64,000 bases of DNA from Mesorhizobium sp. J8. Its GTDB lineage: Bacteria; Pseudomonadota; Alphaproteobacteria; Rhizobiales; Rhizobiaceae. The translations under genes were made by a program, and so were the position numbers. The notes beneath the pieces were generated by a model that made no database searches, was not told the DNA's origin, and was given only the letters and a program-made list of their open reading frames with translations. Shown here in pieces: positions 1 to 64,000 of this stretch; the stretch's first letter is position 1; each line of letters starts with the position of its first letter. The DNA is taken from contig NZ_AP024109.1 of NCBI RefSeq assembly GCF_016591715.1, positions 6,136,001 to 6,200,000 of the forward strand, written 5' to 3'.

Positions 1-22
1 GGCGTCGGCTGAGTTTCTTCAT
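1..22 (-). CDS. Possible start of a gene running off the left edge
   Basis: On the minus strand an ATG at 20-22 opens a frame reading M-K-K-L-S-R-R before the window ends. An AGAGG motif lies about ten bases upstream. A second ATG at 30-32 is possible but its purine-rich box touches the start. The frame follows the TetR gene in the same direction after an 82-base gap, so it may be the next gene of that operon. Too little is visible to name it. Confidence 0.3.
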
Positions 23-70
23 GCTGTTCCATCCTCTTTTGGTTTTGCCGGTCTTGTTTGGCCGGCTGTT

Positions 71-110
71 GCTAACCCTGCTTTTGCTAGCCCCACATCC
101 TTTGCTAACC
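71..110. repeat. Three short direct repeats GCTARCC
   Basis: Copies begin at 71, 86 and 104 (GCTAACC, GCTAGCC, GCTAACC), spaced 15 and 18 bases. They lie at the stop codon of the TetR gene and in the gap before the next minus-strand gene. They could be a protein-binding array or chance low complexity. Confidence 0.3.
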
Positions 111-791
111 ATAGTGTTTCGGGAAGGCGGCGGCCAGGAACGCGTTCGCCGCCTGCAATGCCGTCTCCCGCGTGGTGTCCTCCGTTCCCATCATCAGCCG
201 CAGCCACAGGCCCTCGAGCATGGCGCTGAGCGCCAGGGCGATGGCCTGGGGGTCATAGCTGTAGCCGCCGCTTTTCTTGAGCGTCGTGCAGAGATCGATG
301 AAGACCTGCTGATAATAGGCGTCGCGCGAGCTGCTCAGCGCCTGGTAGGTCGGCCGCGACTTGGCCTCGCCCCAGAAGGCGAGCCAGGCGGCGAGCTTGC
401 GCTTGTTGCAGATCGAGCGGTCGAAATCGGCCCACACCAGCTGCTGCAGTTGTCGCGCCGGATCGTCGCCCGCCTTCTGCAAGGCGGTGCGCCAATGCGC
501 CGAATACTCGTCATACATATGCTGCAGCGTGGCGATGAGCAGCTTTTCCTTGCTCTCGAAATGGAAGTTGACGATGCCGCGCGACAGGCCCGCGCCGTCG
601 GCAACGTCGGCCATCGTCGTTTCGGCATAGCCGCGCTTGGCCAGTGAATCGATCGTCGCCTCGATCAGTTGCAGACGCCTGACCTCTTTCGAGGCCTTGC
701 GGCCGCGCTTGTCGGCGTCGCCTTTCCGCGCCGTTTCGGAGAGAGCGTCGCTCGCCTCAGTCTTCATGGGTGTCACGGTCTCCAGCATCAC
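105..791 (-). CDS. TetR-family regulator, BetI-like
   Basis: A 228-residue one-component repressor. Residues about 35-85 form the TetR helix-turn-helix; the recognition part (LSRGIVNFHFESKEKLL) resembles BetI, where the same position reads STGIISHYFxDKNGLL. The C-terminal half also has the BetI-like stretch AAWLAFWGEA. BetI proteins repress choline/glycine-betaine genes. Here the neighbours are an N-methyltransferase-like gene three bases upstream in the same operon and a divergent FAD/GcvT operon, so the ligand is probably a methylated amine or related compound (inference). A dyad at 1677-1692 between the two operons is a candidate operator. The start at 791 follows the upstream stop closely, which suggests translational coupling. 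Confidence 0.85.
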   Translation of the reverse strand: MMLETVTPMKTEASDALSETARKGDADKRGRKASKEVRRLQLIEATIDSLAKRGYAETTMADVADGAGLSRGIVNFHFESKEKLLIATLQHMYDEYSAHWRTALQKAGDDPARQLQQLVWADFDRSICNKRKLAAWLAFWGEAKSRPTYQALSSSRDAYYQQVFIDLCTTLKKSGGYSYDPQAIALALSAMLEGLWLRLMMGTEDTTRETALQAANAFLAAAFPKHYG

Positions 792-794
792 CGG

Positions 795-1589
795 CTATCC
801 GACCGGCTTCCAACCGCGCAGATGAGTGGGGCGGTGCTCGCCACTGTCAAGCACCTTCTGCATCGCCTCCCAAGTCCTGATGTTCTTGTCGACATAGGCC
901 GCGCCGACCGCTGCCGCGGCCCGTGCGTAGAGCGACCCCTTGAGCCGCGAAAGCTCTTCGCGCGCGACCTCGCGGTACCATGGATTGCGGTCGCGGATGG
1001 TGATGTCGGTGAAGCCGGCGCGCCGCATGGCTTCGGCATAGCGCGCTGGCGAGGCCATGGCGAAGGAGAGCCCCTCGGCCGCGATATAGGCCTTCATCTC
1101 AGGCGACGGCTCCCCGTCATGCGAAATCATCCAGTTCGACGCCGCAAACACCCCTCCGGGTCTCAGCACGCGAAAGATCTCGGCGAACAGCGCGTCCTTA
1201 TCCGGCACGTGCAGCAGCGCGTCCTTGGAGAAGACGACGTCGAAGGAAGCGTTCATGAAAGGCAGCGGCCCCGGCGGCGCCTGGACGAAGCTGACACGAT
1301 CCTCGAGGCCCCGCCTGATCGCCCCTCGCCTCGCCGCCTCGATCACCGGCTTTTCGACGTCGAAGCCGGTGGCTCGAGCCGCGCCGTGCGTTGCCGCCAG
1401 ATGCAGCGTGATGCCGCCGGCGCCGCAACCGATATCGAGGATCGTCTTACCCTTGAGCGAGAGGCCTTCGACCACGCGGTCGACCTCGTCCGGACCGCCC
1501 GGCGACAGGTAGCCCTCGCCCCACAGCGCTTCGAGGAAGCGGATGGCGGTGTCGTCATATTCCGGCTCGGCGTCAGCCGTTTCGATCAT
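795..1589 (-). CDS. SAM-dependent methyltransferase, phosphoethanolamine/sarcosine N-methyltransferase-like
   Basis: A 264-residue class I methyltransferase. The SAM-binding glycine motif LDIGCGAGG lies near residue 52, and an acidic residue that would hold the ribose (GFDVEKP) follows. The opening [10 protein letters not shown] and the motif [12 protein letters not shown] match the style of phosphoethanolamine and glycine/sarcosine N-methyltransferases, which read FGxGYxSxGG and YSRDxILHxxDK. The substrate is unknown. It is the first gene of a two-gene operon with the BetI-like regulator and is divergent from a GcvT-like operon by 200 bases. Together these suggest making or remodelling of a methylated amine (inference). 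It could instead act on a lipid headgroup. Confidence 0.75.
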
Positions 1590-1676
1590 CGGATCCTTAG
1601 CCCCAAATGCCGATGCAGATCAGTCCAGAATGCTGCCAAAGCCTACCGCATCAACAGGAAAACGCAACATCATTTG

Positions 1677-1692
1677 TTGAACATTCATTCAA
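1677..1692. promoter_or_regulatory. Candidate TetR/BetI-type operator
   Basis: The sequence TTGAA-N6-TTCAA lies in the 200-base gap between the divergent methyltransferase and FAD oxidoreductase operons. BetI-type operators are usually TTGAA/TTCAA-rich dyads, and a BetI-like repressor is encoded next door. The site is 88 bases upstream of one start codon and 97 upstream of the other, so it could control both directions. Confidence 0.4.
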
Positions 1693-1788
1693 AATGGCTG
1701 GACAAAAAACTGTGATCCGTGTCAAATTCGGGCAATCGGGGAACAAACCGCACCGAAAGAGAGGCGGCCGGATGGAGGTTCTGCGCGC

Positions 1789-3408
1789 ATGAAGGCATGG
1801 GACGCGATCGTCATCGGCGGCGGCCATAACGGGCTGGTCAACGCCTGCTACCTGCAGCGCGCCGGACTGGACGTGCTGGTGGTCGAGAAGAACGACTGGG
1901 TGGGCGGTGCCGCCACCAGCCGCGAGCTGACGCCGGGCTTCCTCTATTCCAACTGCTCTTATGTCTGCTCGCTGTTCCGGCCCGAGATCATGCGCGATCT
2001 GGAGTTGCCGCGCTTCGGCCTGCAAGTGATCTCCTACGAGGGCGGCGCCGTGTTCACCCGCGACGGCGACTATCTCGCCAATTACCGCGACCACGACGCG
2101 CATCGTCGCGAGTTCGCCCGCTTCTCGAAGCGCGACGCCGGAGCCTATGACCGCTATTCGCGCGACGTCACGAGACAGTGCCGCTTCATCCAGCCGCTCT
2201 TGATGCGCACTGCCCCTGACCCGACCCGTTTTCGGCCGCGCGATCTCGGCGAGCTGCTCTATCTCGGTAAGAAATTCGCCGGGCTCTCGGCCGAGGAAAT
2301 GGCGCTGACCCTGCGCTTCTGGACGATGTCGATCTCGGACTTCCTGGACGAATATTTCGAAACCGACGTCATCAAGGCGAACTTCGCGCTCTCCGGCATC
2401 ATCGGCACGGCGCTCGGGCCGATGTCGCCCGGCACGGCCTATGTGCTCCTTCACCACTATATGGGCGAGGTCGACGGCTCGGTAGGCGCCTGGGGCTACG
2501 CGCGCGGCGGCATGGGCGCCGTCACCAGGGCGCTGGCCGCCTCGTTCAAGGCTTCAGGCGGCACCATCCGCACCGGCGCCGAGGTCGATCATGTGCTGAT
2601 CAGGAACGGCAAGGCCAAGGGCGTAGTGCTCGCCGGCGGCGAGGAGATTTATGGCAAGCTCGTCATCTCCAACGCCGACGTCAAACGCACCTTCCTGAAG
2701 CTGGTCGAGGAGAAGGAACTGCCCGACATCTTCCTGCGCCGTGTCAGGAATTTCAAAATCCGCGGCTCGTCCGGCAAGGTCAACATCGCGCTGGATTCGC
2801 TCCCCGAATTTCCCGCCTTGCCGAAGGATTCGCCGGTTTATCGCGCCGACATGCATTTCACCGATTCCATCGAGCGCATGGAGCGCGCCTATGACGACTG
2901 GAAAGCCGGGCGCTGGTCGGCCGATCCCTTCCTCGACATGATGATCCCGACCACGCTCGACCCGACCATGGCGCCGCCGGGCAAGCACTTCATGAGCTGC
3001 TTCGTGCAATACGCGCCACCCAAGATAGAAGGGCGCGACTGGACCGACGCCGACCGCGACGGCTTCGCCGAAAGCTTGATTTCCCAGATCGCGCAATATT
3101 CGCCCGGCTTCCGCGACCGCATCGTCCATATGGAGGTGCGCACGCCGCGCGAGATCGAGGCCGAGGTCGGCCTCACCGAAGGCAATATCTTCCAGGGCGA
3201 GCTCACCTTCGACCAGTTGCTCTTCAACCGCCCGGTGCCGGGCTACGCCCAATACCGTTCGCCGGTCGGCGGGCTCTATATGTGCGGCTCCTCAACCCAT
3301 CCGGGCGGCGGCGTCATGGGCGCGCCCGGACGCAACGCCGCCGCCGAGATCCTGCGCGACCTCGCCAAGCCAACCCTGCATATGAGCCCGGCCCATGACG
3401 TCATCTGA
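1789..3408 (+). CDS. FAD-dependent oxidoreductase, phytoene-desaturase/PYROXD2-like (first of two)
   Basis: A 539-residue flavoprotein. The Rossmann FAD motif IVIGGGHNGL begins near residue 7, with the acidic residue of VVEKNDWVGGAAT about 25 residues later. The C-terminal FAD-binding motif (CGSSTHPGGGVMGAPGRNAA) closes the fold. This is the CrtI/PYROXD2 superfamily, which oxidises or isomerises C-C or C-N bonds; no carotenoid genes are nearby, so a carotenoid role is unlikely. It overlaps the next gene, a paralogue, by 14 bases. That is consistent with a heterodimer or two successive oxidations in one pathway (inference). GGAGG lies about eleven bases before the ATG. The substrate is unknown. 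Confidence 0.8.
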   Translation: MKAWDAIVIGGGHNGLVNACYLQRAGLDVLVVEKNDWVGGAATSRELTPGFLYSNCSYVCSLFRPEIMRDLELPRFGLQVISYEGGAVFTRDGDYLANYRDHDAHRREFARFSKRDAGAYDRYSRDVTRQCRFIQPLLMRTAPDPTRFRPRDLGELLYLGKKFAGLSAEEMALTLRFWTMSISDFLDEYFETDVIKANFALSGIIGTALGPMSPGTAYVLLHHYMGEVDGSVGAWGYARGGMGAVTRALAASFKASGGTIRTGAEVDHVLIRNGKAKGVVLAGGEEIYGKLVISNADVKRTFLKLVEEKELPDIFLRRVRNFKIRGSSGKVNIALDSLPEFPALPKDSPVYRADMHFTDSIERMERAYDDWKAGRWSADPFLDMMIPTTLDPTMAPPGKHFMSCFVQYAPPKIEGRDWTDADRDGFAESLISQIAQYSPGFRDRIVHMEVRTPREIEAEVGLTEGNIFQGELTFDQLLFNRPVPGYAQYRSPVGGLYMCGSSTHPGGGVMGAPGRNAAAEILRDLAKPTLHMSPAHDVI

Positions 3409-4969
3409 AGTGCACTGGGACGCCATCGTCATCGGCGGCGGCCATAACGGCCTCGTCGCCGCCGCGACGCTCGCCAAATCCGGCCGCAAGGTGCTGCTGC
3501 TCGAGGCCGGCAACGAGGTCGGCGGCGCCGCGCGCACCGAGGAATTCGCGCCCGGCTTCCGCGTTTCGGCGGTCGCCCATCTGCTCAATCGCCTGCATCC
3601 CGATGTGGTGAAGACGCTGGAGCTGGGACGCCATGGGCTGACGATCGAGCGTGGCGACTTCGTGCCGTCGGTTGCGCTGTCGAAGGACGGCCCGCTTACG
3701 CTGCATGGCGCCTATGGCGAGGTGCTGACAGGCGCGAGTTCGGCGGAGCAATCCGCCTGGAAAGGGCTCCGCGCGCAATTGCTGCGCTACGCCGGCGTGC
3801 TGAAGCCGTTCCTGTCGCGCCGGCCGCCGGACCTCGGTAACATGTCGCTCGCCGAGATGACCGGGCTCGGTCAGACCGCGCTGGCGCTGAAGCGGCTCGG
3901 CAAGGAAGACATGCGCGACTTCCTGCGCGTGCTTCTGATGAATGTCTACGATCTGCTCGACGAGCAGCTTTCGGACGACCGGCTGAAAGGCCTGCTCGCT
4001 TTCGACGCGACGCTCGGCTCGCATCTGGGACCACGCTCGCCCACCTCACTGCTCGGCCTCTACTACCGGCTGGCCGGCGAGATCGGCGGCCTCGCCGGCG
4101 CGCAAGCGCAGCCGAAAGGCGGCATGGGTGCCGTCGTCGCCGCCATCCGCGCCGCGGCGGAAAAGGCCGGCGTTTCCATCCGCCATGCTTCGCCGGTCGC
4201 CAGGGTGATCGTTGAAAAAGGCCGCGCCGTCGGTGTCATCACGCAGGGCGGCGAGACGCTGCGCGCAAAGACCGTCGTCTCCGCCGTCAACCCGGCGACC
4301 ACGATCCTCGATCTCGTCGGCCCGCGCGAGGTCGACACCGGCTTCGTGCGCAAGGTGAAGAACATCCGCATGAAGGGCGATGCGGCGAAGCTTCATCTGG
4401 CGCTTGACCGGCCGCCGCAGTTCGCGGGCGTCGATGCCGCCGGCCACAAGGGCCGCCTCGTCATCGCGCCTTCGCCCGACCATGTCGAGCGCGCCTTCAA
4501 CCCGTCGAAATATGGGGCATTCTCGCCTGAGCCGGTGATGGAGATCACGCTGCCCAGCCTCGCCGATCCATCGCTCGCCCCCTCCGGGGCCTGCGTGCTG
4601 TCGGCCGTGGTGCAATATGCGCCCTATGCGCTGAAGGAAGGCTGGACCGCCGGCAAGCCGCCATTCCTGAAGGCGATCATGGGTGAGCTCGAAGCCTATG
4701 CTCCCGGTATCGGCGTCACGGTGCGCCACGCCGAGTTGCTGACCCCGGCCGACATCGAGGCGCGCTACCGCATGCCCGGCGGCCATTGGCACCATGGCGA
4801 GTTGCAGGCCGACCAGATGCTGATGTCGCGGCCGGTCTCCGGCTGGTCGGGCTACGACACGCCGCTCGAAGGGCTGTTCCTCGCCGGCGCGGGCTCGCAT
4901 CCGGGCGGCGGCATCTCCGGCGCGCCCGGCCTCAACGCCGCGCGGCGTGTCATTGCGGTGGGAGCATGA
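3395..4969 (+). CDS. FAD-dependent oxidoreductase, phytoene-desaturase/PYROXD2-like (second of two)
   Basis: A 524-residue paralogue of the preceding gene. It has the same N-terminal IVIGGGHNGLVAA motif and the same C-terminal pattern AGAGSHPGGGISGAPG. Several middle motifs are also shared, such as GGMGAV near residue 245 and LGP-SP near residue 215. The start lies inside the previous gene and the stop overlaps a 19-codon mini-ORF by ATGA, so translation across the operon is probably coupled. The pair may arise from tandem duplication. It is placed before a folate-dependent aminomethyltransferase-like gene, the arrangement expected if the flavoproteins oxidise a methylated substrate whose one-carbon unit is passed to tetrahydrofolate. 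That is an inference; no substrate residue is recognisable. Confidence 0.8.
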   Translation: MTSSEVHWDAIVIGGGHNGLVAAATLAKSGRKVLLLEAGNEVGGAARTEEFAPGFRVSAVAHLLNRLHPDVVKTLELGRHGLTIERGDFVPSVALSKDGPLTLHGAYGEVLTGASSAEQSAWKGLRAQLLRYAGVLKPFLSRRPPDLGNMSLAEMTGLGQTALALKRLGKEDMRDFLRVLLMNVYDLLDEQLSDDRLKGLLAFDATLGSHLGPRSPTSLLGLYYRLAGEIGGLAGAQAQPKGGMGAVVAAIRAAAEKAGVSIRHASPVARVIVEKGRAVGVITQGGETLRAKTVVSAVNPATTILDLVGPREVDTGFVRKVKNIRMKGDAAKLHLALDRPPQFAGVDAAGHKGRLVIAPSPDHVERAFNPSKYGAFSPEPVMEITLPSLADPSLAPSGACVLSAVVQYAPYALKEGWTAGKPPFLKAIMGELEAYAPGIGVTVRHAELLTPADIEARYRMPGGHWHHGELQADQMLMSRPVSGWSGYDTPLEGLFLAGAGSHPGGGISGAPGLNAARRVIAVGA

Positions 4970-5025
4970 GCATGATTTTGCAAATCGCTGAGGCCACCCT
5001 CTACGGCGAAGGGACGCCGTCATGA
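4966..5025 (+). CDS. 19-codon mini-ORF linking two operon genes
   Basis: ATG at 4966 overlaps the stop of the FAD gene as ATGA. The frame encodes 19 residues (MSMILQIAEATLYGEGTPS) and its stop overlaps the ATG of the next gene, again as ATGA. It fills the gap exactly and could carry ribosomes across by termination-reinitiation. It could also be chance, since part of its DNA resembles the GGAGCATGA start of a rhizobial repeat. Confidence 0.35.
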   Translation: MSMILQIAEATLYGEGTPS

Positions 5026-6260
5026 ACCATCATCCCACGATCAAGAGCTCGGCCGACACTCGTACAGCCGCCCAACCCCATTTCCGCACGCTGCGGCTCG
5101 GCACGCCCTTCCAGCCGCGTGTCGACGCGCTGGCCCTGAAGCAGGACTGGTACAATTGGGCCGGCTATCGCGCCCCGCATTCGCTGTGGGACGAGGAGCT
5201 TGAATATTTCGCCATCCGCAGCCAGGCGGCACTCTTCGACATTTCGCCGATGACCAAATACCGGATCGAGGGCCGTGACGCCGAAGCCTATCTCGACCGC
5301 GTCACGCTGCGAGACGTGACCAAACTGAAGCCCGGCCGGGTCCACTACACCGCCTGGTGCGACGACGAAGGTTTCGTCCTGGACGACGGCACGCTGTTCC
5401 GGCTCTCGCCGACGCGCTTCCGGCTGTGCTCGCAGGAGCGGCACCTGCCCTGGCTGCTCGACAGCGCCATCGGCTACGACGTGAGCGTCGAGGAAGAGAC
5501 CGAGGGCATCGCCGGGCTCGCCCTACAAGGACCGACCTCCTTCGCCATCCTGCGCGAAGCCGGTTTCGCCGGTGTCGAGCGGCTGAAGGTCTTCGACCTC
5601 GCCGAGTTCGCGCATGACGGTGGCGCCGTCACCATCTCGCGCACCGGCTTCACCGGCGATCTCGGCTACGAGCTGTTCGTGCCGGCCGACAAGGCGCTCA
5701 GCCTGTGGGACCGGCTGATGGCGGCGGGCGAGCTGCGCGGCATCCGCGCCATCGGCTATACCGCGCTGAACCGGGCCCGGCTGGAAGCAGGCCTGATCGT
5801 CGCCAATGCCGACTTCACCACGTCCGAGCACGCCATCCGCGCTGACCGCCTGCGCATGCCCGACGAAATCGGCCTCGGCTTCATGATCGATCCCGACAAG
5901 GGTCATTTCAACGGCCGCCGCGCCATCCTCGAAGCGCGGGCGAAAAAGAAACTGCGTCACGTGCTGGTCGGACTGGAGATCGAAGGCAATATTCCGGCCG
6001 AGCATGCCATCGTCTATTACCGCAAAAGCCAGGAGGTCGGATTGGTGAGCGCGGCGATGTGGTCGCCGATGGCCAAGCGCAACATCGCGCTCGCCTCGCT
6101 GCGGCGACCCTATGGCGAAACGATCGTCGACGACCTCTGGGTCGAGATTTACGCCATGCGCGAGCTACAGTACCAGAAGCTGATGAAGAAGGCGAAGGTG
6201 GTGCCGCGACCCTTCATCAGGCTCGACCGCCGCACCGCCAACCCGCCTGCGGACTTTTGA
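5022..6260 (+). CDS. GcvT/DmdA-like folate-dependent aminomethyl- or demethyltransferase
   Basis: A 412-residue protein of the glycine-cleavage T-protein superfamily. These enzymes move a methyl or methylene group from an N-, S- or O-methylated substrate to tetrahydrofolate. Family signs are ALFDISPMTKYRIEGRDAEA near residue 70, ALQGPTSFAIL near 165, the GYT-RTGFTGDLGYELF segment near 210 and ARLEAGLI near 250. The C-terminal barrel (residues about 310-400) is complete. Length suits DmdA- or LigM-type proteins better than dimethylglycine dehydrogenases, which carry a fused flavin domain. Here two separate flavoproteins precede it in the operon. The exact substrate cannot be read. AAGGGA lies eight bases before the ATG. 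Confidence 0.75.
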   Translation: MNHHPTIKSSADTRTAAQPHFRTLRLGTPFQPRVDALALKQDWYNWAGYRAPHSLWDEELEYFAIRSQAALFDISPMTKYRIEGRDAEAYLDRVTLRDVTKLKPGRVHYTAWCDDEGFVLDDGTLFRLSPTRFRLCSQERHLPWLLDSAIGYDVSVEEETEGIAGLALQGPTSFAILREAGFAGVERLKVFDLAEFAHDGGAVTISRTGFTGDLGYELFVPADKALSLWDRLMAAGELRGIRAIGYTALNRARLEAGLIVANADFTTSEHAIRADRLRMPDEIGLGFMIDPDKGHFNGRRAILEARAKKKLRHVLVGLEIEGNIPAEHAIVYYRKSQEVGLVSAAMWSPMAKRNIALASLRRPYGETIVDDLWVEIYAMRELQYQKLMKKAKVVPRPFIRLDRRTANPPADF

Positions 6261-6261
6261 C

Positions 6262-6519
6262 ATGGCAAGCGAAGCGGAAGATCTGGAAGCGGAATCCGCC
6301 GAGCAGTGGGAGCTGGTCAACACGCCGCTCGGGGAGATGTGGTCCGGCCGCACCCGGTACGCGGCGGCGATGTTCTTCTTCAAGCGCGGCGAGATGAACG
6401 CCGAGACGCTGGAGGTCTACCGCATCTGCGCCCGGCTCGATCATGAAGATCCCTTGCCGATCATCCGCGACCGCGGCGTCGGGAAGGACTGGCTGAAGCG
6501 TATCGGCCACGACGGATAG
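6262..6519 (+). CDS. Small acidic conserved-looking protein, last gene of the FAD/GcvT operon
   Basis: An 85-residue acidic soluble protein starting one base after the stop of the GcvT-like gene, so it is almost certainly co-transcribed. I do not recognise a family. Its N-terminus is rich in Glu and its middle has the aromatic stretch YAAAMFFFKRGEM followed by a predicted helix. There is no signal peptide or membrane segment. It may be a small subunit or an assembly partner of the oxidoreductase or transferase, in the way small sarcosine-oxidase subunits accompany large ones; this is by analogy of position only. The gene ends seven bases before a convergent dipeptidase gene. Confidence 0.6.
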   Translation: MASEAEDLEAESAEQWELVNTPLGEMWSGRTRYAAAMFFFKRGEMNAETLEVYRICARLDHEDPLPIIRDRGVGKDWLKRIGHDG

Positions 6520-6526
6520 ATCTGCC

Positions 6527-7585
6527 TTAGCCTATGGTGCGCTCCAGCACGCTCAACCAATTCCGATAAGCGATCTTCTCGATGAGCGCCCGCCCGAAAC
6601 CGCGCGCGGCAAGCGCGTCGATCAGCTTGGGCAGGCCGGCGACGTCGCCGATGGGGGCAGGGATCATGGCGCCGTCGAAATCGGAGCCGAGGCCGACGCC
6701 GTCCTCGCCCAGCGCCTGCAATAGCGAATCGATATGGCGCACCATGATGTCGATGCTGGTGTCGGCATTCATGCGGCCGTCCTCGCGCAGGAAGCCGGTG
6801 GCGAAGTTGAGGCCCACCATGCCGCCCGATTCGCGGATTGCGCCGAGCTGCCAGTCGGTCAGGTTGCGCGAATGGCCGCAGATCGCATGCACGTTGGAAT
6901 GGGTCGCGACCAGCGGCGCGTCGCTCAAGCCCGCCACATCGCGAAAACCTTTCTCGTTGAGATGCGAAAGGTCGATCATGATCCTGAGCTGGTTGCACGC
7001 TTTGACCAGAGCCTTGCCCGCATCGGTGAGGCCAGGCCCGGTGTCGGGCGAGGAAGGAAAGCGGAAGGGCACGCCGTTGCCGAAGGCGTTCGGGCGGCTC
7101 CAGACGATGCCCAGCGAGCGCAGGCCCGCGGCATGCAGCACGTCGAGCATGGCAAGCCCGGGATCGATCGCCTCGACGCCTTCGATGTGGAACACGGCCG
7201 CGATCGAACCCTTGGCCATGGCCTCCCGTACATCGCCGGCACTGCGGCAGACGGTCAGCGCGCCGGCGCGTTCCAGGCGGAACAGGATGGAAGCCATGCC
7301 GATGGTGGAGGTGATCGCCTCGGCCTGCGGCAGTTCCGGCGGCAGCGGCTCGTTGTCGCTTGGCGCCGGCGGCACCGCGCTGCGCTTCGACTTTTCGACC
7401 GGCGGCGGAAAGATCGCAAACATGCCGCCGGCAAAACCGCCCTTCCTGGCGCGCGGCAGGTCGATATGGCCGCCCGGCGTTCCTTCGATGAACAACTTTT
7501 CGGCGTCGGCTTCCTTCGACTGGTAGAGCCGAAGCAGCGTGTCGTTATGTCCGTCGAAAACGGGGATCAGGTCGGTATCGGTCAT
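6527..7585 (-). CDS. Membrane dipeptidase family (peptidase M19)
   Basis: A 352-residue TIM-barrel metallopeptidase of the renal-dipeptidase family, which hydrolyses dipeptides with a broad range including D-residues. The first metal motif VFDGHNDTLLR is at residues about 9-19. Later metal and substrate motifs are IDLSHLNEKG, ATHSN and GLGSDFDGA. There is no signal peptide, so unlike the mammalian enzyme it is probably cytoplasmic. I start at the ATG at 7585; a TTG at 7600 in frame is possible but has no better ribosome site. The gene is convergent with the FAD/GcvT operon and its own promoter side borders a large palindromic repeat. Confidence 0.85.
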   Translation of the reverse strand: MTDTDLIPVFDGHNDTLLRLYQSKEADAEKLFIEGTPGGHIDLPRARKGGFAGGMFAIFPPPVEKSKRSAVPPAPSDNEPLPPELPQAEAITSTIGMASILFRLERAGALTVCRSAGDVREAMAKGSIAAVFHIEGVEAIDPGLAMLDVLHAAGLRSLGIVWSRPNAFGNGVPFRFPSSPDTGPGLTDAGKALVKACNQLRIMIDLSHLNEKGFRDVAGLSDAPLVATHSNVHAICGHSRNLTDWQLGAIRESGGMVGLNFATGFLREDGRMNADTSIDIMVRHIDSLLQALGEDGVGLGSDFDGAMIPAPIGDVAGLPKLIDALAARGFGRALIEKIAYRNWLSVLERTIG

Positions 7586-7687
7586 CGGGGAGCCATTCAA
7601 ATCGGTGACGGGCGGGACGACAGGTTCGTCCGAGGCGAACCGTCAACTTAGGCAAGATGACCGGGCGGTGCAAATGCGAAGACTTCC

Positions 7688-7832
7688 CCTTCTCCCCCTG
7701 TGGGAGAAGGTGGATCGGCGCGATAGCGCCGAGACGGATGAGGGGTGTTCGAGGGAATGCAGACGTCTCACTCCGCTGGAGCACCCCTCATCCGGCCGCT
7801 TCGCGGCCACCTTCTCCCACAAGGGGAGAAGG
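7688..7832. repeat. Large palindromic intergenic repeat (family B, copy 1)
   Basis: A 145-base element whose ends are inverted copies of CCTTCTCCC and GGGAGAAGG. It contains the sub-motif CCCCTCATCCGGCC. A second member lies at 53024-53202. It sits between the dipeptidase promoter side and the 3' end of the GNAT gene. Such elements are common between genes in Rhizobiales and have no coding content. Confidence 0.75.
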
Positions 7833-7841
7833 TAAAAGCGT

Positions 7842-8141
7842 TCACCGCTTCAGCACGTCCGCCCATTCCGGATGACGCCTGAACTGGGCGTTGGCGAAGG
7901 GGCAGAGCGGGATGATCTTCTTGCCGGCGGCACGCGCGTCCTCGACAGCGCGGGTGACGAGCCGAAGCCCGGCGCCCTGGCCGCGAAAGACGTCCGGCAC
8001 CTCGGTATGATCGATGATGAGCTGGTGCTCGCCGATCTTGGTGAAGGTCATCTCGGCCTCGGCGCCGCCCGGTCCGCGCAGCACGTAACGCCCCTTGGAG
8101 CCGTGGTCTTCCAGTTCGATCTCGGGCAGTTGGTCAGCCAT
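7842..8141 (-). CDS. Small GNAT-like N-acetyltransferase (YjdJ type)
   Basis: A 99-residue minimal GNAT-fold protein. The acetyl-CoA pyrophosphate-binding loop is visible as FRGQGAG near residue 55, preceded by the strand IIDHTEVPDV. The C-terminal PLCPFANAQFRRHPEWADV matches the small YjdJ/GNAT group, whose substrates are unknown. The family is about 90-100 residues, so the gene is complete. The gene stands alone between two repeat elements and probably has its own promoter upstream of 8141. Confidence 0.8.
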   Translation of the reverse strand: MADQLPEIELEDHGSKGRYVLRGPGGAEAEMTFTKIGEHQLIIDHTEVPDVFRGQGAGLRLVTRAVEDARAAGKKIIPLCPFANAQFRRHPEWADVLKR

Positions 8142-8156
8142 TTTGGTTGCCTCCTT

Positions 8157-8207
8157 GGAGCATGATGCCGAAAAGTGTGAAGCGGTTTTCGGACGACATC
8201 ACGCTCC
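8157..8207. repeat. Short palindromic repeat (family A variant) covering a stop codon
   Basis: The element starts GGAGCATGATG and ends CATCACGCTCC, with a core of GAAAAGTGTGAAGCGGTTTTC. The core is shared with the repeat at 26502-26545. Its right end overlaps the stop codon of the alpha/beta-hydrolase gene (8199-8201), so that gene's last codons come from the repeat. Confidence 0.7.
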
Positions 8208-8828
8208 GTCACTTTGATTTGGCGCCGGCGCGAAAAGCCGCCGCGCCGCTTCGATTTCATTCGGCCGAACCTCATGCCCGCCGTCATGCCATTCCACTGT
8301 GACATCGGCGCCGTCGGCGCGCAAATAGGCCTCGAGCCGCGACGTCAGATTGGGCGGACAGATCGGGTCGCGCCTGCCGGCAGTGATCAGGATATGGCGG
8401 CCCGCAAGGCTGCCCTGCACCTGCGGTTCGAACGGGATCAGCGGATGCATAAGCGCCGTGGCGTCGAACAGGCCAGGCTCGGCGAACACCACCGAGGCCA
8501 GGATGTTGGCGCCGTTGGAATAGCCGAGGCCGAACACCGCCGAGGGCTTTGCCGCCTCGACATGCGCCTTGACGAAGCCCACCATCTTCCCTGTCGCGCG
8601 CGCCAGGTCGTCCATGTCGTAGACGCCCTCGCCGGTGCGGCGGAAGAAGCGGGCAGCACCATGCTCCGACACGTCGCCACGCGGCGAGATGATCGTGGAC
8701 AAAGGCACAAGATCGCGGCCGAAACCGAGAAGCTGGTTCTCATCAGCGCCGGTGCCGTGGAAGACGAAGAGCAGCGGGCTGCCCGGCGAACCGGGCAGGA
8801 CCTTGTGGATGTAAGCGTCCTTGCTCAT
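8199..8828 (-). CDS. Alpha/beta hydrolase, carboxylesterase/phospholipase family (MhqD-like)
   Basis: A 209-residue serine hydrolase. The N-terminal strand LLFVFHGTGADENQLL forms the oxyanion-hole region. The nucleophile elbow is GLGYSNGAN (Ser), followed by the acid in AGRRDPICPP and the base His in DGGHEV. This is the small cytoplasmic carboxylesterase group containing Bacillus MhqD. It follows an MhqO-like ring-cleaving dioxygenase by three bases, the pairing seen for quinone/hydroquinone detoxification loci. Its last codons are supplied by a repeat element at 8157-8207, so the C-terminus may differ from that of relatives. Esterase specificity cannot be deduced. Confidence 0.85.
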   Translation of the reverse strand: MSKDAYIHKVLPGSPGSPLLFVFHGTGADENQLLGFGRDLVPLSTIISPRGDVSEHGAARFFRRTGEGVYDMDDLARATGKMVGFVKAHVEAAKPSAVFGLGYSNGANILASVVFAEPGLFDATALMHPLIPFEPQVQGSLAGRHILITAGRRDPICPPNLTSRLEAYLRADGADVTVEWHDGGHEVRPNEIEAARRLFAPAPNQSDGA

Positions 8829-8831
8829 GGC

Positions 8832-9764
8832 TCAGTCTTCCAGCTTCTGCAGGTGTTCTTCGAGGTAAGATCTCAGATGCTGATGCTGCGTCGGCAGCTT
8901 CAGCGCCTCGCCAAGATGCGCGGTGTCCTCATCGCGGTCGAAGCCCGGCTCGTTGGTCGCCACCTCGAACAACACGCCGCCCGGCGTGCGGAAGTAGATC
9001 GCCCAGAAGTAGTCGCGATCGATGACCGGGGTCACGCCATAGCCCGTGTCGACCAGCGCCTTGCGCACTTCGAGCTGCTTGGCGCGATCCTCGACCGCGA
9101 AGGCGACGTGATGCACCGAGCCGGCGCCGAGATTGGCGAAGCCGGCACCCGGCAGCGATTCGATGTCGACCACATCGGCGCCGTTGCCGTTCTTGATCGC
9201 CAGCCGGCGAATGTTGCCGGACTTGTCGACCTCCTCATAGCCCATAAACTTCAACAGCTCCTCGGTGGCGCCGCCATCCTTCAGTCGGAGCGAGACCGAG
9301 TGAAAGCCGCGGATCGCCTCATCGCTTGGAACGCCACCCTTGACCCATGGCGCTCTGCTGTCGGCCTTGTCCTCGACAAGTGCGAAACTGTCGCCGTCGG
9401 GGCCGGTGAAGGTCAGCCGCTTCTCGCCAAAACTCTCGGTGCGGGCGACGTTGCCCACGCCCTCGTCGGCGAAGCGCTTTTCCCAATAGGCGAGCGTGCC
9501 TTCCGGCACCGAGAACACCGTTGTGCCGACCTCGCCGACGCCGTGCCGGCCCTTGCCGATATCGGGGAACGGGAAATAGGTCATCACCGAACCCGGCGTG
9601 CCGACCTCGTCGGCATAGTAGAGGTGGTAGACGTCCGGCGCGTCGAAATTGACGGTCTTCTTCACCCGGCGCAAGCCGAGCTTCTTCGTGAAGAACTCAT
9701 TGTTGCGGCGGGCGTCGCTCGCCATCGAGGTGACGTGATGCAGGCCCTGGATCTGATTGAGCAT
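8832..9764 (-). CDS. Ring-cleaving dioxygenase, MhqO-like (two VOC modules)
   Basis: A 310-residue vicinal-oxygen-chelate protein with two glyoxalase-like modules. The first begins IQGLHHVTSMA and the second GFHSVSLRL; HHVAFAVED is a further metal-site strand and the last metal ligand is probably the Glu in GVLFEVAT. MhqO-type enzymes are proposed to open hydroquinone rings. I start at 9764 because GGAAGGAG lies upstream at a good distance; a longer frame to 9872 would add 36 residues not typical of the family. It is first in an operon with the MhqD-like hydrolase. The 27-base dyad at 9877-9903 lies 113 bases upstream of this start and may bind a regulator. Confidence 0.85.
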   Translation of the reverse strand: MLNQIQGLHHVTSMASDARRNNEFFTKKLGLRRVKKTVNFDAPDVYHLYYADEVGTPGSVMTYFPFPDIGKGRHGVGEVGTTVFSVPEGTLAYWEKRFADEGVGNVARTESFGEKRLTFTGPDGDSFALVEDKADSRAPWVKGGVPSDEAIRGFHSVSLRLKDGGATEELLKFMGYEEVDKSGNIRRLAIKNGNGADVVDIESLPGAGFANLGAGSVHHVAFAVEDRAKQLEVRKALVDTGYGVTPVIDRDYFWAIYFRTPGGVLFEVATNEPGFDRDEDTAHLGEALKLPTQHQHLRSYLEEHLQKLED

Positions 9765-9876
9765 GATCGTGCTCCTTCCCTTGTCCTTGTGCGGCCCTCG
9801 CCGCTGTCCACGCCAATATGAGGGTGGGCGGGTCGGCGGCAAAGCGGCCAAACACAGAATGGACTGTGTCATAAAA

Positions 9877-9903
9877 GTGAACGAATGTTTGAAATATGTT
9901 CAC
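9877..9903. promoter_or_regulatory. 27-base imperfect dyad between divergent genes
   Basis: GTGAAC-N15-GTTCAC, with further symmetric bases inside, sits between the mhqO-like gene and the divergent sulfatase/phosphonate hydrolase gene. A dyad of this size suits a MarR- or LysR-type regulator. No such regulator gene is adjacent. Confidence 0.5.
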
Positions 9904-9977
9904 CAATCTACCACCGACATTGGCTTGCAACGCCGGTGATTTCCGTTCCATCTGAGCGCTTCCACAAGGAGACGATC

Positions 9978-11546
9978 TTGGACAATCCGACCAGCCGCCC
10001 GAATGTTCTCCTCATCACCTGCGACCAATGGCGTGGCGATTGCCTGTCGGCCGCCGGCCATCCGGTGGTGAAGACGCCGAATGTGGATGCGCTCGCTGCG
10101 GAAGGCGTGCTTTTCCGCCGCCACTATGGCGGCGCAGCACCCTGCTCGCCCGCCCGCGCCTGCCTCTACACCGGGCTCTATCAGATGAACAATCGCGTCT
10201 GCCGCAACGGTACGCCGCTCGATGCGCGCCACGGCAACATCGCTCTTTCGGCGCGCGCGGCGGGCTACGACCCCACTTTGTTCGGCTACACCGATGTCTC
10301 GCTCGACCCCCGGCAACTCTCGTCCGAGGATCCCCGGCTGCGCAGCTATGAAGGCGTGCTGCCGGGCTTCACCGTGCGCCAGGCCCTGCCCGAGCATCAG
10401 AAGCAGTGGCTGTCATGGCTGCTGGCGCAAGGCGTCGATATAAGCGCCGGGAGTCCCGGCATCCACCGTCCGGCGAGCGGCCAGGCGGAAAGCGACGTGA
10501 CCAACGCGCCGCCGGTCTATTCGAAGGACCAGACGCCAACCGCTTTCCTCGCCGGCGAATTCATCCGCTGGCTCGGCGAGCAGGAGAAAAGCGCGCCATG
10601 GTTCGCGCATATTTCGTTCATCAGCCCCCACCCGCCCTTCATCGTGCCGGAGCCGTACAACGCCATGTACGATCCGGCTGAAGGCCCCGCCTTCAAGCGC
10701 GCGGCAAGTTGGCAAGCTGAAGCCGAGAGCCACCCTTACGTCGCTTACGATCTCGACCGGCAGAAGCGGACAAAATTCATTCCTGGCATCGAAGGCCACG
10801 TGCCGGACTGGAGCGAGGAGAATTTCCGCCGCATCCGCGCCATCTATTACGGCATGATCTCCGAGGTCGACGCCCAGCTCGGGCGCATCTGGCAGGCGAT
10901 CAGATCGGCGGGGGCTTGGGACGACACCGTCATCGTGCTGACCTCCGACCACGCCGAGATGATGGGCGATCACTTCATGCTCGGCAAGGGCGGCTTCTTC
11001 GACGCCAGCTATCATATTCCGCTGGTCATCCGCGATCCGCGGCGCAGATCGACAGCCGGCCTATCGATCGATCGTTTTACCGAGGCCGTCGATATCTTTC
11101 CGACCTTGCTCGATCTGATCGGCGCCGCGCCGCAGCCCCATCTCGACGGCCGCTCGCTCGCGCCCTGGATCGACGGGAAGGAGCCGGAGACCTGGCGCGA
11201 TGCCGCGCATTGGGAGTTCGATTTCCGCACGGTCGCCAAAGGGGAGGCCGAACGCCATTTCGGGATCGGATCCAGCGCCTGCAACCTCGCCGTCATCCGC
11301 ACGGATGACTTCAAATATGTCCATTTCGGCGGCGGCCTGCCGCCGCTTCTGTTCGACCTGTCGAAAGACCCGGGCGAACTGAATAACGTGGCGAGCGACC
11401 CGGCCTATCTGCGGGTGCGGCTGGAGTTTGCGGAAAAGATGCTCGCTTGGCGCGCCGCGCATCTCGACCAATCGCTGGCGCTGGCGGAGCTGACGGCAGA
11501 CGGCGTGGCAGGTCACGTCCCCAAGACAGTAGGGCAGCACGCTTAA
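9978..11546 (+). CDS. Phosphonate monoester hydrolase / arylsulfatase family enzyme
   Basis: A 522-residue alkaline-phosphatase-superfamily hydrolase of the formylglycine type. The modification motif C-S-P-A-R is present with the Cys near residue 56; a sulfatase-maturation system must convert it. The N-terminal metal motif VLLITCDQWRGD and the late motif VIVLTSDHAEMMGDH supply metal ligands. The segment GYDPTLFGYTDVSLDPR resembles rhizobial phosphonate monoester hydrolase, which acts on phosphonate and sulfate esters. There is no signal peptide, so it is likely cytoplasmic. I start at the TTG at 9978, which has AAGGAG seven bases before it. A longer frame from 9885 adds residues unlike the family. 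Confidence 0.85.
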   Translation: MDNPTSRPNVLLITCDQWRGDCLSAAGHPVVKTPNVDALAAEGVLFRRHYGGAAPCSPARACLYTGLYQMNNRVCRNGTPLDARHGNIALSARAAGYDPTLFGYTDVSLDPRQLSSEDPRLRSYEGVLPGFTVRQALPEHQKQWLSWLLAQGVDISAGSPGIHRPASGQAESDVTNAPPVYSKDQTPTAFLAGEFIRWLGEQEKSAPWFAHISFISPHPPFIVPEPYNAMYDPAEGPAFKRAASWQAEAESHPYVAYDLDRQKRTKFIPGIEGHVPDWSEENFRRIRAIYYGMISEVDAQLGRIWQAIRSAGAWDDTVIVLTSDHAEMMGDHFMLGKGGFFDASYHIPLVIRDPRRRSTAGLSIDRFTEAVDIFPTLLDLIGAAPQPHLDGRSLAPWIDGKEPETWRDAAHWEFDFRTVAKGEAERHFGIGSSACNLAVIRTDDFKYVHFGGGLPPLLFDLSKDPGELNNVASDPAYLRVRLEFAEKMLAWRAAHLDQSLALAELTADGVAGHVPKTVGQHA

Positions 11547-11582
11547 CGCCCGCTGCCCTACAAACTGCCTTACGCCTCTTAC

Positions 11583-12950
11583 CTACTTCAGCATCATCCG
11601 CTGCTGGTCGCGGTTGGCGGCGTAACTGCTCTTGTCATAGGCCGTCTGCGCCTGCAGCTGTTCCTTGGTGAAGTTGGTGTAGAGGTATTTCTTGCCGTTC
11701 TTGTCGGTCATGAATTTGAGCTTGTCCATGCCGATCGCAACTTCCTTGGCGCCGATGCCCAGGAAGCCGCCGACGTCCACGACGACCGCGTCCGGCTTGT
11801 TGTCGGGCGTCAGGACGACGTCGCCGATCGAACCGATCTTGGCGTCGTTGGCGCCATAGACCGTCGTGCCCTTGAGGTCGTCGACACGCATGTTGCCCAT
11901 CGGCATCTCGGTCAATGTCGACTTGTCGATGGAGGCGGTCTTGGTCTGGTCGGTTGCGGCGACACCGTTATCGGCGGGCTTGTTCTCGGCCGTGCTCTGG
12001 GCCGGCGGCGCCGCAGGCTTGTTCTCGGCCGTCGACTTGGCGGGCTCTGCCGGCTTGGCCCCCTTATCGGACGTGGTATTCGAAGACACCACCGCGGGCG
12101 TGGTCGCCGCAGGAGCGTTGTTCGCGGCCGTTGTCGAGCCTGGCGCCGGATCATAGGCCTTGCGGTTGAAATCGGGCTGGGCCTGCAGCTCCTCCTTCGT
12201 CGTCTCGGCCACCAGCCAGCGGTCACCGTTCTTCTCCGCCCACTTGGCCTTGGCGAAGTCATAGGTGACATTCTTCGTGCCGATGCCGAGGAAGCCGCCG
12301 ACGCCGATCACCAGCGACTCGGCCTTGCCGTCCTTGGCAAGCACGATGTCCTTCACATCGCCGATCTTCTGGGCGTCGTCCGCGGTGCCGTTATAGACGG
12401 ACTCGCCCATGATATTGGTGGCGAGATTGCCCTCCGCCTTCTTCACCGGCTCGGCCGGTGCGGCCGCCGGAGCCTGGGTCGTCGTCGTGTTGTTGTTGGC
12501 GGGCTGCGTGGCATCGGCCGACTGCGCCGGCGCCGGATCATAAGGTTTGCGGTCGAATGCCGGCAGGGCATTCAGCTCATCCTTCGTAGACTTGGCGACC
12601 AACCAGCGATCGCCGTTCTTCTCGGCCCATTCCAGCTTGCCATAGTCGAACGCGACGTCCTTCTTGCCGACGCCAAGGAACCCGCCCACCCCGATGATGG
12701 CAGATTTGGCATTGCCGCTGGAATCGAAGACCACATCATCGACCTTGCCGATGTTTTGGGCGTCGTCGCCGGTCCCGTTATAGACGGACTCGCCGATGAT
12801 ATTGGACATCAACGCGCCATCGGCGCGCGGCACCGGGGCCGTGCTTTCAGCTGCGGGGGCTTGTGGAGCCGGAGCGGGTGTCGTCTGTGCAAAAGCGCCT
12901 GTCGCGAGCAGCGTCGCGATCGCGGTCGTTGCAAAAAGAGTGCGGATCAT
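11583..12950 (-). CDS. Exported protein with three PRC-barrel domains
   Basis: A 455-residue protein. Residues 1-22 are a signal peptide ending near AFAQ. Three PRC-barrel repeats follow at about 45-130, 185-270 and 360-450. Each begins with a V-Y motif (GESVYNGT, GESVYNGT, GTTVYGAN) and contains VGGFLG[VI]G. The repeats are joined by Ala/Pro/Thr-rich linkers. PRC-barrel proteins of this type occur in the periplasm of rhizobia and are often stress-induced; their role is unclear. Start 12950 has GAGGAGA upstream and gives the signal peptide; the longest frame is wrong. An exact EcfG-type promoter lies at 13040-13064, so it should belong to the general stress response. Confidence 0.8.
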   Translation of the reverse strand: MIRTLFATTAIATLLATGAFAQTTPAPAPQAPAAESTAPVPRADGALMSNIIGESVYNGTGDDAQNIGKVDDVVFDSSGNAKSAIIGVGGFLGVGKKDVAFDYGKLEWAEKNGDRWLVAKSTKDELNALPAFDRKPYDPAPAQSADATQPANNNTTTTQAPAAAPAEPVKKAEGNLATNIMGESVYNGTADDAQKIGDVKDIVLAKDGKAESLVIGVGGFLGIGTKNVTYDFAKAKWAEKNGDRWLVAETTKEELQAQPDFNRKAYDPAPGSTTAANNAPAATTPAVVSSNTTSDKGAKPAEPAKSTAENKPAAPPAQSTAENKPADNGVAATDQTKTASIDKSTLTEMPMGNMRVDDLKGTTVYGANDAKIGSIGDVVLTPDNKPDAVVVDVGGFLGIGAKEVAIGMDKLKFMTDKNGKKYLYTNFTKEQLQAQTAYDKSSYAANRDQQRMMLK

Positions 12951-13039
12951 CTTGGTCTCTCCTCGTGCCTGATCTGTGCATTGCGCTCCCTTGGCCAGCT
13001 CTGTGCGGCGAGTGGGAGCGGCAGTGTCGACAGGTTCAC

Positions 13040-13064
13040 AACGTTGTGACCGGGGTGTTGTTCC
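13040..13064 (-). promoter_or_regulatory. EcfG-type promoter of the PRC-barrel gene
   Basis: Reading the minus strand, GGAAC (13064-13060) and CGTT (13043-13040) are 16 bases apart, the exact consensus for alphaproteobacterial EcfG sigma factors. It points at the gene starting at 12950. It overlaps the perfect 14-base dyad TCACAACGTTGTGA at 13036-13049. Confidence 0.75.
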
Positions 13065-13110
13065 AACCACAACGCGCTCCCCCAGTGGCCGGACTCCTGG
13101 GGACCTCCGC

Positions 13111-13136
13111 GGAACCTTTGCGGCAGCATCGTCGTT
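13111..13136 (+). promoter_or_regulatory. EcfG-type promoter of the lipid-kinase gene
   Basis: GGAAC at 13111-13115 and CGTT at 13133-13136 with a 17-base spacer, 59 bases before the start at 13195. It forms a divergent pair with the promoter at 13040-13064. Confidence 0.75.
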
Positions 13137-13194
13137 CAGCCCGCGGCCCAAGGTCTGCTGGCCCGGCTGGCCTGAACTCAACACGGAGAGGTGC

Positions 13195-14115
13195 ATGCGG
13201 TTTGCTGCGGTGCTGAACCAGGACGGCGGCACGCTCCGCGCGATCGATATTGAGGCGTTTTCCGAACAGCTTCGTCAGACACTCGAGGCGGCGGGGCATT
13301 CTGTCGAGATTGATATCGTGGCTGGCCGCAACGTCGCCGCGGCGCTGCAACGAGCGATCGCCAGGCGCAATATCGATGTCGTCCTCGCCGGAGGCGGCGA
13401 CGGCACGATTTCCACCGCGGCGTCCCTGCTCATGAACAAGAAGAAGGCCCTGGCCATCTTGCCCGCCGGCACGATGAACCTCTTCGCGCGCGGGCTTGGC
13501 ATTCCGCAGACATTGGGAGCGGCACTGCAGTCCTTTGCCGATGGCGAGGTGATTGCCGTCGATATGGCCAGCGCCAACGGCCGGCCTTTCGTGCATCAGT
13601 TCTCGGTCGGCATGCATGCCAGGATGGTTCAGCTACGCGAGAAAATGGATTTCGGCTCGCGTCTTGGAAAGATGCGGGCTTCCGTGCGTGCCGCATGGGA
13701 GGCGATCAAGAACCCGCCGGCGCTCAAAGTGAGCTTGACCATCGGCAAGGCGGAGATCGTCACCCGCACCACCGGCATCGGCATCTCCAACAACCTGTTC
13801 GGCGAAGGCCACCTGCCCTATGCCGACAATCCAGCCGGCGGCGTGCTCGGCATTTACGTAAGCGTCGCGCGCCGTCGTCACCATCTGGCAAAGCTTTTGC
13901 TGGACATGCTGCGCGGCAGATGGCGCCAAAGCGCGCATGTCGAGGTGCATCAGGCCGATAGGGCAGTGCTGAAAATCCATTCCCCGACGAAGAAAGTCCG
14001 TGCGGTGCTGGATGGCGAACTGATACAGCTTGCTCGTGAGACGACGATTGAAATCCACCCGGGCGCTCTGAACGTCCTGGTACCGTCGCGCGGCGTCAGC
14101 GCAAAGGCAGCTTGA
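13195..14115 (+). CDS. Diacylglycerol/sphingosine-kinase-like lipid kinase (YegS/BmrU family)
   Basis: A 306-residue protein of the DAGK catalytic family. The nucleotide-binding motif GGGDGTIST is near residue 66 and the LPAGTMN motif near residue 90. These enzymes phosphorylate lipid alcohols such as diacylglycerol at the inner membrane. The C-terminal half (VRAVLDGE, residues about 265-285) matches the family's beta-sandwich domain. I start at 13195, after GGAGAGG; the longer frame lacks homology-like sequence. An exact EcfG-type promoter lies just upstream, so lipid remodelling under stress is a reasonable inference. The physiological substrate is not known. Confidence 0.85.
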   Translation: MRFAAVLNQDGGTLRAIDIEAFSEQLRQTLEAAGHSVEIDIVAGRNVAAALQRAIARRNIDVVLAGGGDGTISTAASLLMNKKKALAILPAGTMNLFARGLGIPQTLGAALQSFADGEVIAVDMASANGRPFVHQFSVGMHARMVQLREKMDFGSRLGKMRASVRAAWEAIKNPPALKVSLTIGKAEIVTRTTGIGISNNLFGEGHLPYADNPAGGVLGIYVSVARRRHHLAKLLLDMLRGRWRQSAHVEVHQADRAVLKIHSPTKKVRAVLDGELIQLARETTIEIHPGALNVLVPSRGVSAKAA

Positions 14116-14129
14116 ACAGAAGCGCTTCT

Positions 14130-14351
14130 TCAGGGCTGCGAAGTCGGTTGCGCCGGAGCGGGGCCCTGCTCGGTGCCCGGCGGCTGCGGTACATGTTGCG
14201 CGCCGGAATTCGGCGACTTGATCAGTTCGCCGTATATCTCCACCGCACCCCACGCGATGAATGCCAGCAACAGACCGGCGATGAGTATCCTCAGAGCATG
14301 CCAGCCCCAGTGTCCCTGACGGGCTTTGTTTTCAGGAACGATCTTAGTCAT
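14130..14351 (-). CDS. Small single-pass membrane protein, stress-regulated
   Basis: A 73-residue protein with one membrane helix at about residues 18-38 (ILIAGLLLAFIAWGAVEIY). A Pro/Gln-rich tail ends in repeated P-Q-P and A-Q-P units and probably faces the periplasm. I start at 14351, with GGAGG six bases upstream; a longer frame to 14453 crosses the promoter. The EcfG-type promoter at 14401-14425 ends about 50 bases before the start. The family is not recognised. It is convergent with the lipid-kinase gene. Confidence 0.6.
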   Translation of the reverse strand: MTKIVPENKARQGHWGWHALRILIAGLLLAFIAWGAVEIYGELIKSPNSGAQHVPQPPGTEQGPAPAQPTSQP

Positions 14352-14400
14352 GATGGCCTCCATGTTGGGCGGCGGCGTTTCAGGCAGGGCACCGTCGGGT

Positions 14401-14425
14401 AACGGGTCCTTTACGTGAAGGTTCC
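14401..14425 (-). promoter_or_regulatory. EcfG-type promoter of the small membrane protein gene
   Basis: On the minus strand GGAAC (14425-14421) and CGTT (14404-14401) are separated by 16 bases. It is upstream of the gene starting at 14351. Confidence 0.75.
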
Positions 14426-14547
14426 CCGATCGGTAGCCTTGCTTTCCGATCATCGGAGCACGTGTTTGAGGCTGGCGAGCAAATCACAAGGCAATTGCTT
14501 GAAGCGGCCGCCAGCTTGAGACGTGTCGGGCAACCTGAAGCTCGCCG

Positions 14548-14582
14548 CCCAAAGTGTGCAGCGGTTCTGGACGAGGACATTC
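14548..14582. repeat. Fragment of a family A repeat core
   Basis: AAAGTGTGCAGCGGTTCTGG resembles the core of the repeats at 8157 and 26502 (GAAAAGTG..AGCGGTTTTC) but lacks matching outer arms. It lies downstream of the yqjE-like gene. Apart from this and the promoter at 14401, the gap 14352-14621 shows nothing clear. Confidence 0.4.
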
Positions 14583-14621
14583 CTCGAAACAGAGACTTTA
14601 GGTGCGTCGCCTGAAACCGGT

Positions 14622-15101
14622 TCAGCGCAACGCGCTTCGATGCATGTCTTCCGGGTCGGGCTTGCGCGGCTTTGGCTTGGCGTTCTCGCGATAGATGGCG
14701 TAGGCGACGACCGCCAAGGCAGGCGCGATGACGGCTCCCAGCCCGCCCTTGCTCTTGGCAAGGGCCGGAAGCAGGGCAAGCGCCGCGGTGACGCCCAACG
14801 CGGTCATGTCGGCCTGCCGCCGCCGCGCGCGCCGCCTGCCGCGCATGCTCGCCGTCAGCTTGTGGACGACGAGGATGAGCCCGGCAACCACCAGGAACCC
14901 TACGCCGAAGCCGAGGCTGGTCGCCAGCGATCCATAGCGCGCCGCCAGCCATATATAGGCGGCGCCGATGAGGAAGCCGACGCCGCACAGGGCAAAGATG
15001 GCGGCAAGTCCGTAAAGGATGGCCGTGGTCCGCGCCCTTTGCAAAGCAGCCATCGCCTCGCCCGAGGCAAGGGCCGAGACCAGCGAGACAAGCGTCCCCA
15101 T
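14622..15101 (-). CDS. YqjE-like membrane protein (phage-holin superfamily III / DUF1469 type)
   Basis: A 159-residue membrane protein. Two strong helices at about 27-50 and 57-80 are followed by an Arg-rich loop (GRRRARRRQ) and one or two weaker hydrophobic segments near 100-138. The C-terminus is Lys/Pro-rich. It follows, after six bases, a DUF883/YqjD-like gene, which is the yqjD-yqjE order of Escherichia coli. There YqjD binds ribosomes at the membrane in stationary phase and YqjE is thought to be its membrane partner. The pair is preceded by an EcfG-type promoter. The holin-like label reflects topology only. Confidence 0.7.
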   Translation of the reverse strand: MGTLVSLVSALASGEAMAALQRARTTAILYGLAAIFALCGVGFLIGAAYIWLAARYGSLATSLGFGVGFLVVAGLILVVHKLTASMRGRRRARRRQADMTALGVTAALALLPALAKSKGGLGAVIAPALAVVAYAIYRENAKPKPRKPDPEDMHRSALR

Positions 15102-15107
15102 CTGAGG

Positions 15108-15434
15108 CTAGCGGCGGGAAAGCAGGGCAAAGAGGTAGCCGACACCCGCCGCGATCGCCAGCGACGTCACGGGCTTCTCCCGGACTTTGGCGATGAGTTG
15201 CGCTTCGATGTCCTCGGCGCTGCCACGCATGCTCTCGAAGGCGGCTTCGCCTTGCGCGCGCAATTGCTCGACGCTATCCGCGGCAGCGCGACGAGCTGCC
15301 CCATAACCGTGTTGGCCGGTTTTGGCGAGTTGCTCGGTGAGTTCTTGGATATCGGCTTTCAACTGCTCGATATCAGCCTGAAGGTCGGCGGTGGTCGCTT
15401 CATCCGTTGCGGATCTGCCTGCGGCGGTTGCCAT
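15108..15434 (-). CDS. YqjD/ElaB-like protein (DUF883)
   Basis: A 108-residue protein. Residues about 15-45 and 50-80 are charged amphipathic helices likely to form a coiled coil. The C-terminus is a single membrane helix (SLAIAAGVGYLFALLSRR) with positive residues at the end, the arrangement of YqjD, ElaB and YgaM. Those proteins tether to the inner membrane by the C-terminus and associate with ribosomes in stationary phase. It heads a two-gene operon with the YqjE-like gene. GGAG lies before the start, and an EcfG-type promoter lies at 15464-15488 with an expected leader of only about 25 bases. Confidence 0.8.
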   Translation of the reverse strand: MATAAGRSATDEATTADLQADIEQLKADIQELTEQLAKTGQHGYGAARRAAADSVEQLRAQGEAAFESMRGSAEDIEAQLIAKVREKPVTSLAIAAGVGYLFALLSRR

Positions 15435-15463
15435 CTGTAACTCCTTGCGTTTGCGTTGCTTTC

Positions 15464-15488
15464 AACGCCCGTTCAGCACCATGGTTCC
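15464..15488 (-). promoter_or_regulatory. EcfG-type promoter of the yqjD/yqjE-like operon
   Basis: On the minus strand GGAAC (15488-15484) and CGTT (15467-15464) are 16 bases apart. The site overlaps the edge of a family C repeat. Confidence 0.75.
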
Positions 15489-15576
15489 GGTCTGCCGCTC
15501 AAAGCCCCGGGGCGAAGCGTACTTCAAGTCCGTGAGCACCGAAAGCGCAGCAAGCGGGCCGGCTCACCTGAATATC
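15472..15576. repeat. Family C intergenic repeat, copy 1
   Basis: The element contains GCGTACTT, GTGAGCACCG and AAAGCGCAG and ends GGCTCACCTGAATAT. The same ordered blocks occur at 29186-29310. It lies between the yqjD-like operon and the 3' end of the Crp/Fnr gene. It carries part of the EcfG-type promoter at its edge. Confidence 0.6.
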
Positions 15577-15582
15577 GAGACC

Positions 15583-16344
15583 CTAGATCAGCGGCCGGCG
15601 CTCCTCGCCCAGCCCCTCCCAGCGGGCAAGCTTCTTCAGTCCGTCATAGTCGATCACCTCGCAGCCGCCATCCCGCCACAGGACGAGCTTGCGGTCCATC
15701 AGCTTGCGGATGGTCTTGTTGGTATGGACCAGCGAAAGGCCGAGCGTGTCGGCGATGTGCTGTTGCGTGATCGGGATCCGCACTGGCGCCTTGCCGTTCA
15801 GTCCGGCACCGCGCGCCCGGCTGGCGATGAAGGCGATGAGGTAGGCCGCTCGTTCGAGAGCGGTACGGCGGCCGATGCTGAGCAGGTTCTCGTCCAGCAT
15901 GCGTTCCTCGCGCGACGCGATCCAGGTGATGTCATAGGCAAGGCCGGGATGGTTGCGATAGAGCTCCTGCAACTGGTCGCGCTCGAAGACGCACAGCAGC
16001 ATCGGCGACAGGGCCTCGACGGAATGCTGCATCTCGCCCATCAGGCTTCCCTGCAAGCCGATAAGGTCGCCAGGCATGGAATAGTTGAGGATCTGGCGGC
16101 GCCCGTCGGGCAAGAGCTTGTAGCGAAACGCCCAGCCCGATAGTACAGTGTAGAGATGCGCGCTGTGGCTGCCTTCGACCAGCACTGTCGCTCCCTTGTC
16201 GACCGCGAGTTCGCCGCGCTTGAAAGTGCTTACGAACGACAGTTCCTCCTTCTCGAACGCACGAAAGGCCGGCAAGGGCCGCAGCGGACATTCTTCACAA
16301 TGATATTGACGACTGGGAGCCGGACGTGCGCTCTGAATGGACAT
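15583..16344 (-). CDS. Crp/Fnr-family transcription regulator
   Basis: A 253-residue regulator with an N-terminal cyclic-nucleotide-binding-like domain (about 40-150) and a C-terminal winged HTH (about 180-235, containing ITQQHIADTLGLSLVHTNK). Its N-terminus has HCEECPL, resembling two of the FNR iron-sulfur cysteines. A third Cys sits at the FNR Cys122 position (LLCVFE), but the equivalent of Cys29 is Pro. A normal oxygen-sensing [4Fe-4S] cluster is therefore doubtful. The recognition helix S-L-V-H-T-N-K differs from the FNR E-x-x-S-R pattern, so its target site may differ. An EcfG-type promoter lies at 16388-16412, so it may pass on part of the stress response. Confidence 0.85.
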   Translation of the reverse strand: MSIQSARPAPSRQYHCEECPLRPLPAFRAFEKEELSFVSTFKRGELAVDKGATVLVEGSHSAHLYTVLSGWAFRYKLLPDGRRQILNYSMPGDLIGLQGSLMGEMQHSVEALSPMLLCVFERDQLQELYRNHPGLAYDITWIASREERMLDENLLSIGRRTALERAAYLIAFIASRARGAGLNGKAPVRIPITQQHIADTLGLSLVHTNKTIRKLMDRKLVLWRDGGCEVIDYDGLKKLARWEGLGEERRPLI

Positions 16345-16387
16345 TTCGACCCCTCTTCGAAATCCCTGCCCCTATCGGGCGCAAAGA

Positions 16388-16412
16388 AACGCTTGAGATT
16401 GTCAGGGGTTCC
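16388..16412 (-). promoter_or_regulatory. EcfG-type promoter of the Crp/Fnr gene
   Basis: On the minus strand GGAAC (16412-16408) and CGTT (16391-16388) are 16 bases apart, ending about 44 bases before the start codon at 16344. Confidence 0.75.
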
Positions 16413-16510
16413 GCGAGGCTGGGGTACCTGTCGTTTTGCCATGTCTTTTTTAAATGACATGGTTATGAATTCCGCGCATCAGTGCGGCCCTGCCCAGGAG
16501 ACACCGATAA

Positions 16511-16888
16511 GTGCCAGCACTGCTTGACGGACTGCGAATCCTCGTCCTGGAAGACGAGTTCCTGATCGCGATGGATGTCGAGCAGCTTTGCCGCGACCAC
16601 GGCGCGGCGGATGTCACGATCGCGCGCGAACTCGGCGAGGTCGACGGACACGCGCTGTCCGCGCGTTTCGACGCGGCGGTGGTCGACCTGATGCTCGGCG
16701 ACGTTTCGACCCTGGATTTCGCCGCCCGGCTGCGCAGTGAGGGCATACCGTTCGTATTTGCCTCCGGCTATTCCGATCGGGAAGAGATCCAGGACGCGTT
16801 CCCGGACGTCCGGCTGGTCACCAAGCCTTACTCGGGCGACGATCTGATCGAAGCTGTGGCCATGGCCTGCGGCCGGGCAAAGGCGTAA
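16511..16888 (+). CDS. Single-domain response regulator
   Basis: A 125-residue stand-alone receiver. The acidic pocket is in VLEDEFLIA, the phosphoacceptor Asp in VVDLMLGD near residue 60, the conserved Ser in FASGYSD and the Lys in VTKPY near residue 104. There is no output domain. Receivers ending in TKP[YF] with the V-x-EDE opening are typical partners or modulators of HWE kinases in Rhizobiales. It starts with GTG at 16511 after AGGAG. No EcfG motif was found in front of it. It may act as a phosphate sink or competitor in the PhyR network, which is inference from the neighbourhood. Confidence 0.8.
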   Translation: MPALLDGLRILVLEDEFLIAMDVEQLCRDHGAADVTIARELGEVDGHALSARFDAAVVDLMLGDVSTLDFAARLRSEGIPFVFASGYSDREEIQDAFPDVRLVTKPYSGDDLIEAVAMACGRAKA

Positions 16889-16923
16889 CGTAGGAGTCGC
16901 CGAACGCGACCCGGGCCGCTGAT

Positions 16924-17850
16924 TCAGCTGCGCCCAGGCTTTCGCGAAAGGCCGGAAGCGCCAAAGGCCCCGATGACGATCAGCACGGCGCCGGCGGCAA
17001 CCCCGTAAGAAACATGGCCGACGCCGAACAGCGCAAGCAGGGACAATGCGGCCAATGGCGTCGCGTAGGCGATTGCCGAGATCAGGGCGGTATGGCCTGT
17101 CCGGGTCGCCCGGTCCCAAAGCGCGTTGGAAAGCGTCAAAGGAACGATCCCTATGGCTGCGATCGCCAGCAGTTGGGATGATGATAGGGCGGTCGGCGCC
17201 TCGAAACCGAAGTGCAAGGCCAGCGCAAACACCGCCAGAAGTCCCATTGACGGCCCGATGACGTCCTCGGCCTCCCGACCGTCCGAGCGGACCGCGGCAT
17301 AGATGGCGAAGGTAAGGCCGCTCAAAAATGCCAGGAGCACGCCAAAAAGATCGAAACCGAGCGCGAAACGGGGGCCGATCGCCACCACCGCGCCGACGAA
17401 GCCGAGGGCGATGCTTCCCAGGCGCGACGGGCTGAGCCGTTCACGCCGCTTCCCGGCCATGATGAGGACCAGCATCAACGGCCACAGATAAGCGACGACA
17501 TTCGCCTCCGCCGGGCCGATCCTGGGCATGGCGAAAAGATAAAGGACGTTGTTGACGAGCAGGCCGACGCCGACCAGAAGCATGCTGGGGAACGGCGTGG
17601 CGACGAAGGAAGCTGCACGCCCACGCAAGACCGCCATGAAAAGCGCGGCGGCAAAGCCTACTGCCGCAGCCAGTCCAAAGACCAGGAACGGAGGCGCGGG
17701 GCTCGCCAGCGTGGCCAGTGTCGGCCACGTCGCCCAGAAAAGCACGGCCCCAACGGCAAGCGCGGCGGCCCTGGTGCGCGGTCCAAGCGGCCGGAGCCCG
17801 TCCAAAGGCAGGCGGAAGCGGAAGACCGTTGCCGTGGAGACTGTTTCCAT
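16924..17850 (-). CDS. DMT-superfamily permease (EamA type)
   Basis: A 308-residue membrane protein with about ten hydrophobic helices in two EamA repeats. The first repeat opens with ALAVGAVLFWATWPTLA near residue 25. The second carries LSGLTFAIYAAVRSDGRE near residue 185. These permeases export amino acids, metabolites or drugs; the Trp/Thr-rich first helix resembles the YddG aromatic-exporter group but this is not decisive. I start at 17850 because the upstream 99 codons of the longer frame are Arg-rich antisense-like sequence. No EcfG motif is visible before it. Confidence 0.75.
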   Translation of the reverse strand: METVSTATVFRFRLPLDGLRPLGPRTRAAALAVGAVLFWATWPTLATLASPAPPFLVFGLAAAVGFAAALFMAVLRGRAASFVATPFPSMLLVGVGLLVNNVLYLFAMPRIGPAEANVVAYLWPLMLVLIMAGKRRERLSPSRLGSIALGFVGAVVAIGPRFALGFDLFGVLLAFLSGLTFAIYAAVRSDGREAEDVIGPSMGLLAVFALALHFGFEAPTALSSSQLLAIAAIGIVPLTLSNALWDRATRTGHTALISAIAYATPLAALSLLALFGVGHVSYGVAAGAVLIVIGAFGASGLSRKPGRS

Positions 17851-17986
17851 AGCGCCGAGTAGACCGCGGGCTGGCCCGGCAAGCAAGTCCTCGGGGAAAC
17901 AACAAAGGCTCCGCGCGCGGCTTACGCTCGCCGCATTGACCGATCCCGCACGCCAACTAACCAGGCGGCGCCTGGTGTCCCGAAAA

Positions 17987-18538
17987 TCACGCCGCGTTCG
18001 AACCTGTGACCTGCGCCGAGATGGCGTCGGGCCCGAACTCATCCTCTCCGGAAATCTTGAGGATCTCCTGCAGCCTGGCGCGGGCGCGGCTGACCCGGCT
18101 CTTGATCGTGCCGACCGCGCAGCCGCAGATTTCGGCGGCTTCTTCATAGGAGAAGCCTGAAGCGCCGATCAGGATGATGGCTTCGCGCTGGTCCTCGGGC
18201 AGCTGCTCGAGCGCGCCGCGGAAATCCTTGAGGTCGAGCTGGCCGTGCTGGGCCGGGTGGACGGCAAGCCTGGCCGTCATGATGCCATCGCTGTCCTGCA
18301 CTTCGCGGCCTCGCTTGCGCATCTGCGAATAGAATTCGTTGCGCAGGATGGTGAACAGCCACGCCTTGAGATTGGTGCCCGGCTGGAAGCTTTCATGCTT
18401 GTCCCACGCCTTGACCAGGGTCTCCTGGACGAGGTCGTCGGCCCGGTCGGCATTCTGTGTCAGCGACACGGCGAAAGCGCGCAGGCTCGGGATGGCGCCG
18501 AGCAGCTCGGTCTTGAATGTCTGGGTTACCGCCGCCAT
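17987..18538 (-). CDS. ecfG: ECF sigma factor of the general stress response (EcfG/RpoE2 type)
   Basis: A 183-residue extracytoplasmic-function sigma factor. Sigma region 2 (residues about 15-85) contains RADDLVQETLVKAW and LFTILRNEFYSQMRK. Region 4 (about 110-160) contains LPEDQREAIILI and a C-terminal HTH with AVGTIKSRVSRAR. It belongs to the EcfG group, which recognises GGAAC-N16/17-CGTT. It lies three bases downstream of nepR, its anti-sigma gene, in the standard arrangement with phyR divergent. The operon has its own EcfG-type promoter, so it is autoregulated. The C-terminal tail beyond residue 165 is variable. Confidence 0.92.
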   Translation of the reverse strand: MAAVTQTFKTELLGAIPSLRAFAVSLTQNADRADDLVQETLVKAWDKHESFQPGTNLKAWLFTILRNEFYSQMRKRGREVQDSDGIMTARLAVHPAQHGQLDLKDFRGALEQLPEDQREAIILIGASGFSYEEAAEICGCAVGTIKSRVSRARARLQEILKISGEDEFGPDAISAQVTGSNAA

Positions 18539-18541
18539 GCC

Positions 18542-18745
18542 TCAGTCCTTTTTCTGGGCAGGTTCGGCCTGTTCCAACTGGCTGAGCAGCTGAGCGAAGC
18601 GGTCCGGCACATGGTCCGAGACCAACTCGTCATAATACTGCTTGAGCTTGCGCGCGATTTCGGAATTCGCCCCCAGCGGGTTGCCATCCCCGTTCCGATG
18701 CCTGCTTGCGGCATCAGCCATCTGCTTTTTTGACATTTCTTTCAT
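18542..18745 (-). CDS. nepR: NepR anti-sigma factor
   Basis: A 67-residue protein with the NepR core: LGANSEIARKLKQYYDELV followed by VPDRFAQLLSQLE. The two helices wrap around EcfG and hold it inactive until phosphorylated PhyR takes NepR away. The ends are variable and disordered, as is usual. I start at 18745 with AGGG six bases before it; an in-frame ATG at 18766 is also possible. It is the first gene of nepR-ecfG, three bases apart, opposite phyR. Confidence 0.9.
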   Translation of the reverse strand: MKEMSKKQMADAASRHRNGDGNPLGANSEIARKLKQYYDELVSDHVPDRFAQLLSQLEQAEPAQKKD

Positions 18746-18838
18746 AATAGCCCTAATTTCCAGCACCCGAACCGCTCTTCGACTACAAACCGCAACGCAA
18801 GCGGAACCCTCGTCTGGTTGCCCATCCCGAAACCCCGA

Positions 18839-18863
18839 AACGCCCGCTTCTTAATTTAGTTCC
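18839..18863 (-). promoter_or_regulatory. EcfG-type promoter of nepR-ecfG
   Basis: On the minus strand GGAAC (18863-18859) and CGTT (18842-18839) with 16 bases between. It gives positive autoregulation. Its -35 element is only nine bases from the -35 of the divergent phyR promoter. Confidence 0.85.
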
Positions 18864-18872
18864 ACGGCTGTC

Positions 18873-18897
18873 GGAACTTTTTCCGAAAGCCGGCGTT
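18873..18897 (+). promoter_or_regulatory. EcfG-type promoter of phyR
   Basis: GGAAC at 18873-18877 and CGTT at 18894-18897, a 16-base spacer, 66 bases before the phyR start at 18964. Confidence 0.85.
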
Positions 18898-18963
18898 TGG
18901 CTTTCTGGGGCTGGCAATCGCGTAGCCTTCAACATGCAACGTCATCTGAGGGAGACGTCAATA

Positions 18964-19758
18964 ATGAGTTTGTCAGCTACCATCGCCCCGCATCTTCCGT
19001 TCCTGCGCCGCTTCTCGCGGGCGGTATCGGGATCGCAGGAGAGCGGTGACGCGCTGGTCGCCGCGATGCTGGAAGCCATCATCGCCGATACCAATATTTT
19101 CCCCGAAGCCTCGAGCGACCGCATCGCGCTCTACAAGGTCTTCGCCAGGCTGTTCACCTCCGTGGCCATCCGCGTACCGCAGGAACAGGCTCAGACCGCC
19201 TGGGAGCAGCGGGCCGCGGCCAATCTGAACGCGCTCGCGCCCCTTCCCCGACAGGCTTTCCTTCTGGTTGCCGTCGAGGGCTTCAGCGAGGACGAGGCGG
19301 CGGAAATCCTCGACGTCGAGGAGGAAGAGTTCTCGGAACTGCTGGCTCAGGCGAGCAACGAGATTTCCCGCCAGGTGGCGACAGACGTGCTGATCATCGA
19401 GGACGAGCCTCTGATCGCCATGGATATCGAGGAAATGGTCGAAAGTCTCGGCCACCGCGTGGTGGGCACGGCCCGCACGCATGCCGAGGCAGTGGCTATG
19501 TTCGGCAAGACGCGGCCGAAAATGGTCCTGGCCGACATCCAGCTCGCCGACGGCAGCTCGGGCATCGAAGCCGTCAACGAGATTTTGTCCTCGACCCCGG
19601 TGCCGGTCATCTTCATCACCGCCTTTCCGGAGCGCCTGCTGACCGGCGAGCGCCCGGAGCCGGCCTTTCTGGTCACCAAGCCCTTCAATCCCGACATGGT
19701 CAAGGCTTTGATCAGCCAGGCGCTGTTCTTCGACCGTCAGGCAAAAGCCGCCGCCTGA
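18964..19758 (+). CDS. phyR: PhyR, anti-anti-sigma response regulator
   Basis: A 264-residue protein with a sigma-like N-terminal domain (about 5-125, with LPRQAFLLVAVEGFSEDEAA resembling sigma region 4) and a C-terminal receiver (about 135-255). The receiver has VLIIEDEPLIAMDIE, the phosphoacceptor in MVLADIQLADG and the Lys in LVTKPFNPD. When phosphorylated it binds NepR through the sigma-like domain and frees EcfG. I start at 18964, after GGGAGACG; the longer frame from 18934 lacks the site. It is divergent from nepR-ecfG and has its own EcfG-type promoter. Confidence 0.93.
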   Translation: MSLSATIAPHLPFLRRFSRAVSGSQESGDALVAAMLEAIIADTNIFPEASSDRIALYKVFARLFTSVAIRVPQEQAQTAWEQRAAANLNALAPLPRQAFLLVAVEGFSEDEAAEILDVEEEEFSELLAQASNEISRQVATDVLIIEDEPLIAMDIEEMVESLGHRVVGTARTHAEAVAMFGKTRPKMVLADIQLADGSSGIEAVNEILSSTPVPVIFITAFPERLLTGERPEPAFLVTKPFNPDMVKALISQALFFDRQAKAAA

Positions 19759-19781
19759 GCCCGCCGAAGCCTAGCCCTTGG

Positions 19782-19817
19782 AGCGTCATGCGCCGCTTTT
19801 TCGTCGCGCATGACGCT
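19782..19817 (+). terminator. Strong hairpin after phyR
   Basis: Arms AGCGTCATGCGC (19782-19793) and GCGCATGACGCT (19806-19817) pair perfectly over 12 bases around a T-rich loop. The tail TGTCGTTTTG is only moderately T-rich, so it may be a terminator or a repeat element. Confidence 0.6.
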
Positions 19818-19873
19818 TGTCGTTTTGCGGTTTGAAAACCCCTTCAAGGGGATCGTCTTTTTCGGCAAATGGT

Positions 19874-19898
19874 GGAACAAACGACACCGAGCCACGTT
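19874..19898 (+). promoter_or_regulatory. EcfG-type promoter of the DUF1328 gene
   Basis: GGAAC at 19874-19878 and CGTT at 19895-19898 with 16 bases between, 29 bases before the start at 19928. Confidence 0.8.
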
Positions 19899-19927
19899 CT
19901 TTTCCCGACAGAAGAAGGAGACGCATC

Positions 19928-20092
19928 ATGCTGTACTGGGCGCTCGTATTTCTCGTAGTTGCGATCATCGCCGGCGCGCTTGGGTTCGGCGGCATCGCCG
20001 GCACATCTGCAGGCATCGCGCAGATTCTGTTCTTCATCTTCCTCGCCTTCCTGGTGATTTCGCTCATCGCCGGCCTCTTCAGGAGAGCCTGA
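19928..20092 (+). CDS. Small membrane protein, DUF1328 (YtjA-like)
   Basis: A 54-residue hydrophobic protein with two membrane helices ([19 protein letters not shown] and [19 protein letters not shown]) joined by [12 protein letters not shown]. This is the DUF1328/YtjA pattern: about 55 residues, Gly-rich turn, Arg-Arg near the end. Members are widespread, and in Rhizobiales they are commonly general-stress genes. AGAAGGAG precedes the ATG at good spacing. The EcfG-type promoter immediately upstream supports stress control. The biochemical role is unknown. Confidence 0.85.
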
Positions 20093-20214
20093 CCGCAACA
20101 CTGGAAGCCGCACCCCTCAAACGGTTTCCAGCCACCGCCGGGCGGCGCCTCGAAAGAGCACCGTCCGGCGGACCGTTTTTGGAGAGCCTCGTGATTGCGG
20201 GGCGGTGAACCGCG

Positions 20215-20240
20215 GGAACCAGTTTGCGGACTGAGCCGTT
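20215..20240 (+). promoter_or_regulatory. EcfG-type promoter of the HWE kinase gene
   Basis: GGAAC at 20215-20219 and CGTT at 20237-20240 with a 17-base spacer. This places the transcript start near 20247 and limits the coding start to 20267 or later. Confidence 0.75.
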
Positions 20241-20266
20241 CAAGGGCAGAGCGCGGGATATTTCCA

Positions 20267-21298
20267 ATGCCTTCCGAGGGTCCCACGAAAGACAGGGGTA
20301 AGAAGCAGAACGGCGAAGTGATCGCGATGCATCCCTCGGAGAGCGGGATGCAGTTGGGGCGAGCCCTGCTTCATGCCCTGCACAATGCCGGGATCTCGGT
20401 CCTCTACCAGGACCGGCAGATGAAGACGGTCTGGGCACGCAACATGAGCGCGCCCTGGGCGTCCGAAACGGCCGACGGCAAGGATTTGCTTTCGCCGGCG
20501 CAGGCCGAGCGCATACAGGCCGCCAAGCTCAGGGTGATCGAGTCCGGCAACGCGGAGCAGCTCGAGCTCAGCATTCCCGGAAGCCAGGGCGTCCGCTGGT
20601 TCCAGCTTTGGATCGATGCCGATCGCGGGGAAGCCGGCGACGTCCTTGGCGTCGTCACGACGATGGTGGAGACGACGGAGCAGAAACGTCGCGAGCAGAC
20701 GCTGAAGGCCTTGCTGCGCGAAGTCAGCCATCGGTCGAAGAATCTCCTGGCCATCATCCAGAGCATCGCCACACAGACCGGGCGCTATACGGAGACGCTT
20801 GGCGATTTCCTCGCGCGGTTCCGCGGCAGGCTGCAGTCACTCGCTTCCTCGCAGGACCTGGTAACATCCTCCAACTGGCGGGGAGCCGCGCTGCGGGAGC
20901 TCGTATCCGGCCAGGTCGGCCGCTATAGCAGCGATCTGGCCAAAAGCCTGCGGTTCACGGGCGAAAATCCTTATCTCAATCCCAACGCCGCCCTGCATAT
21001 CGGCCTGGCGATACATGAGCTGGCCGTGAACTCGGTGAGCTATGGCGCCTTGTCCCGGCCGGACGGCCATGTCGAGGTGCGCGCCAGGCTCGATCCCGAG
21101 AACGGAACCCCGCCCGATCTTTTGCTGACCTGGACCGAGGCGGTCGGCGACGCGCCGCGCAACGAGAAGCGCTTCGGCAGCGTGGCGCTGGAACGCGTCG
21201 TGCCGATGTCGCTGAATGGCTCCGCGACGCTGGAAATCGGCAAGGACTGTATGGAATACCGCCTCACCGTCCCGCACGGGAATTTCGAGACGGACTGA
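20267..21298 (+). CDS. PAS-HWE/HisKA_2 histidine kinase, candidate PhyK-type
   Basis: A 343-residue soluble kinase. Residues about 25-135 form a PAS domain. The dimerisation/phosphotransfer segment follows, with the His in LLREVSHRSKNLLAIIQ near residue 157. The ATPase domain (about 240-340) has GLAIHELAVNSVSYGAL in place of a classic N box, which is typical of HWE/HisKA_2 kinases. Such kinases phosphorylate PhyR in Rhizobiales. It lies just after phyR in the stress island and has an EcfG-type promoter, so it is the leading candidate for input to PhyR. The start at 20267 is chosen from the promoter; an ATG at 20327 is an alternative. Confidence 0.8.
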   Translation: MPSEGPTKDRGKKQNGEVIAMHPSESGMQLGRALLHALHNAGISVLYQDRQMKTVWARNMSAPWASETADGKDLLSPAQAERIQAAKLRVIESGNAEQLELSIPGSQGVRWFQLWIDADRGEAGDVLGVVTTMVETTEQKRREQTLKALLREVSHRSKNLLAIIQSIATQTGRYTETLGDFLARFRGRLQSLASSQDLVTSSNWRGAALRELVSGQVGRYSSDLAKSLRFTGENPYLNPNAALHIGLAIHELAVNSVSYGALSRPDGHVEVRARLDPENGTPPDLLLTWTEAVGDAPRNEKRFGSVALERVVPMSLNGSATLEIGKDCMEYRLTVPHGNFETD

Positions 21299-21427
21299 TG
21301 GCGCAGCCGACGCGAAGCTTGCCGGCAACGACCTTAACCGGCTGTTCACCATAAAGTCCGATCCTGTGCTCCCGGCTAGCGATGCGCGGAAACCCATCCA
21401 TGCGCTGGCAAGACCTGGGAGACTGAG

Positions 21428-21598
21428 ATGATGGTTGCCGACATGAACAGGCTGGAGGAGGCCGCCCGCGTCTCGATGAGCGGCTTCCAGGATGCCGAGC
21501 CACCGCTGGCCCCCCGATCATCGCATCTCCCGCTCCGCCTGGGCGCGATCGCGCTTCTGGCCGCCATGGCCTTGACCGCGGCCTGGCAATTGTTCTGA
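21428..21598 (+). CDS. Short tail-anchored membrane protein
   Basis: A 56-residue frame with GGGAG before ATG at 21428. The N-terminal 35 residues are soluble and contain MNRLEEAARVSMSGFQ; the C-terminus is one membrane helix (LGAIALLAAMALTAAWQLF) ending at the stop. It lies 129 bases after the HWE kinase in the same direction and may be co-transcribed. No family recognised. Short tail-anchored proteins next to stress regulators could be regulatory peptides, but this is only an idea. Confidence 0.5.
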   Translation: MMVADMNRLEEAARVSMSGFQDAEPPLAPRSSHLPLRLGAIALLAAMALTAAWQLF

Positions 21599-21672
21599 CC
21601 CACTCCGGATCAAGACAGGACTTTGCAGCGTCGCCTTAAGTCGCTCGGCGCGACGTCTTGAAACCCGGGCCC

Positions 21673-21698
21673 GGAACTTTCGTTCGCCGAGAATCGTT
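21673..21698 (+). promoter_or_regulatory. EcfG-type promoter of the small envelope gene
   Basis: GGAAC at 21673-21677 and CGTT at 21695-21698 with 17 bases between, 25 bases before the start at 21723. Confidence 0.75.
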
Positions 21699-21722
21699 GT
21701 TTGCGGCGAGAGGTTTGGAGCC

Positions 21723-22049
21723 ATGGAACACATCGCTGCGTTGCTTTTCGTCGTCGGCTGTTCGAGCACAATGACCGATTGCCGCGAGCTCGAAGTGCCC
21801 GTCAGCGTCTTCGAGAGCGCTGAGGCATGCGCCGCCGAAAGGCCGTTCGCCCTCGGCAACCTGCAGGGCCAGGCGCCCCGCATCATCGGCAAATGCCTCG
21901 CCGTCGACCCGGCGTTGGAGGACGACTACGACCGGATCGCCTGGAATGTGCGGCCCGACGGCACGCTGGTCGCATCCCTGGAGGTTTCCGGCATGCTTGT
22001 CGCGTCGAATGCCGGGCGCTCCGAAAAAGACTATCTTAAACAACAGTGA
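21723..22049 (+). CDS. Small exported cysteine-containing protein
   Basis: A 108-residue protein. The N-terminus (MEHIAALLFVVGCSSTMTDC) is short and hydrophobic with Cys at residue 13, which could be a lipoprotein or a weak signal. Four cysteines at about 13, 20, 36 and 58 may form disulfides in the periplasm. The body contains PVSVFESAEACAAE. I do not recognise a family. TTTGGAG precedes the ATG. The exact EcfG-type promoter 25 bases upstream makes it part of the stress set. The next gene follows after 83 bases in the same direction. Confidence 0.6.
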   Translation: MEHIAALLFVVGCSSTMTDCRELEVPVSVFESAEACAAERPFALGNLQGQAPRIIGKCLAVDPALEDDYDRIAWNVRPDGTLVASLEVSGMLVASNAGRSEKDYLKQQ

Positions 22050-22132
22050 GATCTGGCAGGCAAAGCGCGTTTTTTCGTGCTAAATGGCTGCTGGCACTGC
22101 CAAAAGTGAGGACAAAAGTGAGGAGCAATTCT

Positions 22133-22378
22133 ATGCGGAAGATGATCATTGCCATGGTTGCCGTGGTCGCTGTCAGCGGCTGCACCACGACCGAGCAGGA
22201 CGTCGTCGGCGGCGGCCTGATCGGTGCCGGTGTGGGCGGCCTGGTCGGCGGCGGCAAGGGCGCGCTGATCGGCGCGGCCGTCGGCGCCGGGTCGGGCCTT
22301 CTGGTTCGCAACCTGCGCAACGGCTATTGCCAGTATCGCGATCATCGCGGCCGGATCTACACGGCTCGCTGCAACTAG
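22133..22378 (+). CDS. Glycine-zipper lipoprotein
   Basis: An 81-residue protein. Residues 1-18 are a signal with the lipobox VSGC, so Cys 18 is probably lipidated. Residues about 25-60 form a glycine zipper (VVGGGLIGAGVGGLVGGG) likely to insert in the outer membrane. The tail has YCQYRDHRGRIYTARC with two cysteines, typical of small rhizobial YMGG/glycine-zipper lipoproteins. AGGAG lies before the ATG; the longer frame from 22046 is not supported. It may share the stress promoter at 21673 by read-through. Confidence 0.75.
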   Translation: MRKMIIAMVAVVAVSGCTTTEQDVVGGGLIGAGVGGLVGGGKGALIGAAVGAGSGLLVRNLRNGYCQYRDHRGRIYTARCN

Positions 22379-22395
22379 TTCGGTACCTGAGAGAG

Positions 22396-22422
22396 ACCGG
22401 AGGCCGGCAACCGGCCTCCGGT
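22396..22422 (+). terminator. Hairpin between convergent genes
   Basis: Arms ACCGGAGGCCGG (22396-22407) and CCGGCCTCCGGT (22411-22422) with loop CAA form a 12-base perfect stem after the glycine-zipper gene. It lies between convergent genes and could serve both strands, though no T-run follows. Confidence 0.55.
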
Positions 22423-22471
22423 TCTCCTCGGACTAAAATGCTGATTCGCCAGCCAAGACCTTTCGAGCCGC

Positions 22472-24154
22472 TCACGTGGCCAGCGGAATCCTGATTTCCA
22501 CCTTCAGTCCATCGTCACGGTAGTCGCGCGCGATCGTGCCGCGCAATTCGCGCGTGACATTGAGATCTATCAGCTTGGTGCCGAAGCCGGTCTTGGCCGG
22601 AGCTTCCAGGTCCTTCTGACCCGTTTCGCGCCAGTTCAAACGCAGCGTCCGCTCGCGGCCGCGTCCCTCGATGCTCCAGTCGACCTTGAGAGCGCCCACC
22701 GAATTGCCGGCTTCGCCATATTTCAGCGCGTTTGTGGCGAGTTCGTGGAAGGTCAGCCCGAGCGCTTGCGTCGTCGTCTCGTCGAGCAGCACCTGCGGCC
22801 CCGACAACACCCCATCGGGAAGATCCTTGCCGAAGACCTGCCCGAGTTCGGTGCGCAGCAGGTCGCCAAGATCGGCCTTCTGCCAGCGCGAGCGCGTCAG
22901 CATATCCTGCGAGGCGGCCATGGCCTGGAGGCGCGCCGAGAACGACGCCGAAAACTCCTTGACGTCGGTGGCTTGCGAGGCCGTCTGCCGCGCGATCGCC
23001 AGCACGCGGGTGATCGAATTCTTGATGCGGTGCTTCATCTCCTGCAGGATCAGGTCCTTTTCCAGCAGGCTCTTTTCGGTCGCTTCGTGCAACGCCGATT
23101 TGGCTTCATAGGCGCGTTCCTGATAACGCGCCACCAAGGCGATGGCGCCGGCGAGCAAAAGGCCGAACAGCCCGAGCATCACCGGAATGGCGCGCGAGGA
23201 CGGCGGCTCGAAGGCGCTTGTCGGCCTGAACAGCACGGTCCAGGGCCGGCCCGCGACGACGATATCGCGGCGCGCCAGAAGCTTCGCCCCGATACGTTCC
23301 GCCGGCGGCGCTTCCGAGCGGAACAAAAGATTGCCGTCCTCCGGCTTGCCGTCATAGACCTCGACATTCACCGGCAGCAGCGGCGAATGGCTGAGCGCGA
23401 CCTGGAACAGGTCCTGCGCGCGGAAGGCGGCGTAGAGAAAACCGGCTGTGGAGGAGCGGCTTGCGTTGATCACCTCGGGCGCGGTTTCGACGTTCAGCCG
23501 CACGAAAACCAGGAATCCGGTGAAGGTCTGCCCCACGCCGGCGCCCTGGCCGAGCTGGACGATGCCGCTCGCATGCTGCCGGTCGTCGGCCATCGCCTGT
23601 TGGATCGCCGCGCGCCGTACCGGCTCGCTGAACATGTCGAAGCCGATGATCGACTGGTTTGACGTATCGAGCGGCTCGAACAGAACGATCGGCGTGCGCC
23701 ATTGCTCAGTCGTCGCGGGGTAGACCGGGTGCGCTGACCCAAGGTCATGCAGGATATCGCGTTCGACCGCCGCCTCGTCGCCGGCCTTTGCGAGCCTCAG
23801 GAAGCCGATGCCGCGAAGCCCCGCGAAATTGTCGTCGATATCGAGCGCGCTGAAGAAGGCCTTGAATTCGCCGCGCGTGATGTCGCCGTTGCGGGCATCG
23901 AACAGCGCCTGCGTCGAACGGAGCAGCGACAGATGCAGGTCCATGCGGCTTTCGATGCGGCTCAGCGCGTCGTCGGCCGTCCCCTCGAACTTGATCCGCG
24001 CCGCCTCCTGCGTGGCGAAATAGGCGAACCCCGCCATGGTCAGGCTGATCAGCGCGACGGCGACAAAGGCAACGATCGGAAACAGCTTCTTCAAATCAAG
24101 GATGCGGCCCGTGGACGGTTGGCAATCTTTATGGGCAAGTCTCCGCGTCAACAC
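22472..24154 (-). CDS. Membrane HWE/HisKA_2 histidine kinase with CHASE sensor
   Basis: A 560-residue kinase. A first membrane helix at about 25-45 is followed by a periplasmic CHASE domain (about 70-290, with [11 protein letters not shown] and [11 protein letters not shown]) and a second membrane helix near 325-345. The phosphotransfer His is in [16 protein letters not shown] near residue 378. The ATPase domain has [16 protein letters not shown], a clear HWE-group signature. CHASE domains bind small ligands such as cytokinin-like or peptide signals. Its closeness to phyR and the second HWE kinase suggests a membrane input to the stress response. The start is GTG at 24154; no EcfG motif precedes it. 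Confidence 0.85.
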
Positions 24155-24226
24155 AATGGCGCGGTCAAATCATCGCGGCGGCTGGCACATCATGCAGCTG
24201 TTAATTAGCCGGCTACCCGTTAGGCT

Positions 24227-25027
<801 letters not shown>

Positions 25028-25044
25028 GTTGGATCTCTCCCTGA

Positions 25045-26397
25045 TCAGACGCGTTTGCGATAGAGGGTGTCGAGCCATACCGCGATCACCAGCACGGCAC
25101 CGACGACGATGCTCTGCAGCGGCGAGTCGACGCCGAGCAGCACCATGCCGGACTGCAGCGATTGCATCAGCAGCGCGCCGAGCATGGCGCCGAGCACGGT
25201 TCCGGAACCGCCGGCAAGCGACGTACCGCCGATGACGGCGGCGGCAATGACCAGCAGCTCGTCCAGCGTGCCGAGCGCATTGGTCGACGAATTCTGCCTG
25301 GCCGACGAGATCGCCGCCGCGATCGTCGCCAGCACGCCCACGATCATGAACACCTTCATGGTGATCCAGCGCGTGTTGATGCCGGCGAGGTTGGCCGCTT
25401 CCGGATTGCCGCCGATGGCGAAGACATAGCGGCCGAAGCGCGTGCGCTTGGTGACGAAGGTCATGATCAGGCCGACGGCGACCGCCATCAGCACCGGAAT
25501 GGCGATGCCATGCGCGATGAACAGCCCGCCCTCGGGGACGGTGATGTTGTTGGCGGCGGCGTAGCGGTTCACGATACCGACCGGCCAGGGATAGGAGTTG
25601 GCGAGCCAGACGGCGCCCAGGATGATCGCGCAGGTGACCGTGGCGAGCAGCGTCTCGGCCCAGACCGGACGTAGCGGGAAACGGAAGCGCTTGCGCTGCA
25701 CGCGGCCGTTATAATGCATGAAAATGACCGCAAGGCAGGCGACGATGCCGACGACCCAGCTCCATTTGGCGCCGATCGAACCCGCCGGGCCGCCGCCCAT
25801 CAGCTGGAAGGTGGTGTCGAGCGGCGCCACGGTCTGGCCGCTGGTGACCCACCAGGCAGCGCCCCGCCACACCAGCAATCCGCCCAGCGTGACGATGAAG
25901 GCCGGCACTTCGAGATAGGCGATGATGAAGCCCTGGAAGGCGCCGATGATGAGGCCGAGCGCCAGGCCGATCAGCAATGCCAGGACCCATATCCAGGGAT
26001 TGCCCAATTCGAGCCCGACGAAGCGCACCAGGAAATGCACTTGGGCAAAGCCCATGATCATGCCGATCACCCCTTCGGCCGATCCGACCGACAGGTCGAT
26101 GTTGCGCATGACGATGACCAGCACCATGCCGGAAGCCATGATCGCCACGGCCGACGTCTGCACCGACAGGTTCCATAGATTGCGCGGCGTGAGGAAGGTG
26201 CGGCTGTCGAAGTCGAGCGGATTGACGCCGAGCCGCAGGCTGGAGATCACATGCAGCCCGACCCAGATCAAGAGCAGCGCGCCGATCATGCCGAGCATGC
26301 GGGTGTCGAGCTCGGTCGCCTTCAGGAACCGGGCGACGGCGCCCAGTTCCGACGCGCGCGCGGTGTCGGCCGGTTGCGTGGACGTCGTGTCGGTCAT
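25045..26397 (-). CDS. Sugar ABC transporter permease (XylH/FrcC-like)
   Basis: A 450-residue inner-membrane protein of the carbohydrate-uptake-2 permease family. It has about ten or more helices. The early motif [11 protein letters not shown] and the late motif [15 protein letters not shown] followed by [16 protein letters not shown] are family landmarks. Its length is nearer XylH than RbsC or FrcC (about 330-360), owing to a central insertion with the charged [13 protein letters not shown] segment around residue 235. It lies between the binding-protein and ATPase genes and presumably forms a homodimeric channel. The gap to the binding protein holds a repeat and a hairpin. Confidence 0.88.
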
Positions 26398-26501
26398 GAT
26401 TTCCTCCCGCCGGCTTGCCCGTCTGCGGGTGCCGGAGCAAGCCTAGAAGCTATCCGCTAGAGGCGGAACGGCAATCTTCGAGAAAACGCCGCGGCTTTAA
26501 A

Positions 26502-26545
26502 GCAATCCCAGGAAAAGTGCGTAGCGGTTTTCCGTCCGGGATTGC
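26502..26545. repeat. Family A palindromic repeat
   Basis: Outer arms GCAATCCC (26502-26509) and GGGATTGC (26538-26545) enclose inner arms GGAAAA and TTTTCC around GTGCGTAGCGG. A variant lies at 45772-45813, and a related core at 8157-8207. It is inside the sugar-transporter operon. Confidence 0.7.
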
Positions 26546-26558
26546 GGCAACAAAGAAA

Positions 26559-26583
26559 TGGAGCGGTTCGATGAACCGCTCCA
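26559..26583 (-). terminator. Intercistronic hairpin after the sugar-binding protein gene
   Basis: Arms TGGAGCGGTTC (26559-26569) and GAACCGCTCCA (26573-26583) with a 3-base loop make an 11-base perfect stem. On the minus strand it is followed by TTTCTTTG. It lies between the binding-protein and permease genes, where partial termination or RNA stabilisation commonly raises the binding protein over the membrane parts. Confidence 0.6.
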
Positions 26584-26621
26584 GGCGCGGCGCAAGGTTT
26601 TTGGTCCAGTGTCGGCAAAGC

Positions 26622-27662
26622 TCAGTCGCAGACCTTGACGCTGCCAGCGGGCACGCCCGCACAGACTTCGTCCTTCTTGATCCAGCCGGCGTCGATGACG
26701 ACGTTGAGATTGTCCTTGGTGATCGCGATCGGGGTCAGGAACAGCGACTTGACGGTGTTGCCGCCGGGCGTCGTGAAGTCCTTGGCGCCGGCGATGTCGC
26801 CCATCTTCTTGCCGTCCGCGAGCTGCGAGGCGATCTCGGCGGCGTTCTTGCCGAGCTCGCGCGCGTCCTTCCACACCGACACGGTTTGCGTGCCGAGCGC
26901 GATGCGGTTGAGTGCCGCGTGGTCGCCGTCCTGACCGGAAACCGGAACGGTGCCGGCCAGGCCCTGTGCTGTGAGCGCAGCGACGACGCCGCCGGCGGTG
27001 CCGTCATTGGCGGCCACGACCGCGTCCACCTTGTTGTCGTTGGCGGTCAGGAACTGCTCCATGTTCTTCTGCGCGTTGGCGGGCAGCCAACCGTCGGTGT
27101 AAGCCTCGCCGACATTCTTGATCTTGCCGCTGTCGATCGCTTCCTTCAGCACTTCCATGGAGCCCGAGAACAGGAAATCGGCGTTCGGATCGGAACCCGA
27201 GCCCTTGATGAAGACGTAGTTGCCTTCGGGCTTGGCCTTGAACACCTCGCGGGCCTGCATGCGGCCGACTTCCTTGTTGTCGAAGGTCAGGTAGAACACG
27301 TCCTTGTTCTCGATCAGGCGGTCATAGCCGACGACCGGGATGCCTTCGTCGAGCGCCTTCTGCACCGCCGGGCCGATTGCCGAGGCGTCCTGCGCCAGGA
27401 TGATCAGCGCGTTGGCGCCCTGCGAGATCAGGCTTTCGACGTCGGTCAGTTGCTTGCCGGGATTGGACTGCGCGTCGGCCGAGATATACTTGTCGCCGGC
27501 GGCCTCGATGGCCTTCTTCATCGCCGCTTCGTCGGTCTTCCAGCGCTCTTCCTGGAAATTCGACCACGACACGCCGATGACCTTGTCCTTCGCCTCGGCG
27601 ACCGACGCCAGCGTCAGCGACATGGCAACGCCCGCCAGAATGGCGGCTGCGAATTTCTTCAT
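26622..27662 (-). CDS. Periplasmic sugar-binding protein (XylF-like)
   Basis: A 346-residue type I periplasmic binding protein. Residues 1-23 are a signal peptide ending SVAEA. The mature start [20 protein letters not shown] is XylF-like. The ligand-binding landmarks [26 protein letters not shown] and [11 protein letters not shown] follow. The XylF-like motifs suggest xylose or a related aldose, but related rhizobial systems carry fructose, mannose and ribose, so the sugar is not fixed. I start at 27662, with GGAGG upstream. It is the first gene of the operon; a sigma-70-like promoter is at 27745-27773. Confidence 0.88.
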
Positions 27663-27744
27663 GATATCCTCCCTGCGCCCCGTGCGGCGCGACCCAAACT
27701 GGCCCGAAGGCCTGCACAGAGGCTTTTTTTCGAGCCTCAAAAAA

Positions 27745-27773
27745 ATAGTGATCCAGCAAAACGACGCTGTCAA
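27745..27773 (-). promoter_or_regulatory. Sigma-70-like promoter of the sugar ABC operon
   Basis: On the minus strand a perfect -35 TTGACA (27773-27768) and a weak -10 CACTAT (27750-27745) are 17 bases apart. The leader then carries a GAGGCT...AGCCTC stem (27719-27738). Confidence 0.55.
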
Positions 27774-27782
27774 CTGCGATTC

Positions 27783-27800
27783 TGATGGGTTTTGATGGGT
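27783..27800. promoter_or_regulatory. Direct repeat next to the sugar promoter
   Basis: TGATGGGT occurs twice (27783-27790 and 27793-27800), one helical turn apart, just upstream of the -35 element. It may bind the divergent ROK regulator or an activator. Confidence 0.35.
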
Positions 27801-27932
27801 GCGGACATTTTTTTCGACATTCGCAATAAATAATGACATGAACCCCGGCTTCTGTCACAATCCCTAGCGTGTCAGCGACAGGCCATGGCATCATCACAAG
27901 GCCGCGATGACGCGGGAGGAACGTGCGAGACA

Positions 27933-29168
27933 ATGTCGGTCGGGATCCGCCACGACGATTTGCGCCGGCGCAATCGCGCCATGGTGATTTCGGCCGTGCG
28001 CCGCGCCGGCCAGCCGTCGCGGACGGAGATCGCCGCCACCACCGGGCTCAGCCACTCGACCATTTCGGCGATCTCCGCCGATCTGATCCAGGAAGGTATC
28101 CTCACGGAAAGCAAGGCCAGCGAGCCGACGGCGTTGAAACGCGGCCGGCCGCAGATCGGCCTGGCGCTGAACCCCGAAGCCGCCGCGGTGCTGACGGTGG
28201 TGCTTTCGCTGAACTTCCTGTCGGTTGCCGTGATCGACTATGCCGGCCAGGTGGTTGCCGAGGAACAGCTGCGCCTGGACACGCTCGTCATGCCTCGCGA
28301 CGAGCTGATCGGCGAATGCTTGGCGATCGTCCGGCGCCGGCTGCAGGATCCCGACCTCGACGTGGGCAGCGTCGCCCGCATCGCGATGGGCATCCAGGGC
28401 ATCACCGATTCCCATTCGCGCGCCATGCTGTGGTCGCCGATCACGCCGCTGACCGATATCCCGTTCGCCGACCTTCTCGAGACGGAATTCGGCATCCCCG
28501 CCACCATGGAGAACGACTGCAACATGATGGCGGTGGCGCTGCAATGGCGCGATCCCGACCGCTATCGCGACGACTTCATCGCCATCCTCTTGTCGCATGG
28601 TATCGGCATGGGTCTGGTGCTGAAGGGCGCGTTGTTCACCGGCACGCATTCCTCCGGCGGCGAGTTCGGGCACATGATCCACCGTCCCGGCGGCGCGCTT
28701 TGCCGCTGCGGCCGGCGCGGCTGCGTCGAGGCCTATGCCGGCAATTACGCGATCTGGCGCAGCGCCATGGGCATAAGCGAGGATGCCGCGCCGACCGACG
28801 TCGGCGACGCCGACATGCGCGCGCTTGCCGCAAAGGCCCGGCAACAGGACGGCCCTGAGCGGGAGGCTTATCGCCGGGCCGGCGAAGCGCTGGGCTTCGG
28901 CCTTGGCAGCCTGTTCGCGCTGATCGACCCGGCGCCCGTCGCGATGGTCGGCGTCAGCGCGGCCGCCTTCGACCTGATCGAGCCGGCGCTGAGGAAGGCG
29001 ATCGCCCAGACCGCCGGCGGCCAGCATTCGGAATCGATCTCCTTCGACACCGAGCCGAACGAGCTGCCGCTGATCCGCGAAGGCTGCGCCATGCGCGCGC
29101 TGACCTTCGTCGACCAGGAAATCTTCGCGCCGGGCATGCAGGCGCGAGCGGGCAAGCACGTCGCATAG
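27933..29168 (+). CDS. ROK-family transcription regulator, candidate repressor of the sugar transporter
   Basis: A 411-residue XylR/NagC-type ROK protein. The N-terminal winged HTH (about 10-70) has RTEIAATTGLSHSTISAI. The sugar-kinase-like ROK domain follows, with SSGGEFGHMIH and the zinc motif CRCGRRGCVE near residue 265. ROK regulators bind a sugar or sugar phosphate and release their operator. It is divergent from the sugar ABC operon, the usual arrangement for its target. I start at 27933; an ATG at 27885 would add 16 residues. No sugar isomerase or kinase gene is in the window, so the catabolic genes must be elsewhere. Confidence 0.85.
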   Translation: MSVGIRHDDLRRRNRAMVISAVRRAGQPSRTEIAATTGLSHSTISAISADLIQEGILTESKASEPTALKRGRPQIGLALNPEAAAVLTVVLSLNFLSVAVIDYAGQVVAEEQLRLDTLVMPRDELIGECLAIVRRRLQDPDLDVGSVARIAMGIQGITDSHSRAMLWSPITPLTDIPFADLLETEFGIPATMENDCNMMAVALQWRDPDRYRDDFIAILLSHGIGMGLVLKGALFTGTHSSGGEFGHMIHRPGGALCRCGRRGCVEAYAGNYAIWRSAMGISEDAAPTDVGDADMRALAAKARQQDGPEREAYRRAGEALGFGLGSLFALIDPAPVAMVGVSAAAFDLIEPALRKAIAQTAGGQHSESISFDTEPNELPLIREGCAMRALTFVDQEIFAPGMQARAGKHVA

Positions 29169-29185
29169 GCGCAAGGGATATGCTG

Positions 29186-29310
29186 AGATTCAGGTCAGGC
29201 CGAGTCGAGAATGGTGGATTCCGAGAACCGGAACGGAGCGTACTTTTGGGTACGTGAGTACCGGAAGCGCAGGAAGCTGCCATTCGCAGGCCGGCCTCAC
29301 CTGAATATCT
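29186..29310. repeat. Family C intergenic repeat, copy 2
   Basis: The ends are inverted (GATTCAGGTCAGGCC and GGCCTCACCTGAATAT). The middle carries GCGTACTT, GTGAGTACCG and GAAGCGCAG, matching the repeat at 15472-15576. It fills the gap between the convergent ROK and phoB genes. Confidence 0.65.
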
Positions 29311-29318
29311 GCATATCC

Positions 29319-30008
29319 CTAGTCCTCGCGGATGGCATAGCCCGCGCCTCGGATGGTGCGTATGACGTCCGGCATGCGGCCGTTGTTGACGGCCTTGCGC
29401 AGCCGCCCGACATGGACGTCCACCGTGCGCTCGTCGATATAGATCGTCTCGCCCCAGACATTGTCGAGCAGCTGGCTGCGCGAGAACACGCGGCCGGGGT
29501 GGCGCATCATGAATTCGAGCAGCCGGAACTCGGTCGGGCCGAGCCTGATCTCGCTCTTCTTGCGGTAGACGCGGTGCGATTCGCGGTCGAGCACGATGTC
29601 GCCGACCTTGAGCACGCTGGACAGCACCTCCGGCTTGGCGCGGCGCAGCAGAGCCTTGACGCGCGCCATGAACTCCGGCGTCGAGAACGGCTTGACCAGA
29701 TAGTCGTCGGCGCCGGTGGACAAACCTCGAACCCGATCGCTCTCTTCACCTCGCGCGGTCAGCATGATGATCGGCAGCCGCTCGGTCTCGGGCCGCATCC
29801 TGAGACGCCGGCAGAGCTCGATGCCGGAAACCGCCGGCACCATCCAGTCGAGCACGAGCAGGTCGGGAACGTTTTCCTGAAGGCGGATTTCGGCCTCGTC
29901 GCCGCGGGTCACCACTTCCACCTGGTAGCCCTCGGATTCGAGATTGTAGCGGAGCAGCACCCCCAGCGGCTCCTCGTCCTCCACCACCATGATGCGTGGC
30001 GCGATCAT
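29319..30008 (-). CDS. phoB: Phosphate regulon response regulator PhoB
   Basis: A 229-residue OmpR-family regulator. The receiver (1-120) has MVVEDEEPL, the phosphoacceptor in LLVLDWMVPAVSG and the Lys in YLVKPFSTPEF. The C-terminal winged helix (about 130-225) has the recognition region YIDERTVDVHVGRLRKA, characteristic of PhoB. It binds Pho boxes when phosphate is low. It is the last gene of pstSCAB-phoU-phoB, 16 bases after phoU. No phoR gene is in the window. Confidence 0.95.
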   Translation of the reverse strand: MIAPRIMVVEDEEPLGVLLRYNLESEGYQVEVVTRGDEAEIRLQENVPDLLVLDWMVPAVSGIELCRRLRMRPETERLPIIMLTARGEESDRVRGLSTGADDYLVKPFSTPEFMARVKALLRRAKPEVLSSVLKVGDIVLDRESHRVYRKKSEIRLGPTEFRLLEFMMRHPGRVFSRSQLLDNVWGETIYIDERTVDVHVGRLRKAVNNGRMPDVIRTIRGAGYAIRED

Positions 30009-30024
30009 CGGGGTAACCTTTTCG

Positions 30025-30732
30025 TCAGGCAGCCGGAGCCGACATTGCCGTCTCGTCCTGCTTCGGACGGTTGGCGGGCAATTGCGTGCCGGTCAGCACA
30101 TAATAGGCGTTCTCGGCGATGTTGGTCACATGGTCGCCGATGCGCTCGAGGTTCTTGGCGCAGAACAGAAGATGCGTGCAAGCGGTGATGTTGCGCGGAT
30201 CCTCCATCATGTAGGTCAGCAGCTCGCGGAAGACGGCCGTGTATTTGACGTCGATGCGCTCGTCGTCGTTGCGCAGTCTGGCCAGCGCCGTGGCATCGCC
30301 CACCGTATATTCCTGGATCACGCCCTGGACCTGGATCAGCACCATCTGCGCCATGGAATCGATCGAATGCGTGAGGTCCCGCGGCGCGGCGCTGACGCCG
30401 ACCGAGCCGACGCGCTTGGCGATGTTCTTGGCGAGATCGCCGATGCGCTCGAGGTCGCCCGCCATGCGGATCGCTCCCACCACGCTGCGCAGGTCGTCGG
30501 CCATCGGCTGGCGCTTGGCGATCAACGTGATGGCGCGGTCGTCAAGCTCGCGCTGTCTCGCGTCCATGATGGCGTCGTCGGAGACGACGCGCTGCGCCAG
30601 CGCGTTGTCGCTTTCGAGCAGCGCCCTGGTCGAGGCGCCGACCATCGAGGCGGCGAGGTCGCCCATGTCGTTGATGAGCCGGCTGATCTGCCTCAGATCC
30701 TCGTCGAAGGAGGCGACGGTATGTTCGGCCAT
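30025..30732 (-). CDS. phoU: Phosphate-signalling protein PhoU
   Basis: A 235-residue all-helical protein with two PhoU repeats. Metal-binding E/D-rich motifs occur in AGDLERIGDLAKNIAKR near residue 85 and CAKNLERIGDHVTNIAENA near residue 190. PhoU links the Pst transporter to the PhoR/PhoB system and limits phosphate uptake. I start at 30732 (MAEHTVASFDEDL), the usual PhoU opening; the longer frame is antisense-like. It lies 20 bases after pstB in the pst operon. Confidence 0.95.
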   Translation of the reverse strand: MAEHTVASFDEDLRQISRLINDMGDLAASMVGASTRALLESDNALAQRVVSDDAIMDARQRELDDRAITLIAKRQPMADDLRSVVGAIRMAGDLERIGDLAKNIAKRVGSVGVSAAPRDLTHSIDSMAQMVLIQVQGVIQEYTVGDATALARLRNDDERIDVKYTAVFRELLTYMMEDPRNITACTHLLFCAKNLERIGDHVTNIAENAYYVLTGTQLPANRPKQDETAMSAPAA

Positions 30733-30752
30733 GATGATGTCCTCGTATGTGC

Positions 30753-31556
30753 TTAGCCGAAGCGGCCGGTGATGTAGTCCTGCGTGCGCTTCTCGCGGGG
30801 CGAGGTGAAGATCTTCTCGGTCCGGTCGAACTCCACCAGTTCGCCCAGATACATGAACGCCGTCTGCCGCGACACGCGCGCCGCCTGCTGCATGTTGTGG
30901 GTGACGATGACGATCGTGTAGTCGGCCTGCAATTCGTCGATCAGTTCCTCGATCTTGGCCGTCGACAGCGGATCCAGCGCCGAGGCCGGCTCGTCGAGCA
31001 GGATGACCTCGGGCTTCACCGCCACGGTGCGGGCGATGCACAGGCGCTGCTGCTGGCCGCCCGAGAGGCTCTGGCCGCTGGCGTTGAGCTTGTCCTTGAC
31101 TTCGCTCCAGAGCGCGGCGCGCTTCAGCGCCGACTCGACGCGGTTGTCCATCTCGGCCTTGCTGATCTTCTCGTAGAGCCTGACGCCGAAGGCGATGTTC
31201 TCGTAGATCGACATCGGGAACGGCGTCGGCTTCTGGAACACCATGCCGATCTTGGTCCTGAGCAGGTTGAGGTCCTGCGAGCGGTCGAGGATGTTCTTGC
31301 CGTCGAGCAGCACCTGGCCCTCGGCGCTCTGTTTCGGATAGAGCTCGTAGATGCGGTTGAGCACGCGCAGCAGCGTCGACTTCCCGCAGCCCGACGGGCC
31401 GATGAAGGCCGTCACGCTGCGCTCGGGCAGGGACAGGTTGATGTCCTTCAGCGCCTTCGACTGGCCATAGTAGAAGTTGAGGTTCTTGACCTCGATCTTG
31501 GCCTTCTCGACGGTCGTGTCGGGTGCGTTCAGGTCGGTGGACAACATCGGTTTCAT
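30753..31556 (-). CDS. pstB: Phosphate ABC transporter ATPase PstB
   Basis: A 267-residue ABC ATPase. Walker A is GPSGCGKST near residue 45; the signature LSGGQQQR and Walker [13 protein letters not shown] follow. PstB proteins carry [15 protein letters not shown] near residue 95, which is present. It drives high-affinity phosphate import with PstA and PstC. The start at 31556 overlaps the end of pstA by ATGA, so the two are translationally coupled. Confidence 0.95.
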
Positions 31557-32404
31557 CTGTCCTCTCTGCGTCCGGTTAGGCTGCGGGCGAAGATGCTCAG
31601 CCCGAGAACCGTCAGGGTGATTATGAGTGCGCCCGTCCAGGCCAGCTGCTGCCATTCCTCGTAAGGGCTGAGAGCGAACTGGAAGATGGTCACCGGCAGG
31701 CTGGCCATCGGGGCATTGAGATTGCTCGACCAGAATTGGTTGTTGAGCGCGGTAAAGAGGAGCGGCGCCGTCTCGCCGGAGATGCGGGCGATCGCCAGAA
31801 GGATGCCGGTGACGATGCCGGAGAGCGCCGCGCGGTAGGCGACGGAGCGGATCACCACCCAGCGCGGCGCGCCGATGGCCGTGCCTGCCTCGCGCAGCGC
31901 GTTGGGCACGAGGTTCAGCATGTCCTCGGTGGTGCGCACCACGACGGGTATCACCAGGATCGACAGCGCGACGGCGCCGGCGATCGCCGAGAAATGCCCC
32001 ATCGGCCGCACCATCAGCTCGTAGACGAACAGGCCGACGATGATCGAAGGCGCCGACAAAAGGATGTCGTTGATGAAGCGCACCACCGTCGTGAGCCGCG
32101 AGAATCGCCCATATTCCGCCATGTAGGTGCCGGCCAGCACGCCGATCGGCGTGCCGACGACGATACCGATGATGGTCATGACGATGCTGCCGTAGATGGC
32201 GTTGAGCAGGCCGCCGGCGTCGCCGGGCGGCGGCGTCATTTCCGTGAACACGGCAAGGTTCACCCCCGAGAGCCCCTTGTAGAGCAGGGCGCCGAGGATC
32301 AGCGCCAGCCAGGCGAGGCCGATGCCCGCAGCGATGACGCACAGCGCCATCATCACGGCGTTCTTGCGCTTGCGGCTTTGGTGAAGCGATTGGGCAGTCG
32401 ACAT
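31553..32404 (-). CDS. pstA: Phosphate ABC transporter permease PstA
   Basis: A 283-residue inner-membrane permease with six main helices. The first is near residues 18-40 ([20 protein letters not shown]). The cytoplasmic coupling loop [18 protein letters not shown] near residue 165 contacts PstB. It lies three bases after pstC and overlaps pstB by four bases. Confidence 0.93.
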
Positions 32405-32407
32405 CGG

Positions 32408-33394
32408 TCAGGCTCCCGTGCGGCTATCGATGCGCAACAGCATGTAGCGTGCGAGCGCGAGGATGATGAAGGTGATGATGAACAGGATCAGGCCGAGCGA
32501 CACCAGCGAGGATGTATAGAGATTGCCGTCGGCTTCGGTGAATTCGTTGGCGATGGTCGCCGAGATCGTCGTGCCCGGCGCGAACAGCGAGGCGCTGATG
32601 CGATGCGCGTTGCCGATGACGAAGGTGACGGCCATCGTCTCGCCAAGCGCTCGGCCGAGGCCCAGCATGACGCCGCCCATGATGCCGACGCGGGTATAGG
32701 GAATGGTCACGCGCCGGGTCACTTCCCAGGTCGTGCAGCCGATGCCGTAGGCCGATTCCTTCAGCACCGCCGGCACCGTGTCGAACACGTCCTTGGTGAT
32801 CGAGGTGATGAAGGGCAGCACCATGATGGCGAGGATCAGCGACGAGGTCAGCAGGCCGATGCCGTAGGGCGGACCGGCAAACAGGCTGGAGAGCCCCGGT
32901 ATGCCGTGGAAAAGGTTGATGATGAAAGGCTGCACCGTCGTCTGCAGGAACGGTGCGAAGACGAACAGGCCCCAGATGCCGTAGATGATGGAGGGAATGC
33001 CGGCGAGCAGTTCGACCGCGATGCCAATCGGGCGGCGGAGCGGGCGCGGGCAAAGCTCGGTCAGGAAGACGGCGATGCCAATGCCGATCGGCACGGCGAT
33101 GAGGATGGCGATCGCCGAGGTGACGATGGTGCCGTAGATGGGCGCGAGCGCGCCGAAATTCTCGGTGACCGGGTTCCAGGACTCGGTGGTCAGGAAGGAG
33201 AAGCCGAATTTCGACAGCGCCTCCCACGAGCCGGCGATCAGCGAGATAGCGACCCCACCGAGCAGAACCAGCACGAGGATGGCGGAAGCGCGCGTGGCCG
33301 CCCGGAAGACCATGTCGGTGACGGCGAAGCGGCGCACTGTCGCTTCCCTGGTCCGCATGGCGGACGATGTCGCGGCTTCGGAAATGGCTGTCAT
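32408..33394 (-). CDS. pstC: Phosphate ABC transporter permease PstC
   Basis: A 328-residue permease. Family signs are [15 protein letters not shown] near residue 105, the periplasmic loop and the coupling loop [15 protein letters not shown] near residue 220. I start at 33394 ([13 protein letters not shown]), after a GAGGGG box; the longer frame begins inside the upstream gap. It pairs with PstA to form the channel. It follows pstS by 65 bases. Confidence 0.93.
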
Positions 33395-33459
33395 TGAGCC
33401 CCTCGCATTTCGAAAGAGACAGGAGGGCGCTGGAAGCGCCCCCCTTTGTTCGCCAAGAA

Positions 33460-34518
33460 TTACATGCCGGAGTAGAGCGGCTTGCCGTTCGCGTCGACGA
33501 TGTCCTTGCTCCACATTTCCTCGACGCTCTTCACGACCGAGTCGGGCATGGGAACGTAGTCCAGGCTGGAAGCCAGCTCGTCGCCCTTGGCATAGGACCA
33601 GGCGAAGAACTTGAGCGCTTCGGCCGTAGCCGCCGCGTCGTCCGGCTTCTTGTAGACGAGGATCCAGGTGGCCGAGGTCATCGGCCAGGATTCGGCACCG
33701 GCCTGGTTGGCCAGGATGACGCCGTAACCCGGCTGCGAGCTCCAGTCGGCATTGGCCGCGGCGGCCGAGAACGCGGCGGCGGTCGGCTCGACCTTCTTGC
33801 CGTCCTTGTTGATCAGGTCGGTATAGGTGAGCTTGTTCTGCTTGGCATAGGCGTATTCGACATAGCCGATCGCGCCACCGGTCTGGGAGACGTTGTTGGC
33901 GACGCCTTCATTGCCCTTGGCGCCGATGCCAACCGGCCATTCGAGCGCGGTGTTGACACCGACCTTCGACTTCCAGTCGGCGCTGACGTCGGCCAGGTAG
34001 TAGCTGAAGTTGAACGTGGTGCCCGAGCCGTCCGAACGGTGGACGACGGCGATCGCCTGGTCGGGCAGCTTGATGTCGGGGTTGAGCTTCTTGATCGCTT
34101 CGTCGTTCCAGTTGGTGATCTTGCCGGCGAAGATGTCGGCCAGCGTCGGGCCGTCGAGCACCAGTTCGCCCGGCTTGACGCCTTCGAGATTGACGACCGG
34201 AACGATGCCGCCCATCACCATCGGGAACTGCGCGAGCCCGGTGGAGTCGAGATCCTCGCCCTTCAGCGGCGCGTCGGAAGCGCCGAAGGTCACGGTCTTG
34301 GCCTTGATCTGCTTGATGCCGCCGCCGGAGCCGATCGACTGATAGTTGAGACCGATGCCGGTCTCCTTCTTGTAGGCGTCGGCCCACTTTGCATAGATCG
34401 GATAGGGGAAGGTGGCGCCGGCGCCGGAGATGTCGGCAGCCATCGCGGCGGCCATGCTAAGGGTTGATGCCGCAGCCATTGCAATCGCAACGGCCGCCGA
34501 GCGGATGAAATGTCTCAT
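33460..34518 (-). CDS. pstS: Periplasmic phosphate-binding protein PstS
   Basis: A 352-residue binding protein with a signal peptide ending near AAAMAA (residue 27). The mature start [16 protein letters not shown] is diagnostic of PstS, and the phosphate-contact motifs FGASDAPL and [11 protein letters not shown] are present. It is the first gene of the operon pstSCAB-phoU-phoB. A Pho box of three units lies about 80 bases upstream. Confidence 0.96.
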
Positions 34519-34595
34519 GTGGCCTGCTCCTGTTCGGAAGATGGTCTTTCGGCACCCGTTCTATCGGCGCCCGGTGAGCGCAATAGCCCTCGATT

Positions 34596-34624
34596 ATTAC
34601 AGTCGCATGACAGTTTCGTGTCAG
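34596..34624 (-). promoter_or_regulatory. Pho box of the pst operon
   Basis: On the minus strand three units CTGACAC, CTGTCAT and CTGTAAT repeat every 11 bases (34624-34618, 34613-34607, 34602-34596) with A/T- or GC-rich four-base spacers. The first two match the PhoB consensus CTGTCAT-N4-CTGTCAT well. The site lies upstream of pstS. Confidence 0.85.
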
Positions 34625-34735
34625 CCCGGTAACGTCTGAAAGGGATGCCTGGAGAGGGGGGCGGCGGCCCAGCAAGGACCGGCCGGAGTTTGCGGTGGAA
34701 ATCAGTAACTTGTCTGACTTTTGAAGGAAAATTAT

Positions 34736-34762
34736 CCCGGCGGCCGCGTCGCGGCCGCCGGG
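34736..34762 (-). terminator. GC hairpin after the hybrid kinase gene
   Basis: Arms CCCGGCGGCCGC and GCGGCCGCCGGG with loop GTC form a 12-base perfect stem. On the minus strand it is followed by ATAATTTTCC, so it probably ends transcription from the hybrid kinase before the pst promoter. Confidence 0.6.
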
Positions 34763-35005
34763 AAATAAAATCCGGACGAGAGCGCGTTGCCTGAGCACCA
34801 GAGCGGATCATGGCCTGGCCATCGCCGAAAACAGGTCCGTTGGGGTAGAGTCGACGCTGTTTCTTGTTGGCGGTCGCTGCTCCCGCCCGTAACCGAAGGG
34901 CGGAAATCGATGACCACATTGTCCAAGCTTGGCTTTTGCTTTGGTATGGCGCGATCGCACCATACGCGTGCGTCAACGCCTTGATCTCGCCTGCCGCTAA
35001 ATTCT

Positions 35006-38344
<3,339 letters not shown>

Positions 38345-38541
38345 TCCTACCCCCAAGGCCGAACCGTGCAGGTTCGTTGCGGAATGTGCCCGATAAGCAT
38401 TAACGATCCGCTAACCATAATGATGCAACCGCCTGCCGCCTGGTGCCGTTGAGGCGGATTGCGATCATGGCACCGGCTGCGGTAATCCGCCCGTTGACGA
38501 TCGAGGCAACGACGCATCATAAGGTGTCTGAGGTGTTGCTA

Positions 38542-38889
38542 ATGTTTGATCGAATCGCGGCTTTCATCCTGTGCCCGGCGCTGCTTGCGGCGGGTGGCTG
38601 CGCGCGCAGCGACGACGGCACGGTGATCGTTCCGAGCCGGATGGACGTCAGGCGTGTCTGGGACGAGGCGCCGCCGGGAACGACCGCGTCGCGGCAGGTC
38701 GCGTCGGACGTGTTTCCTCTACCGCCGACCCCGCCGCAGAGCCCCGCCGTGCGGCGCCATTCCAGGCCCGCCCAGGCGAGGCCCTCCCATAATCAGGATC
38801 TGCCCGATCAGCCTTCCGACGGGCAGAACCCCCTCACCTGCAGGAATGTCGGCGAAAGCGGCAAGCGCTATCGCGTCGTCTGCGAATAG
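38542..38889 (+). CDS. Small lipoprotein, proline-rich
   Basis: A 115-residue protein. The N-terminus MFDRIAAFILCPALLAAGGC is a signal with a lipobox, Cys 20 being the likely lipid site. The middle is Pro/Arg-rich and the tail has LTCRNVGESGKRYRVVC, two cysteines that may pair. GAGGTG precedes the ATG; the longer frame from 38443 is not favoured. Such small lipoproteins with a C-terminal C...VVC end are frequent in Mesorhizobium; no function can be given. Confidence 0.6.
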   Translation: MFDRIAAFILCPALLAAGGCARSDDGTVIVPSRMDVRRVWDEAPPGTTASRQVASDVFPLPPTPPQSPAVRRHSRPAQARPSHNQDLPDQPSDGQNPLTCRNVGESGKRYRVVCE

Positions 38890-39059
38890 CCTGCCTCAAT
38901 GCGCCAGCCGATGCCGGCTTGGTCCACTGCTCGGACGGAGAAAGACAACCCGGCTGGCGGTGGAATCCGCCGCGCGATCACGGATCGCCGATGAAACCTT
39001 TGACCGGCGATGGACGTTGTTGGCGTTGGTATGACCGCGCGGTGCAGAGGAAACCGAAG

Positions 39060-39281
39060 ATGTCCGTTCACTTCACCGTCTCTGGCTTGACCAGGAATCT
39101 GATCCATTCGCTTGGGCTGGATCATGAGCAGGCGCCGAGACCCCTTACCCCCGAACAAAGCCTTCTGCTGGATTGTTATCTGGCCGGGCAGATTCCGGAC
39201 TCCGCCTGGAGCGACTATGTCTTCGAGATGCCCGAACTGCAAAAGCACGCCGAGCTCAGGCGCACACGCGGGTCGACCTGA
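39060..39281 (+). CDS. Hypothetical 73-residue protein
   Basis: A short soluble protein beginning MSVHFTVSGLTRNLIHSLGL, with a helical C-terminus that contains LDCYLAGQIPDSAWSDYVF. GAGGAAA lies before the ATG; a longer frame from 38919 has Trp/Arg-rich sequence unlike coding DNA. No signal peptide or known domain is evident. It ends three bases before a repeat element. It is probably real because of its balanced amino-acid composition and ribosome site, but no homology was tested. Confidence 0.5.
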   Translation: MSVHFTVSGLTRNLIHSLGLDHEQAPRPLTPEQSLLLDCYLAGQIPDSAWSDYVFEMPELQKHAELRRTRGST

Positions 39282-39283
39282 AG

Positions 39284-39343
39284 GCAATTCCAGGAGAGCG
39301 GTTAGGCTCGGCGGCTTTGCCGTGGCCTTCTATCCGGAATTGC
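39284..39343. repeat. Decayed family A repeat
   Basis: Arms GCAATTCC (39284-39291) and GGAATTGC (39336-39343) enclose a sequence only partly like the other copies (AGGAGAGCGGTTAGG). It follows the stop codon at 39281 directly. Confidence 0.5.
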
Positions 39344-39369
39344 ATCGGAAAAGCAGTCAGGCCTGCCGC

Positions 39370-39735
39370 TTACTTCTTCGGCGAATTGAATTGCAGCGTG
39401 AAGACGTTTCCGGCAATGCCTTGCGCCAGCGAGGGCGACAGGCTGAGCGGCAGACAATCGTTCAGGGCCTTGGTCGCAGCGTCGACATACGCTTTACGCG
39501 CCTTGTCGTCGCCGCTGACATGGATGGCGGTTGTTTTCGGCGGCCCGATCAGCGTGCCGTCGCGTTTGAAGCTGAAGCTGAGCGTGACTGAGGAATTGTC
39601 CGAATTGGCCGGCGGCGTCCAGCAGGCAAGCAGGGCGGCGCCGACCTCGTTCATACCGTTGAGCGGTGCGGCGGCCGACGGAAAGGACACAACCGACAGC
39701 GCGCCCGCCATCATCAGAAATCTTGCCGCGTTCAT
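39370..39735 (-). CDS. Exported protein of the TonB-C-like cell-envelope type
   Basis: A 121-residue protein with a signal peptide ending near SAAA (residue 22). The mature part has VTLSFSFKRDGTLIGPPK near residue 50 and ALNDCLPLSLSPSLAQGIAG near residue 90, ending FTLQFNSPKK. Short exported proteins with a strand F-x-[IL]-x-R-D-G-x-[LI] resemble the TonB C-terminal fold used in envelope proteins, but no TonB box or membrane anchor is present. Two Cys may pair. The start at 39735 gives the signal peptide; the longer frame does not. Confidence 0.6.
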   Translation of the reverse strand: MNAARFLMMAGALSVVSFPSAAAPLNGMNEVGAALLACWTPPANSDNSSVTLSFSFKRDGTLIGPPKTTAIHVSGDDKARKAYVDAATKALNDCLPLSLSPSLAQGIAGNVFTLQFNSPKK

Positions 39736-39993
39736 CGCAGGTCCTCGTCGACGTTGCTCTGCCCCTGAACGGCATCGTACGATCCATGACGAGGATGACA
39801 ATAGGCTTTCGGTCCGCCCGCCGGCGGTGCGATCATACTGTCGTGATTTCCGCGCGATGGCCATGAAAGCAAAAGGCCGGCACGAGCCGACCTTTCCCTT
39901 GCCTCGTCATTGCGCCAGTACATCCGTGGTCGCGGCGAGGACTGGACCCAGTAGACAGGTCTTGGGTAAACGAAACCTTAACGCGAGGGCCGG

Positions 39994-40827
39994 CTATGCC
40001 CTGGCCTGCGATTTCACATGCGCGATGTAGCCGCGCACGTCGCCTGCCGGCTCCGAATAGGCCTTGCCTAGCTTCTTCTCCAGCGCCGCCATGTATTCCT
40101 TCGCCCAGCCGGGCAGCGCGTAATCGATGACCGCCAGGAATTCGAGCGTTGCCGCCAGCCTTATGTCGGCGATCGACGGGTTGTTGCCGCCGATGAACGG
40201 TTTGCCGTCGCGGAAGAAGGAGTGGAACACCTCGAGCGGCTCGGCGATTGCGGCCATCGCGGCCTTCTGCGCTTCCGATTTCTTGTCCGGGTGGGCGTCG
40301 CTGTGGCCGACCTCGCCGGCATATTGCGGAAAGCCAAGCGCCGGATAGGTCGCGCGCGCGACATAGGGATAAAGCGTGCCGACCAGGTAGAACATGGCGC
40401 TGTCGATCATGGCCCGCTTTGCCGGCGCCTTCGGATAGAACTTATCCAGCCCGTGCTTGTTGGCGAGATATTGCATGATGGCGCAGCTTTCCCACAGCAC
40501 GCCGCGCGGCAGGCCTTTGTCCTCGATCATCGGCGTCAGATGCGCAGGATTGCGCGCCAGGAACTCGGGCGAACGCGTATGACCCCAGGCATCGGTCTCC
40601 GCCGGATCGAGCCCGGCCGCGCGCGCGAAAACCCGCACGGTCATGTTGTTGACGCTTGGCCTCAGCATGCTGAGTTTTATGCCGGGCTTCTTGGCCGGCT
40701 TCGCATTGGCCTTGGGCGCGGCTTTTGCCGTCGGCTTGGACGCGGCTTTCGTATTCACCTTTGCGGCCGTTCTTGCCGCGGCCTCGGCCGCGGGTTTCTT
40801 CGCGCTCTTGGTTGCAGCCTTTGCCAT
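39994..40827 (-). CDS. Glutathione S-transferase with a histone-H1-like N-terminal tail
   Basis: A 277-residue protein. Residues 1-48 are almost only Ala, Lys, Pro and Thr (AKAATKSAKKPAAEAAARTA and similar), like eukaryotic H1 or bacterial HU-type tails. A GST fold follows: a thioredoxin-like part with HLTPMIEDKGLPRGVLWESCAIMQYLA near residue 110 (Glu-Ser at the glutathione site) and an all-helical part ending near 270. The tail could bind nucleic acid or membrane, or be an unstructured linker. It follows a VOC-family gene by 22 bases in the same operon. The start at 40827 gives MAKAATK. Confidence 0.8.
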   Translation of the reverse strand: MAKAATKSAKKPAAEAAARTAAKVNTKAASKPTAKAAPKANAKPAKKPGIKLSMLRPSVNNMTVRVFARAAGLDPAETDAWGHTRSPEFLARNPAHLTPMIEDKGLPRGVLWESCAIMQYLANKHGLDKFYPKAPAKRAMIDSAMFYLVGTLYPYVARATYPALGFPQYAGEVGHSDAHPDKKSEAQKAAMAAIAEPLEVFHSFFRDGKPFIGGNNPSIADIRLAATLEFLAVIDYALPGWAKEYMAALEKKLGKAYSEPAGDVRGYIAHVKSQARA

Positions 40828-40849
40828 ATCGGTCCTCCCTCTGACCTGG

Positions 40850-41431
40850 TTAATAAGGATTCTTCGGCGTCCTGCCCTCGGACAATGTTTCACGCGACCG
40901 CTCGATCAGCGCCTGGATGGCGTCCGCGAGATGGACTTCGGCGATGTTGTAGTCGCCGCGGGCCACGCGGATCTTGTGCGCTTCCATCAGCACGTCGGCA
41001 TGGGTGAAGCCGGCCGGCGGTTCGAAGCGGTAGGAAGCAAGTTCGATCAACAGCCCCAGCGGGTCCTCGAAATAGATCGAGTCCATGAAGCCGCGGTCCT
41101 TGACGCCGCTGTGCTTGATGCCGCGCTCGTCGAGCCGCGCGACCGCCTGCAGGAAGGTGACCCGCGACACCGAGAACGCGATGTGGTGGACGCAGCCGAT
41201 ATCGGTCGGCGTCCGCCGCTTGACCGGGGTGCGGCTCTCGTCGGTGAAGACGGTGATCAGACGCCCGTCGCCCGGATCGAAATAGAGATGGCTTTCGCTC
41301 GCCTTGTCGAGATTGGGCTGCTCGAAGATGAAAGGCATGCCGAGCACGCCCTCCCAGAAGTCGATCGAGGTCTGGCGCCCGGCGCCGACCAGCGTGATGT
41401 GATGAACGCCTTGCGACTGCAGCTTCCGCAT
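40850..41431 (-). CDS. VOC-family protein, glyoxalase/dioxygenase-like
   Basis: A 193-residue protein. One full VOC module begins VHHITLVGAGRQ near residue 8; a second half-module begins CVHHIAFSVSR near residue 80 and closes with GLLIELASYRF near residue 130. His and Glu in these motifs are the usual metal ligands. The arrangement resembles ring-cleaving dioxygenases and glyoxalases. It is the first gene of a two-gene operon with a GST, so thiol-linked detoxification is plausible. The start at 41431 follows a GGGAGGAG box. Confidence 0.8.
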   Translation of the reverse strand: MRKLQSQGVHHITLVGAGRQTSIDFWEGVLGMPFIFEQPNLDKASESHLYFDPGDGRLITVFTDESRTPVKRRTPTDIGCVHHIAFSVSRVTFLQAVARLDERGIKHSGVKDRGFMDSIYFEDPLGLLIELASYRFEPPAGFTHADVLMEAHKIRVARGDYNIAEVHLADAIQALIERSRETLSEGRTPKNPY

Positions 41432-41611
41432 TGGCTCCTCCCGCCTGCCGGCTGGCTGGTTCCCAGGTGCCCGGCCGTGCTTGCATCGGCCCTGGGCGAC
41501 CGCCGCTCGATTCTCGTCGCTCCGCATGCCGCATCCTGTTGGATCGCGGTCGAAGCGTTGATAAGGTGATGCTAATTCAATCGGGGGCGTTGCGCCAGAA
41601 GCGCCGGGCGC

Positions 41612-41971
41612 TCACTGTGTTTGCGAGGCGTCGCCGCCGTCGGCAATGATGCGGATCGATCGCTGCCGCCCGCTTTGTGACCGGCTGAGGATCGCGGTCA
41701 GGCATTCCCTCGATTCATGGCCCCAGTTCTGCCCCTTGCAGGCGGAGTCGATCCCCGGTCCGGGTGCGATGCGCGGGCCTTTCTCGGTGGTGTTCACGAC
41801 GAGAGGACCCGGATCATGCACGGTTGAAGGGAGGCCTGATGCCGAGCCGACGACAATGAGGACCAGGCAGCAGCCGGATGCGATCAGGGCGGCGGTCGCC
41901 ACCGGATGCATGGCCATCCACCCTGAGAACCCTGCCAGCGGCCGCGAGACGCGGCTGTCCGTTGCATCCAT
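41612..41971 (-). CDS. Small anchored/exported protein with paired-Cys motif
   Basis: A 119-residue protein. A membrane helix at about 22-44 (VATAALIASGCCLVLIVVGSA) is followed by an external part containing DSACKGQNWGHESRECLTAI, two cysteines twelve residues apart. Small rhizobial proteins with C-x-G-Q-x-W...C-L are common; the role is unknown. Upstream at 42081-42114 lie two TGAC-N4-GTCA-like dyads, 110-143 bases before the start, the same arrangement as near two other genes here. A longer frame exists on the other strand but has antisense character. Confidence 0.6.
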   Translation of the reverse strand: MDATDSRVSRPLAGFSGWMAMHPVATAALIASGCCLVLIVVGSASGLPSTVHDPGPLVVNTTEKGPRIAPGPGIDSACKGQNWGHESRECLTAILSRSQSGRQRSIRIIADGGDASQTQ

Positions 41972-42080
41972 CTTACTCGTCCACGCTTTACTTGCCTGTG
42001 TCGAAGCGCGAAGGCCTGTTACACGCGCGGTCGACGATCGGCCCGGATCACCTACCCTTGCTCTCGAAGGCGGGGCTATC

Positions 42081-42114
42081 CGACGAAGGTCACGATCGAC
42101 GGTGACCGAAGTCA
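42081..42114. promoter_or_regulatory. Tandem TGAC-N4-GTCA dyads (locus 1)
   Basis: CGAC-GAAG-GTCA (42081-42092, one mismatch) and TGAC-CGAA-GTCA (42103-42114) begin 22 bases apart. The same spacing occurs at 46716-46749. The downstream gene is probably the small exported protein starting at 41971. Confidence 0.55.
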
Positions 42115-42139
42115 GGGCCGTGGCAGGCGTCCCGATCCC

Positions 42140-42565
42140 TCAGGTCAGGATCCAGGCCACGGTCCTGCCGGCATCGGCCGGGACACCACCGATTCCGGCG
42201 GACAGATGAGGCGAAATGGCCCCAAGGGGCACATCCAGAATATGCGCGATCGCCTTCAGGGTTCTGGTGGAGGCAGTCTTTCCGGAGCGCTCTATCTGCG
42301 ACAGCATGCTCGGGGTTATCCCGGCCTGGGCGGCAAGCTGCCTTCCGCTCAGGCCACGCAGGATCCTGACGGCGCGGACCGGGTTTTCGCCGGCGGCAAT
42401 CTTGTCGAGGATGCGCTTGGGCAAGGGACTGTTGGGGGCAGGTTCGTCAAGGTCGGCCACACCGGCCATGGCAGTCCGCTTGAGCAAGCGGAACTGGGAT
42501 TCCGGCAGCACGACCATGCGCTCCTTGGCGCCAGGATGCTTGATAAACTGGACATTTAGCTTCAT
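42140..42565 (-). CDS. XRE-family HTH regulator, antitoxin-like
   Basis: A 141-residue protein. The C-terminal half is a Cro/CI-type HTH (about 68-122) with LSGRQLAAQAGITPSMLSQI. The N-terminal 40 residues (VQFIKHPGAKERMVVLPESQ) are strand-rich and resemble the Phd/RelB-like heads seen in rhizobial antitoxins. No toxin reading frame of normal type is recognisable on either side; the candidates upstream look unlike RelE or HigB. It may therefore be a solitary antitoxin or simply a regulator. The start is ATG at 42565. Confidence 0.75.
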   Translation of the reverse strand: MKLNVQFIKHPGAKERMVVLPESQFRLLKRTAMAGVADLDEPAPNSPLPKRILDKIAAGENPVRAVRILRGLSGRQLAAQAGITPSMLSQIERSGKTASTRTLKAIAHILDVPLGAISPHLSAGIGGVPADAGRTVAWILT

Positions 42566-42616
42566 GTCAGCCGGCCTTTAGTTTGGCTTGCGGCACGGTT
42601 CGAGGCGTCGCCTGAA

Positions 42617-42919
42617 TCACCGGAACATAAGGAGCATGGCGATCAGGGATGAGATCGACAGGACCGCGGCTGCGGACAGAACCGCCAATATCTGAAAGCT
42701 GATCGGCAACTGCCGAAACCGTTTCCACGTCCACGGTTCCTTTTCCCAGTGCTGAAATCGCGGCAACCACTGTTCCCTTGGTCCGAGCCCCGTCGCCTCG
42801 GCGAACCGGGCAGCGATCGACCACGCCGACAGGTTGCCGATATCGACGAACTGCGATCTAGCGCCTTCAGCCTGGGAGTGACATCTGCCGAAAGTCAGGG
42901 ACGATATGACGATAGTCAT
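42617..42919 (-). CDS. Possible small tail-anchored membrane protein
   Basis: A 100-residue frame. The middle is aromatic and charged (EQWLPRFQHWEKEPWTWKRF) and the C-terminus is one membrane helix (FQILAVLSAAAVLSISSLIA). This composition looks like coding rather than shadow sequence. Against it, the only ATG (42917-42919) lies inside the dyad pair at 42886-42921 and no clear ribosome site is present. If real, its own translation start is covered by the operator. Confidence 0.35.
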   Translation of the reverse strand: MTIVISSLTFGRCHSQAEGARSQFVDIGNLSAWSIAARFAEATGLGPREQWLPRFQHWEKEPWTWKRFRQLPISFQILAVLSAAAVLSISSLIAMLLMFR

Positions 42920-42921
42920 AT
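42886..42921. promoter_or_regulatory. Tandem TGAC-N4-GTCA dyads (locus 2)
   Basis: TGCC-GAAA-GTCA (42886-42897, one mismatch) and TGAC-GATA-GTCA (42907-42918), the latter extended to the perfect arms ATATGAC and GTCATAT. The spacing is 21 bases. The site is 76-108 bases before the histidine-kinase gene at 42994. Confidence 0.6.
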
Positions 42922-42993
42922 TCGTTTGCGGCCGGTTCAGGCTTACGTCAAAGTGGGGCCGCCGCGCGCCTGCGGCTGTTTTTGTGAGAACGA

Positions 42994-44067
42994 ATGATCG
43001 ATATCGGCACAGAATTACTGCCGGCCGCGCAAGCGGAAGTCATCGGACTTGCTGTTTTGCAGGCCGACAGGACTGTTCAGCAAAAGGTGGGGCGCCTGGT
43101 CGAGTGGCTGCCGGCCCTTGGAGCCGACTGCTGCCTGTGCACGCTGCTGGTCGGGATGGAGGCCGAGATGGCGGCCTTGTCCGAAGGGCGCCGCGATCTG
43201 ATCGCCTTGTCCGGCGTGCGGGCCGAATTGCCGGGACTGGACCGCCCCGTCACCGCGGTCATCCTGTGGAACGGCGATCGATCGCACTATGTCGTGATCG
43301 CGATGCCTGATTTCACGGCGCGCCAGGCCGAGATCATGTTCGAAAGCGAGCGGCGCGCCCGACGCCTGATGGAGCAGCAGCTCGAAGCTGCCAGCTCCGA
43401 GGTGCGCTTCGCCTCGCTCGCCCGCACACGGCTGCGCCTGGCGCGCGATCTCCACGACACGCTCGTGCATTCGATCATCGCATTGCTGACGCAAATCCGG
43501 CTGACGCGGCATTTTCTGGCGACCGATCCGGCTCGCGTCTCGGACGGGCTGGCGACTGCCGAGGAAGCCGCGATAAACGGCTTGGCGCGGGCGCGCGACG
43601 CCATCGCCCGGCTCAGGATGCCTGACGACCTCGAACCGGGTTCGGACGTCGAGGAGATGCTGTCTGAGTTCGCCCAGCAGACCGGCATCGAGGTCTCAAC
43701 GCGGATCGACGACGGAGCCCGCGCCGGTTTGCAGGATCACGCGACGACGATCCGGCGCATTGTCGGCGAGGCGTTGCGCAACGTCGAGGCGCACGCGAAA
43801 GCGCGACACGTCCGGTTCGACGCGGTCGTGGAGAAGACCGAAGCTGGCCGAAGCCTTGTTGTCGATATCCGCGACGACGGGCGCGGCTTTGACCGGACCA
43901 TCCCCAAGCAAGGGCATTTCGGGCTGATTGGAATGGCCGAATTCGCCGAGCTCGCAGGGGGACGCTGCGCTGTGGAAAGCGCGCCGGGCGCGGGAACGCT
44001 GGTCCGGACCTCCCTTCCCCTGACCGTGCCGGCGACGAACGACCGGTCCGGCGCTGTGGGGGTGTAG
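42994..44067 (+). CDS. Soluble HisKA_3 (DegS/NarX-type) sensor kinase
   Basis: A 357-residue kinase without a membrane helix. Residues about 1-115 form an unrecognised sensor part with an ADCCLC cysteine cluster near residue 47 and VILWNGDRSHYVVI near 90, possibly PAS-like. A helix links to the HisKA_3 motif with the phosphoacceptor His in LARDLHDTLVHSI near residue 154. The ATPase domain has GEALRNVEAHAKA and DIRDDGRGFD. The next gene, four bases away, is its LuxR-type response regulator. The cysteine cluster might sense redox or a metal (inference). Tandem dyads lie upstream at 42886-42921. Confidence 0.85.
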   Translation: MIDIGTELLPAAQAEVIGLAVLQADRTVQQKVGRLVEWLPALGADCCLCTLLVGMEAEMAALSEGRRDLIALSGVRAELPGLDRPVTAVILWNGDRSHYVVIAMPDFTARQAEIMFESERRARRLMEQQLEAASSEVRFASLARTRLRLARDLHDTLVHSIIALLTQIRLTRHFLATDPARVSDGLATAEEAAINGLARARDAIARLRMPDDLEPGSDVEEMLSEFAQQTGIEVSTRIDDGARAGLQDHATTIRRIVGEALRNVEAHAKARHVRFDAVVEKTEAGRSLVVDIRDDGRGFDRTIPKQGHFGLIGMAEFAELAGGRCAVESAPGAGTLVRTSLPLTVPATNDRSGAVGV

Positions 44068-44071
44068 AACG

Positions 44072-44737
44072 ATGACCGATCCGCAGTCGAGGCCCGAAAG
44101 GATACGCGTGTTGATCGCCGAGGATCAGACATTGATCCGGGAAGGCCTCGCCACGCTCCTTTCCCAGCAAAATGACGATTTCGAGATTGTCGGCGCTGCC
44201 GCCAATGGCGAGCAGGCGATCGAGTTCGCGCGCCGCTACCGTCCGGACGTCGTCCTGATGGATCTGCAGATGCCGCGCGCCGACGGCGTCACGGCGACCC
44301 AGCGCATCCTGCGCGAATTTCCGGGCACCGGCATAGTGGTCCTGACCACTTTCGAGACCAACGAGCTGATTTTCGAGGCTGTGAGCGCGGGTGCCAAGGC
44401 CTATCTGTTGAAGGACTCCAGGATCGACGAGATCGCGGCGACGATCCGAACGGTGGCGAACGGCCAATCCGCGCTTTCACCCGGTGTCGCCACGAAAATT
44501 TTGGAAGAATTCAAGCGGTTGCGTCCGCGGCACGCTCCGGCGAGCGCGTCGGTCCGCAGCGATCTGACCGCGCGCGAGAACGAGATCCTGAAACTGGTCA
44601 TCGAAGGCAAGAGCAATGGCGAGATCGGCGCGCAACTGCATCTGGCCGAGGGCACGATCAAGAATTACGTCAGCACGATCCTGGAGAAGTGCGGGGCCAA
44701 GAACAGGACCGAGCTGGCCATAAAAACGATAAGTTGA
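44072..44737 (+). CDS. NarL/FixJ-family response regulator
   Basis: A 221-residue regulator. The receiver (about 10-130) has VLIAEDQTLIREGL, the phosphoacceptor in VVLMDLQMPRADG near residue 62 and the Lys in YLLKDSRID. The LuxR-type HTH (about 155-215) has LTARENEILKLVIEGKSNGE and AEGTIKNYVSTILEK. Such proteins bind short inverted repeats as dimers, so the TGAC-N4-GTCA dyads nearby are natural candidates for its sites. It is co-transcribed with the preceding kinase. Confidence 0.9.
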   Translation: MTDPQSRPERIRVLIAEDQTLIREGLATLLSQQNDDFEIVGAAANGEQAIEFARRYRPDVVLMDLQMPRADGVTATQRILREFPGTGIVVLTTFETNELIFEAVSAGAKAYLLKDSRIDEIAATIRTVANGQSALSPGVATKILEEFKRLRPRHAPASASVRSDLTARENEILKLVIEGKSNGEIGAQLHLAEGTIKNYVSTILEKCGAKNRTELAIKTIS

Positions 44738-44803
44738 ACGCCGTTCGATGCGCCGTGACCTCGAGTTTTTCTCCAGCACGGGGCCTGCCAGTCAATCGAA
44801 CCT

Positions 44804-44863
44804 GCAAAAAGACCCGCGGCTCCGGGGTTTCGGAGGTGGGGGAGCCACGGGCAGTCTTGTTGC
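44804..44863 (-). ncRNA. Candidate small-RNA terminator hairpin with anti-Shine-Dalgarno loop
   Basis: On the minus strand GGCTCC...GGAGCC and flanking CCCG/CGGG pairs form a long stem ending in TTTTT (44810-44806), a good intrinsic terminator. Its loop carries CCCCACCTCC, complementary to ribosome-binding sites. Loops of this kind occur in rhizobial sRNAs of the alpha-r14 type. It could also be just the terminator of a gene at 44912-45253. The 5' end of any RNA is not defined. Confidence 0.4.
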
Positions 44864-44911
44864 CTGAGTTCCTGCTCTTGTCGGCAGGTCGAGGGAGGCC
44901 GCGTCGACGCC

Positions 44912-45253
44912 TCACAGTAGTGCTTGGCGGCTACGTCTTTCGCGAAGCGCCAGTATGGTCAGAATCATTTCGGCGCTACCGATCGACAGCTCCGGCGCAA
45001 GCAGGGACAGGGGCGCGTGGAGTTGCATGGCGCCCATTTCGGCCAGTTGGGCCTTGACGGTCCGCATGGTCTCCTCGAGCCTCGTGAACAATCCGCAACG
45101 ATCTTCATTGTTCGAGGCCTTGCCGATGGTCACGTGGGTGACCCCGTTGAAGGCAGAAATGCTGTGCCGGAGGATTTCCGCTGGTCGGCCGCGAAGGCTT
45201 GCGGACCGAAAAAACGAGGATAGACGTTGCAGAATCCGAGGCGGCCGGGCCAA
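44912..45253 (-). CDS. Doubtful 113-residue hypothetical protein
   Basis: A frame with a basic N-terminus and a more protein-like C-terminal part (MRTVKAQLAEMGAMQLHAPL, then SAEMILTILALRERR). The C-terminal 50 residues could be a helix pair. No ribosome site or family supports it. The only support is that a terminator-like hairpin follows in the same direction. Confidence 0.25.
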   Translation of the reverse strand: MARPPRILQRLSSFFRSASLRGRPAEILRHSISAFNGVTHVTIGKASNNEDRCGLFTRLEETMRTVKAQLAEMGAMQLHAPLSLLAPELSIGSAEMILTILALRERRSRQALL

Positions 45254-45278
45254 GGCCCGACCGCATCGAACGATCCCG

Positions 45279-45701
45279 TTATTTCTTGGCGAGCAGGTCG
45301 CGGATTTCGGTCAAAAGCTGCACATCGGCCGGCGGCGGCGCGGCGGCGGGCGCCGGCTTCTCGCGTTCCAGCCGCTTGCGCAGATTGTTCACCGCCTTGA
45401 CCATCAGGAAGATGATGAAGGCCAGGATCAGGAAATTCAGCACCACGGTGATGAAGGAGCCGTAGGCGAAGACGGCGCCTTCTTTCTTGGCCTCGGCCAG
45501 CGTGGCCGAATGGACGTTCGAGGACAGTCCGAAGAAGTAATTGTTGAAGTCCAGCCCACCGAAGATCGCGCCGACGATCGGCATGATGATGTCGTTGACG
45601 AGCGAATCGACGATCTTGGAGAAGGCCGCGCCGATGATGACGCCGACGGCCAAGTCCATCACATTGCCTTTGGAAATGAATTCCTGGAATTCTTTCAGCA
45701 T
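45279..45701 (-). CDS. mscL: Large-conductance mechanosensitive channel MscL
   Basis: A 140-residue channel protein. The N-terminus [20 protein letters not shown] and the first pore helix match MscL; the second helix is at about 75-100 ([16 protein letters not shown]). The cytoplasmic helix [12 protein letters not shown] ends the protein. It opens under membrane tension to release solutes on osmotic downshock. I start at 45701 (AGGAG seven bases before), which gives the normal MLKEF opening; an ATG two codons earlier is also present. A hairpin GGGCGG...CCGCCC (45717-45754) lies just before the ribosome site. Confidence 0.95.
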
Positions 45702-45716
45702 CCCCATCTCCTCTTA

Positions 45717-45754
45717 GGGCGGCTCACCGTTTCACGAAAAACGGCGAACCGCCC
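45717..45754. repeat. Hairpin in the mscL leader
   Basis: GGGCGG (45717-45722) and CCGCCC (45749-45754) pair, with inner arms CACCGTTT and AAACGGCG around the loop. It sits about ten bases upstream of the mscL ribosome site and borders a family A repeat. Confidence 0.5.
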
Positions 45755-45771
45755 TATCTCCTTGATTTGAC

Positions 45772-45813
45772 GCAATTCCGGACGGAAACCGAACACAGTT
45801 TTCCCGGGATTGC
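45772..45813. repeat. Family A palindromic repeat
   Basis: Arms GCAATTCC (45772-45779) and GGGATTGC (45806-45813) enclose GGACGGAAA and GTTTTCC. It is the inverted counterpart of the element at 26502-26545. It lies between the DUF2853 and mscL genes. Confidence 0.7.
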
Positions 45814-45838
45814 TCTGCCCCATTTGCCATTTGCGCCG

Positions 45839-46180
45839 TCAGGCGAAGACGCTCTCGCGCCTGAAATGCTTGACGAGCAGATAGTAGAAGACCGCGCGAT
45901 GTTTGTTGCGGTTGGTCCGGCCGTACTGGTCGATAACCCTGGCTAGCCCCGCATCCAGGCCGACATCGTCGGCCAGCCCCAGTCTTTTGACGAGGAAATT
46001 CTTCTTGACCCGTTCCAGTTCCTCCTTGTCCGAGGCCGAGACGGTGGATGCATCCTTGTCGTAGATCGCCGGGCCGCAGCCCTTCGTCACTTTCGTCAGG
46101 AGATCCATGTCCGCCGTAAGGCCGCACTTGACCCTCAGGTCCGCCGCATATTTGCTGATCAGTTCGTCTTGCTTGCTCAC
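45839..46180 (-). CDS. DUF2853 family protein
   Basis: A 113-residue soluble protein. The family landmarks are KYAADLRVKCGLTADMDLLTKV near residue 10, GCGPAIYDKDASTVSASDKEE near 34 and the basic C-terminus with KHRAVFYYLLVKHF. DUF2853 proteins are short, helical and of unknown function; they occur in Rhizobiales and Bacteroidetes. The length is normal. It lies upstream of mscL in the same direction, 132 bases away, with a repeat between. Confidence 0.85.
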   Translation of the reverse strand: MSKQDELISKYAADLRVKCGLTADMDLLTKVTKGCGPAIYDKDASTVSASDKEELERVKKNFLVKRLGLADDVGLDAGLARVIDQYGRTNRNKHRAVFYYLLVKHFRRESVFA

Positions 46181-46281
46181 ACGCTTGCCCTCGTTTTCCG
46201 GCCGGACAGCGATGTTGCCGTCGAGCCGCGCGGCCTGGTTGCCGCAAAGCCATGTCCGGATTGTCTTGCTGCCCGTAGGTG

Positions 46282-46632
46282 TCAGCTGTTGCGCGTCGCA
46301 AGCACGCCGTCGGGGCTAGCCTTGTCGACGGCGGCGGGCAGATGCTCAGCCAGGACGCCGGCCACCTGGTCCAGAGGAATCCCGAACTGGCTGGCCAGTT
46401 GCTGCAGGCGTTGGTCGCCAAGCGCCGCCTGGATCTCGTCGGGCGCGATCGGAAGATTTGCGGCGTTGGTGCTCAGCCATGATTCGACGCGGTCGCCGAG
46501 ACCTGACTTCTGCAGCATGGCAAGCACGCCCTGGTAACCGCCGACGCTGGTCAGCGCATCGGCCAGGAGGTTTGAGCCTCCGCCCTGCTGCCCGCCCTGC
46601 AATGCGCTTTGCAGACTGTCCAAAAATCCCAT
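46282..46632 (-). CDS. YidB-like protein (DUF937)
   Basis: A 116-residue protein. The N-terminus MGFLDSLQSALQGGQQGGGS and the Gly/Gln-rich linker are followed by a helical domain (about 25-105) with YQGVLAMLQKSGLGDRVESW and IPLDQVAGVLAEHLP. This is the YidB/DUF937 pattern, cytoplasmic and of unknown function. GGAGG lies before the start. Two TGAC-N4-GTCA dyads are 84-117 bases upstream (46716-46749), making this one of three genes with that arrangement. Confidence 0.85.
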   Translation of the reverse strand: MGFLDSLQSALQGGQQGGGSNLLADALTSVGGYQGVLAMLQKSGLGDRVESWLSTNAANLPIAPDEIQAALGDQRLQQLASQFGIPLDQVAGVLAEHLPAAVDKASPDGVLATRNS

Positions 46633-46715
46633 CTGGGAACCTCCCGTCGAAAAATCACATCCGCCGTCGCGCAGCGTTCGGCGTGATGTATGCCGTTTCG
46701 CGGGATTGCGACACT

Positions 46716-46749
46716 TGACGAAGGTCAGGACCGAAGATGACGAAAGTCA
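46716..46749. promoter_or_regulatory. Tandem TGAC-N4-GTCA dyads (locus 3)
   Basis: TGAC-GAAG-GTCA (46716-46727) and TGAC-GAAA-GTCA (46738-46749), both perfect and 22 bases apart. It lies before the YidB-like gene and could also act on the divergent operon at 47021. Confidence 0.65.
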
Positions 46750-46840
46750 CATTCGGCGGCAGGCTGATCGCACTTACACCAGGCACCGTTCCTGGCGCGC
46801 TCGTTTCCGGTAAGGGACGGGTAAGCTCGATCCGACCCAG

Positions 46841-46924
46841 TTCGAAGGACGACTGGCGTGAGCCTCGTCATTGCGGTAGGTGACGATGGACAGGGCTGCG
46901 TAAATGCCACGCCAGACGTTCGAA
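46841..46924. repeat. Nested imperfect inverted repeat
   Basis: TTCGAAGGACGACTGGCGTG (46841-46860) pairs with CACGCCAGACGTTCGAA (46908-46924). A smaller CGTCA...TGACG stem lies inside. It could be a decayed repeat or a structured leader. Confidence 0.4.
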
Positions 46925-47020
46925 AGCCCACGACGGCAATAAGTCGGTTGCCTGTCATACGAATTAGGATTTGATATAACGGTCGTCACAGTCAGTGAGC
47001 GCGAGAATCGAGGAAAGAAA

Positions 47021-47374
47021 ATGAAAGCCGCCGAGCAAGCCGCAAAAGCCGCGGACAGAGCTGCCTCCGCCAATGGATCGGAAGCCACGATCCATGCCGA
47101 GGCCACGATCGATCAGGTTCGCAATCTCCTGTTCGGAGGCGCGCAGCGATCGCTCGAAAGCAATCTGGCCGATCTGCGCGAGGAGATGCAGGCCAGCATC
47201 AAGCAGCTCCAGGCGGACTTTGCGAAGGAGCTGGCGGCCCTGCAGGCCCACGTCCTGGAGCTCGAGCGGGAGACCGAGCAGAAGCGGCTCGCCTCGCAAC
47301 GGGACATCGGCGCCGCGATTTCGGACCTTGGAGCAACCATCAGCGGGCTAGGGTCCGGCCGCGCGGGAAAGTAG
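47021..47374 (+). CDS. Short coiled-coil protein of the GTPase/OmpA operon
   Basis: A 117-residue soluble protein. Residues 1-30 are Ala-rich; residues about 45-100 form a coiled coil rich in Gln, Leu and Glu. The segment IDQVRNLLFGGAQRSLESN (about 30-48) closely resembles the start of the next protein (IEQLRKLLFQTEAARLEAL), so the two share a motif, perhaps a common docking helix. GAGGAAAG precedes the ATG. It ends one base before the next gene's start region, so the two are co-transcribed. No known family is recognised. Confidence 0.7.
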   Translation: MKAAEQAAKAADRAASANGSEATIHAEATIDQVRNLLFGGAQRSLESNLADLREEMQASIKQLQADFAKELAALQAHVLELERETEQKRLASQRDIGAAISDLGATISGLGSGRAGK

Positions 47375-47375
47375 C

Positions 47376-49244
47376 ATGACGTCCGCCGCCGGCCAGAATC
47401 GTGAGATCGAGCAGCTTAGAAAACTGCTCTTTCAAACGGAGGCGGCGCGTCTCGAGGCCCTGGGAGCGGACGTCGCTCTGCTTCAGCAATATATCGGCAG
47501 CCCCGACCGACTGGAAATGGCGACAGCCGACATCCTCGTCGCCGCGCTGGAACGCGCCGAAGTCGTTCGGCCGCGCGAGCTGGCCAATGTCATCGCGCCG
47601 TCGGTGGTCTCCGCGATCCGTAGCGAGATCAGGAACTCGCGCGACCTCATGGTCGACGCCCTCTACCCGATCACCGGCCGGCTGGTCAGCGCGGCCGTGG
47701 CGAACGCCTTCAAGGAACTCGTCGCGCGGCTGGAGCAGCGCCTCAACGCGCTGACATCGACGGAGCTGTGGATCGGGCGCATCAAGTCGCTGGCGACGGG
47801 CCGTCCGATCAGCGAGTTCGTTCTGGCGAACGCCAGCCCGCCGCGCGTCAACCGGCTGCTGATGATCGAGCGCGGCAACGGACGCCTCGTCGCGGACTGG
47901 AAGCGCGACGAGACCTCCGACGAGCGGGCCGACCTGCTGAGCGCGATGGTGGCGGCGATCCTGGAGTTTTCCGTCCAGGCCCTGGCCGGCGAAGGCAATC
48001 TGCAGCAGCTCGATTTCGGCGGACGCGAGATCGTGCTTCGCGCTTCGCCCCGGTTCATTCTGGCGGCGGAATGCATCGGCCCCCTCCGTCCGGTCGACGG
48101 CGCCAGGATCAATTCGCTTTTCTTCGACACGATCGAGAGCATGGACGGCGGCTCGGACTGCGACGCCGCCACGCTGGCGTCGCTGGCCTCCTCCATCGAA
48201 GCCGATCCCGCCGCCGAGGCCAAACCGCGTCGGGGCGGAAAGGTCGCCCTGTTCGTGCTCGCGGCTCTCGTCGCCGCCGGGCTGGCATGGCTGGCCGGCG
48301 TCTATTTGACCCGCACGATGTTGGAGCGACGTACGAACGCCGCACTCCATGAACTGGTCGGCAGGGAGCCGCTGTTGGAAAACTTCCCGCTGCGGCTGGA
48401 CTTTGACCATCGCGATCGCAGCGTCTCGGTCTCCGGCATAGAGCCAAGCGAGGTGCAGACGGCTCCGCTGATCGACGCCCTGGCCAAGGCCGCCGCGCCC
48501 TATCGGGTGGTCGGCCGAATCGGCGTCGTGCCGGGCATGGAACAGTCGGCGGCGCTGCGTGCCGATATCGACGCCCTGCGGCAGTCGGTGACCGGTCTCC
48601 AGGCGGGTATCGACGAAAACCGCCGGGCGATCGCCGAGCTGCAACAATCCCTTGCCGGCTTGCGCAAGTCCGCCGGCGAAACCGGCGAAGCGCTCGCCGG
48701 CCAGCAGCTGTCTCTCGCGGGCCTGCAGGCCCGTATCGATCAGACGCGCGGGCCGAGCCAGGAGGAGCTGCAATCCCTTGCCGGACTGCGGGCGGGTATC
48801 GACGAGATACACGCGGCGATGGCCGAGGAAGCAAAAGTCAGGAACCAGCAATACGAGGCGCTGCGGTCGATAGCCGACGGCCCCGCCGAGCGGCTCGATC
48901 GCTTCATGGCTTCGACCGCGATCTTCTTTGGCACGGCCGACGCATTCGCCGACGACAAGCAGGCCGAGCAACAAATCCGCGTTCTGGCCGGGCTTCTTGC
49001 CGGCAACGACCTGAGAATCCGGATTGTCGGCCACGCGGACGACACCGGGACGGAAACGATCAATCGCGTGGTTGCCCGCAAGAGGGCCGACCAGGTGGTA
49101 CACAAATTGGTTTCGCTCGGAATCGAGCCGTCGCGATTGTTCGCGGTTTCACGCTCGTCGTCGATGCCGATTTCGGACGTACGGAGTGAAGGAAACCGGC
49201 GTGTCACCTTCGAAAACGTCTTTCAAGCCGAGCGCCTTCAGTGA
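47376..49244 (+). CDS. Inner-membrane protein with C-terminal OmpA-like domain and cytoplasmic N-terminal module
   Basis: A 622-residue protein. Residues 1-285 are a cytoplasmic module with LVDALYPITGRL near 95 and WKRDETSDERADLLSAM near 175. One membrane helix lies at about 289-310 (ALFVLAALVAAGLAWLAGVY). A periplasmic BON-like part (about 335-385, SVSVSGIEPSEVQTAPLI) and a coiled coil (about 390-490) follow. The OmpA-type peptidoglycan-binding domain is at about 505-618 (RIVGHADDTGTETINRVVAR and NRRVTFENV). It thus bridges cytoplasm and cell wall. The stop overlaps the start of a Ras-like GTPase gene, so the GTPase probably acts on the N-terminal module. Confidence 0.8.
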   Translation: MTSAAGQNREIEQLRKLLFQTEAARLEALGADVALLQQYIGSPDRLEMATADILVAALERAEVVRPRELANVIAPSVVSAIRSEIRNSRDLMVDALYPITGRLVSAAVANAFKELVARLEQRLNALTSTELWIGRIKSLATGRPISEFVLANASPPRVNRLLMIERGNGRLVADWKRDETSDERADLLSAMVAAILEFSVQALAGEGNLQQLDFGGREIVLRASPRFILAAECIGPLRPVDGARINSLFFDTIESMDGGSDCDAATLASLASSIEADPAAEAKPRRGGKVALFVLAALVAAGLAWLAGVYLTRTMLERRTNAALHELVGREPLLENFPLRLDFDHRDRSVSVSGIEPSEVQTAPLIDALAKAAAPYRVVGRIGVVPGMEQSAALRADIDALRQSVTGLQAGIDENRRAIAELQQSLAGLRKSAGETGEALAGQQLSLAGLQARIDQTRGPSQEELQSLAGLRAGIDEIHAAMAEEAKVRNQQYEALRSIADGPAERLDRFMASTAIFFGTADAFADDKQAEQQIRVLAGLLAGNDLRIRIVGHADDTGTETINRVVARKRADQVVHKLVSLGIEPSRLFAVSRSSSMPISDVRSEGNRRVTFENVFQAERLQ

Positions 49245-49750
49245 TGTTCAGCGCGAAGGTCATGCTGCTGGGTGACATGGGTGTGGGCAAGACCTCGATC
49301 ATGTACCGCCTCGTGCATGATCGTTTCGACGGCGAATACAAATCCACGCTCGGCGTCGAGGTGCTGAGCTACGATGTTCCGGCCGATCCGCTTCGCGGGG
49401 GCGAGGCGGCGCGGCTCGTTCTGTGGGACACCGACGGCGATTTCGGCGCGCGTATTTTCGACACCGTTTATGTGACCGGCGCGTCGGCCGCGATCATCGT
49501 CTCGGACGTGACGCGCCCGCAAACGGTGACCCGCATGGTCGAGCTGGTCCGCAGCTTCGAGACGCGATTCCCGGGCAGGCCATACCGGGCGCTCGTGAAC
49601 AAGATCGATCTCGCCGAGGCCCCCGGCAGCGCCGAAGAGGTCGGCCAGTTGCCGCGCTCGAGCGTCAAGTTCGTGAGCGCCAAGAGCGGCGAGGGTGTCG
49701 TGGATGCCTTTGCCGAACTCGCCGAAACGATACGGCGTCGGCAGCTGTAG
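49244..49750 (+). CDS. Rab/Ras-like small GTPase
   Basis: A 168-residue small GTPase. G1 is LGDMGVGKTS (residues about 8-17), the switch-I Thr lies in YKSTLGVEV, G3 is LWDTDGDFG, G4 is VNKIDL and G5 is VSAKSG. The order and spacing are those of Ras-superfamily proteins rather than Era or Obg. The catalytic Gln that follows DTxG in Rab and Ras is Asp here, so hydrolysis may need a partner. There is no prenylation or membrane signal. The ATG at 49244 overlaps the previous stop as TGATG; a GTG at 49241 is an alternative. It is last of three genes with an OmpA-domain membrane protein. Confidence 0.88.
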   Translation: MFSAKVMLLGDMGVGKTSIMYRLVHDRFDGEYKSTLGVEVLSYDVPADPLRGGEAARLVLWDTDGDFGARIFDTVYVTGASAAIIVSDVTRPQTVTRMVELVRSFETRFPGRPYRALVNKIDLAEAPGSAEEVGQLPRSSVKFVSAKSGEGVVDAFAELAETIRRRQL

Positions 49751-49779
49751 CCGGTAAAAATCTGGTTTGTTCGATGTCT

Positions 49780-49854
49780 TGGTACGCCCAAGGGGAATCG
49801 AACCCCTGTTCCCGCCGTGAGAGGGCGGTGTCCTGACCGCTAGACGATGGGCGC
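49780..49854 (-). tRNA. tRNA-Glu (anticodon CTC)
   Basis: The minus strand folds as a cloverleaf of 75 bases. The acceptor is GCGCCCA/TGGGCGT, the anticodon stem CCGCC/GGCGG with loop CTCTCAC giving anticodon CTC, and the T arm contains GGTTCGATTCC. The 3' CCA is encoded (49782-49780). It decodes GAG. Confidence 0.95.
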
Positions 49855-49938
49855 GCTCAAGAACCGGCTACATAGGCTGGCGGCGGGGAAAAAGCAACTG
49901 GGGTTCTGGCGCCCGAAGCACTTTACGAAACGGCCGTG

Positions 49939-50352
49939 TCAGCCTTGCCGTTTTGGCTCGATCAGGTCCCAGAGATTGCCGTAGAGATCGGAAAAGACCG
50001 CCACCGTGCCATAGGCCTCGTGGCGCGGCGCCTCGCGGAATTCGACGCCCCTGCCGAGCATCGCCTGATGGTCGCGGGAAAAATCGTCGGTCTCTAGGAA
50101 CAGGAACACCCGGCCGCCCGTCTGGTTGCCGATGCGGCTTGCCTGCTCTTCGCCGGAAGCTTCCGCCAGGAGCAGCCGTGCGCCTTGGCCGTTCGCCGGC
50201 GCGACGGTTACCCAGCGCTTGCCGCCGCCGAGGTCGAGATCCTCGATGAGCACGAAGCCGAGCCGCTCGACATACCAGGAAATCGCCTCGTCGTAATTGG
50301 CGACGACAAGCGCCACGGTCGCGACGCTGCGGCGTTCGGCAAAACCGCTCAT
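49939..50352 (-). CDS. VOC/glyoxalase-like protein
   Basis: A 137-residue single-module VOC protein. It opens with ATVALVVANYDEAISWYVERL near residue 12 and closes with YGNLWDLIEPKRQ near residue 125, the usual positions of the first and last metal ligands, though the first is not His here. It resembles the PhnB/bleomycin-resistance-like group. The start overlaps the stop of the upstream gene by four bases (ATGA). The substrate is unknown. Confidence 0.8.
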   Translation of the reverse strand: MSGFAERRSVATVALVVANYDEAISWYVERLGFVLIEDLDLGGGKRWVTVAPANGQGARLLLAEASGEEQASRIGNQTGGRVFLFLETDDFSRDHQAMLGRGVEFREAPRHEAYGTVAVFSDLYGNLWDLIEPKRQG

Positions 50353-50732
50353 TTGCTGCGAATCGCGAACTGGCCGATGATGCGGCGCTCGGCGATGTCG
50401 TAGACAAAGATCGACCGGCTGCCGTCGGCAAGCTCGGCGTCGATAGACAGGCGGTTGCCGGAGAGCGACTGGCTGATCACCTTGGCACCGACGGGAAGCA
50501 CGATGTCGCCCGACGGCGGCGCGCCGGCCGGAGCCGGGATATCGCCGGCGGGCGCCGGTCCAGCCACCGGCGCGTTGCGGGCTTTGTAGACAAGCGCCCC
50601 GATCACCACCATAAGGGCGAGGAACAGAAGGCCGAGATTGACGATCATGAAGCGGACGAGCTTGCGGCGCACGTTCTCGGCCGCTGGGTCGAGCGGCTTT
50701 TCCTCATCTTCTTCGGCGATCGGCCGGGCCAT
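50349..50732 (-). CDS. Conserved single-pass membrane protein (DUF6476-like)
   Basis: A 127-residue protein. Residues 1-25 are charged and cytoplasmic; a membrane helix spans about 28-50 (FMIVNLGLLFLALMVVIGAL). The Pro/Ala-rich linker is followed by a beta-rich periplasmic domain (about 78-125) with VISQSLSGNRLSIDAELADG and a final FVYDIAERRIIGQF. This form recurs in alphaproteobacteria next to rluD, which is divergent here with only 26 bases between starts. Function unknown. Confidence 0.7.
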   Translation of the reverse strand: MARPIAEEDEEKPLDPAAENVRRKLVRFMIVNLGLLFLALMVVIGALVYKARNAPVAGPAPAGDIPAPAGAPPSGDIVLPVGAKVISQSLSGNRLSIDAELADGSRSIFVYDIAERRIIGQFAIRSK

Positions 50733-50758
50733 GGCTAAACAATCCGCAACGGGTTTCG

Positions 50759-51823
50759 ATGAGCGCTCATAACGAAGAGGCCCCGATATTGATAGAGGAC
50801 GAATCGGCGGACGAGGATTCCGGCGAAGCCGTCGTGCTTGGAGCCGGTGCGGACGCCGCCGGCCAGCGCCTCGACCAGTGGCTCGCCGCCCGGCTCGGGC
50901 CGGAGCTGTCGCGCAGCCGCGTGCAGGCGCTGATCAAACAGGGCGCGGTCTCCATCGCCGGCAAGGCGGTGCTGGAAGCCAAGCGCAAGCTGACGGCCGG
51001 CGATCGGATCGAAATCCTGGTGCCCGCGCCCGAGCCGGCCGCGCCGCAGGGTGAGGACATCCCCCTCGACATCCTCTACGAGGATGACGAGCTGATCGTC
51101 ATCAACAAGCCGGCGGGGCTGGTCGTCCATCCTGGCGCCGGCAACTGGACCGGCACGCTGGTCAACGCGCTGATCCACCATTGCGGCGACAGCATCTCCG
51201 GTATCGGCGGCGTCAAACGGCCGGGCATCGTCCATCGGCTGGACAAGGAAACCAGCGGCGTCATGGTCGTGGCCAAGACCGACCGCGCCCACAAGGCCCT
51301 GTCGGAGGCTTTTGCCGACCATGGCCGCGCCGGCGATCTCGAGCGCGCCTATCTGGCGCTGGTTTGGGGCATTCCGCAGCGGCCGACCGGCACGATCGAC
51401 GCCGCCTTGGGCCGCGCCGCCGACCGCGTGCGCCGCGCGGTGGTGCCGGAAAGCCGCGACGACGCCCGCCATGCCGTCACCCATTTCTCGGTCGTCGAGC
51501 GCTTCGGCGAGGAGCAGCGGGCCTTTGCCACCGCAAGCCTGGTCGAATGCCGGCTCGAAACCGGCCGCACCCATCAGATCCGCGTCCACATGGCCCATAT
51601 CGGCCATCCGGTTGTCGGCGACCCGGACTACGGCCAGGCCTTCCGCACCAAGGCCAACCGGCTGCCCGAACCCCTGAAAACCAAGGTCAAAGCCTTTCCC
51701 CGACAGGCACTGCACGCCTGGCTCCTTGAATTCCGGCACCCGACCACCCATCTAACGATGAGGTTCGAAGCGCCGATGCCTGGAGACATGGAGGAACTCG
51801 TCGGCGACTTCAGGAGACTCTGA
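50759..51823 (+). CDS. rluD: 23S rRNA pseudouridine synthase RluD
   Basis: A 354-residue RluA-family pseudouridine synthase. The N-terminal S4 RNA-binding domain (about 25-95) contains QRLDQWLAARLGPELSRSRV. The catalytic motif IVHRLDKETSG near residue 160 has the nucleophilic Asp. The later GRTHQIRVHMAHIGHPVVGD is typical. RluD modifies helix 69 of 23S rRNA. In Rhizobiales it precedes rpoH, as here. Confidence 0.93.
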   Translation: MSAHNEEAPILIEDESADEDSGEAVVLGAGADAAGQRLDQWLAARLGPELSRSRVQALIKQGAVSIAGKAVLEAKRKLTAGDRIEILVPAPEPAAPQGEDIPLDILYEDDELIVINKPAGLVVHPGAGNWTGTLVNALIHHCGDSISGIGGVKRPGIVHRLDKETSGVMVVAKTDRAHKALSEAFADHGRAGDLERAYLALVWGIPQRPTGTIDAALGRAADRVRRAVVPESRDDARHAVTHFSVVERFGEEQRAFATASLVECRLETGRTHQIRVHMAHIGHPVVGDPDYGQAFRTKANRLPEPLKTKVKAFPRQALHAWLLEFRHPTTHLTMRFEAPMPGDMEELVGDFRRL

Positions 51824-52038
51824 TTCCACCCGCCACCAACAAGCTGCAAACCAGCCATCAAAAAACCTGACTGGCGTTGTTCACTTCAGCGTGACAGACT
51901 GTTTAGCGTTGAACAAATGCCTGTCTTTTCTGGTTTTGTTCCTATATACACAGGTTGTCGCGGATGAGCCTTTGGCATCCGTGACGAGTGCCCGCCACGT
52001 TTCGGGGGCATCCACTCCAAAGAGAGAGGGGCGCTATC

Positions 52039-52950
52039 ATGGCCCAATCATTACCCAGTATCGTTTCCGGTGAAGGCGGTCTCGCCCGTTACCTGGAAGA
52101 AATCCGCCGCTTTCCGATGCTTCAGCCGCAGGAAGAGTACATGCTCGCGAAACGCTACGCCGAGCATCAGGACACTTCGGCTGCCCACAAGCTCGTCACC
52201 AGCCATTTGCGGCTCGTCGCCAAGATCGCCATGGGCTATCGCGGCTACGGCCTGCCGATCGGCGAGGTGATCTCGGAAGGCAATGTCGGCCTCATGCAGG
52301 CCGTGAAGAAATTCGAACCGGAGCGTGGTTTCCGGCTCGCCACCTATGCCATGTGGTGGATCAAGGCCTCGATCCAGGAATACATCCTGCGCTCGTGGAG
52401 CCTGGTCAAGATGGGCACCACCGCCAACCAGAAGCGTCTGTTCTTCAACCTCCGCAAGGTGAAGGGCAAGATCCAGGCGCTCGACGAAGGCGACTTGAAG
52501 CCCGACCAGATCGCCGAGATCGCCACCCGCCTCAACGTTTCCGAGGCCGAAGTGGTGTCGATGAACCGCCGCCTGTCGGGCGACGCTTCGCTCAACGCCC
52601 CGATCCGGGCGAGCGAAGGCGAGTCCGGCGAATGGCAGGACTGGCTGGTCGACGACCACGAAAGCCAGGAAGAGATGCTGATCGAACAGGACGAGCTGGA
52701 AAACCGGCGCGCCATGCTGTCGGGCGCCCTGTCGGTCCTCAACGACCGCGAGCGGCGCATCTTCGAGGCGCGTCGCCTCGCCGAAGAGCCGCTGACGCTG
52801 GAGGAACTCTCGGCCGAGTTCGACATCAGCCGCGAGCGCGTGCGCCAGATCGAGGTGCGCGCCTTCGAGAAGGTACAGGACGCGGTCAAGGCCGCCGCCA
52901 AGCGCCAGACCCAGGCGCTGCGCACCATCGAAGCGCAGCCGGCGGCTTGA
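52039..52950 (+). CDS. rpoH: RNA polymerase heat-shock sigma factor RpoH
   Basis: A 303-residue sigma-32. Region 2 has HLRLVAKIAMGYRGYGLPIG and GFRLATYAMWWIKASIQEY. The RpoH box (region C, about 130-140) reads QKRLFFNLRK, diagnostic of sigma-32. Region 4 has LSAEFDISRERVRQIEVRAF. It directs heat-shock genes. I start at 52039 (MAQSLPSIVSG), after AGAGGGG. The 216-base gap before it probably holds its promoter, but I could not place it. A perfect terminator follows. Confidence 0.95.
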   Translation: MAQSLPSIVSGEGGLARYLEEIRRFPMLQPQEEYMLAKRYAEHQDTSAAHKLVTSHLRLVAKIAMGYRGYGLPIGEVISEGNVGLMQAVKKFEPERGFRLATYAMWWIKASIQEYILRSWSLVKMGTTANQKRLFFNLRKVKGKIQALDEGDLKPDQIAEIATRLNVSEAEVVSMNRRLSGDASLNAPIRASEGESGEWQDWLVDDHESQEEMLIEQDELENRRAMLSGALSVLNDRERRIFEARRLAEEPLTLEELSAEFDISRERVRQIEVRAFEKVQDAVKAAAKRQTQALRTIEAQPAA

Positions 52951-52974
52951 TCACGCCGATATCGAAAAGAAAGA

Positions 52975-53000
52975 GGCGGCGCTTCGGCGCCGCCTTTTTT
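52975..53000 (+). terminator. Intrinsic terminator of rpoH
   Basis: Arms GGCGGCGC (52975-52982) and GCGCCGCC (52987-52994) with loop TTCG, followed by TTTTTT. Confidence 0.92.
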
Positions 53001-53023
53001 GTTGGCGAAAGTGGTGGCGCGCT

Positions 53024-53202
53024 CCTTTCTCCCCGTCACTATACGGGGAGAAATGTCCGGCAGGACAATGAGGGGCAGCGCCGACGCTGCGAGGTTTTCT
53101 CTCAGAACCATCCGATGAGGCTTGCGGCGCTATCGCGTCGAACCGCCGCGCCGCCCCTCATCCGCCCTTCGGGGCACCTTCTCCCCGTGAACGGGGAGAA
53201 GG
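53024..53202. repeat. Large palindromic intergenic repeat (family B, copy 2)
   Basis: The ends carry inverted TTTCTCCCCG and CGGGGAGAAGG, with small GTCACTATAC-type and GTGAAC loops. It shares CCCCTCATCCGCC and GGCACCTTCTCCCC with the element at 7688-7832. It abuts the stop of the peroxiredoxin gene. Confidence 0.75.
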
Positions 53203-53207
53203 AAAAA

Positions 53208-53867
53208 TCATGCCGAGGGCTGCTTGGTCTTCCTGAGATAAGGCAGCACCGTCTCATACGCTCCGAAGCGCTTGATCGCGTCCTCGTTCGAGACAGCGGC
53301 GGTGATGATCACGTCGTCGCCCTGCTTCCAGTTCGCCGGCGTCGCCACTTGGTGTTTTGCGGTCAGCTGGATGGAATCGATGACGCGCAGGATCTCGTCG
53401 AAGTTGCGGCCCGTGGTCATCGGATAGGTCAGGACCAGCTTGATCTTCTTGTCTGGGCCGATGACATAGACCGAACGCACGGTGGCGTTGTCGGCCGGCG
53501 TGCGGCCCTCCGAGCTCTCGCCGGCGCCCGCAGGCAGCATCTCGTAGAGCTTGGCGACCTTGAGATCCTTGTCGCCGATCAGCGGATAGTTCACCGTATG
53601 GCCGGTCGCGGTCTTGATGTCCGCCTGCCACTTGTCGTGGCTCGACACCGGATCGACCGAGATGCCGATGATCTTGACGTTGCGCTTTTTGAACTCGCCT
53701 TCCAGCCCTGCCATGGTGCCGAGCTCGGTGGTGCAGACCGGCGTGAAGTTCTTCGGATGGCTGAACAGCACCGCCCAGCCGTCGCCGATCCAGTCGTGGA
53801 ACTTGATGGTGCCCTGCGTGGTCTCGGCCGTGAAATCCGGCGCGACATCGTTGATACGAAGACTCAT
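53208..53867 (-). CDS. 1-Cys peroxiredoxin (Prx6 type)
   Basis: A 219-residue peroxiredoxin. The peroxidatic Cys is in NFTPVCTTE near residue 45. The Prx6-type C-terminal domain (about 150-215) is present, and there is no second resolving Cys in the usual place. These enzymes reduce peroxides in the cytoplasm. I start at 53867 (MSLRINDVAPDF) with a GGGAGC box upstream. It is monocistronic, with a repeat at its 3' end. Confidence 0.93.
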   Translation of the reverse strand: MSLRINDVAPDFTAETTQGTIKFHDWIGDGWAVLFSHPKNFTPVCTTELGTMAGLEGEFKKRNVKIIGISVDPVSSHDKWQADIKTATGHTVNYPLIGDKDLKVAKLYEMLPAGAGESSEGRTPADNATVRSVYVIGPDKKIKLVLTYPMTTGRNFDEILRVIDSIQLTAKHQVATPANWKQGDDVIITAAVSNEDAIKRFGAYETVLPYLRKTKQPSA

Positions 53868-54064
53868 GACGTGCTCCCTACCCTTGTGACATACCGCCGG
53901 CATGGGCCAACCCATCGGCGTGGGTCAGTCTTGTATACTGCCGCACGGTCCGGTTCAAAAGGCTTGTGGCTGCAAGCGTGATCGGGAGAGCGGAAAAATT
54001 TCGTCTTTTCCTGGAAAAGGCAGGCGGAATTTCCGCGACGAGAGTTGGGGCCGGATGGCGCGGC

Positions 54065-54430
54065 TTAAGCCTTCTTTATCGCCAGCGTCGCGGTGAGATC
54101 TTCCATGCGCTGCGCAAGCGCCGCGAGCGCGGTCGTGAGCACGCTGTCGCTCTTGTCGGCCTTGGTCAGCGCCTCGTCGCGCGTCTTGCGCAAGGTCAGC
54201 ACCTCGCTCTCCATGCCCTTGACGCGCTTGGTGAGCTCTGAGAGCTCGTCCATCACCATGATGCCGGCCATGACGGTGAGCCGCTGGTCGCCGATCTCGC
54301 CGAAGGAATCCTTCAGATGCGAGACATAGCGGTCGAAGCGCTCTGCAAGGTCGATCAGATGCTCTTCCTGGCCCTCGTCGCAGGCCATCCGGTATTGCTT
54401 GCCGTCGATGGAAACCGTGACCTGTGCCAT
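54065..54430 (-). CDS. zapA: Cell-division protein ZapA
   Basis: A 121-residue protein. The ZapA head has VTVSIDGKQYRMACDEGQEE near residue 4 and HLIDLAERFD; residues about 65-115 are a coiled coil. ZapA stabilises FtsZ filaments at the division site. It follows a DUF4164 gene by four bases, the usual rhizobial pairing. The transketolase operon is divergent. Confidence 0.93.
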   Translation of the reverse strand: MAQVTVSIDGKQYRMACDEGQEEHLIDLAERFDRYVSHLKDSFGEIGDQRLTVMAGIMVMDELSELTKRVKGMESEVLTLRKTRDEALTKADKSDSVLTTALAALAQRMEDLTATLAIKKA

Positions 54431-54434
54431 TGCC

Positions 54435-54707
54435 TTACCTGTCCAGAACCGCGCGGATGGTTTCCATGGCGGTCACCAGCCGCCGCGACACTTCCTTGTT
54501 GGCATCTTCCAGGCGCTCGGCGCGCGCCTCGGAATTGTCGAGCTCCTGCGCCAGGCGTGAACGGTCGGCGTTCATGCGCTGCACCTCGGCCTCGGCTTCC
54601 GAATAATCGCGCTCGTGCTCGAGCTTCGCCGCCACGGCGTTTTCCAGCCCTTCCATGGCCTTGCCCAGCCTGGCGATGACTTCCTTAAGGGTCGTTTCCC
54701 CGGTCAT
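54435..54707 (-). CDS. DUF4164 coiled-coil protein
   Basis: A 90-residue protein that is almost wholly coiled coil (MEGLENAVAAKLEHERDYSE and following). DUF4164 proteins occur next to zapA in Rhizobiales and may have a ZapB-like role in division; that role is inferred from position and structure. It starts the two-gene operon, divergent from tkt by 260 bases. Confidence 0.85.
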   Translation of the reverse strand: MTGETTLKEVIARLGKAMEGLENAVAAKLEHERDYSEAEAEVQRMNADRSRLAQELDNSEARAERLEDANKEVSRRLVTAMETIRAVLDR

Positions 54708-54967
54708 GGCCTTCGTCCTATGCCCTGCCCATCACCGAATCGCGCGCATTCAGAACGCGTTACCTCGGAAAGATTAGGCACCGGGTGAAGGGCGCGTCAA
54801 CAAAGCTCTCGCGACTGTCCCCCGCTATCGCTAATGTAAGGCGCTCGATGCCATCACAAGCCCGGCAAAATCCGTCCCGATTTGTTGACTAAAAGGCCGT
54901 GCCTGCTATGTGTCGCGGCATCCTTTCCAAGGGTTCTCCCAGGCTCCAACCCACTTCCGGAGGAAGC

Positions 54968-56959
54968 ATGACCTCGCGTGAACAACATGATCGGATGGCC
55001 AACGCGATCCGTTTCCTTTCCATGGACGCCGTCGAGAAGGCGAATTCCGGCCACCCCGGCCTGCCGATGGGCTGCGCCGACATCGCCACGGTTCTGTTCA
55101 GCCGTTTCCTGAAATTCGACGCCAAAGCGCCGCACTGGGCCGACCGCGACCGCTTCATCCTCTCGGCCGGCCACGGCTCGATGCTGCTCTATTCGCTCCT
55201 CTACCTCACCGGCTATGAGGACATGACGATCGACCAGATCAAGAATTTCCGCCAGCTCGGCTCCAAGACTGCGGGCCATCCCGAATACGGCCATGCCGCG
55301 GGCATCGAGACCACCACCGGTCCGCTCGGCCAGGGCCTTGCCAATTCGGTCGGCTTCGCGCTCGGCGAGCGCATCATGAACGCCGCCTTCGGCAATGACC
55401 TCGTCAACCATTACACCTATGTGCTGGCCGGCGACGGCTGCCTGATGGAAGGCGTCTCCCAGGAAGCCATCGCGCTGGCCGGGCATCTGAAGCTAAACAA
55501 GCTGATCGTCTTCTGGGACAACAACAACATCTCGATCGACGGCCCGGTCTCGCTGGCCGACAACACCGATCAGGTTGCCCGCTTCCAGGCTAGCGGTTGG
55601 AACGCCAGCCACATCGACGGCACCGATCCGGAAGCGATCGCCTACGCCATCGAGGCGGCGCGCCATTCCGACAAGCCGACGATGATCGCCTGCAAGACCA
55701 CCATCGGCTTCGGCGCCCCGACCAAGGCCGGCACCAACAAGGCGCATGGCTCGCCGCTGGGCGCCGAGGAAATCGCCGGCGCTCGCAAGTTCTTCAACTG
55801 GGACTCGCCGGCCTTCGAGATCCCCGCCGACATCCTCGACGCCTGGCGCGCCGTGGGCAAGAACGGCGCCAAGGCGCGCGCCGATTGGGAAGGCCGGCTT
55901 GCCAAGGCCGAGCCGAAGCTAAAGGCCGAGTTCGAACGCCGCATCGCCGGCAAGCTGCCCTCCAACTTCGACGCTGTCATTGCCGACTACAAGAAGAAGC
56001 TGTCGGCCGACAAGCCGAAGGTCGCGACCCGCAAATCCTCCGAAATGGCCCTGGAAGTCATCAACGGCGCCGTGCCGGAAACCATCGGCGGCTCGGCCGA
56101 CTTGACGGGCTCCAACAACACCAAGACCAGCCAGACCAAGAACATCACGCCCGACGATTACGGCCAGCGCTATGTCCATTACGGCATCCGCGAGCATGGC
56201 ATGGCGGCGGCGATCAACGGTCTCACGCTGCATGGCGGCCTGATCGCCTATGGCGGCACTTTCCTGTGCTTCTCCGACTATGCCCGCCCCTCGATGCGCC
56301 TGGCCTCGCTGATGGGCATCCGTTCGATCTTCGTCATGACGCATGACTCGATCGGCCTCGGCGAGGACGGCCCGACCCACCAGCCGGTCGAGCATCTGGC
56401 AGCGCTGCGCGCCATCCCGAACCACAATGTCTTCCGTCCGGCCGACGCGGTCGAGACCGCGGAGTGCTGGCAGATCGCGCTGGAATCGGAAAAGACGCCC
56501 TCGACCCTGGCGCTGACCCGCCAGAACCTGCCGACCGTTCGCACCGAACATTCGGCGAAGAATCTCTCCAGCCAGGGCGCCTACGAGCTTGCCGCGGCAA
56601 ACGGCGAGGCCGTGGTGACGATCTTCGCCACCGGCTCCGAGGTCGAGATCGCGCTCGGCGCGCGCGACCTCCTGGAAAAGCACGGCCATCCGACCCGCGT
56701 CGTATCGGTGCCCTGCTTCGAGCTGTTCGACCAGCAGAGCGAAGACTATCGCGCCAAGACCATCGGCAACGCCAAGGTGAAGGTCGCGATCGAGGCCGGC
56801 ATCCGCCAGGGCTGGGATCACCTGATCGGTACCGACGGTATTTTTGTCGGCATGCACGGTTTTGGCGCCTCCGGCTCGATCGAGCAGCTCTATCCGCATT
56901 TCGGCATCACTGCCGAGGCCGCGGCCAAGGCGGTCGAAGCCCGCCTGCACGGCAAATAG
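54968..56959 (+). CDS. tkt: Transketolase
   Basis: A 663-residue thiamine-diphosphate enzyme. The N-terminal part has [15 protein letters not shown] near residue 26 and the ThDP motif [13 protein letters not shown] near residue 153 with the metal-binding DNNNISIDG. The middle domain has [13 protein letters not shown] and the conserved Glu of GIREHGMA near residue 405. It exchanges two-carbon units in the pentose-phosphate pathway. I start at 54968 after GGAGGAAG. It leads a run tkt-gap-antiporter-pgk-fba. Confidence 0.95.
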
Positions 56960-56970
56960 GACTGGCCCGG

Positions 56971-57005
56971 GCCCGGCAGTGCCCCGATTGGCGGCTCTGC
57001 CGGGC
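56971..57005 (+). terminator. Hairpin after tkt
   Basis: Arms GCCCGGCAG (56971-56979) and CTGCCGGGC (56997-57005) form a nine-base stem. There is no T-run, so termination is uncertain. Confidence 0.4.
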
Positions 57006-57114
57006 TGGACCAACCTAATCGATTTAAATGCGACGTTCTGCGGCTGGATTCTTGCGCCTTCCGCCGCTATGAAGCTGTGGACCACCCGCTTTCCAGCCCC
57101 CAAGGGAGAGAACA

Positions 57115-58125
57115 ATGACCGTCAGAGTTGCCATCAATGGATTTGGCCGCATCGGCCGCAACATCCTGCGCGCCATCCATGAATCCGGCCGCAAGGACAT
57201 CGAGGTGGTCGCCGTCAACGACCTCGGCCCGGTCGAGACCAATGCGCATCTCCTGCGCTACGACAGCGTGCATGGCCGCTTCCCGCATGAGGTGACCGTC
57301 GATGGCGACCAGATCTCGGTCGGCAAGGAGAAGTTCAAGGTCACCGCGATCAAGGATCCGACCCAGTTGCCGTGGAAGGAACTCGGCATTGACATCGCGC
57401 TCGAATGCACGGGCATCTTCACCGCCCGCGACAAGGCCGCCGCGCATCTCACCGCCGGCGCCAAGCGTGTCATCGTCTCGGCCCCGGCCGAAGGCGCCGA
57501 CCTCACCGTCGTCTACGGCATCAACCACGATAAGCTGACCAAGGACCACATCGTCATCTCGAACGCGTCCTGCACCACCAACTGCCTGGCGCCGCTGGCG
57601 GCCGTGCTGCACGAAACCGTCGGCATCGAGAAGGGCATGATGACGACGATCCACTCCTACACTGGCGACCAGCCGACGCTCGACACCATGCACAAGGATC
57701 TCTATCGCGCCCGCGCCGCCGCGCTGTCGCAGATTCCGACCTCGACGGGTGCCGCCAAGGCGATCGGCCTGGTGCTGCCCGACCTCAAGGGCAAGCTCGA
57801 CGGCATCTCGATCCGCGTGCCGACCCCGAACGTGTCGGTCGTCGACTTCAAGTTCATCGCCAAGCGCTCGACCACCGCGCAGGAGATCAACGAAGCTTTG
57901 ATCGCCGCCTCCAAGGGCAAGCTGAAGGGCATCCTTTCGGTCACCCACCACCCGAACGTGTCGATCGACTTCAACCACGATCCGCATTCCTCGATCGCGG
58001 CGCTCGACCAGACCAAGGTCATGGACGGCAACTTCGTTTCGGTCCTGTCGTGGTACGACAACGAATGGGGCTTCTCGAACCGCATGGGCGACACCGCCGT
58101 CGCCTTCGGCAAGACCATCGCCTGA
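57115..58125 (+). CDS. gap: Glyceraldehyde-3-phosphate dehydrogenase, type I
   Basis: A 336-residue enzyme. The NAD-binding motif [13 protein letters not shown] is at residues 5-17; the catalytic Cys near 152 lies in [13 protein letters not shown], and the active-site His in HSYTGDQ follows. It interconverts glyceraldehyde-3-phosphate and 1,3-bisphosphoglycerate. GGGAGAG precedes the ATG. It ends with a strong terminator. Confidence 0.96.
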
Positions 58126-58150
58126 TCGAACGCCCGCTAAGCGGTTTGAA

Positions 58151-58176
58151 ACGCCCGGCTTGACCGGGCGTTTTTT
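58151..58176 (+). terminator. Intrinsic terminator of gap
   Basis: Arms ACGCCCGG (58151-58158) and CCGGGCGT (58164-58171) with loop CTTGA, followed by a run of T to 58176. Confidence 0.92.
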
Positions 58177-58281
58177 ATTGGCCGCCGAGCCAAAAACCAC
58201 GCTGTCGCCTTGCACTGGTCATGTCTTCGCCCCACTCTCCCGTAAATCGACCAATGAGAGGGACTTGAGGGGCGCTGGCGG

Positions 58282-60171
58282 ATGGAGCATGCGATATATC
58301 TCGTGACGCTGGTCGGCACGGCGCTCATCGTCGCCGCCGCGTTTTCGAGCCTGATCGCCTTCCGCTTCGGCGCTCCCTTGCTGCTCCTCTTCCTCTGCAT
58401 CGGCCTTGCCACCGGCGTCGACGGCCTCGGCATCGAATTCGACAACGCCCGCTTGGCTTATTTTGCCGGCTCACTGGCCCTGGCCATCATCCTGTTCGAT
58501 TCCGGTTTCGGCACGCCGCTCAACGCGCTGCGTCAGGCGGCCGGACCGGCGCTGTCGCTGGCCACGATCGGCGTCATCCTCACCACCGGCATTTTTGGCG
58601 TGGCCGCCTATTATCTGCTCGGTCTCAACTGGCTGGAATCCTCGCTGCTCGGCGCGGCCGTCGCCTCGACCGATGCGGCGGCCGTGTTCTTCCTGCTGCG
58701 CGCCGGCGAAATCCATCTGCGCGAGCGTGTGCGTTCGACGCTCGAAGTGGAATCCGGCACCAACGACCCGATCGCCATCTTCCTCACCATCACTTTGGTC
58801 GAGATCATCGCCGCGCACGCCAACCCCGAAGCCAACGTGCTGGCCACCAACCTTCTGCTCGGCTTCCTCGCCAATATGGGGGTCGGCGCCATCGTCGGCG
58901 TGCTCGGCGGTTTCGGCATCGTCCGCCTCGTCGAGCGGCTGAACCTCGACCATGGACTGCTGCCGATCTTCGTGCTGACGCTCTCGCTGATGGTGTTCGC
59001 GGCAGCCGGCGCCATCGGCGGCTCGGGCTTCCTCGCCGTCTACCTTGCCGGGCTGATCGCCGGCAATTCCGACATCCGCGCCGTCACCATCCTGAAGCGC
59101 TTCCAGGACGGCATGTCGTGGCTGGCGCAGATCATCATGTTCCTGATCCTCGGCCTGTTCGCCACGCCCTCGCAGTTCCCGGCGATCCTGGTCCCGGCGG
59201 TCCTGCTCGGTCTGTTCCTGATCTTCGTGGCGCGGCCCTTGGCCGTCTGGCTCTGCCTGATCCCGTTCCGCCTGCCGCGCCCGGAGGTCGCCTTCGTCTC
59301 CTGGGTCGGCCTGCGCGGCGCGGTCTCGATCCTGCTTGCCATCACGCCGCTGCTCGGTGGGATCGAGCACGGCCGGCTGATCTTCAACGCCGCCTTCATC
59401 ATCGTACTCGTGTCGCTGGTGGTGCAGGGCTGGACCGTCGGTCCGCTGGCACGGCGTCTTGGTCTGATCGTGCCGGCCCGTCTCGGGCCGCTGGACAAGG
59501 TCGAGCTCGAACTGCCGGGCTCGGCCCATCACGAGCTGCTTGCCTATCGCGTCGCGCCCGGCAGCCCGGTGGCGCGTGGCGAGCGCATCCCACGCTGGGC
59601 AAGGCCCTCGCTGGTGCTGCGCGACGGCCGCTCCATGCGCTTCCAGGACATGGGCCGGCTGGCAGCCGGCGATCAGGTCTACATCTTCGTGCCGGACCGC
59701 TACCCGCGCCTTCTCGACAAGCTTTTCGCCAGCCGCGCCGTGGTCGATCCGGAGGACGCCGACTTCTTCGGCGCCTTCGCCGTCGATCCTGCCCGCTCGG
59801 CCGCGGAGCTGGAAGCCGCTTATGCGCCGGGCCTGACGGAGGCCGAACAGAAGCTCACGGTCGCGGCGCTCGTTACCGAGCGGCTCGGCGGCCGCCCCGA
59901 ATATGCCGACCGCGTGGTGATCGGCCCGATCGAGCTGATCGTGCGCGATGTCGACGAGAAAGGCAGGATCACCGGGCTCGGCCTGTCCTTCGAGCCGACC
60001 GCGCCGGTCGCGCGCGTGCCGGTCTTCCTGAGCGCCGGCGAGATCGCCGACCGCATAGCCGCCATGATCCGCAACTGGCGCAAGCCGGCGCAACAACAGG
60101 CGGCCGAGGGCGTGCCGATCGACACTCAGGGGCCGGCACCGGACGGGCAGAAGGCAACCGGGGAGGGCTGA
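58282..60171 (+). CDS. CPA1-family K+(Na+)/H+ antiporter, CvrA/NhaP2-like
   Basis: A 629-residue protein. About twelve membrane helices occupy residues 1-400, including FGAPLLLLFLCIGLATG and the ion-binding DxxAxxF/ND-type segments ASTDAAAVF near 130 and ESGTNDPIAI near 155. A cytoplasmic RCK_C/TrkA_C-like domain lies at about 410-490 (HHELLAYRVAPGSPVARGER), and a further regulatory part follows, as in CvrA/NhaP2. These exchange K+ or Na+ for H+ to keep ion and osmotic balance. Its place between gap and pgk is unusual for glycolysis genes but it has its own upstream space. Confidence 0.9.
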   Translation: MEHAIYLVTLVGTALIVAAAFSSLIAFRFGAPLLLLFLCIGLATGVDGLGIEFDNARLAYFAGSLALAIILFDSGFGTPLNALRQAAGPALSLATIGVILTTGIFGVAAYYLLGLNWLESSLLGAAVASTDAAAVFFLLRAGEIHLRERVRSTLEVESGTNDPIAIFLTITLVEIIAAHANPEANVLATNLLLGFLANMGVGAIVGVLGGFGIVRLVERLNLDHGLLPIFVLTLSLMVFAAAGAIGGSGFLAVYLAGLIAGNSDIRAVTILKRFQDGMSWLAQIIMFLILGLFATPSQFPAILVPAVLLGLFLIFVARPLAVWLCLIPFRLPRPEVAFVSWVGLRGAVSILLAITPLLGGIEHGRLIFNAAFIIVLVSLVVQGWTVGPLARRLGLIVPARLGPLDKVELELPGSAHHELLAYRVAPGSPVARGERIPRWARPSLVLRDGRSMRFQDMGRLAAGDQVYIFVPDRYPRLLDKLFASRAVVDPEDADFFGAFAVDPARSAAELEAAYAPGLTEAEQKLTVAALVTERLGGRPEYADRVVIGPIELIVRDVDEKGRITGLGLSFEPTAPVARVPVFLSAGEIADRIAAMIRNWRKPAQQQAAEGVPIDTQGPAPDGQKATGEG

Positions 60172-60276
60172 TGTCTCACGCCGACATCATTTTTGCGCGC
60201 CCGCCCTCCACGCAGCGCTTGCATCGTCCCCGGCGCCGGGTAAGGTCGCCGCGCTTTTTCGCGGAAAGGAACGACC

Positions 60277-61473
60277 ATGGCCGGCTTCAAGACACTCGAT
60301 GATATCGGCGCCGTCAGCGGCAAGCGGGTGCTGGTGCGCGTCGACCTCAACGTTCCCGTCGCCGACGGCAAGGTGACCGACGCCACCCGCATCGAGCGCA
60401 TCGCGCCGACCATCGCCGAGCTCTCGAAAAAGGGGGCAAAGGTGATCCTGCTGGCGCATTTCGGCCGCCCGAAGGACGGTCCTTCGGCCGAGTTCTCGCT
60501 GGAGCCGATCGCCCGCGCGACAGCGGAAGTGCTCGGCCGCCCTGTCGGCTTCGCCGCCGACTGCGTCGGCGACAAGGCTGCCGAAGCGGTCGCGGCGATG
60601 AAGGACGGCGACGTCCTGCTGCTCGAAAACACCCGCTTCCACAAGGCCGAGGAAAAGAACGAGCCGGCCTTCACCGAGAAGCTCGCCGCCAATGGCGACA
60701 TCTATGTCAATGACGCCTTTTCCGCCGCGCACCGGGCACATGCCTCCACCGAAGGCCTGGCGCGTCATTTGCCGGCCTATGCCGGCCGCACCATGCAGGC
60801 CGAACTCGACGCGTTGGAAAAGGGCCTCGGCAATCCGGTTCGGCCGGTCGTTGCCATCGTCGGCGGCGCCAAGGTCTCGACCAAGATCGACCTCCTGATG
60901 AACCTGGTGAAGAAGGTCGACGCGCTGGTGATCGGCGGCGGCATGGCCAACACCTTCCTGGCCGCGCGCGGCACCGATGTCGGCAAGTCGCTCTGCGAGC
61001 ACGATCTTGCCGGCACAGCCAAGCAGATCATGATCGAGGCGGCGGAAGCCGGCTGCGCCATCGTCCTGCCCGCCGACGGCGTGGTGGCCAAGGAATTCAA
61101 GGCTGGTGCGGCGAGCGAGACCGTCGCCATCTCGGACGTGCCGGCCGACGGCATGATCCTCGATGTCGGCGCAAAGACCGTGCAGACCGTCAACGACTGG
61201 ATCGACCGCGCCGCGACGCTGGTCTGGAACGGTCCGCTCGGCGCCTTCGAGATCGAGCCCTTCGACCGCGCCACGGTGGCGGCGGCAAAGCACGCCGCGG
61301 GCCGCACCAAGGCAGGCAAGCTGGTCTCGGTCGCCGGCGGCGGCGACACGGTGGCCGCGCTCAACCACGCCGGCGTCGCCGACGACTTCACCTATGTCTC
61401 GACCGCCGGCGGCGCCTTCCTCGAATGGATGGAAGGCAAGCCGCTGCCGGGCGTCGAGGTGCTGAAGCGGTAA
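60277..61473 (+). CDS. pgk: Phosphoglycerate kinase
   Basis: A 398-residue enzyme. Signature [18 protein letters not shown] is near residue 15, [14 protein letters not shown] near 112 and the nucleotide loop [11 protein letters not shown] near 350. It makes ATP from 1,3-bisphosphoglycerate, or runs in reverse for gluconeogenesis. GGAAAGG precedes the ATG. It lies between the antiporter and fba. Confidence 0.96.
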
Positions 61474-61589
61474 ACAATCCGAGACCGGCAAAGCCCGCGC
61501 GGCTTTCAATCGATTCTAACTTTCCGGCGTCATTCCTTTGGCGGTAGTCTTCTGCTAGCGCGGAACAAACGCAGCCTAGGAGAGCACCC

Positions 61590-62615
61590 ATGAGTGAACG
61601 TCTCGAAGATATCGCCGCCGCGATGGTGAGCGGTGGCAAGGGCCTTTTGGCCGCCGATGAGAGCTCCGGCACGATCAAGAAGCGTTTTGACGTCATCGGC
61701 GTCGAGTCGACCGCCGACAACAGGCGCGACTATCGCGAGATGATGTTCCGCGCCTCCGACGCGATGTCCAAATACATCTCCGGCGTCATCCTCTATGACG
61801 AGACCATCCGCCAGAAGGCCGCCGACGGCACCCCGCTGGTCGACATCATCAAGGCCTCCGGCGCCATTCCCGGCATCAAGGTCGACCTCGGCGCCAAACC
61901 TCTTGCCGGCTTTCCCGGCGACACCATCACCGAGGGCCTGGACGGACTGCGCGAGCGGCTTGCCGACTATTACAAGCTCGGTGCCCGCTTCGCCAAATGG
62001 CGCGCGGTGATCGATATCGACACCGGCAAGGGCGTGCCCTCGGCCAATTCGATCGCCTCGAATACCCACGCGCTGGCCCGCTACGCCGCGCTCTGTCAGG
62101 AGGCCGGCATCGTGCCGATCGTCGAGCCGGAAGTGCTGATGGACGGCGCGCATTCGATCGATACCTGCTACGACGTCACCAAGGCGACGCTGGTCAAGCT
62201 CTATGACGAGCTCTACGCGGCGCACGTCGTGCTGGAAGGCTCGATTCTGAAGCCCAACATGGTCATCTCGGGCAAGAAGTCGGGCAAGACCGTCGCGCCC
62301 GAGGAAATCGCCGAGAAGACGATAAAGCTGTTCCGCGAAGTGGTGCCGGCGGCAGTGCCGGGCATCGCCTTCCTGTCCGGCGGCCAGGAGGACGAGGAGG
62401 CGACCGCCAACCTCAACGCCATCAACGCCATCGGCCCGCATCCGTGGAAGCTGACCTTCTCCTATGGCCGCGCGCTGCAGGCCGCGCCGCAGAAGGCATG
62501 GAGCGGCAAGGCCTCGAACGTCGCCGCCGGCCAGGCCGCCTTCACCCACCGCGCCCATATGAACCATCTTGCCGCGCTTGGGAAATGGCAGCCGGCGCTG
62601 GAAAAGGCCGCCTGA
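61590..62615 (+). CDS. Fructose-bisphosphate aldolase, class I
   Basis: A 341-residue Schiff-base aldolase. The N-terminal KGLLAADESSGTIKKRFD is the class I signature; the active Lys lies in EGSILKPNMVISG near residue 225, and VEPEVLMDGAHS precedes it. It splits or forms fructose-1,6-bisphosphate without a metal. Rhizobiales often have this class beside pgk. AGGAGA precedes the ATG. A terminator follows. Confidence 0.93.
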   Translation: MSERLEDIAAAMVSGGKGLLAADESSGTIKKRFDVIGVESTADNRRDYREMMFRASDAMSKYISGVILYDETIRQKAADGTPLVDIIKASGAIPGIKVDLGAKPLAGFPGDTITEGLDGLRERLADYYKLGARFAKWRAVIDIDTGKGVPSANSIASNTHALARYAALCQEAGIVPIVEPEVLMDGAHSIDTCYDVTKATLVKLYDELYAAHVVLEGSILKPNMVISGKKSGKTVAPEEIAEKTIKLFREVVPAAVPGIAFLSGGQEDEEATANLNAINAIGPHPWKLTFSYGRALQAAPQKAWSGKASNVAAGQAAFTHRAHMNHLAALGKWQPALEKAA

Positions 62616-62640
62616 GGAATCTCTTCCAACAGCCACCAAG

Positions 62641-62672
62641 AACCCGGGCCAACGGCCCGGGTTTTGTTTTTT
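62641..62672 (+). terminator. Intrinsic terminator of the aldolase gene
   Basis: Arms AACCCGGGCC (62641-62650) and GGCCCGGGTT (62654-62663) with loop AAC, followed by TTGTTTTTT. Confidence 0.92.
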
Positions 62673-62769
62673 GCCGGCAGTGTTCCTACCTCATTCGATG
62701 AAACGGCGGCAGCGATGTCGGATCGCGCCGATGTCGAACGTCCTTGGCAGGAGAGGACAGGAGATGGTC

Positions 62770-63510
62770 ATGCAACGCAATGCCGTGGTTTCGCGCGAGG
62801 ACTGGTTCGAGGCGCACCGAAGGCACCTCGAGCGCGAGAAGGAGCTGACACGCTTCCGCGACCTCGTCGCCGCCGAGCGGCGGCAGTTGCCCTGGTTCAA
62901 GCTGCGCAAGGATTATGTCTTCGAGAGCGAAGCCGGGCCGAAGCGCCTGGCCGAGCTGTTCGCAGGCAAGAGCCAGCTCATCGTCTATCATTTCATGATG
63001 ACGCCAGGCTGCGACCATCGCTGCGCGGGCTGCTCGTTCCTCGCCGACCATATCGACGGCGCCAACCAGCATCTGAAGCACCATGACGCCTCGCTGGTGG
63101 TCGTCTCGCGCGCGCCGCTGGCCGAGATCTTGCCTTACAAGCAGCGCATGGGATGGAAGTTCGACTGGATGTCGTCCTACGCCTCCGACTTCAATTTCGA
63201 CCTGCAGGTCTCCTTCACCGACAAGCAGATCGCGGCGGGCGAGACCACCTACAATTTCGAGAAGCGGCCCTTGCGGTCGAAAGACCTGCCCGGCACCAGC
63301 ATCTTCTATCGCAACGAATGCGGCGACATCTTCCTCACCTTCATATCGCGCGCCCGCGGCGGCGACGCGCTGATCGGCGCCTATCATTATCTCGACATGA
63401 CGCCGAAGGGTCGCGACGAGACCGGCCCGTATCACAACCTGATGGACTGGGTGCGCCTCCACGACGAATACCAGGACAAGGGCGAGGACCGGCCCGACTG
63501 CTGCGCATGA
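62770..63510 (+). CDS. DUF899 thioredoxin-like protein
   Basis: A 246-residue protein. It opens with VVSREDWFEAHRRHLEREKE, the DUF899 start; a thioredoxin-like fold follows with FMMTPGCDHRCAGCSFLADH near residue 78, in which three Cys may be redox-active. The C-terminus has GTSIFYRNECGDIFLTF and YHNLMDWVRLHDEY. The family is related to peroxiredoxin-type folds; the reaction is unknown. I start at 62770, with AGGAG six bases upstream, though ATG at 62764 is also in frame. Confidence 0.85.
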   Translation: MQRNAVVSREDWFEAHRRHLEREKELTRFRDLVAAERRQLPWFKLRKDYVFESEAGPKRLAELFAGKSQLIVYHFMMTPGCDHRCAGCSFLADHIDGANQHLKHHDASLVVVSRAPLAEILPYKQRMGWKFDWMSSYASDFNFDLQVSFTDKQIAAGETTYNFEKRPLRSKDLPGTSIFYRNECGDIFLTFISRARGGDALIGAYHYLDMTPKGRDETGPYHNLMDWVRLHDEYQDKGEDRPDCCA

Positions 63511-63574
63511 GTGGCCTCGTTCACCTCGACCTGAACATGCGCTAAGGCTTCCCGCTGTTTTCAACGGATGTGCC

Positions 63575-64000
63575 ATGCAGCGCCTGCTTGCCCTTCTCAC
63601 CTGGCTCGCTTTCCCCGTCTATGTCTGGCAGGGGCTCGGCGTGCGCCGGCGCACCACGCGCATGCTGCCGGCGCGTGGGCCGGTCCTGCACGAAATACCG
63701 GGGCAGCCGCCGGCGATCGCGCTGCTGGTGCTGGGCGATTCCTCGGCAGCATCGGTCGGGATCGAACAATCCGAATACGGCCTTGCCGCGCAGCTTGCCG
63801 GCCTGATCGCGGAGCGAACCGGCCGGGCCGTGCACTGGCGCGCCGCCGGCTTCAATTCTGCGACCTCCGGCCAGATTCGCGACCATGTCCTGCCCAATTT
63901 GTCGGCCGATCCCTGGACGCATATCGTGCTGGCCATCGGCACCAACGACACCAAGAATTTTCGCTCCGTGCCGCGCTTCAAGAAGGAGTTCGGTGGCCTG
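63575..64000 (+). CDS. SGNH/GDSL hydrolase, 5' part only
   Basis: The first 142 residues of a hydrolase cut by the window edge. A hydrophobic N-terminal helix (LLALLTWLAFPVYVWQGLGV) is a signal or anchor. Block I with the nucleophile Ser is LLVLGDSSAASVG near residue 54, and block III is IGTNDTKNF near residue 122, with Asn. The catalytic Asp-His at the C-terminus would lie beyond the window. Such enzymes are esterases or lipases, often of envelope glycans. Confidence 0.8.
   Translation, partial: MQRLLALLTWLAFPVYVWQGLGVRRRTTRMLPARGPVLHEIPGQPPAIALLVLGDSSAASVGIEQSEYGLAAQLAGLIAERTGRAVHWRAAGFNSATSGQIRDHVLPNLSADPWTHIVLAIGTNDTKNFRSVPRFKKEFGGL

Follow-up and report, generated by a model that had tools for sequence, protein, structure and literature searches.

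An OmpA-domain membrane protein with a predicted roadblock/longin domain, a Rup-like small GTPase and a linked kinase-regulator pair in Mesorhizobium sp. J8

In Mesorhizobium sp. J8, a gene for a Ras-like GTPase lies next to a gene for a membrane protein with a peptidoglycan-binding domain, which raises the question of how a GTP-dependent switch might be joined to the cell wall and what such a switch would act upon. The surrounding 64,000 nucleotides were analysed and are referred to here as the window. A preliminary description had proposed that a coiled-coil gene, the OmpA protein gene and the GTPase gene adjoin or overlap at 47021..49750, and these three open reading frames were confirmed with that layout: the OmpA protein gene begins one base past the end of the coiled-coil gene, and an ATG at 49244, overlapping the OmpA-protein stop as TGATG, is judging by the sequence the more likely GTPase start than the GTG at 49241. 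The genes had been placed correctly but the extent was drawn too narrowly, as the unit also takes in a kinase and a regulator gene (42994-44737) together with two operators (42886-42918 and 46716-46749). The features are collected in Table 1.

Table 1 Features of the three-gene unit and its surroundings in the window
Feature	Position	Strand	Remarks
Tandem operator, TGCCGAAAGTCA + TGACGATAGTCA	42886..42918	+	21 bp apart; promoter of kinase-regulator pair
Histidine kinase, 357 aa	42994..44067	+	Pfam HisKA_3, HATPase_c; N-terminal PAS-like output domain, residues ~11-153
NarL/LuxR-type response regulator, 221 aa	44072..44737	+	Pfam Response_reg 2.7e-26, GerE 7.4e-17
mscL, large-conductance mechanosensitive channel	45279..45707	-	Pfam MscL 3.2e-46
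DUF2853 protein gene	45839..46180	-	Pfam 5.2e-42
YidB-like protein gene, first of yidB-DUF2853-mscL run	46282..46632	-	Pfam 3.5e-20
Tandem operator, TGACGAAGGTCA-N10-TGACGAAAGTCA	46716..46749	+	divergent promoter region, 84-117 bp upstream of yidB
Degenerate tandem operator-like site	46859..46892	-	3 mismatches, 22 bp spacing; 129-162 bp upstream of coiled-coil gene
Coiled-coil gene, 117 aa	47021..47374	+	ORF; conserved IxQVRxLLFG-like motif
OmpA protein gene, 622 aa	47376..49244	+	helical N-terminus, predicted roadblock/longin domain, one TM helix, coiled coil, OmpA domain
Predicted roadblock/longin domain, residues ~154-280	47835..48215	+	topology b-b-a-b-b-b-a
OmpA-type peptidoglycan-binding domain, residues 528-608	48957..49199	+	Pfam PF00691 1.5e-11
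Small GTPase gene, Rup type, 169 aa from GTG	49241..49750	+	Pfam Ras 7.4e-22

The GTPase matched Ras (best), Roc and Arf above the curated Pfam cut-offs. Its G1 (GDMGVGKT), G3 (DTDGD) and G4 (NKID) motifs were recognised, as were the G5 residues; G3 lacks the Gln, and Asp stands where Ras has Gln61. Across 78 aligned GTPases, including that of the window, this position holds Asp in 59, Asn in 12, Glu in three, other residues in three and a gap in one, and Gln in none. The nearest solved structures are Ypt7 (4e-17) and Rab-18 (6e-17); five solved chains matched at E<=1e-15, none of them MglA. A search of the organism's own genome revealed no clear second copy, the next match having an E of 0.18.

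The 622-residue protein had been described as a cytoplasmic module, one membrane helix and an OmpA-type domain, and this architecture was supported, the helix being judged from the sequence together with a predicted helix at residues 288-309. The first 285 residues gave no Pfam match up to E=10, and in the own-genome search with the whole protein other matches were confined to the OmpA-domain part. The predicted structure of the module has a roadblock/longin topology and structural matches which, among those listed, include entries of MglB-MglA, Mon1-Ccz1-Ypt7 and TRAPP-Ypt1; a module profile compared with the sequences of solved structures found no convincing relative (best E 0.11). Many members of the roadblock/longin fold bind or regulate small GTPases, and the predicted fold is compatible with direct binding of the GTPase by the module, although a roadblock fold alone is no proof of this. 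The roadblock family itself was absent from the Pfam matches of the unit and block proteins, and no separate mglB gene was present there. The coiled-coil protein had sub-threshold coiled-coil-type matches only in Pfam, and NCBIfam contributed further OmpA-domain and weak coiled-coil matches.

To determine whether the genes are conserved together, the best 80 of 178 relatives found with the N-terminal module were inspected. The coiled-coil gene was present in 78/80 loci and the GTPase gene in 77/80, bearing out the co-conservation of module and GTPase. The GTPase misses (L156, L190 and L232) all fall at contig ends; the coiled-coil gene is missed in two loci, at the end of the contig in L205 but not in L232. 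A second set of 40 loci, which includes the window's own locus and partly shares genomes with the first, contained the coiled-coil gene in 38 and the GTPase gene in 39, the GTPase being divergent in three (L123, L125 and L127). The order coiled coil-OmpA protein-GTPase is far beyond chance, and a chance neighbourhood of unrelated genes was dropped as an explanation.

The module profile matched 92/146 Mesorhizobium genomes, 31/397 genomes drawn from the order and 50/398 drawn from the phylum, the last in 17/212 genera. Mesorhizobium has two main module types, a long one and the short type of the window (15 genomes). The long type, often with ~900-1040 codons open, is followed in L106-L108 and the plasmid loci L028 and L029 by an adenylate/guanylate cyclase gene or by an equally long one.

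The statement that no system with this make-up had been described is not supported, since it is known for Group 1 of the Rup GTPases, analysed in 2014 by Wuichet and Søgaard-Andersen (PMC4316618). According to the portion of that article available, Group 1 rup loci encode a coiled-coil protein, a protein in which an unknown domain is joined, often through a membrane helix, to an OmpA domain, and a GTPase without the G3 Gln; a fourth gene encodes an output protein, typically a c-di-GMP enzyme or a histidine kinase, with a conserved N-terminal region in which an invariant Gln was reported, though not as a defining feature of the group, and no Rup member had then been characterised experimentally (PMC4316618). 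The window resembles Group 1 in its coiled-coil gene beside rup (as in 78/80 loci), in a single protein that joins an unknown domain, an inner-membrane helix and an OmpA domain, and in a GTPase without the catalytic Gln of G3. The OmpA protein is also homologous to its Nostoc counterpart (E 2e-12), and in Nostoc the four-gene order is displayed by locus L027. In contrast to the Group 1 taxa listed in the available text (Bacteroidetes, Chloroflexi, Cyanobacteria and gamma-Proteobacteria; PMC4316618), the window system is alphaproteobacterial, and the word stem 'rhizob' is absent from that text. In the open literature searched, Rup GTPases appeared only in PMC4316618, besides one paper on stem-loop repeats, and at abstract level no further study with such a make-up was found among the matches listed.

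The window has no output gene directly after the GTPase; a tRNA-Glu gene on the opposite strand follows. An output arm missed by the preliminary description was found 2.3 kb upstream of the unit, as a histidine kinase gene next to a gene for a NarL-type response regulator. No membrane helix was seen in the kinase when its sequence was judged by eye. Its N-terminal domain has a predicted PAS fold, and the best match of a domain profile among the sequences of solved structures was not a convincing relative (E 0.18). A profile of output-gene N-termini from 12 other rup loci matched the window kinase at 2.5e-20, and when the kinase-regulator example was excluded from training the match was still E=1.4e-15, so that the kinase carries the conserved output N-terminus of Group 1. 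With this leave-out profile 92/5780 ORFs matched, one per neighbourhood in 92 of 120 Rup neighbourhoods (two locus sets with genomes in common), all within 3.3 kb of the three genes. Within its genome the window kinase alone clearly carries the domain (4e-59; the following match is at 0.03 and covers only the end of the model). Among the best 80 module loci, 62 had an output-domain gene and 48 had a kinase with a regulator; two kinases near Rup genes (L209 and L211) are without the output domain, which counts against the relay proposed below.

The output of the window differs from Group 1 in being a separate kinase-regulator pair located upstream and displaced by yidB-DUF2853-mscL, and in having Glu for the reported invariant Gln. 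Glu was found in 62/62 kinase-regulator rows and the Gln in 16/30 other outputs, in a column set by our own alignment rather than by the published logo and with rows that include repeat genomes. The idea, put forward in 2014, that the output domain supplies the Gln in trans is unsupported for this variant. Because of the Glu in 62/62 rows, we treat the system as a variant that would work in the manner of Group 1 Rup systems and conservons, and do not count it as proven Group 1.

Within Mesorhizobium, the kinase was present (E<=1e-90) in 15/146 genomes, exactly those with the window-type module. The regulator adjoins the kinase, and the pair lies upstream of the three genes, in 14/15 of these loci, the fifteenth being cut by its contig. 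In 12 genomes (11 Mesorhizobium genomes without the window type, and the related genome G090) the right-flank genes, which encode proteins of 137 and 127 aa, an RluD-like protein and a sigma factor (the latter identified by inspection), were found without any adjoining block gene; the left flank was also at the corresponding site in 7/12, and mscL sits elsewhere in all 12. Since the block 42994-49750 is absent from this site in 12 genomes, co-occurrence within the genus could by itself reflect block inheritance, and the adjoining order in other genera is therefore better evidence. Bradyrhizobium, Rhizobium BK602, Nitratireductor and the MAG SZAS-10 have the kinase-regulator pair adjoining the three genes, and in G090 the pair directly precedes the coiled-coil gene. 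A mobile island without functional link was dropped as an explanation, as in other genera kinase, regulator and three genes adjoin without an intervening mscL.

Upstream regions of the Mesorhizobium loci (15 for the coiled-coil gene and 14 for the kinase) were aligned, and a conserved element, TGACGANNGTCA in pairs, was found before the kinase gene and between yidB and the coiled-coil gene. The regulator is presumed to bind these tandem operators. The extended form TGACGANNGTCANATTCG occurs in the window with zero mismatches only at 42907 and 46738; with up to three mismatches it gave 9 matches against 2.0 expected, the maximum of 100 shuffles being 6. The yidB-side operator is kept in 15/15 genus loci. 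The degenerate site before the coiled-coil gene has identical letters in G575, and no such site was listed for the other three carriers covered. A paired operator was present at 36/37 kinase promoters from Mesorhizobium, Bradyrhizobium, Rhizobium BK602, Nitratireductor and SZAS-10, with a spacing of 22 bp in 30 loci and 21 bp in six; in the single miss (L161) the start call lies far upstream; L102, a contig of equal length, shows the site at its kinase.

When ten genomes were searched for the pair with up to two mismatches, 12 sites were obtained. Judged by coordinates, 10 fall at the kinase promoter, to which the pair is thus nearly unique; of the other two, one precedes an AraC-type gene in BK602 and one is in SZAS-10. 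A reversed-pattern control gave 0 sites. The window genome has a further pair, with one mismatch, at 5674144, again before an AraC-type gene, and the two AraC-type genes are 50% identical. With up to three mismatches and a fixed spacing of 22, 15 matches were found in five carrier Mesorhizobium genomes versus six in four genomes without the window type (two in G563, four in G574, none in G542 and G608), none of the six being exact or one-mismatch; the control pattern for this search gave two matches, both in G541. Operator-like sites elsewhere in G633, G575, G541 and SZAS-10 count against the regulon reading. The operator was missing at 8/9 more distant kinases and was not seen near DUF2853 in the six Hyphomicrobiaceae-type loci looked at, so the regulon is not universal.

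The genes that separate the pair from the three-gene unit in the window, yidB, DUF2853 and mscL, are on the opposite strand and form a run divergent from the unit. The first two were present in 14/14 uncut window-type loci, and mscL in 11/14. Around the best 80 loci, mscL was detected near 22/48 kinase-regulator loci and 0/32 other Rup loci; it was undetected near 26 of the 48, which counts against the link, and as the 22 loci are related (13 Bradyrhizobium, eight Mesorhizobium and one MAG) these counts are not independent. DUF3597 was found in 21/48 and YidB in 12/48 kinase-regulator loci, and DUF2853 in 12/48 and in 10/32 others, the Pfam names of these neighbours having been confirmed on examples; PsiF is also among the neighbours. 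The mscL gene takes three arrangements: between the pair and the three genes in Mesorhizobium, divergent from the kinase in SZAS-10, and downstream, after DUF3597, in Bradyrhizobium (13/21 loci; missing in 8/21). In 20/21 Bradyrhizobium loci a single operator-like copy is located in the interval from rup to the start of DUF3597, or shortly past that start, 97-106 bp upstream of DUF3597 in 14/20, with start calls that vary; a relaxed single site was met by chance in 208/4000 random 450-base stretches. Where mscL lies apart from such a locus, as in the 12 genomes above, no operator was found in front of it (0/12).

The gene set, the predicted folds, the kinase-regulator linkage and the operator with its positions were all computed here, and the reading that we consider probable is that the five genes act together as a signalling relay like that of Group 1 Rup loci, leading from a grip on the wall through a GTPase platform, a PAS kinase and a regulator to the operators. 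The OmpA domain would grip peptidoglycan, and the roadblock/longin domain with its coiled-coil partner would form a cytoplasmic platform, linked to it across one membrane helix, for binding the small GTPase and controlling its nucleotide state. Either the GTPase or the platform would then act on the PAS domain of the kinase, and the kinase would phosphorylate the NarL-type regulator; we infer this binding between parts, the GTPase activity and the phosphotransfer. The regulator would bind the TGACGANNGTCA sites and control its own operon and gene runs often holding mscL, the putative targets being its own genes, the yidB-DUF2853-mscL or DUF3597-mscL runs and the AraC gene; DNA binding, operon structure and direction of regulation are likewise proposed. 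The roadblock/longin fold, the operator and the mscL link are found here and are unreported in the available text of PMC4316618. The membrane partner of a Rup GTPase now has a predicted fold that could explain how the GTPase is held, the output arm of such a system has been located in rhizobia, and the short operator, together with its named candidate targets, offers a direct reporter assay. The gene set suggests an uncharacterised bacterial route for envelope-stress sensing. Of the earlier interpretation, the module-OmpA architecture and the co-conservation with the GTPase stand, whereas its novelty and its proposed role in wall growth or polarity are not supported.

As to the stimulus, we tentatively suggest a GTPase-gated mechanotransducer, in which pull between wall and membrane would pass through the roadblock/longin platform, the Rab-like GTPase and the PAS kinase and NarL regulator to the amount of MscL; the likely cue would be a changed gap or tension between membrane and wall, through turgor or wall damage. 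The envelope tension named in the preliminary description gains some support here from the linked mscL genes and shared operators. To our knowledge, regulation of mechanosensitive channels by wall state in bacteria is little understood. If the tension reading is true, a bacterial system would couple the state of the wall to a Rab-like switch as well as to the expression of MscL, and cells would tune their pressure-release capacity to wall tension.

The same relay might instead answer to another cue, such as a PAS ligand or general stress, with mscL linked only via a stress-gene island. The absence of the whole block from its site in 12 genomes, the three of 14 window-type loci that keep yidB and DUF2853 without mscL, and the lack of an mscL tie at other Rup loci fit such a cue, as do the neighbours DUF2853, YidB, DUF3597 and PsiF, which resemble general stress genes; this alternative is nevertheless somewhat doubtful, as the OmpA domain points to the wall as cue, and mscL recurs in its three arrangements with operators ahead of the gene run in two genera.

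A scaffold for polarity or wall growth like Myxococcus MglA, with the GTPase directing where the OmpA rod and the enzymes of the wall sit and the kinase as a side branch, appears unlikely. A small GTPase with a roadblock-fold partner does recall MglA-MglB of Myxococcus and Thermus, but the recurrent partners are signalling outputs (62/80 loci), and no polarity or wall-synthesis gene was met, in passing, among the neighbourhoods read. No finding favours the earlier suggestion of cell-wall growth or polarity. Unlike MglB, the roadblock-like domain of the window is fused inside a wall-anchored OmpA membrane protein, and the GTPase is closest to Ypt7/Rab among solved structures, with no separate mglB gene in the unit. 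That the kinase-regulator pair merely neighbours the three genes and takes no signal from the GTPase, as its distance of 2.3 kb across three opposite-strand genes and a possible one-block inheritance in the 15 genomes might suggest, is very improbable given that its output domain is common to genes directly after rup in other families, that the pair adjoins the three genes in several genera and that the kinase is the only clear carrier of this domain in the genome.

The proposed relay also has parallels in other systems. Actinobacterial conservons (CvnA-D) combine a kinase, a roadblock-type protein, a further protein and a small GTPase in one operon (PMC4316618, available portion). In the window, too, kinase, roadblock-type protein and small GTPase are encoded together, but the kinase is soluble with a neighbouring response regulator, and the membrane part is the OmpA protein. 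Fold matches of the module also point to eukaryotic-type platforms of the Ragulator-Rag and Mon1-Ccz1/TRAPP-Rab kind. Roadblock/longin platforms of those systems hold or switch small GTPases at membranes. The window system differs from them in being bacterial, anchored to peptidoglycan and equipped with a two-component output.

The coiled-coil and OmpA proteins open with a similar IxQ(V/L)RxLLF stretch. A profile of this motif gave no clear separation from controls, and a cleaner profile comparison of the two proteins gave E=1.3e-4 with a probability of 54%, which suggests that the two proteins may have this motif in common.

The coiled-coil protein and the OmpA protein of the three-gene unit have an N-terminal stretch resembling IxQ(V/L)RxLLF in common. 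The two stretches were aligned by hhalign with an E-value of 1.3e-4 and a probability of 54%, and a simpler motif profile gave no clear separation from controls. Perhaps they are two ligands for one site.

The tandem operator was also found about 95 bp upstream of a likely start of an AraC-type gene elsewhere in the same genome, and upstream of its homologue in Rhizobium BK602. A single exact copy of TGACGAAGGTCA lies in the window, away from the three-gene unit. In genome G574, which is without a window-type system, 22-bp TGAC...GTCA-like repeats form an array.

Features described in this section; coordinates of loci (L) are local unless marked
Feature	Locus	Coordinates	Strand
Coiled-coil gene	window	47021-47374	+
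OmpA-protein gene	window	47376-49244	+
587-aa ORF, antisense to OmpA gene	window	47340-49103	-
TGACGAAGGTCA copy	window	25452-25463	
AraC-type regulator, tandem operator upstream	L246 (near 5674144 in genome)	418-1407	
AraC-type homologue, Rhizobium BK602	L187	1407-2339	
Repeat array	L235	near 1628466-1628543 (G574)	
Single-protein output, 224 aa (domains by Pfam, L123 only)	L123	4292-4966	
	L125	10065-10739	
	L127	6282-6956	
Long-type Rup loci, Rhizobium and Mesorhizobium	L028	9109-14494	
	L029	9167-14484	
	L106-L108		
Coiled-coil gene between two OmpA-type genes	L231	225-5108	

In three loci one protein, a PAS-like domain joined to a LuxR-type HTH, makes up the whole Rup output, and a divergent rup gene adjoins it. 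The long-type loci listed, some of which are carried by large plasmids, end with an adenylate/guanylate cyclase gene; in L028 and L029 segments of the OmpA protein are repeated beyond the membrane helix.

In nine Hyphomicrobiaceae-type loci (L213, L216, L218-L220, L222, L224, L228 and L230) a DUF2853 gene lies shortly upstream of the coiled-coil gene on the same strand, and a search of six of these loci found no operator. One locus, L231, has the coiled-coil gene flanked by OmpA-type genes. High-GC codon usage probably accounts for the long antisense ORF in the window.
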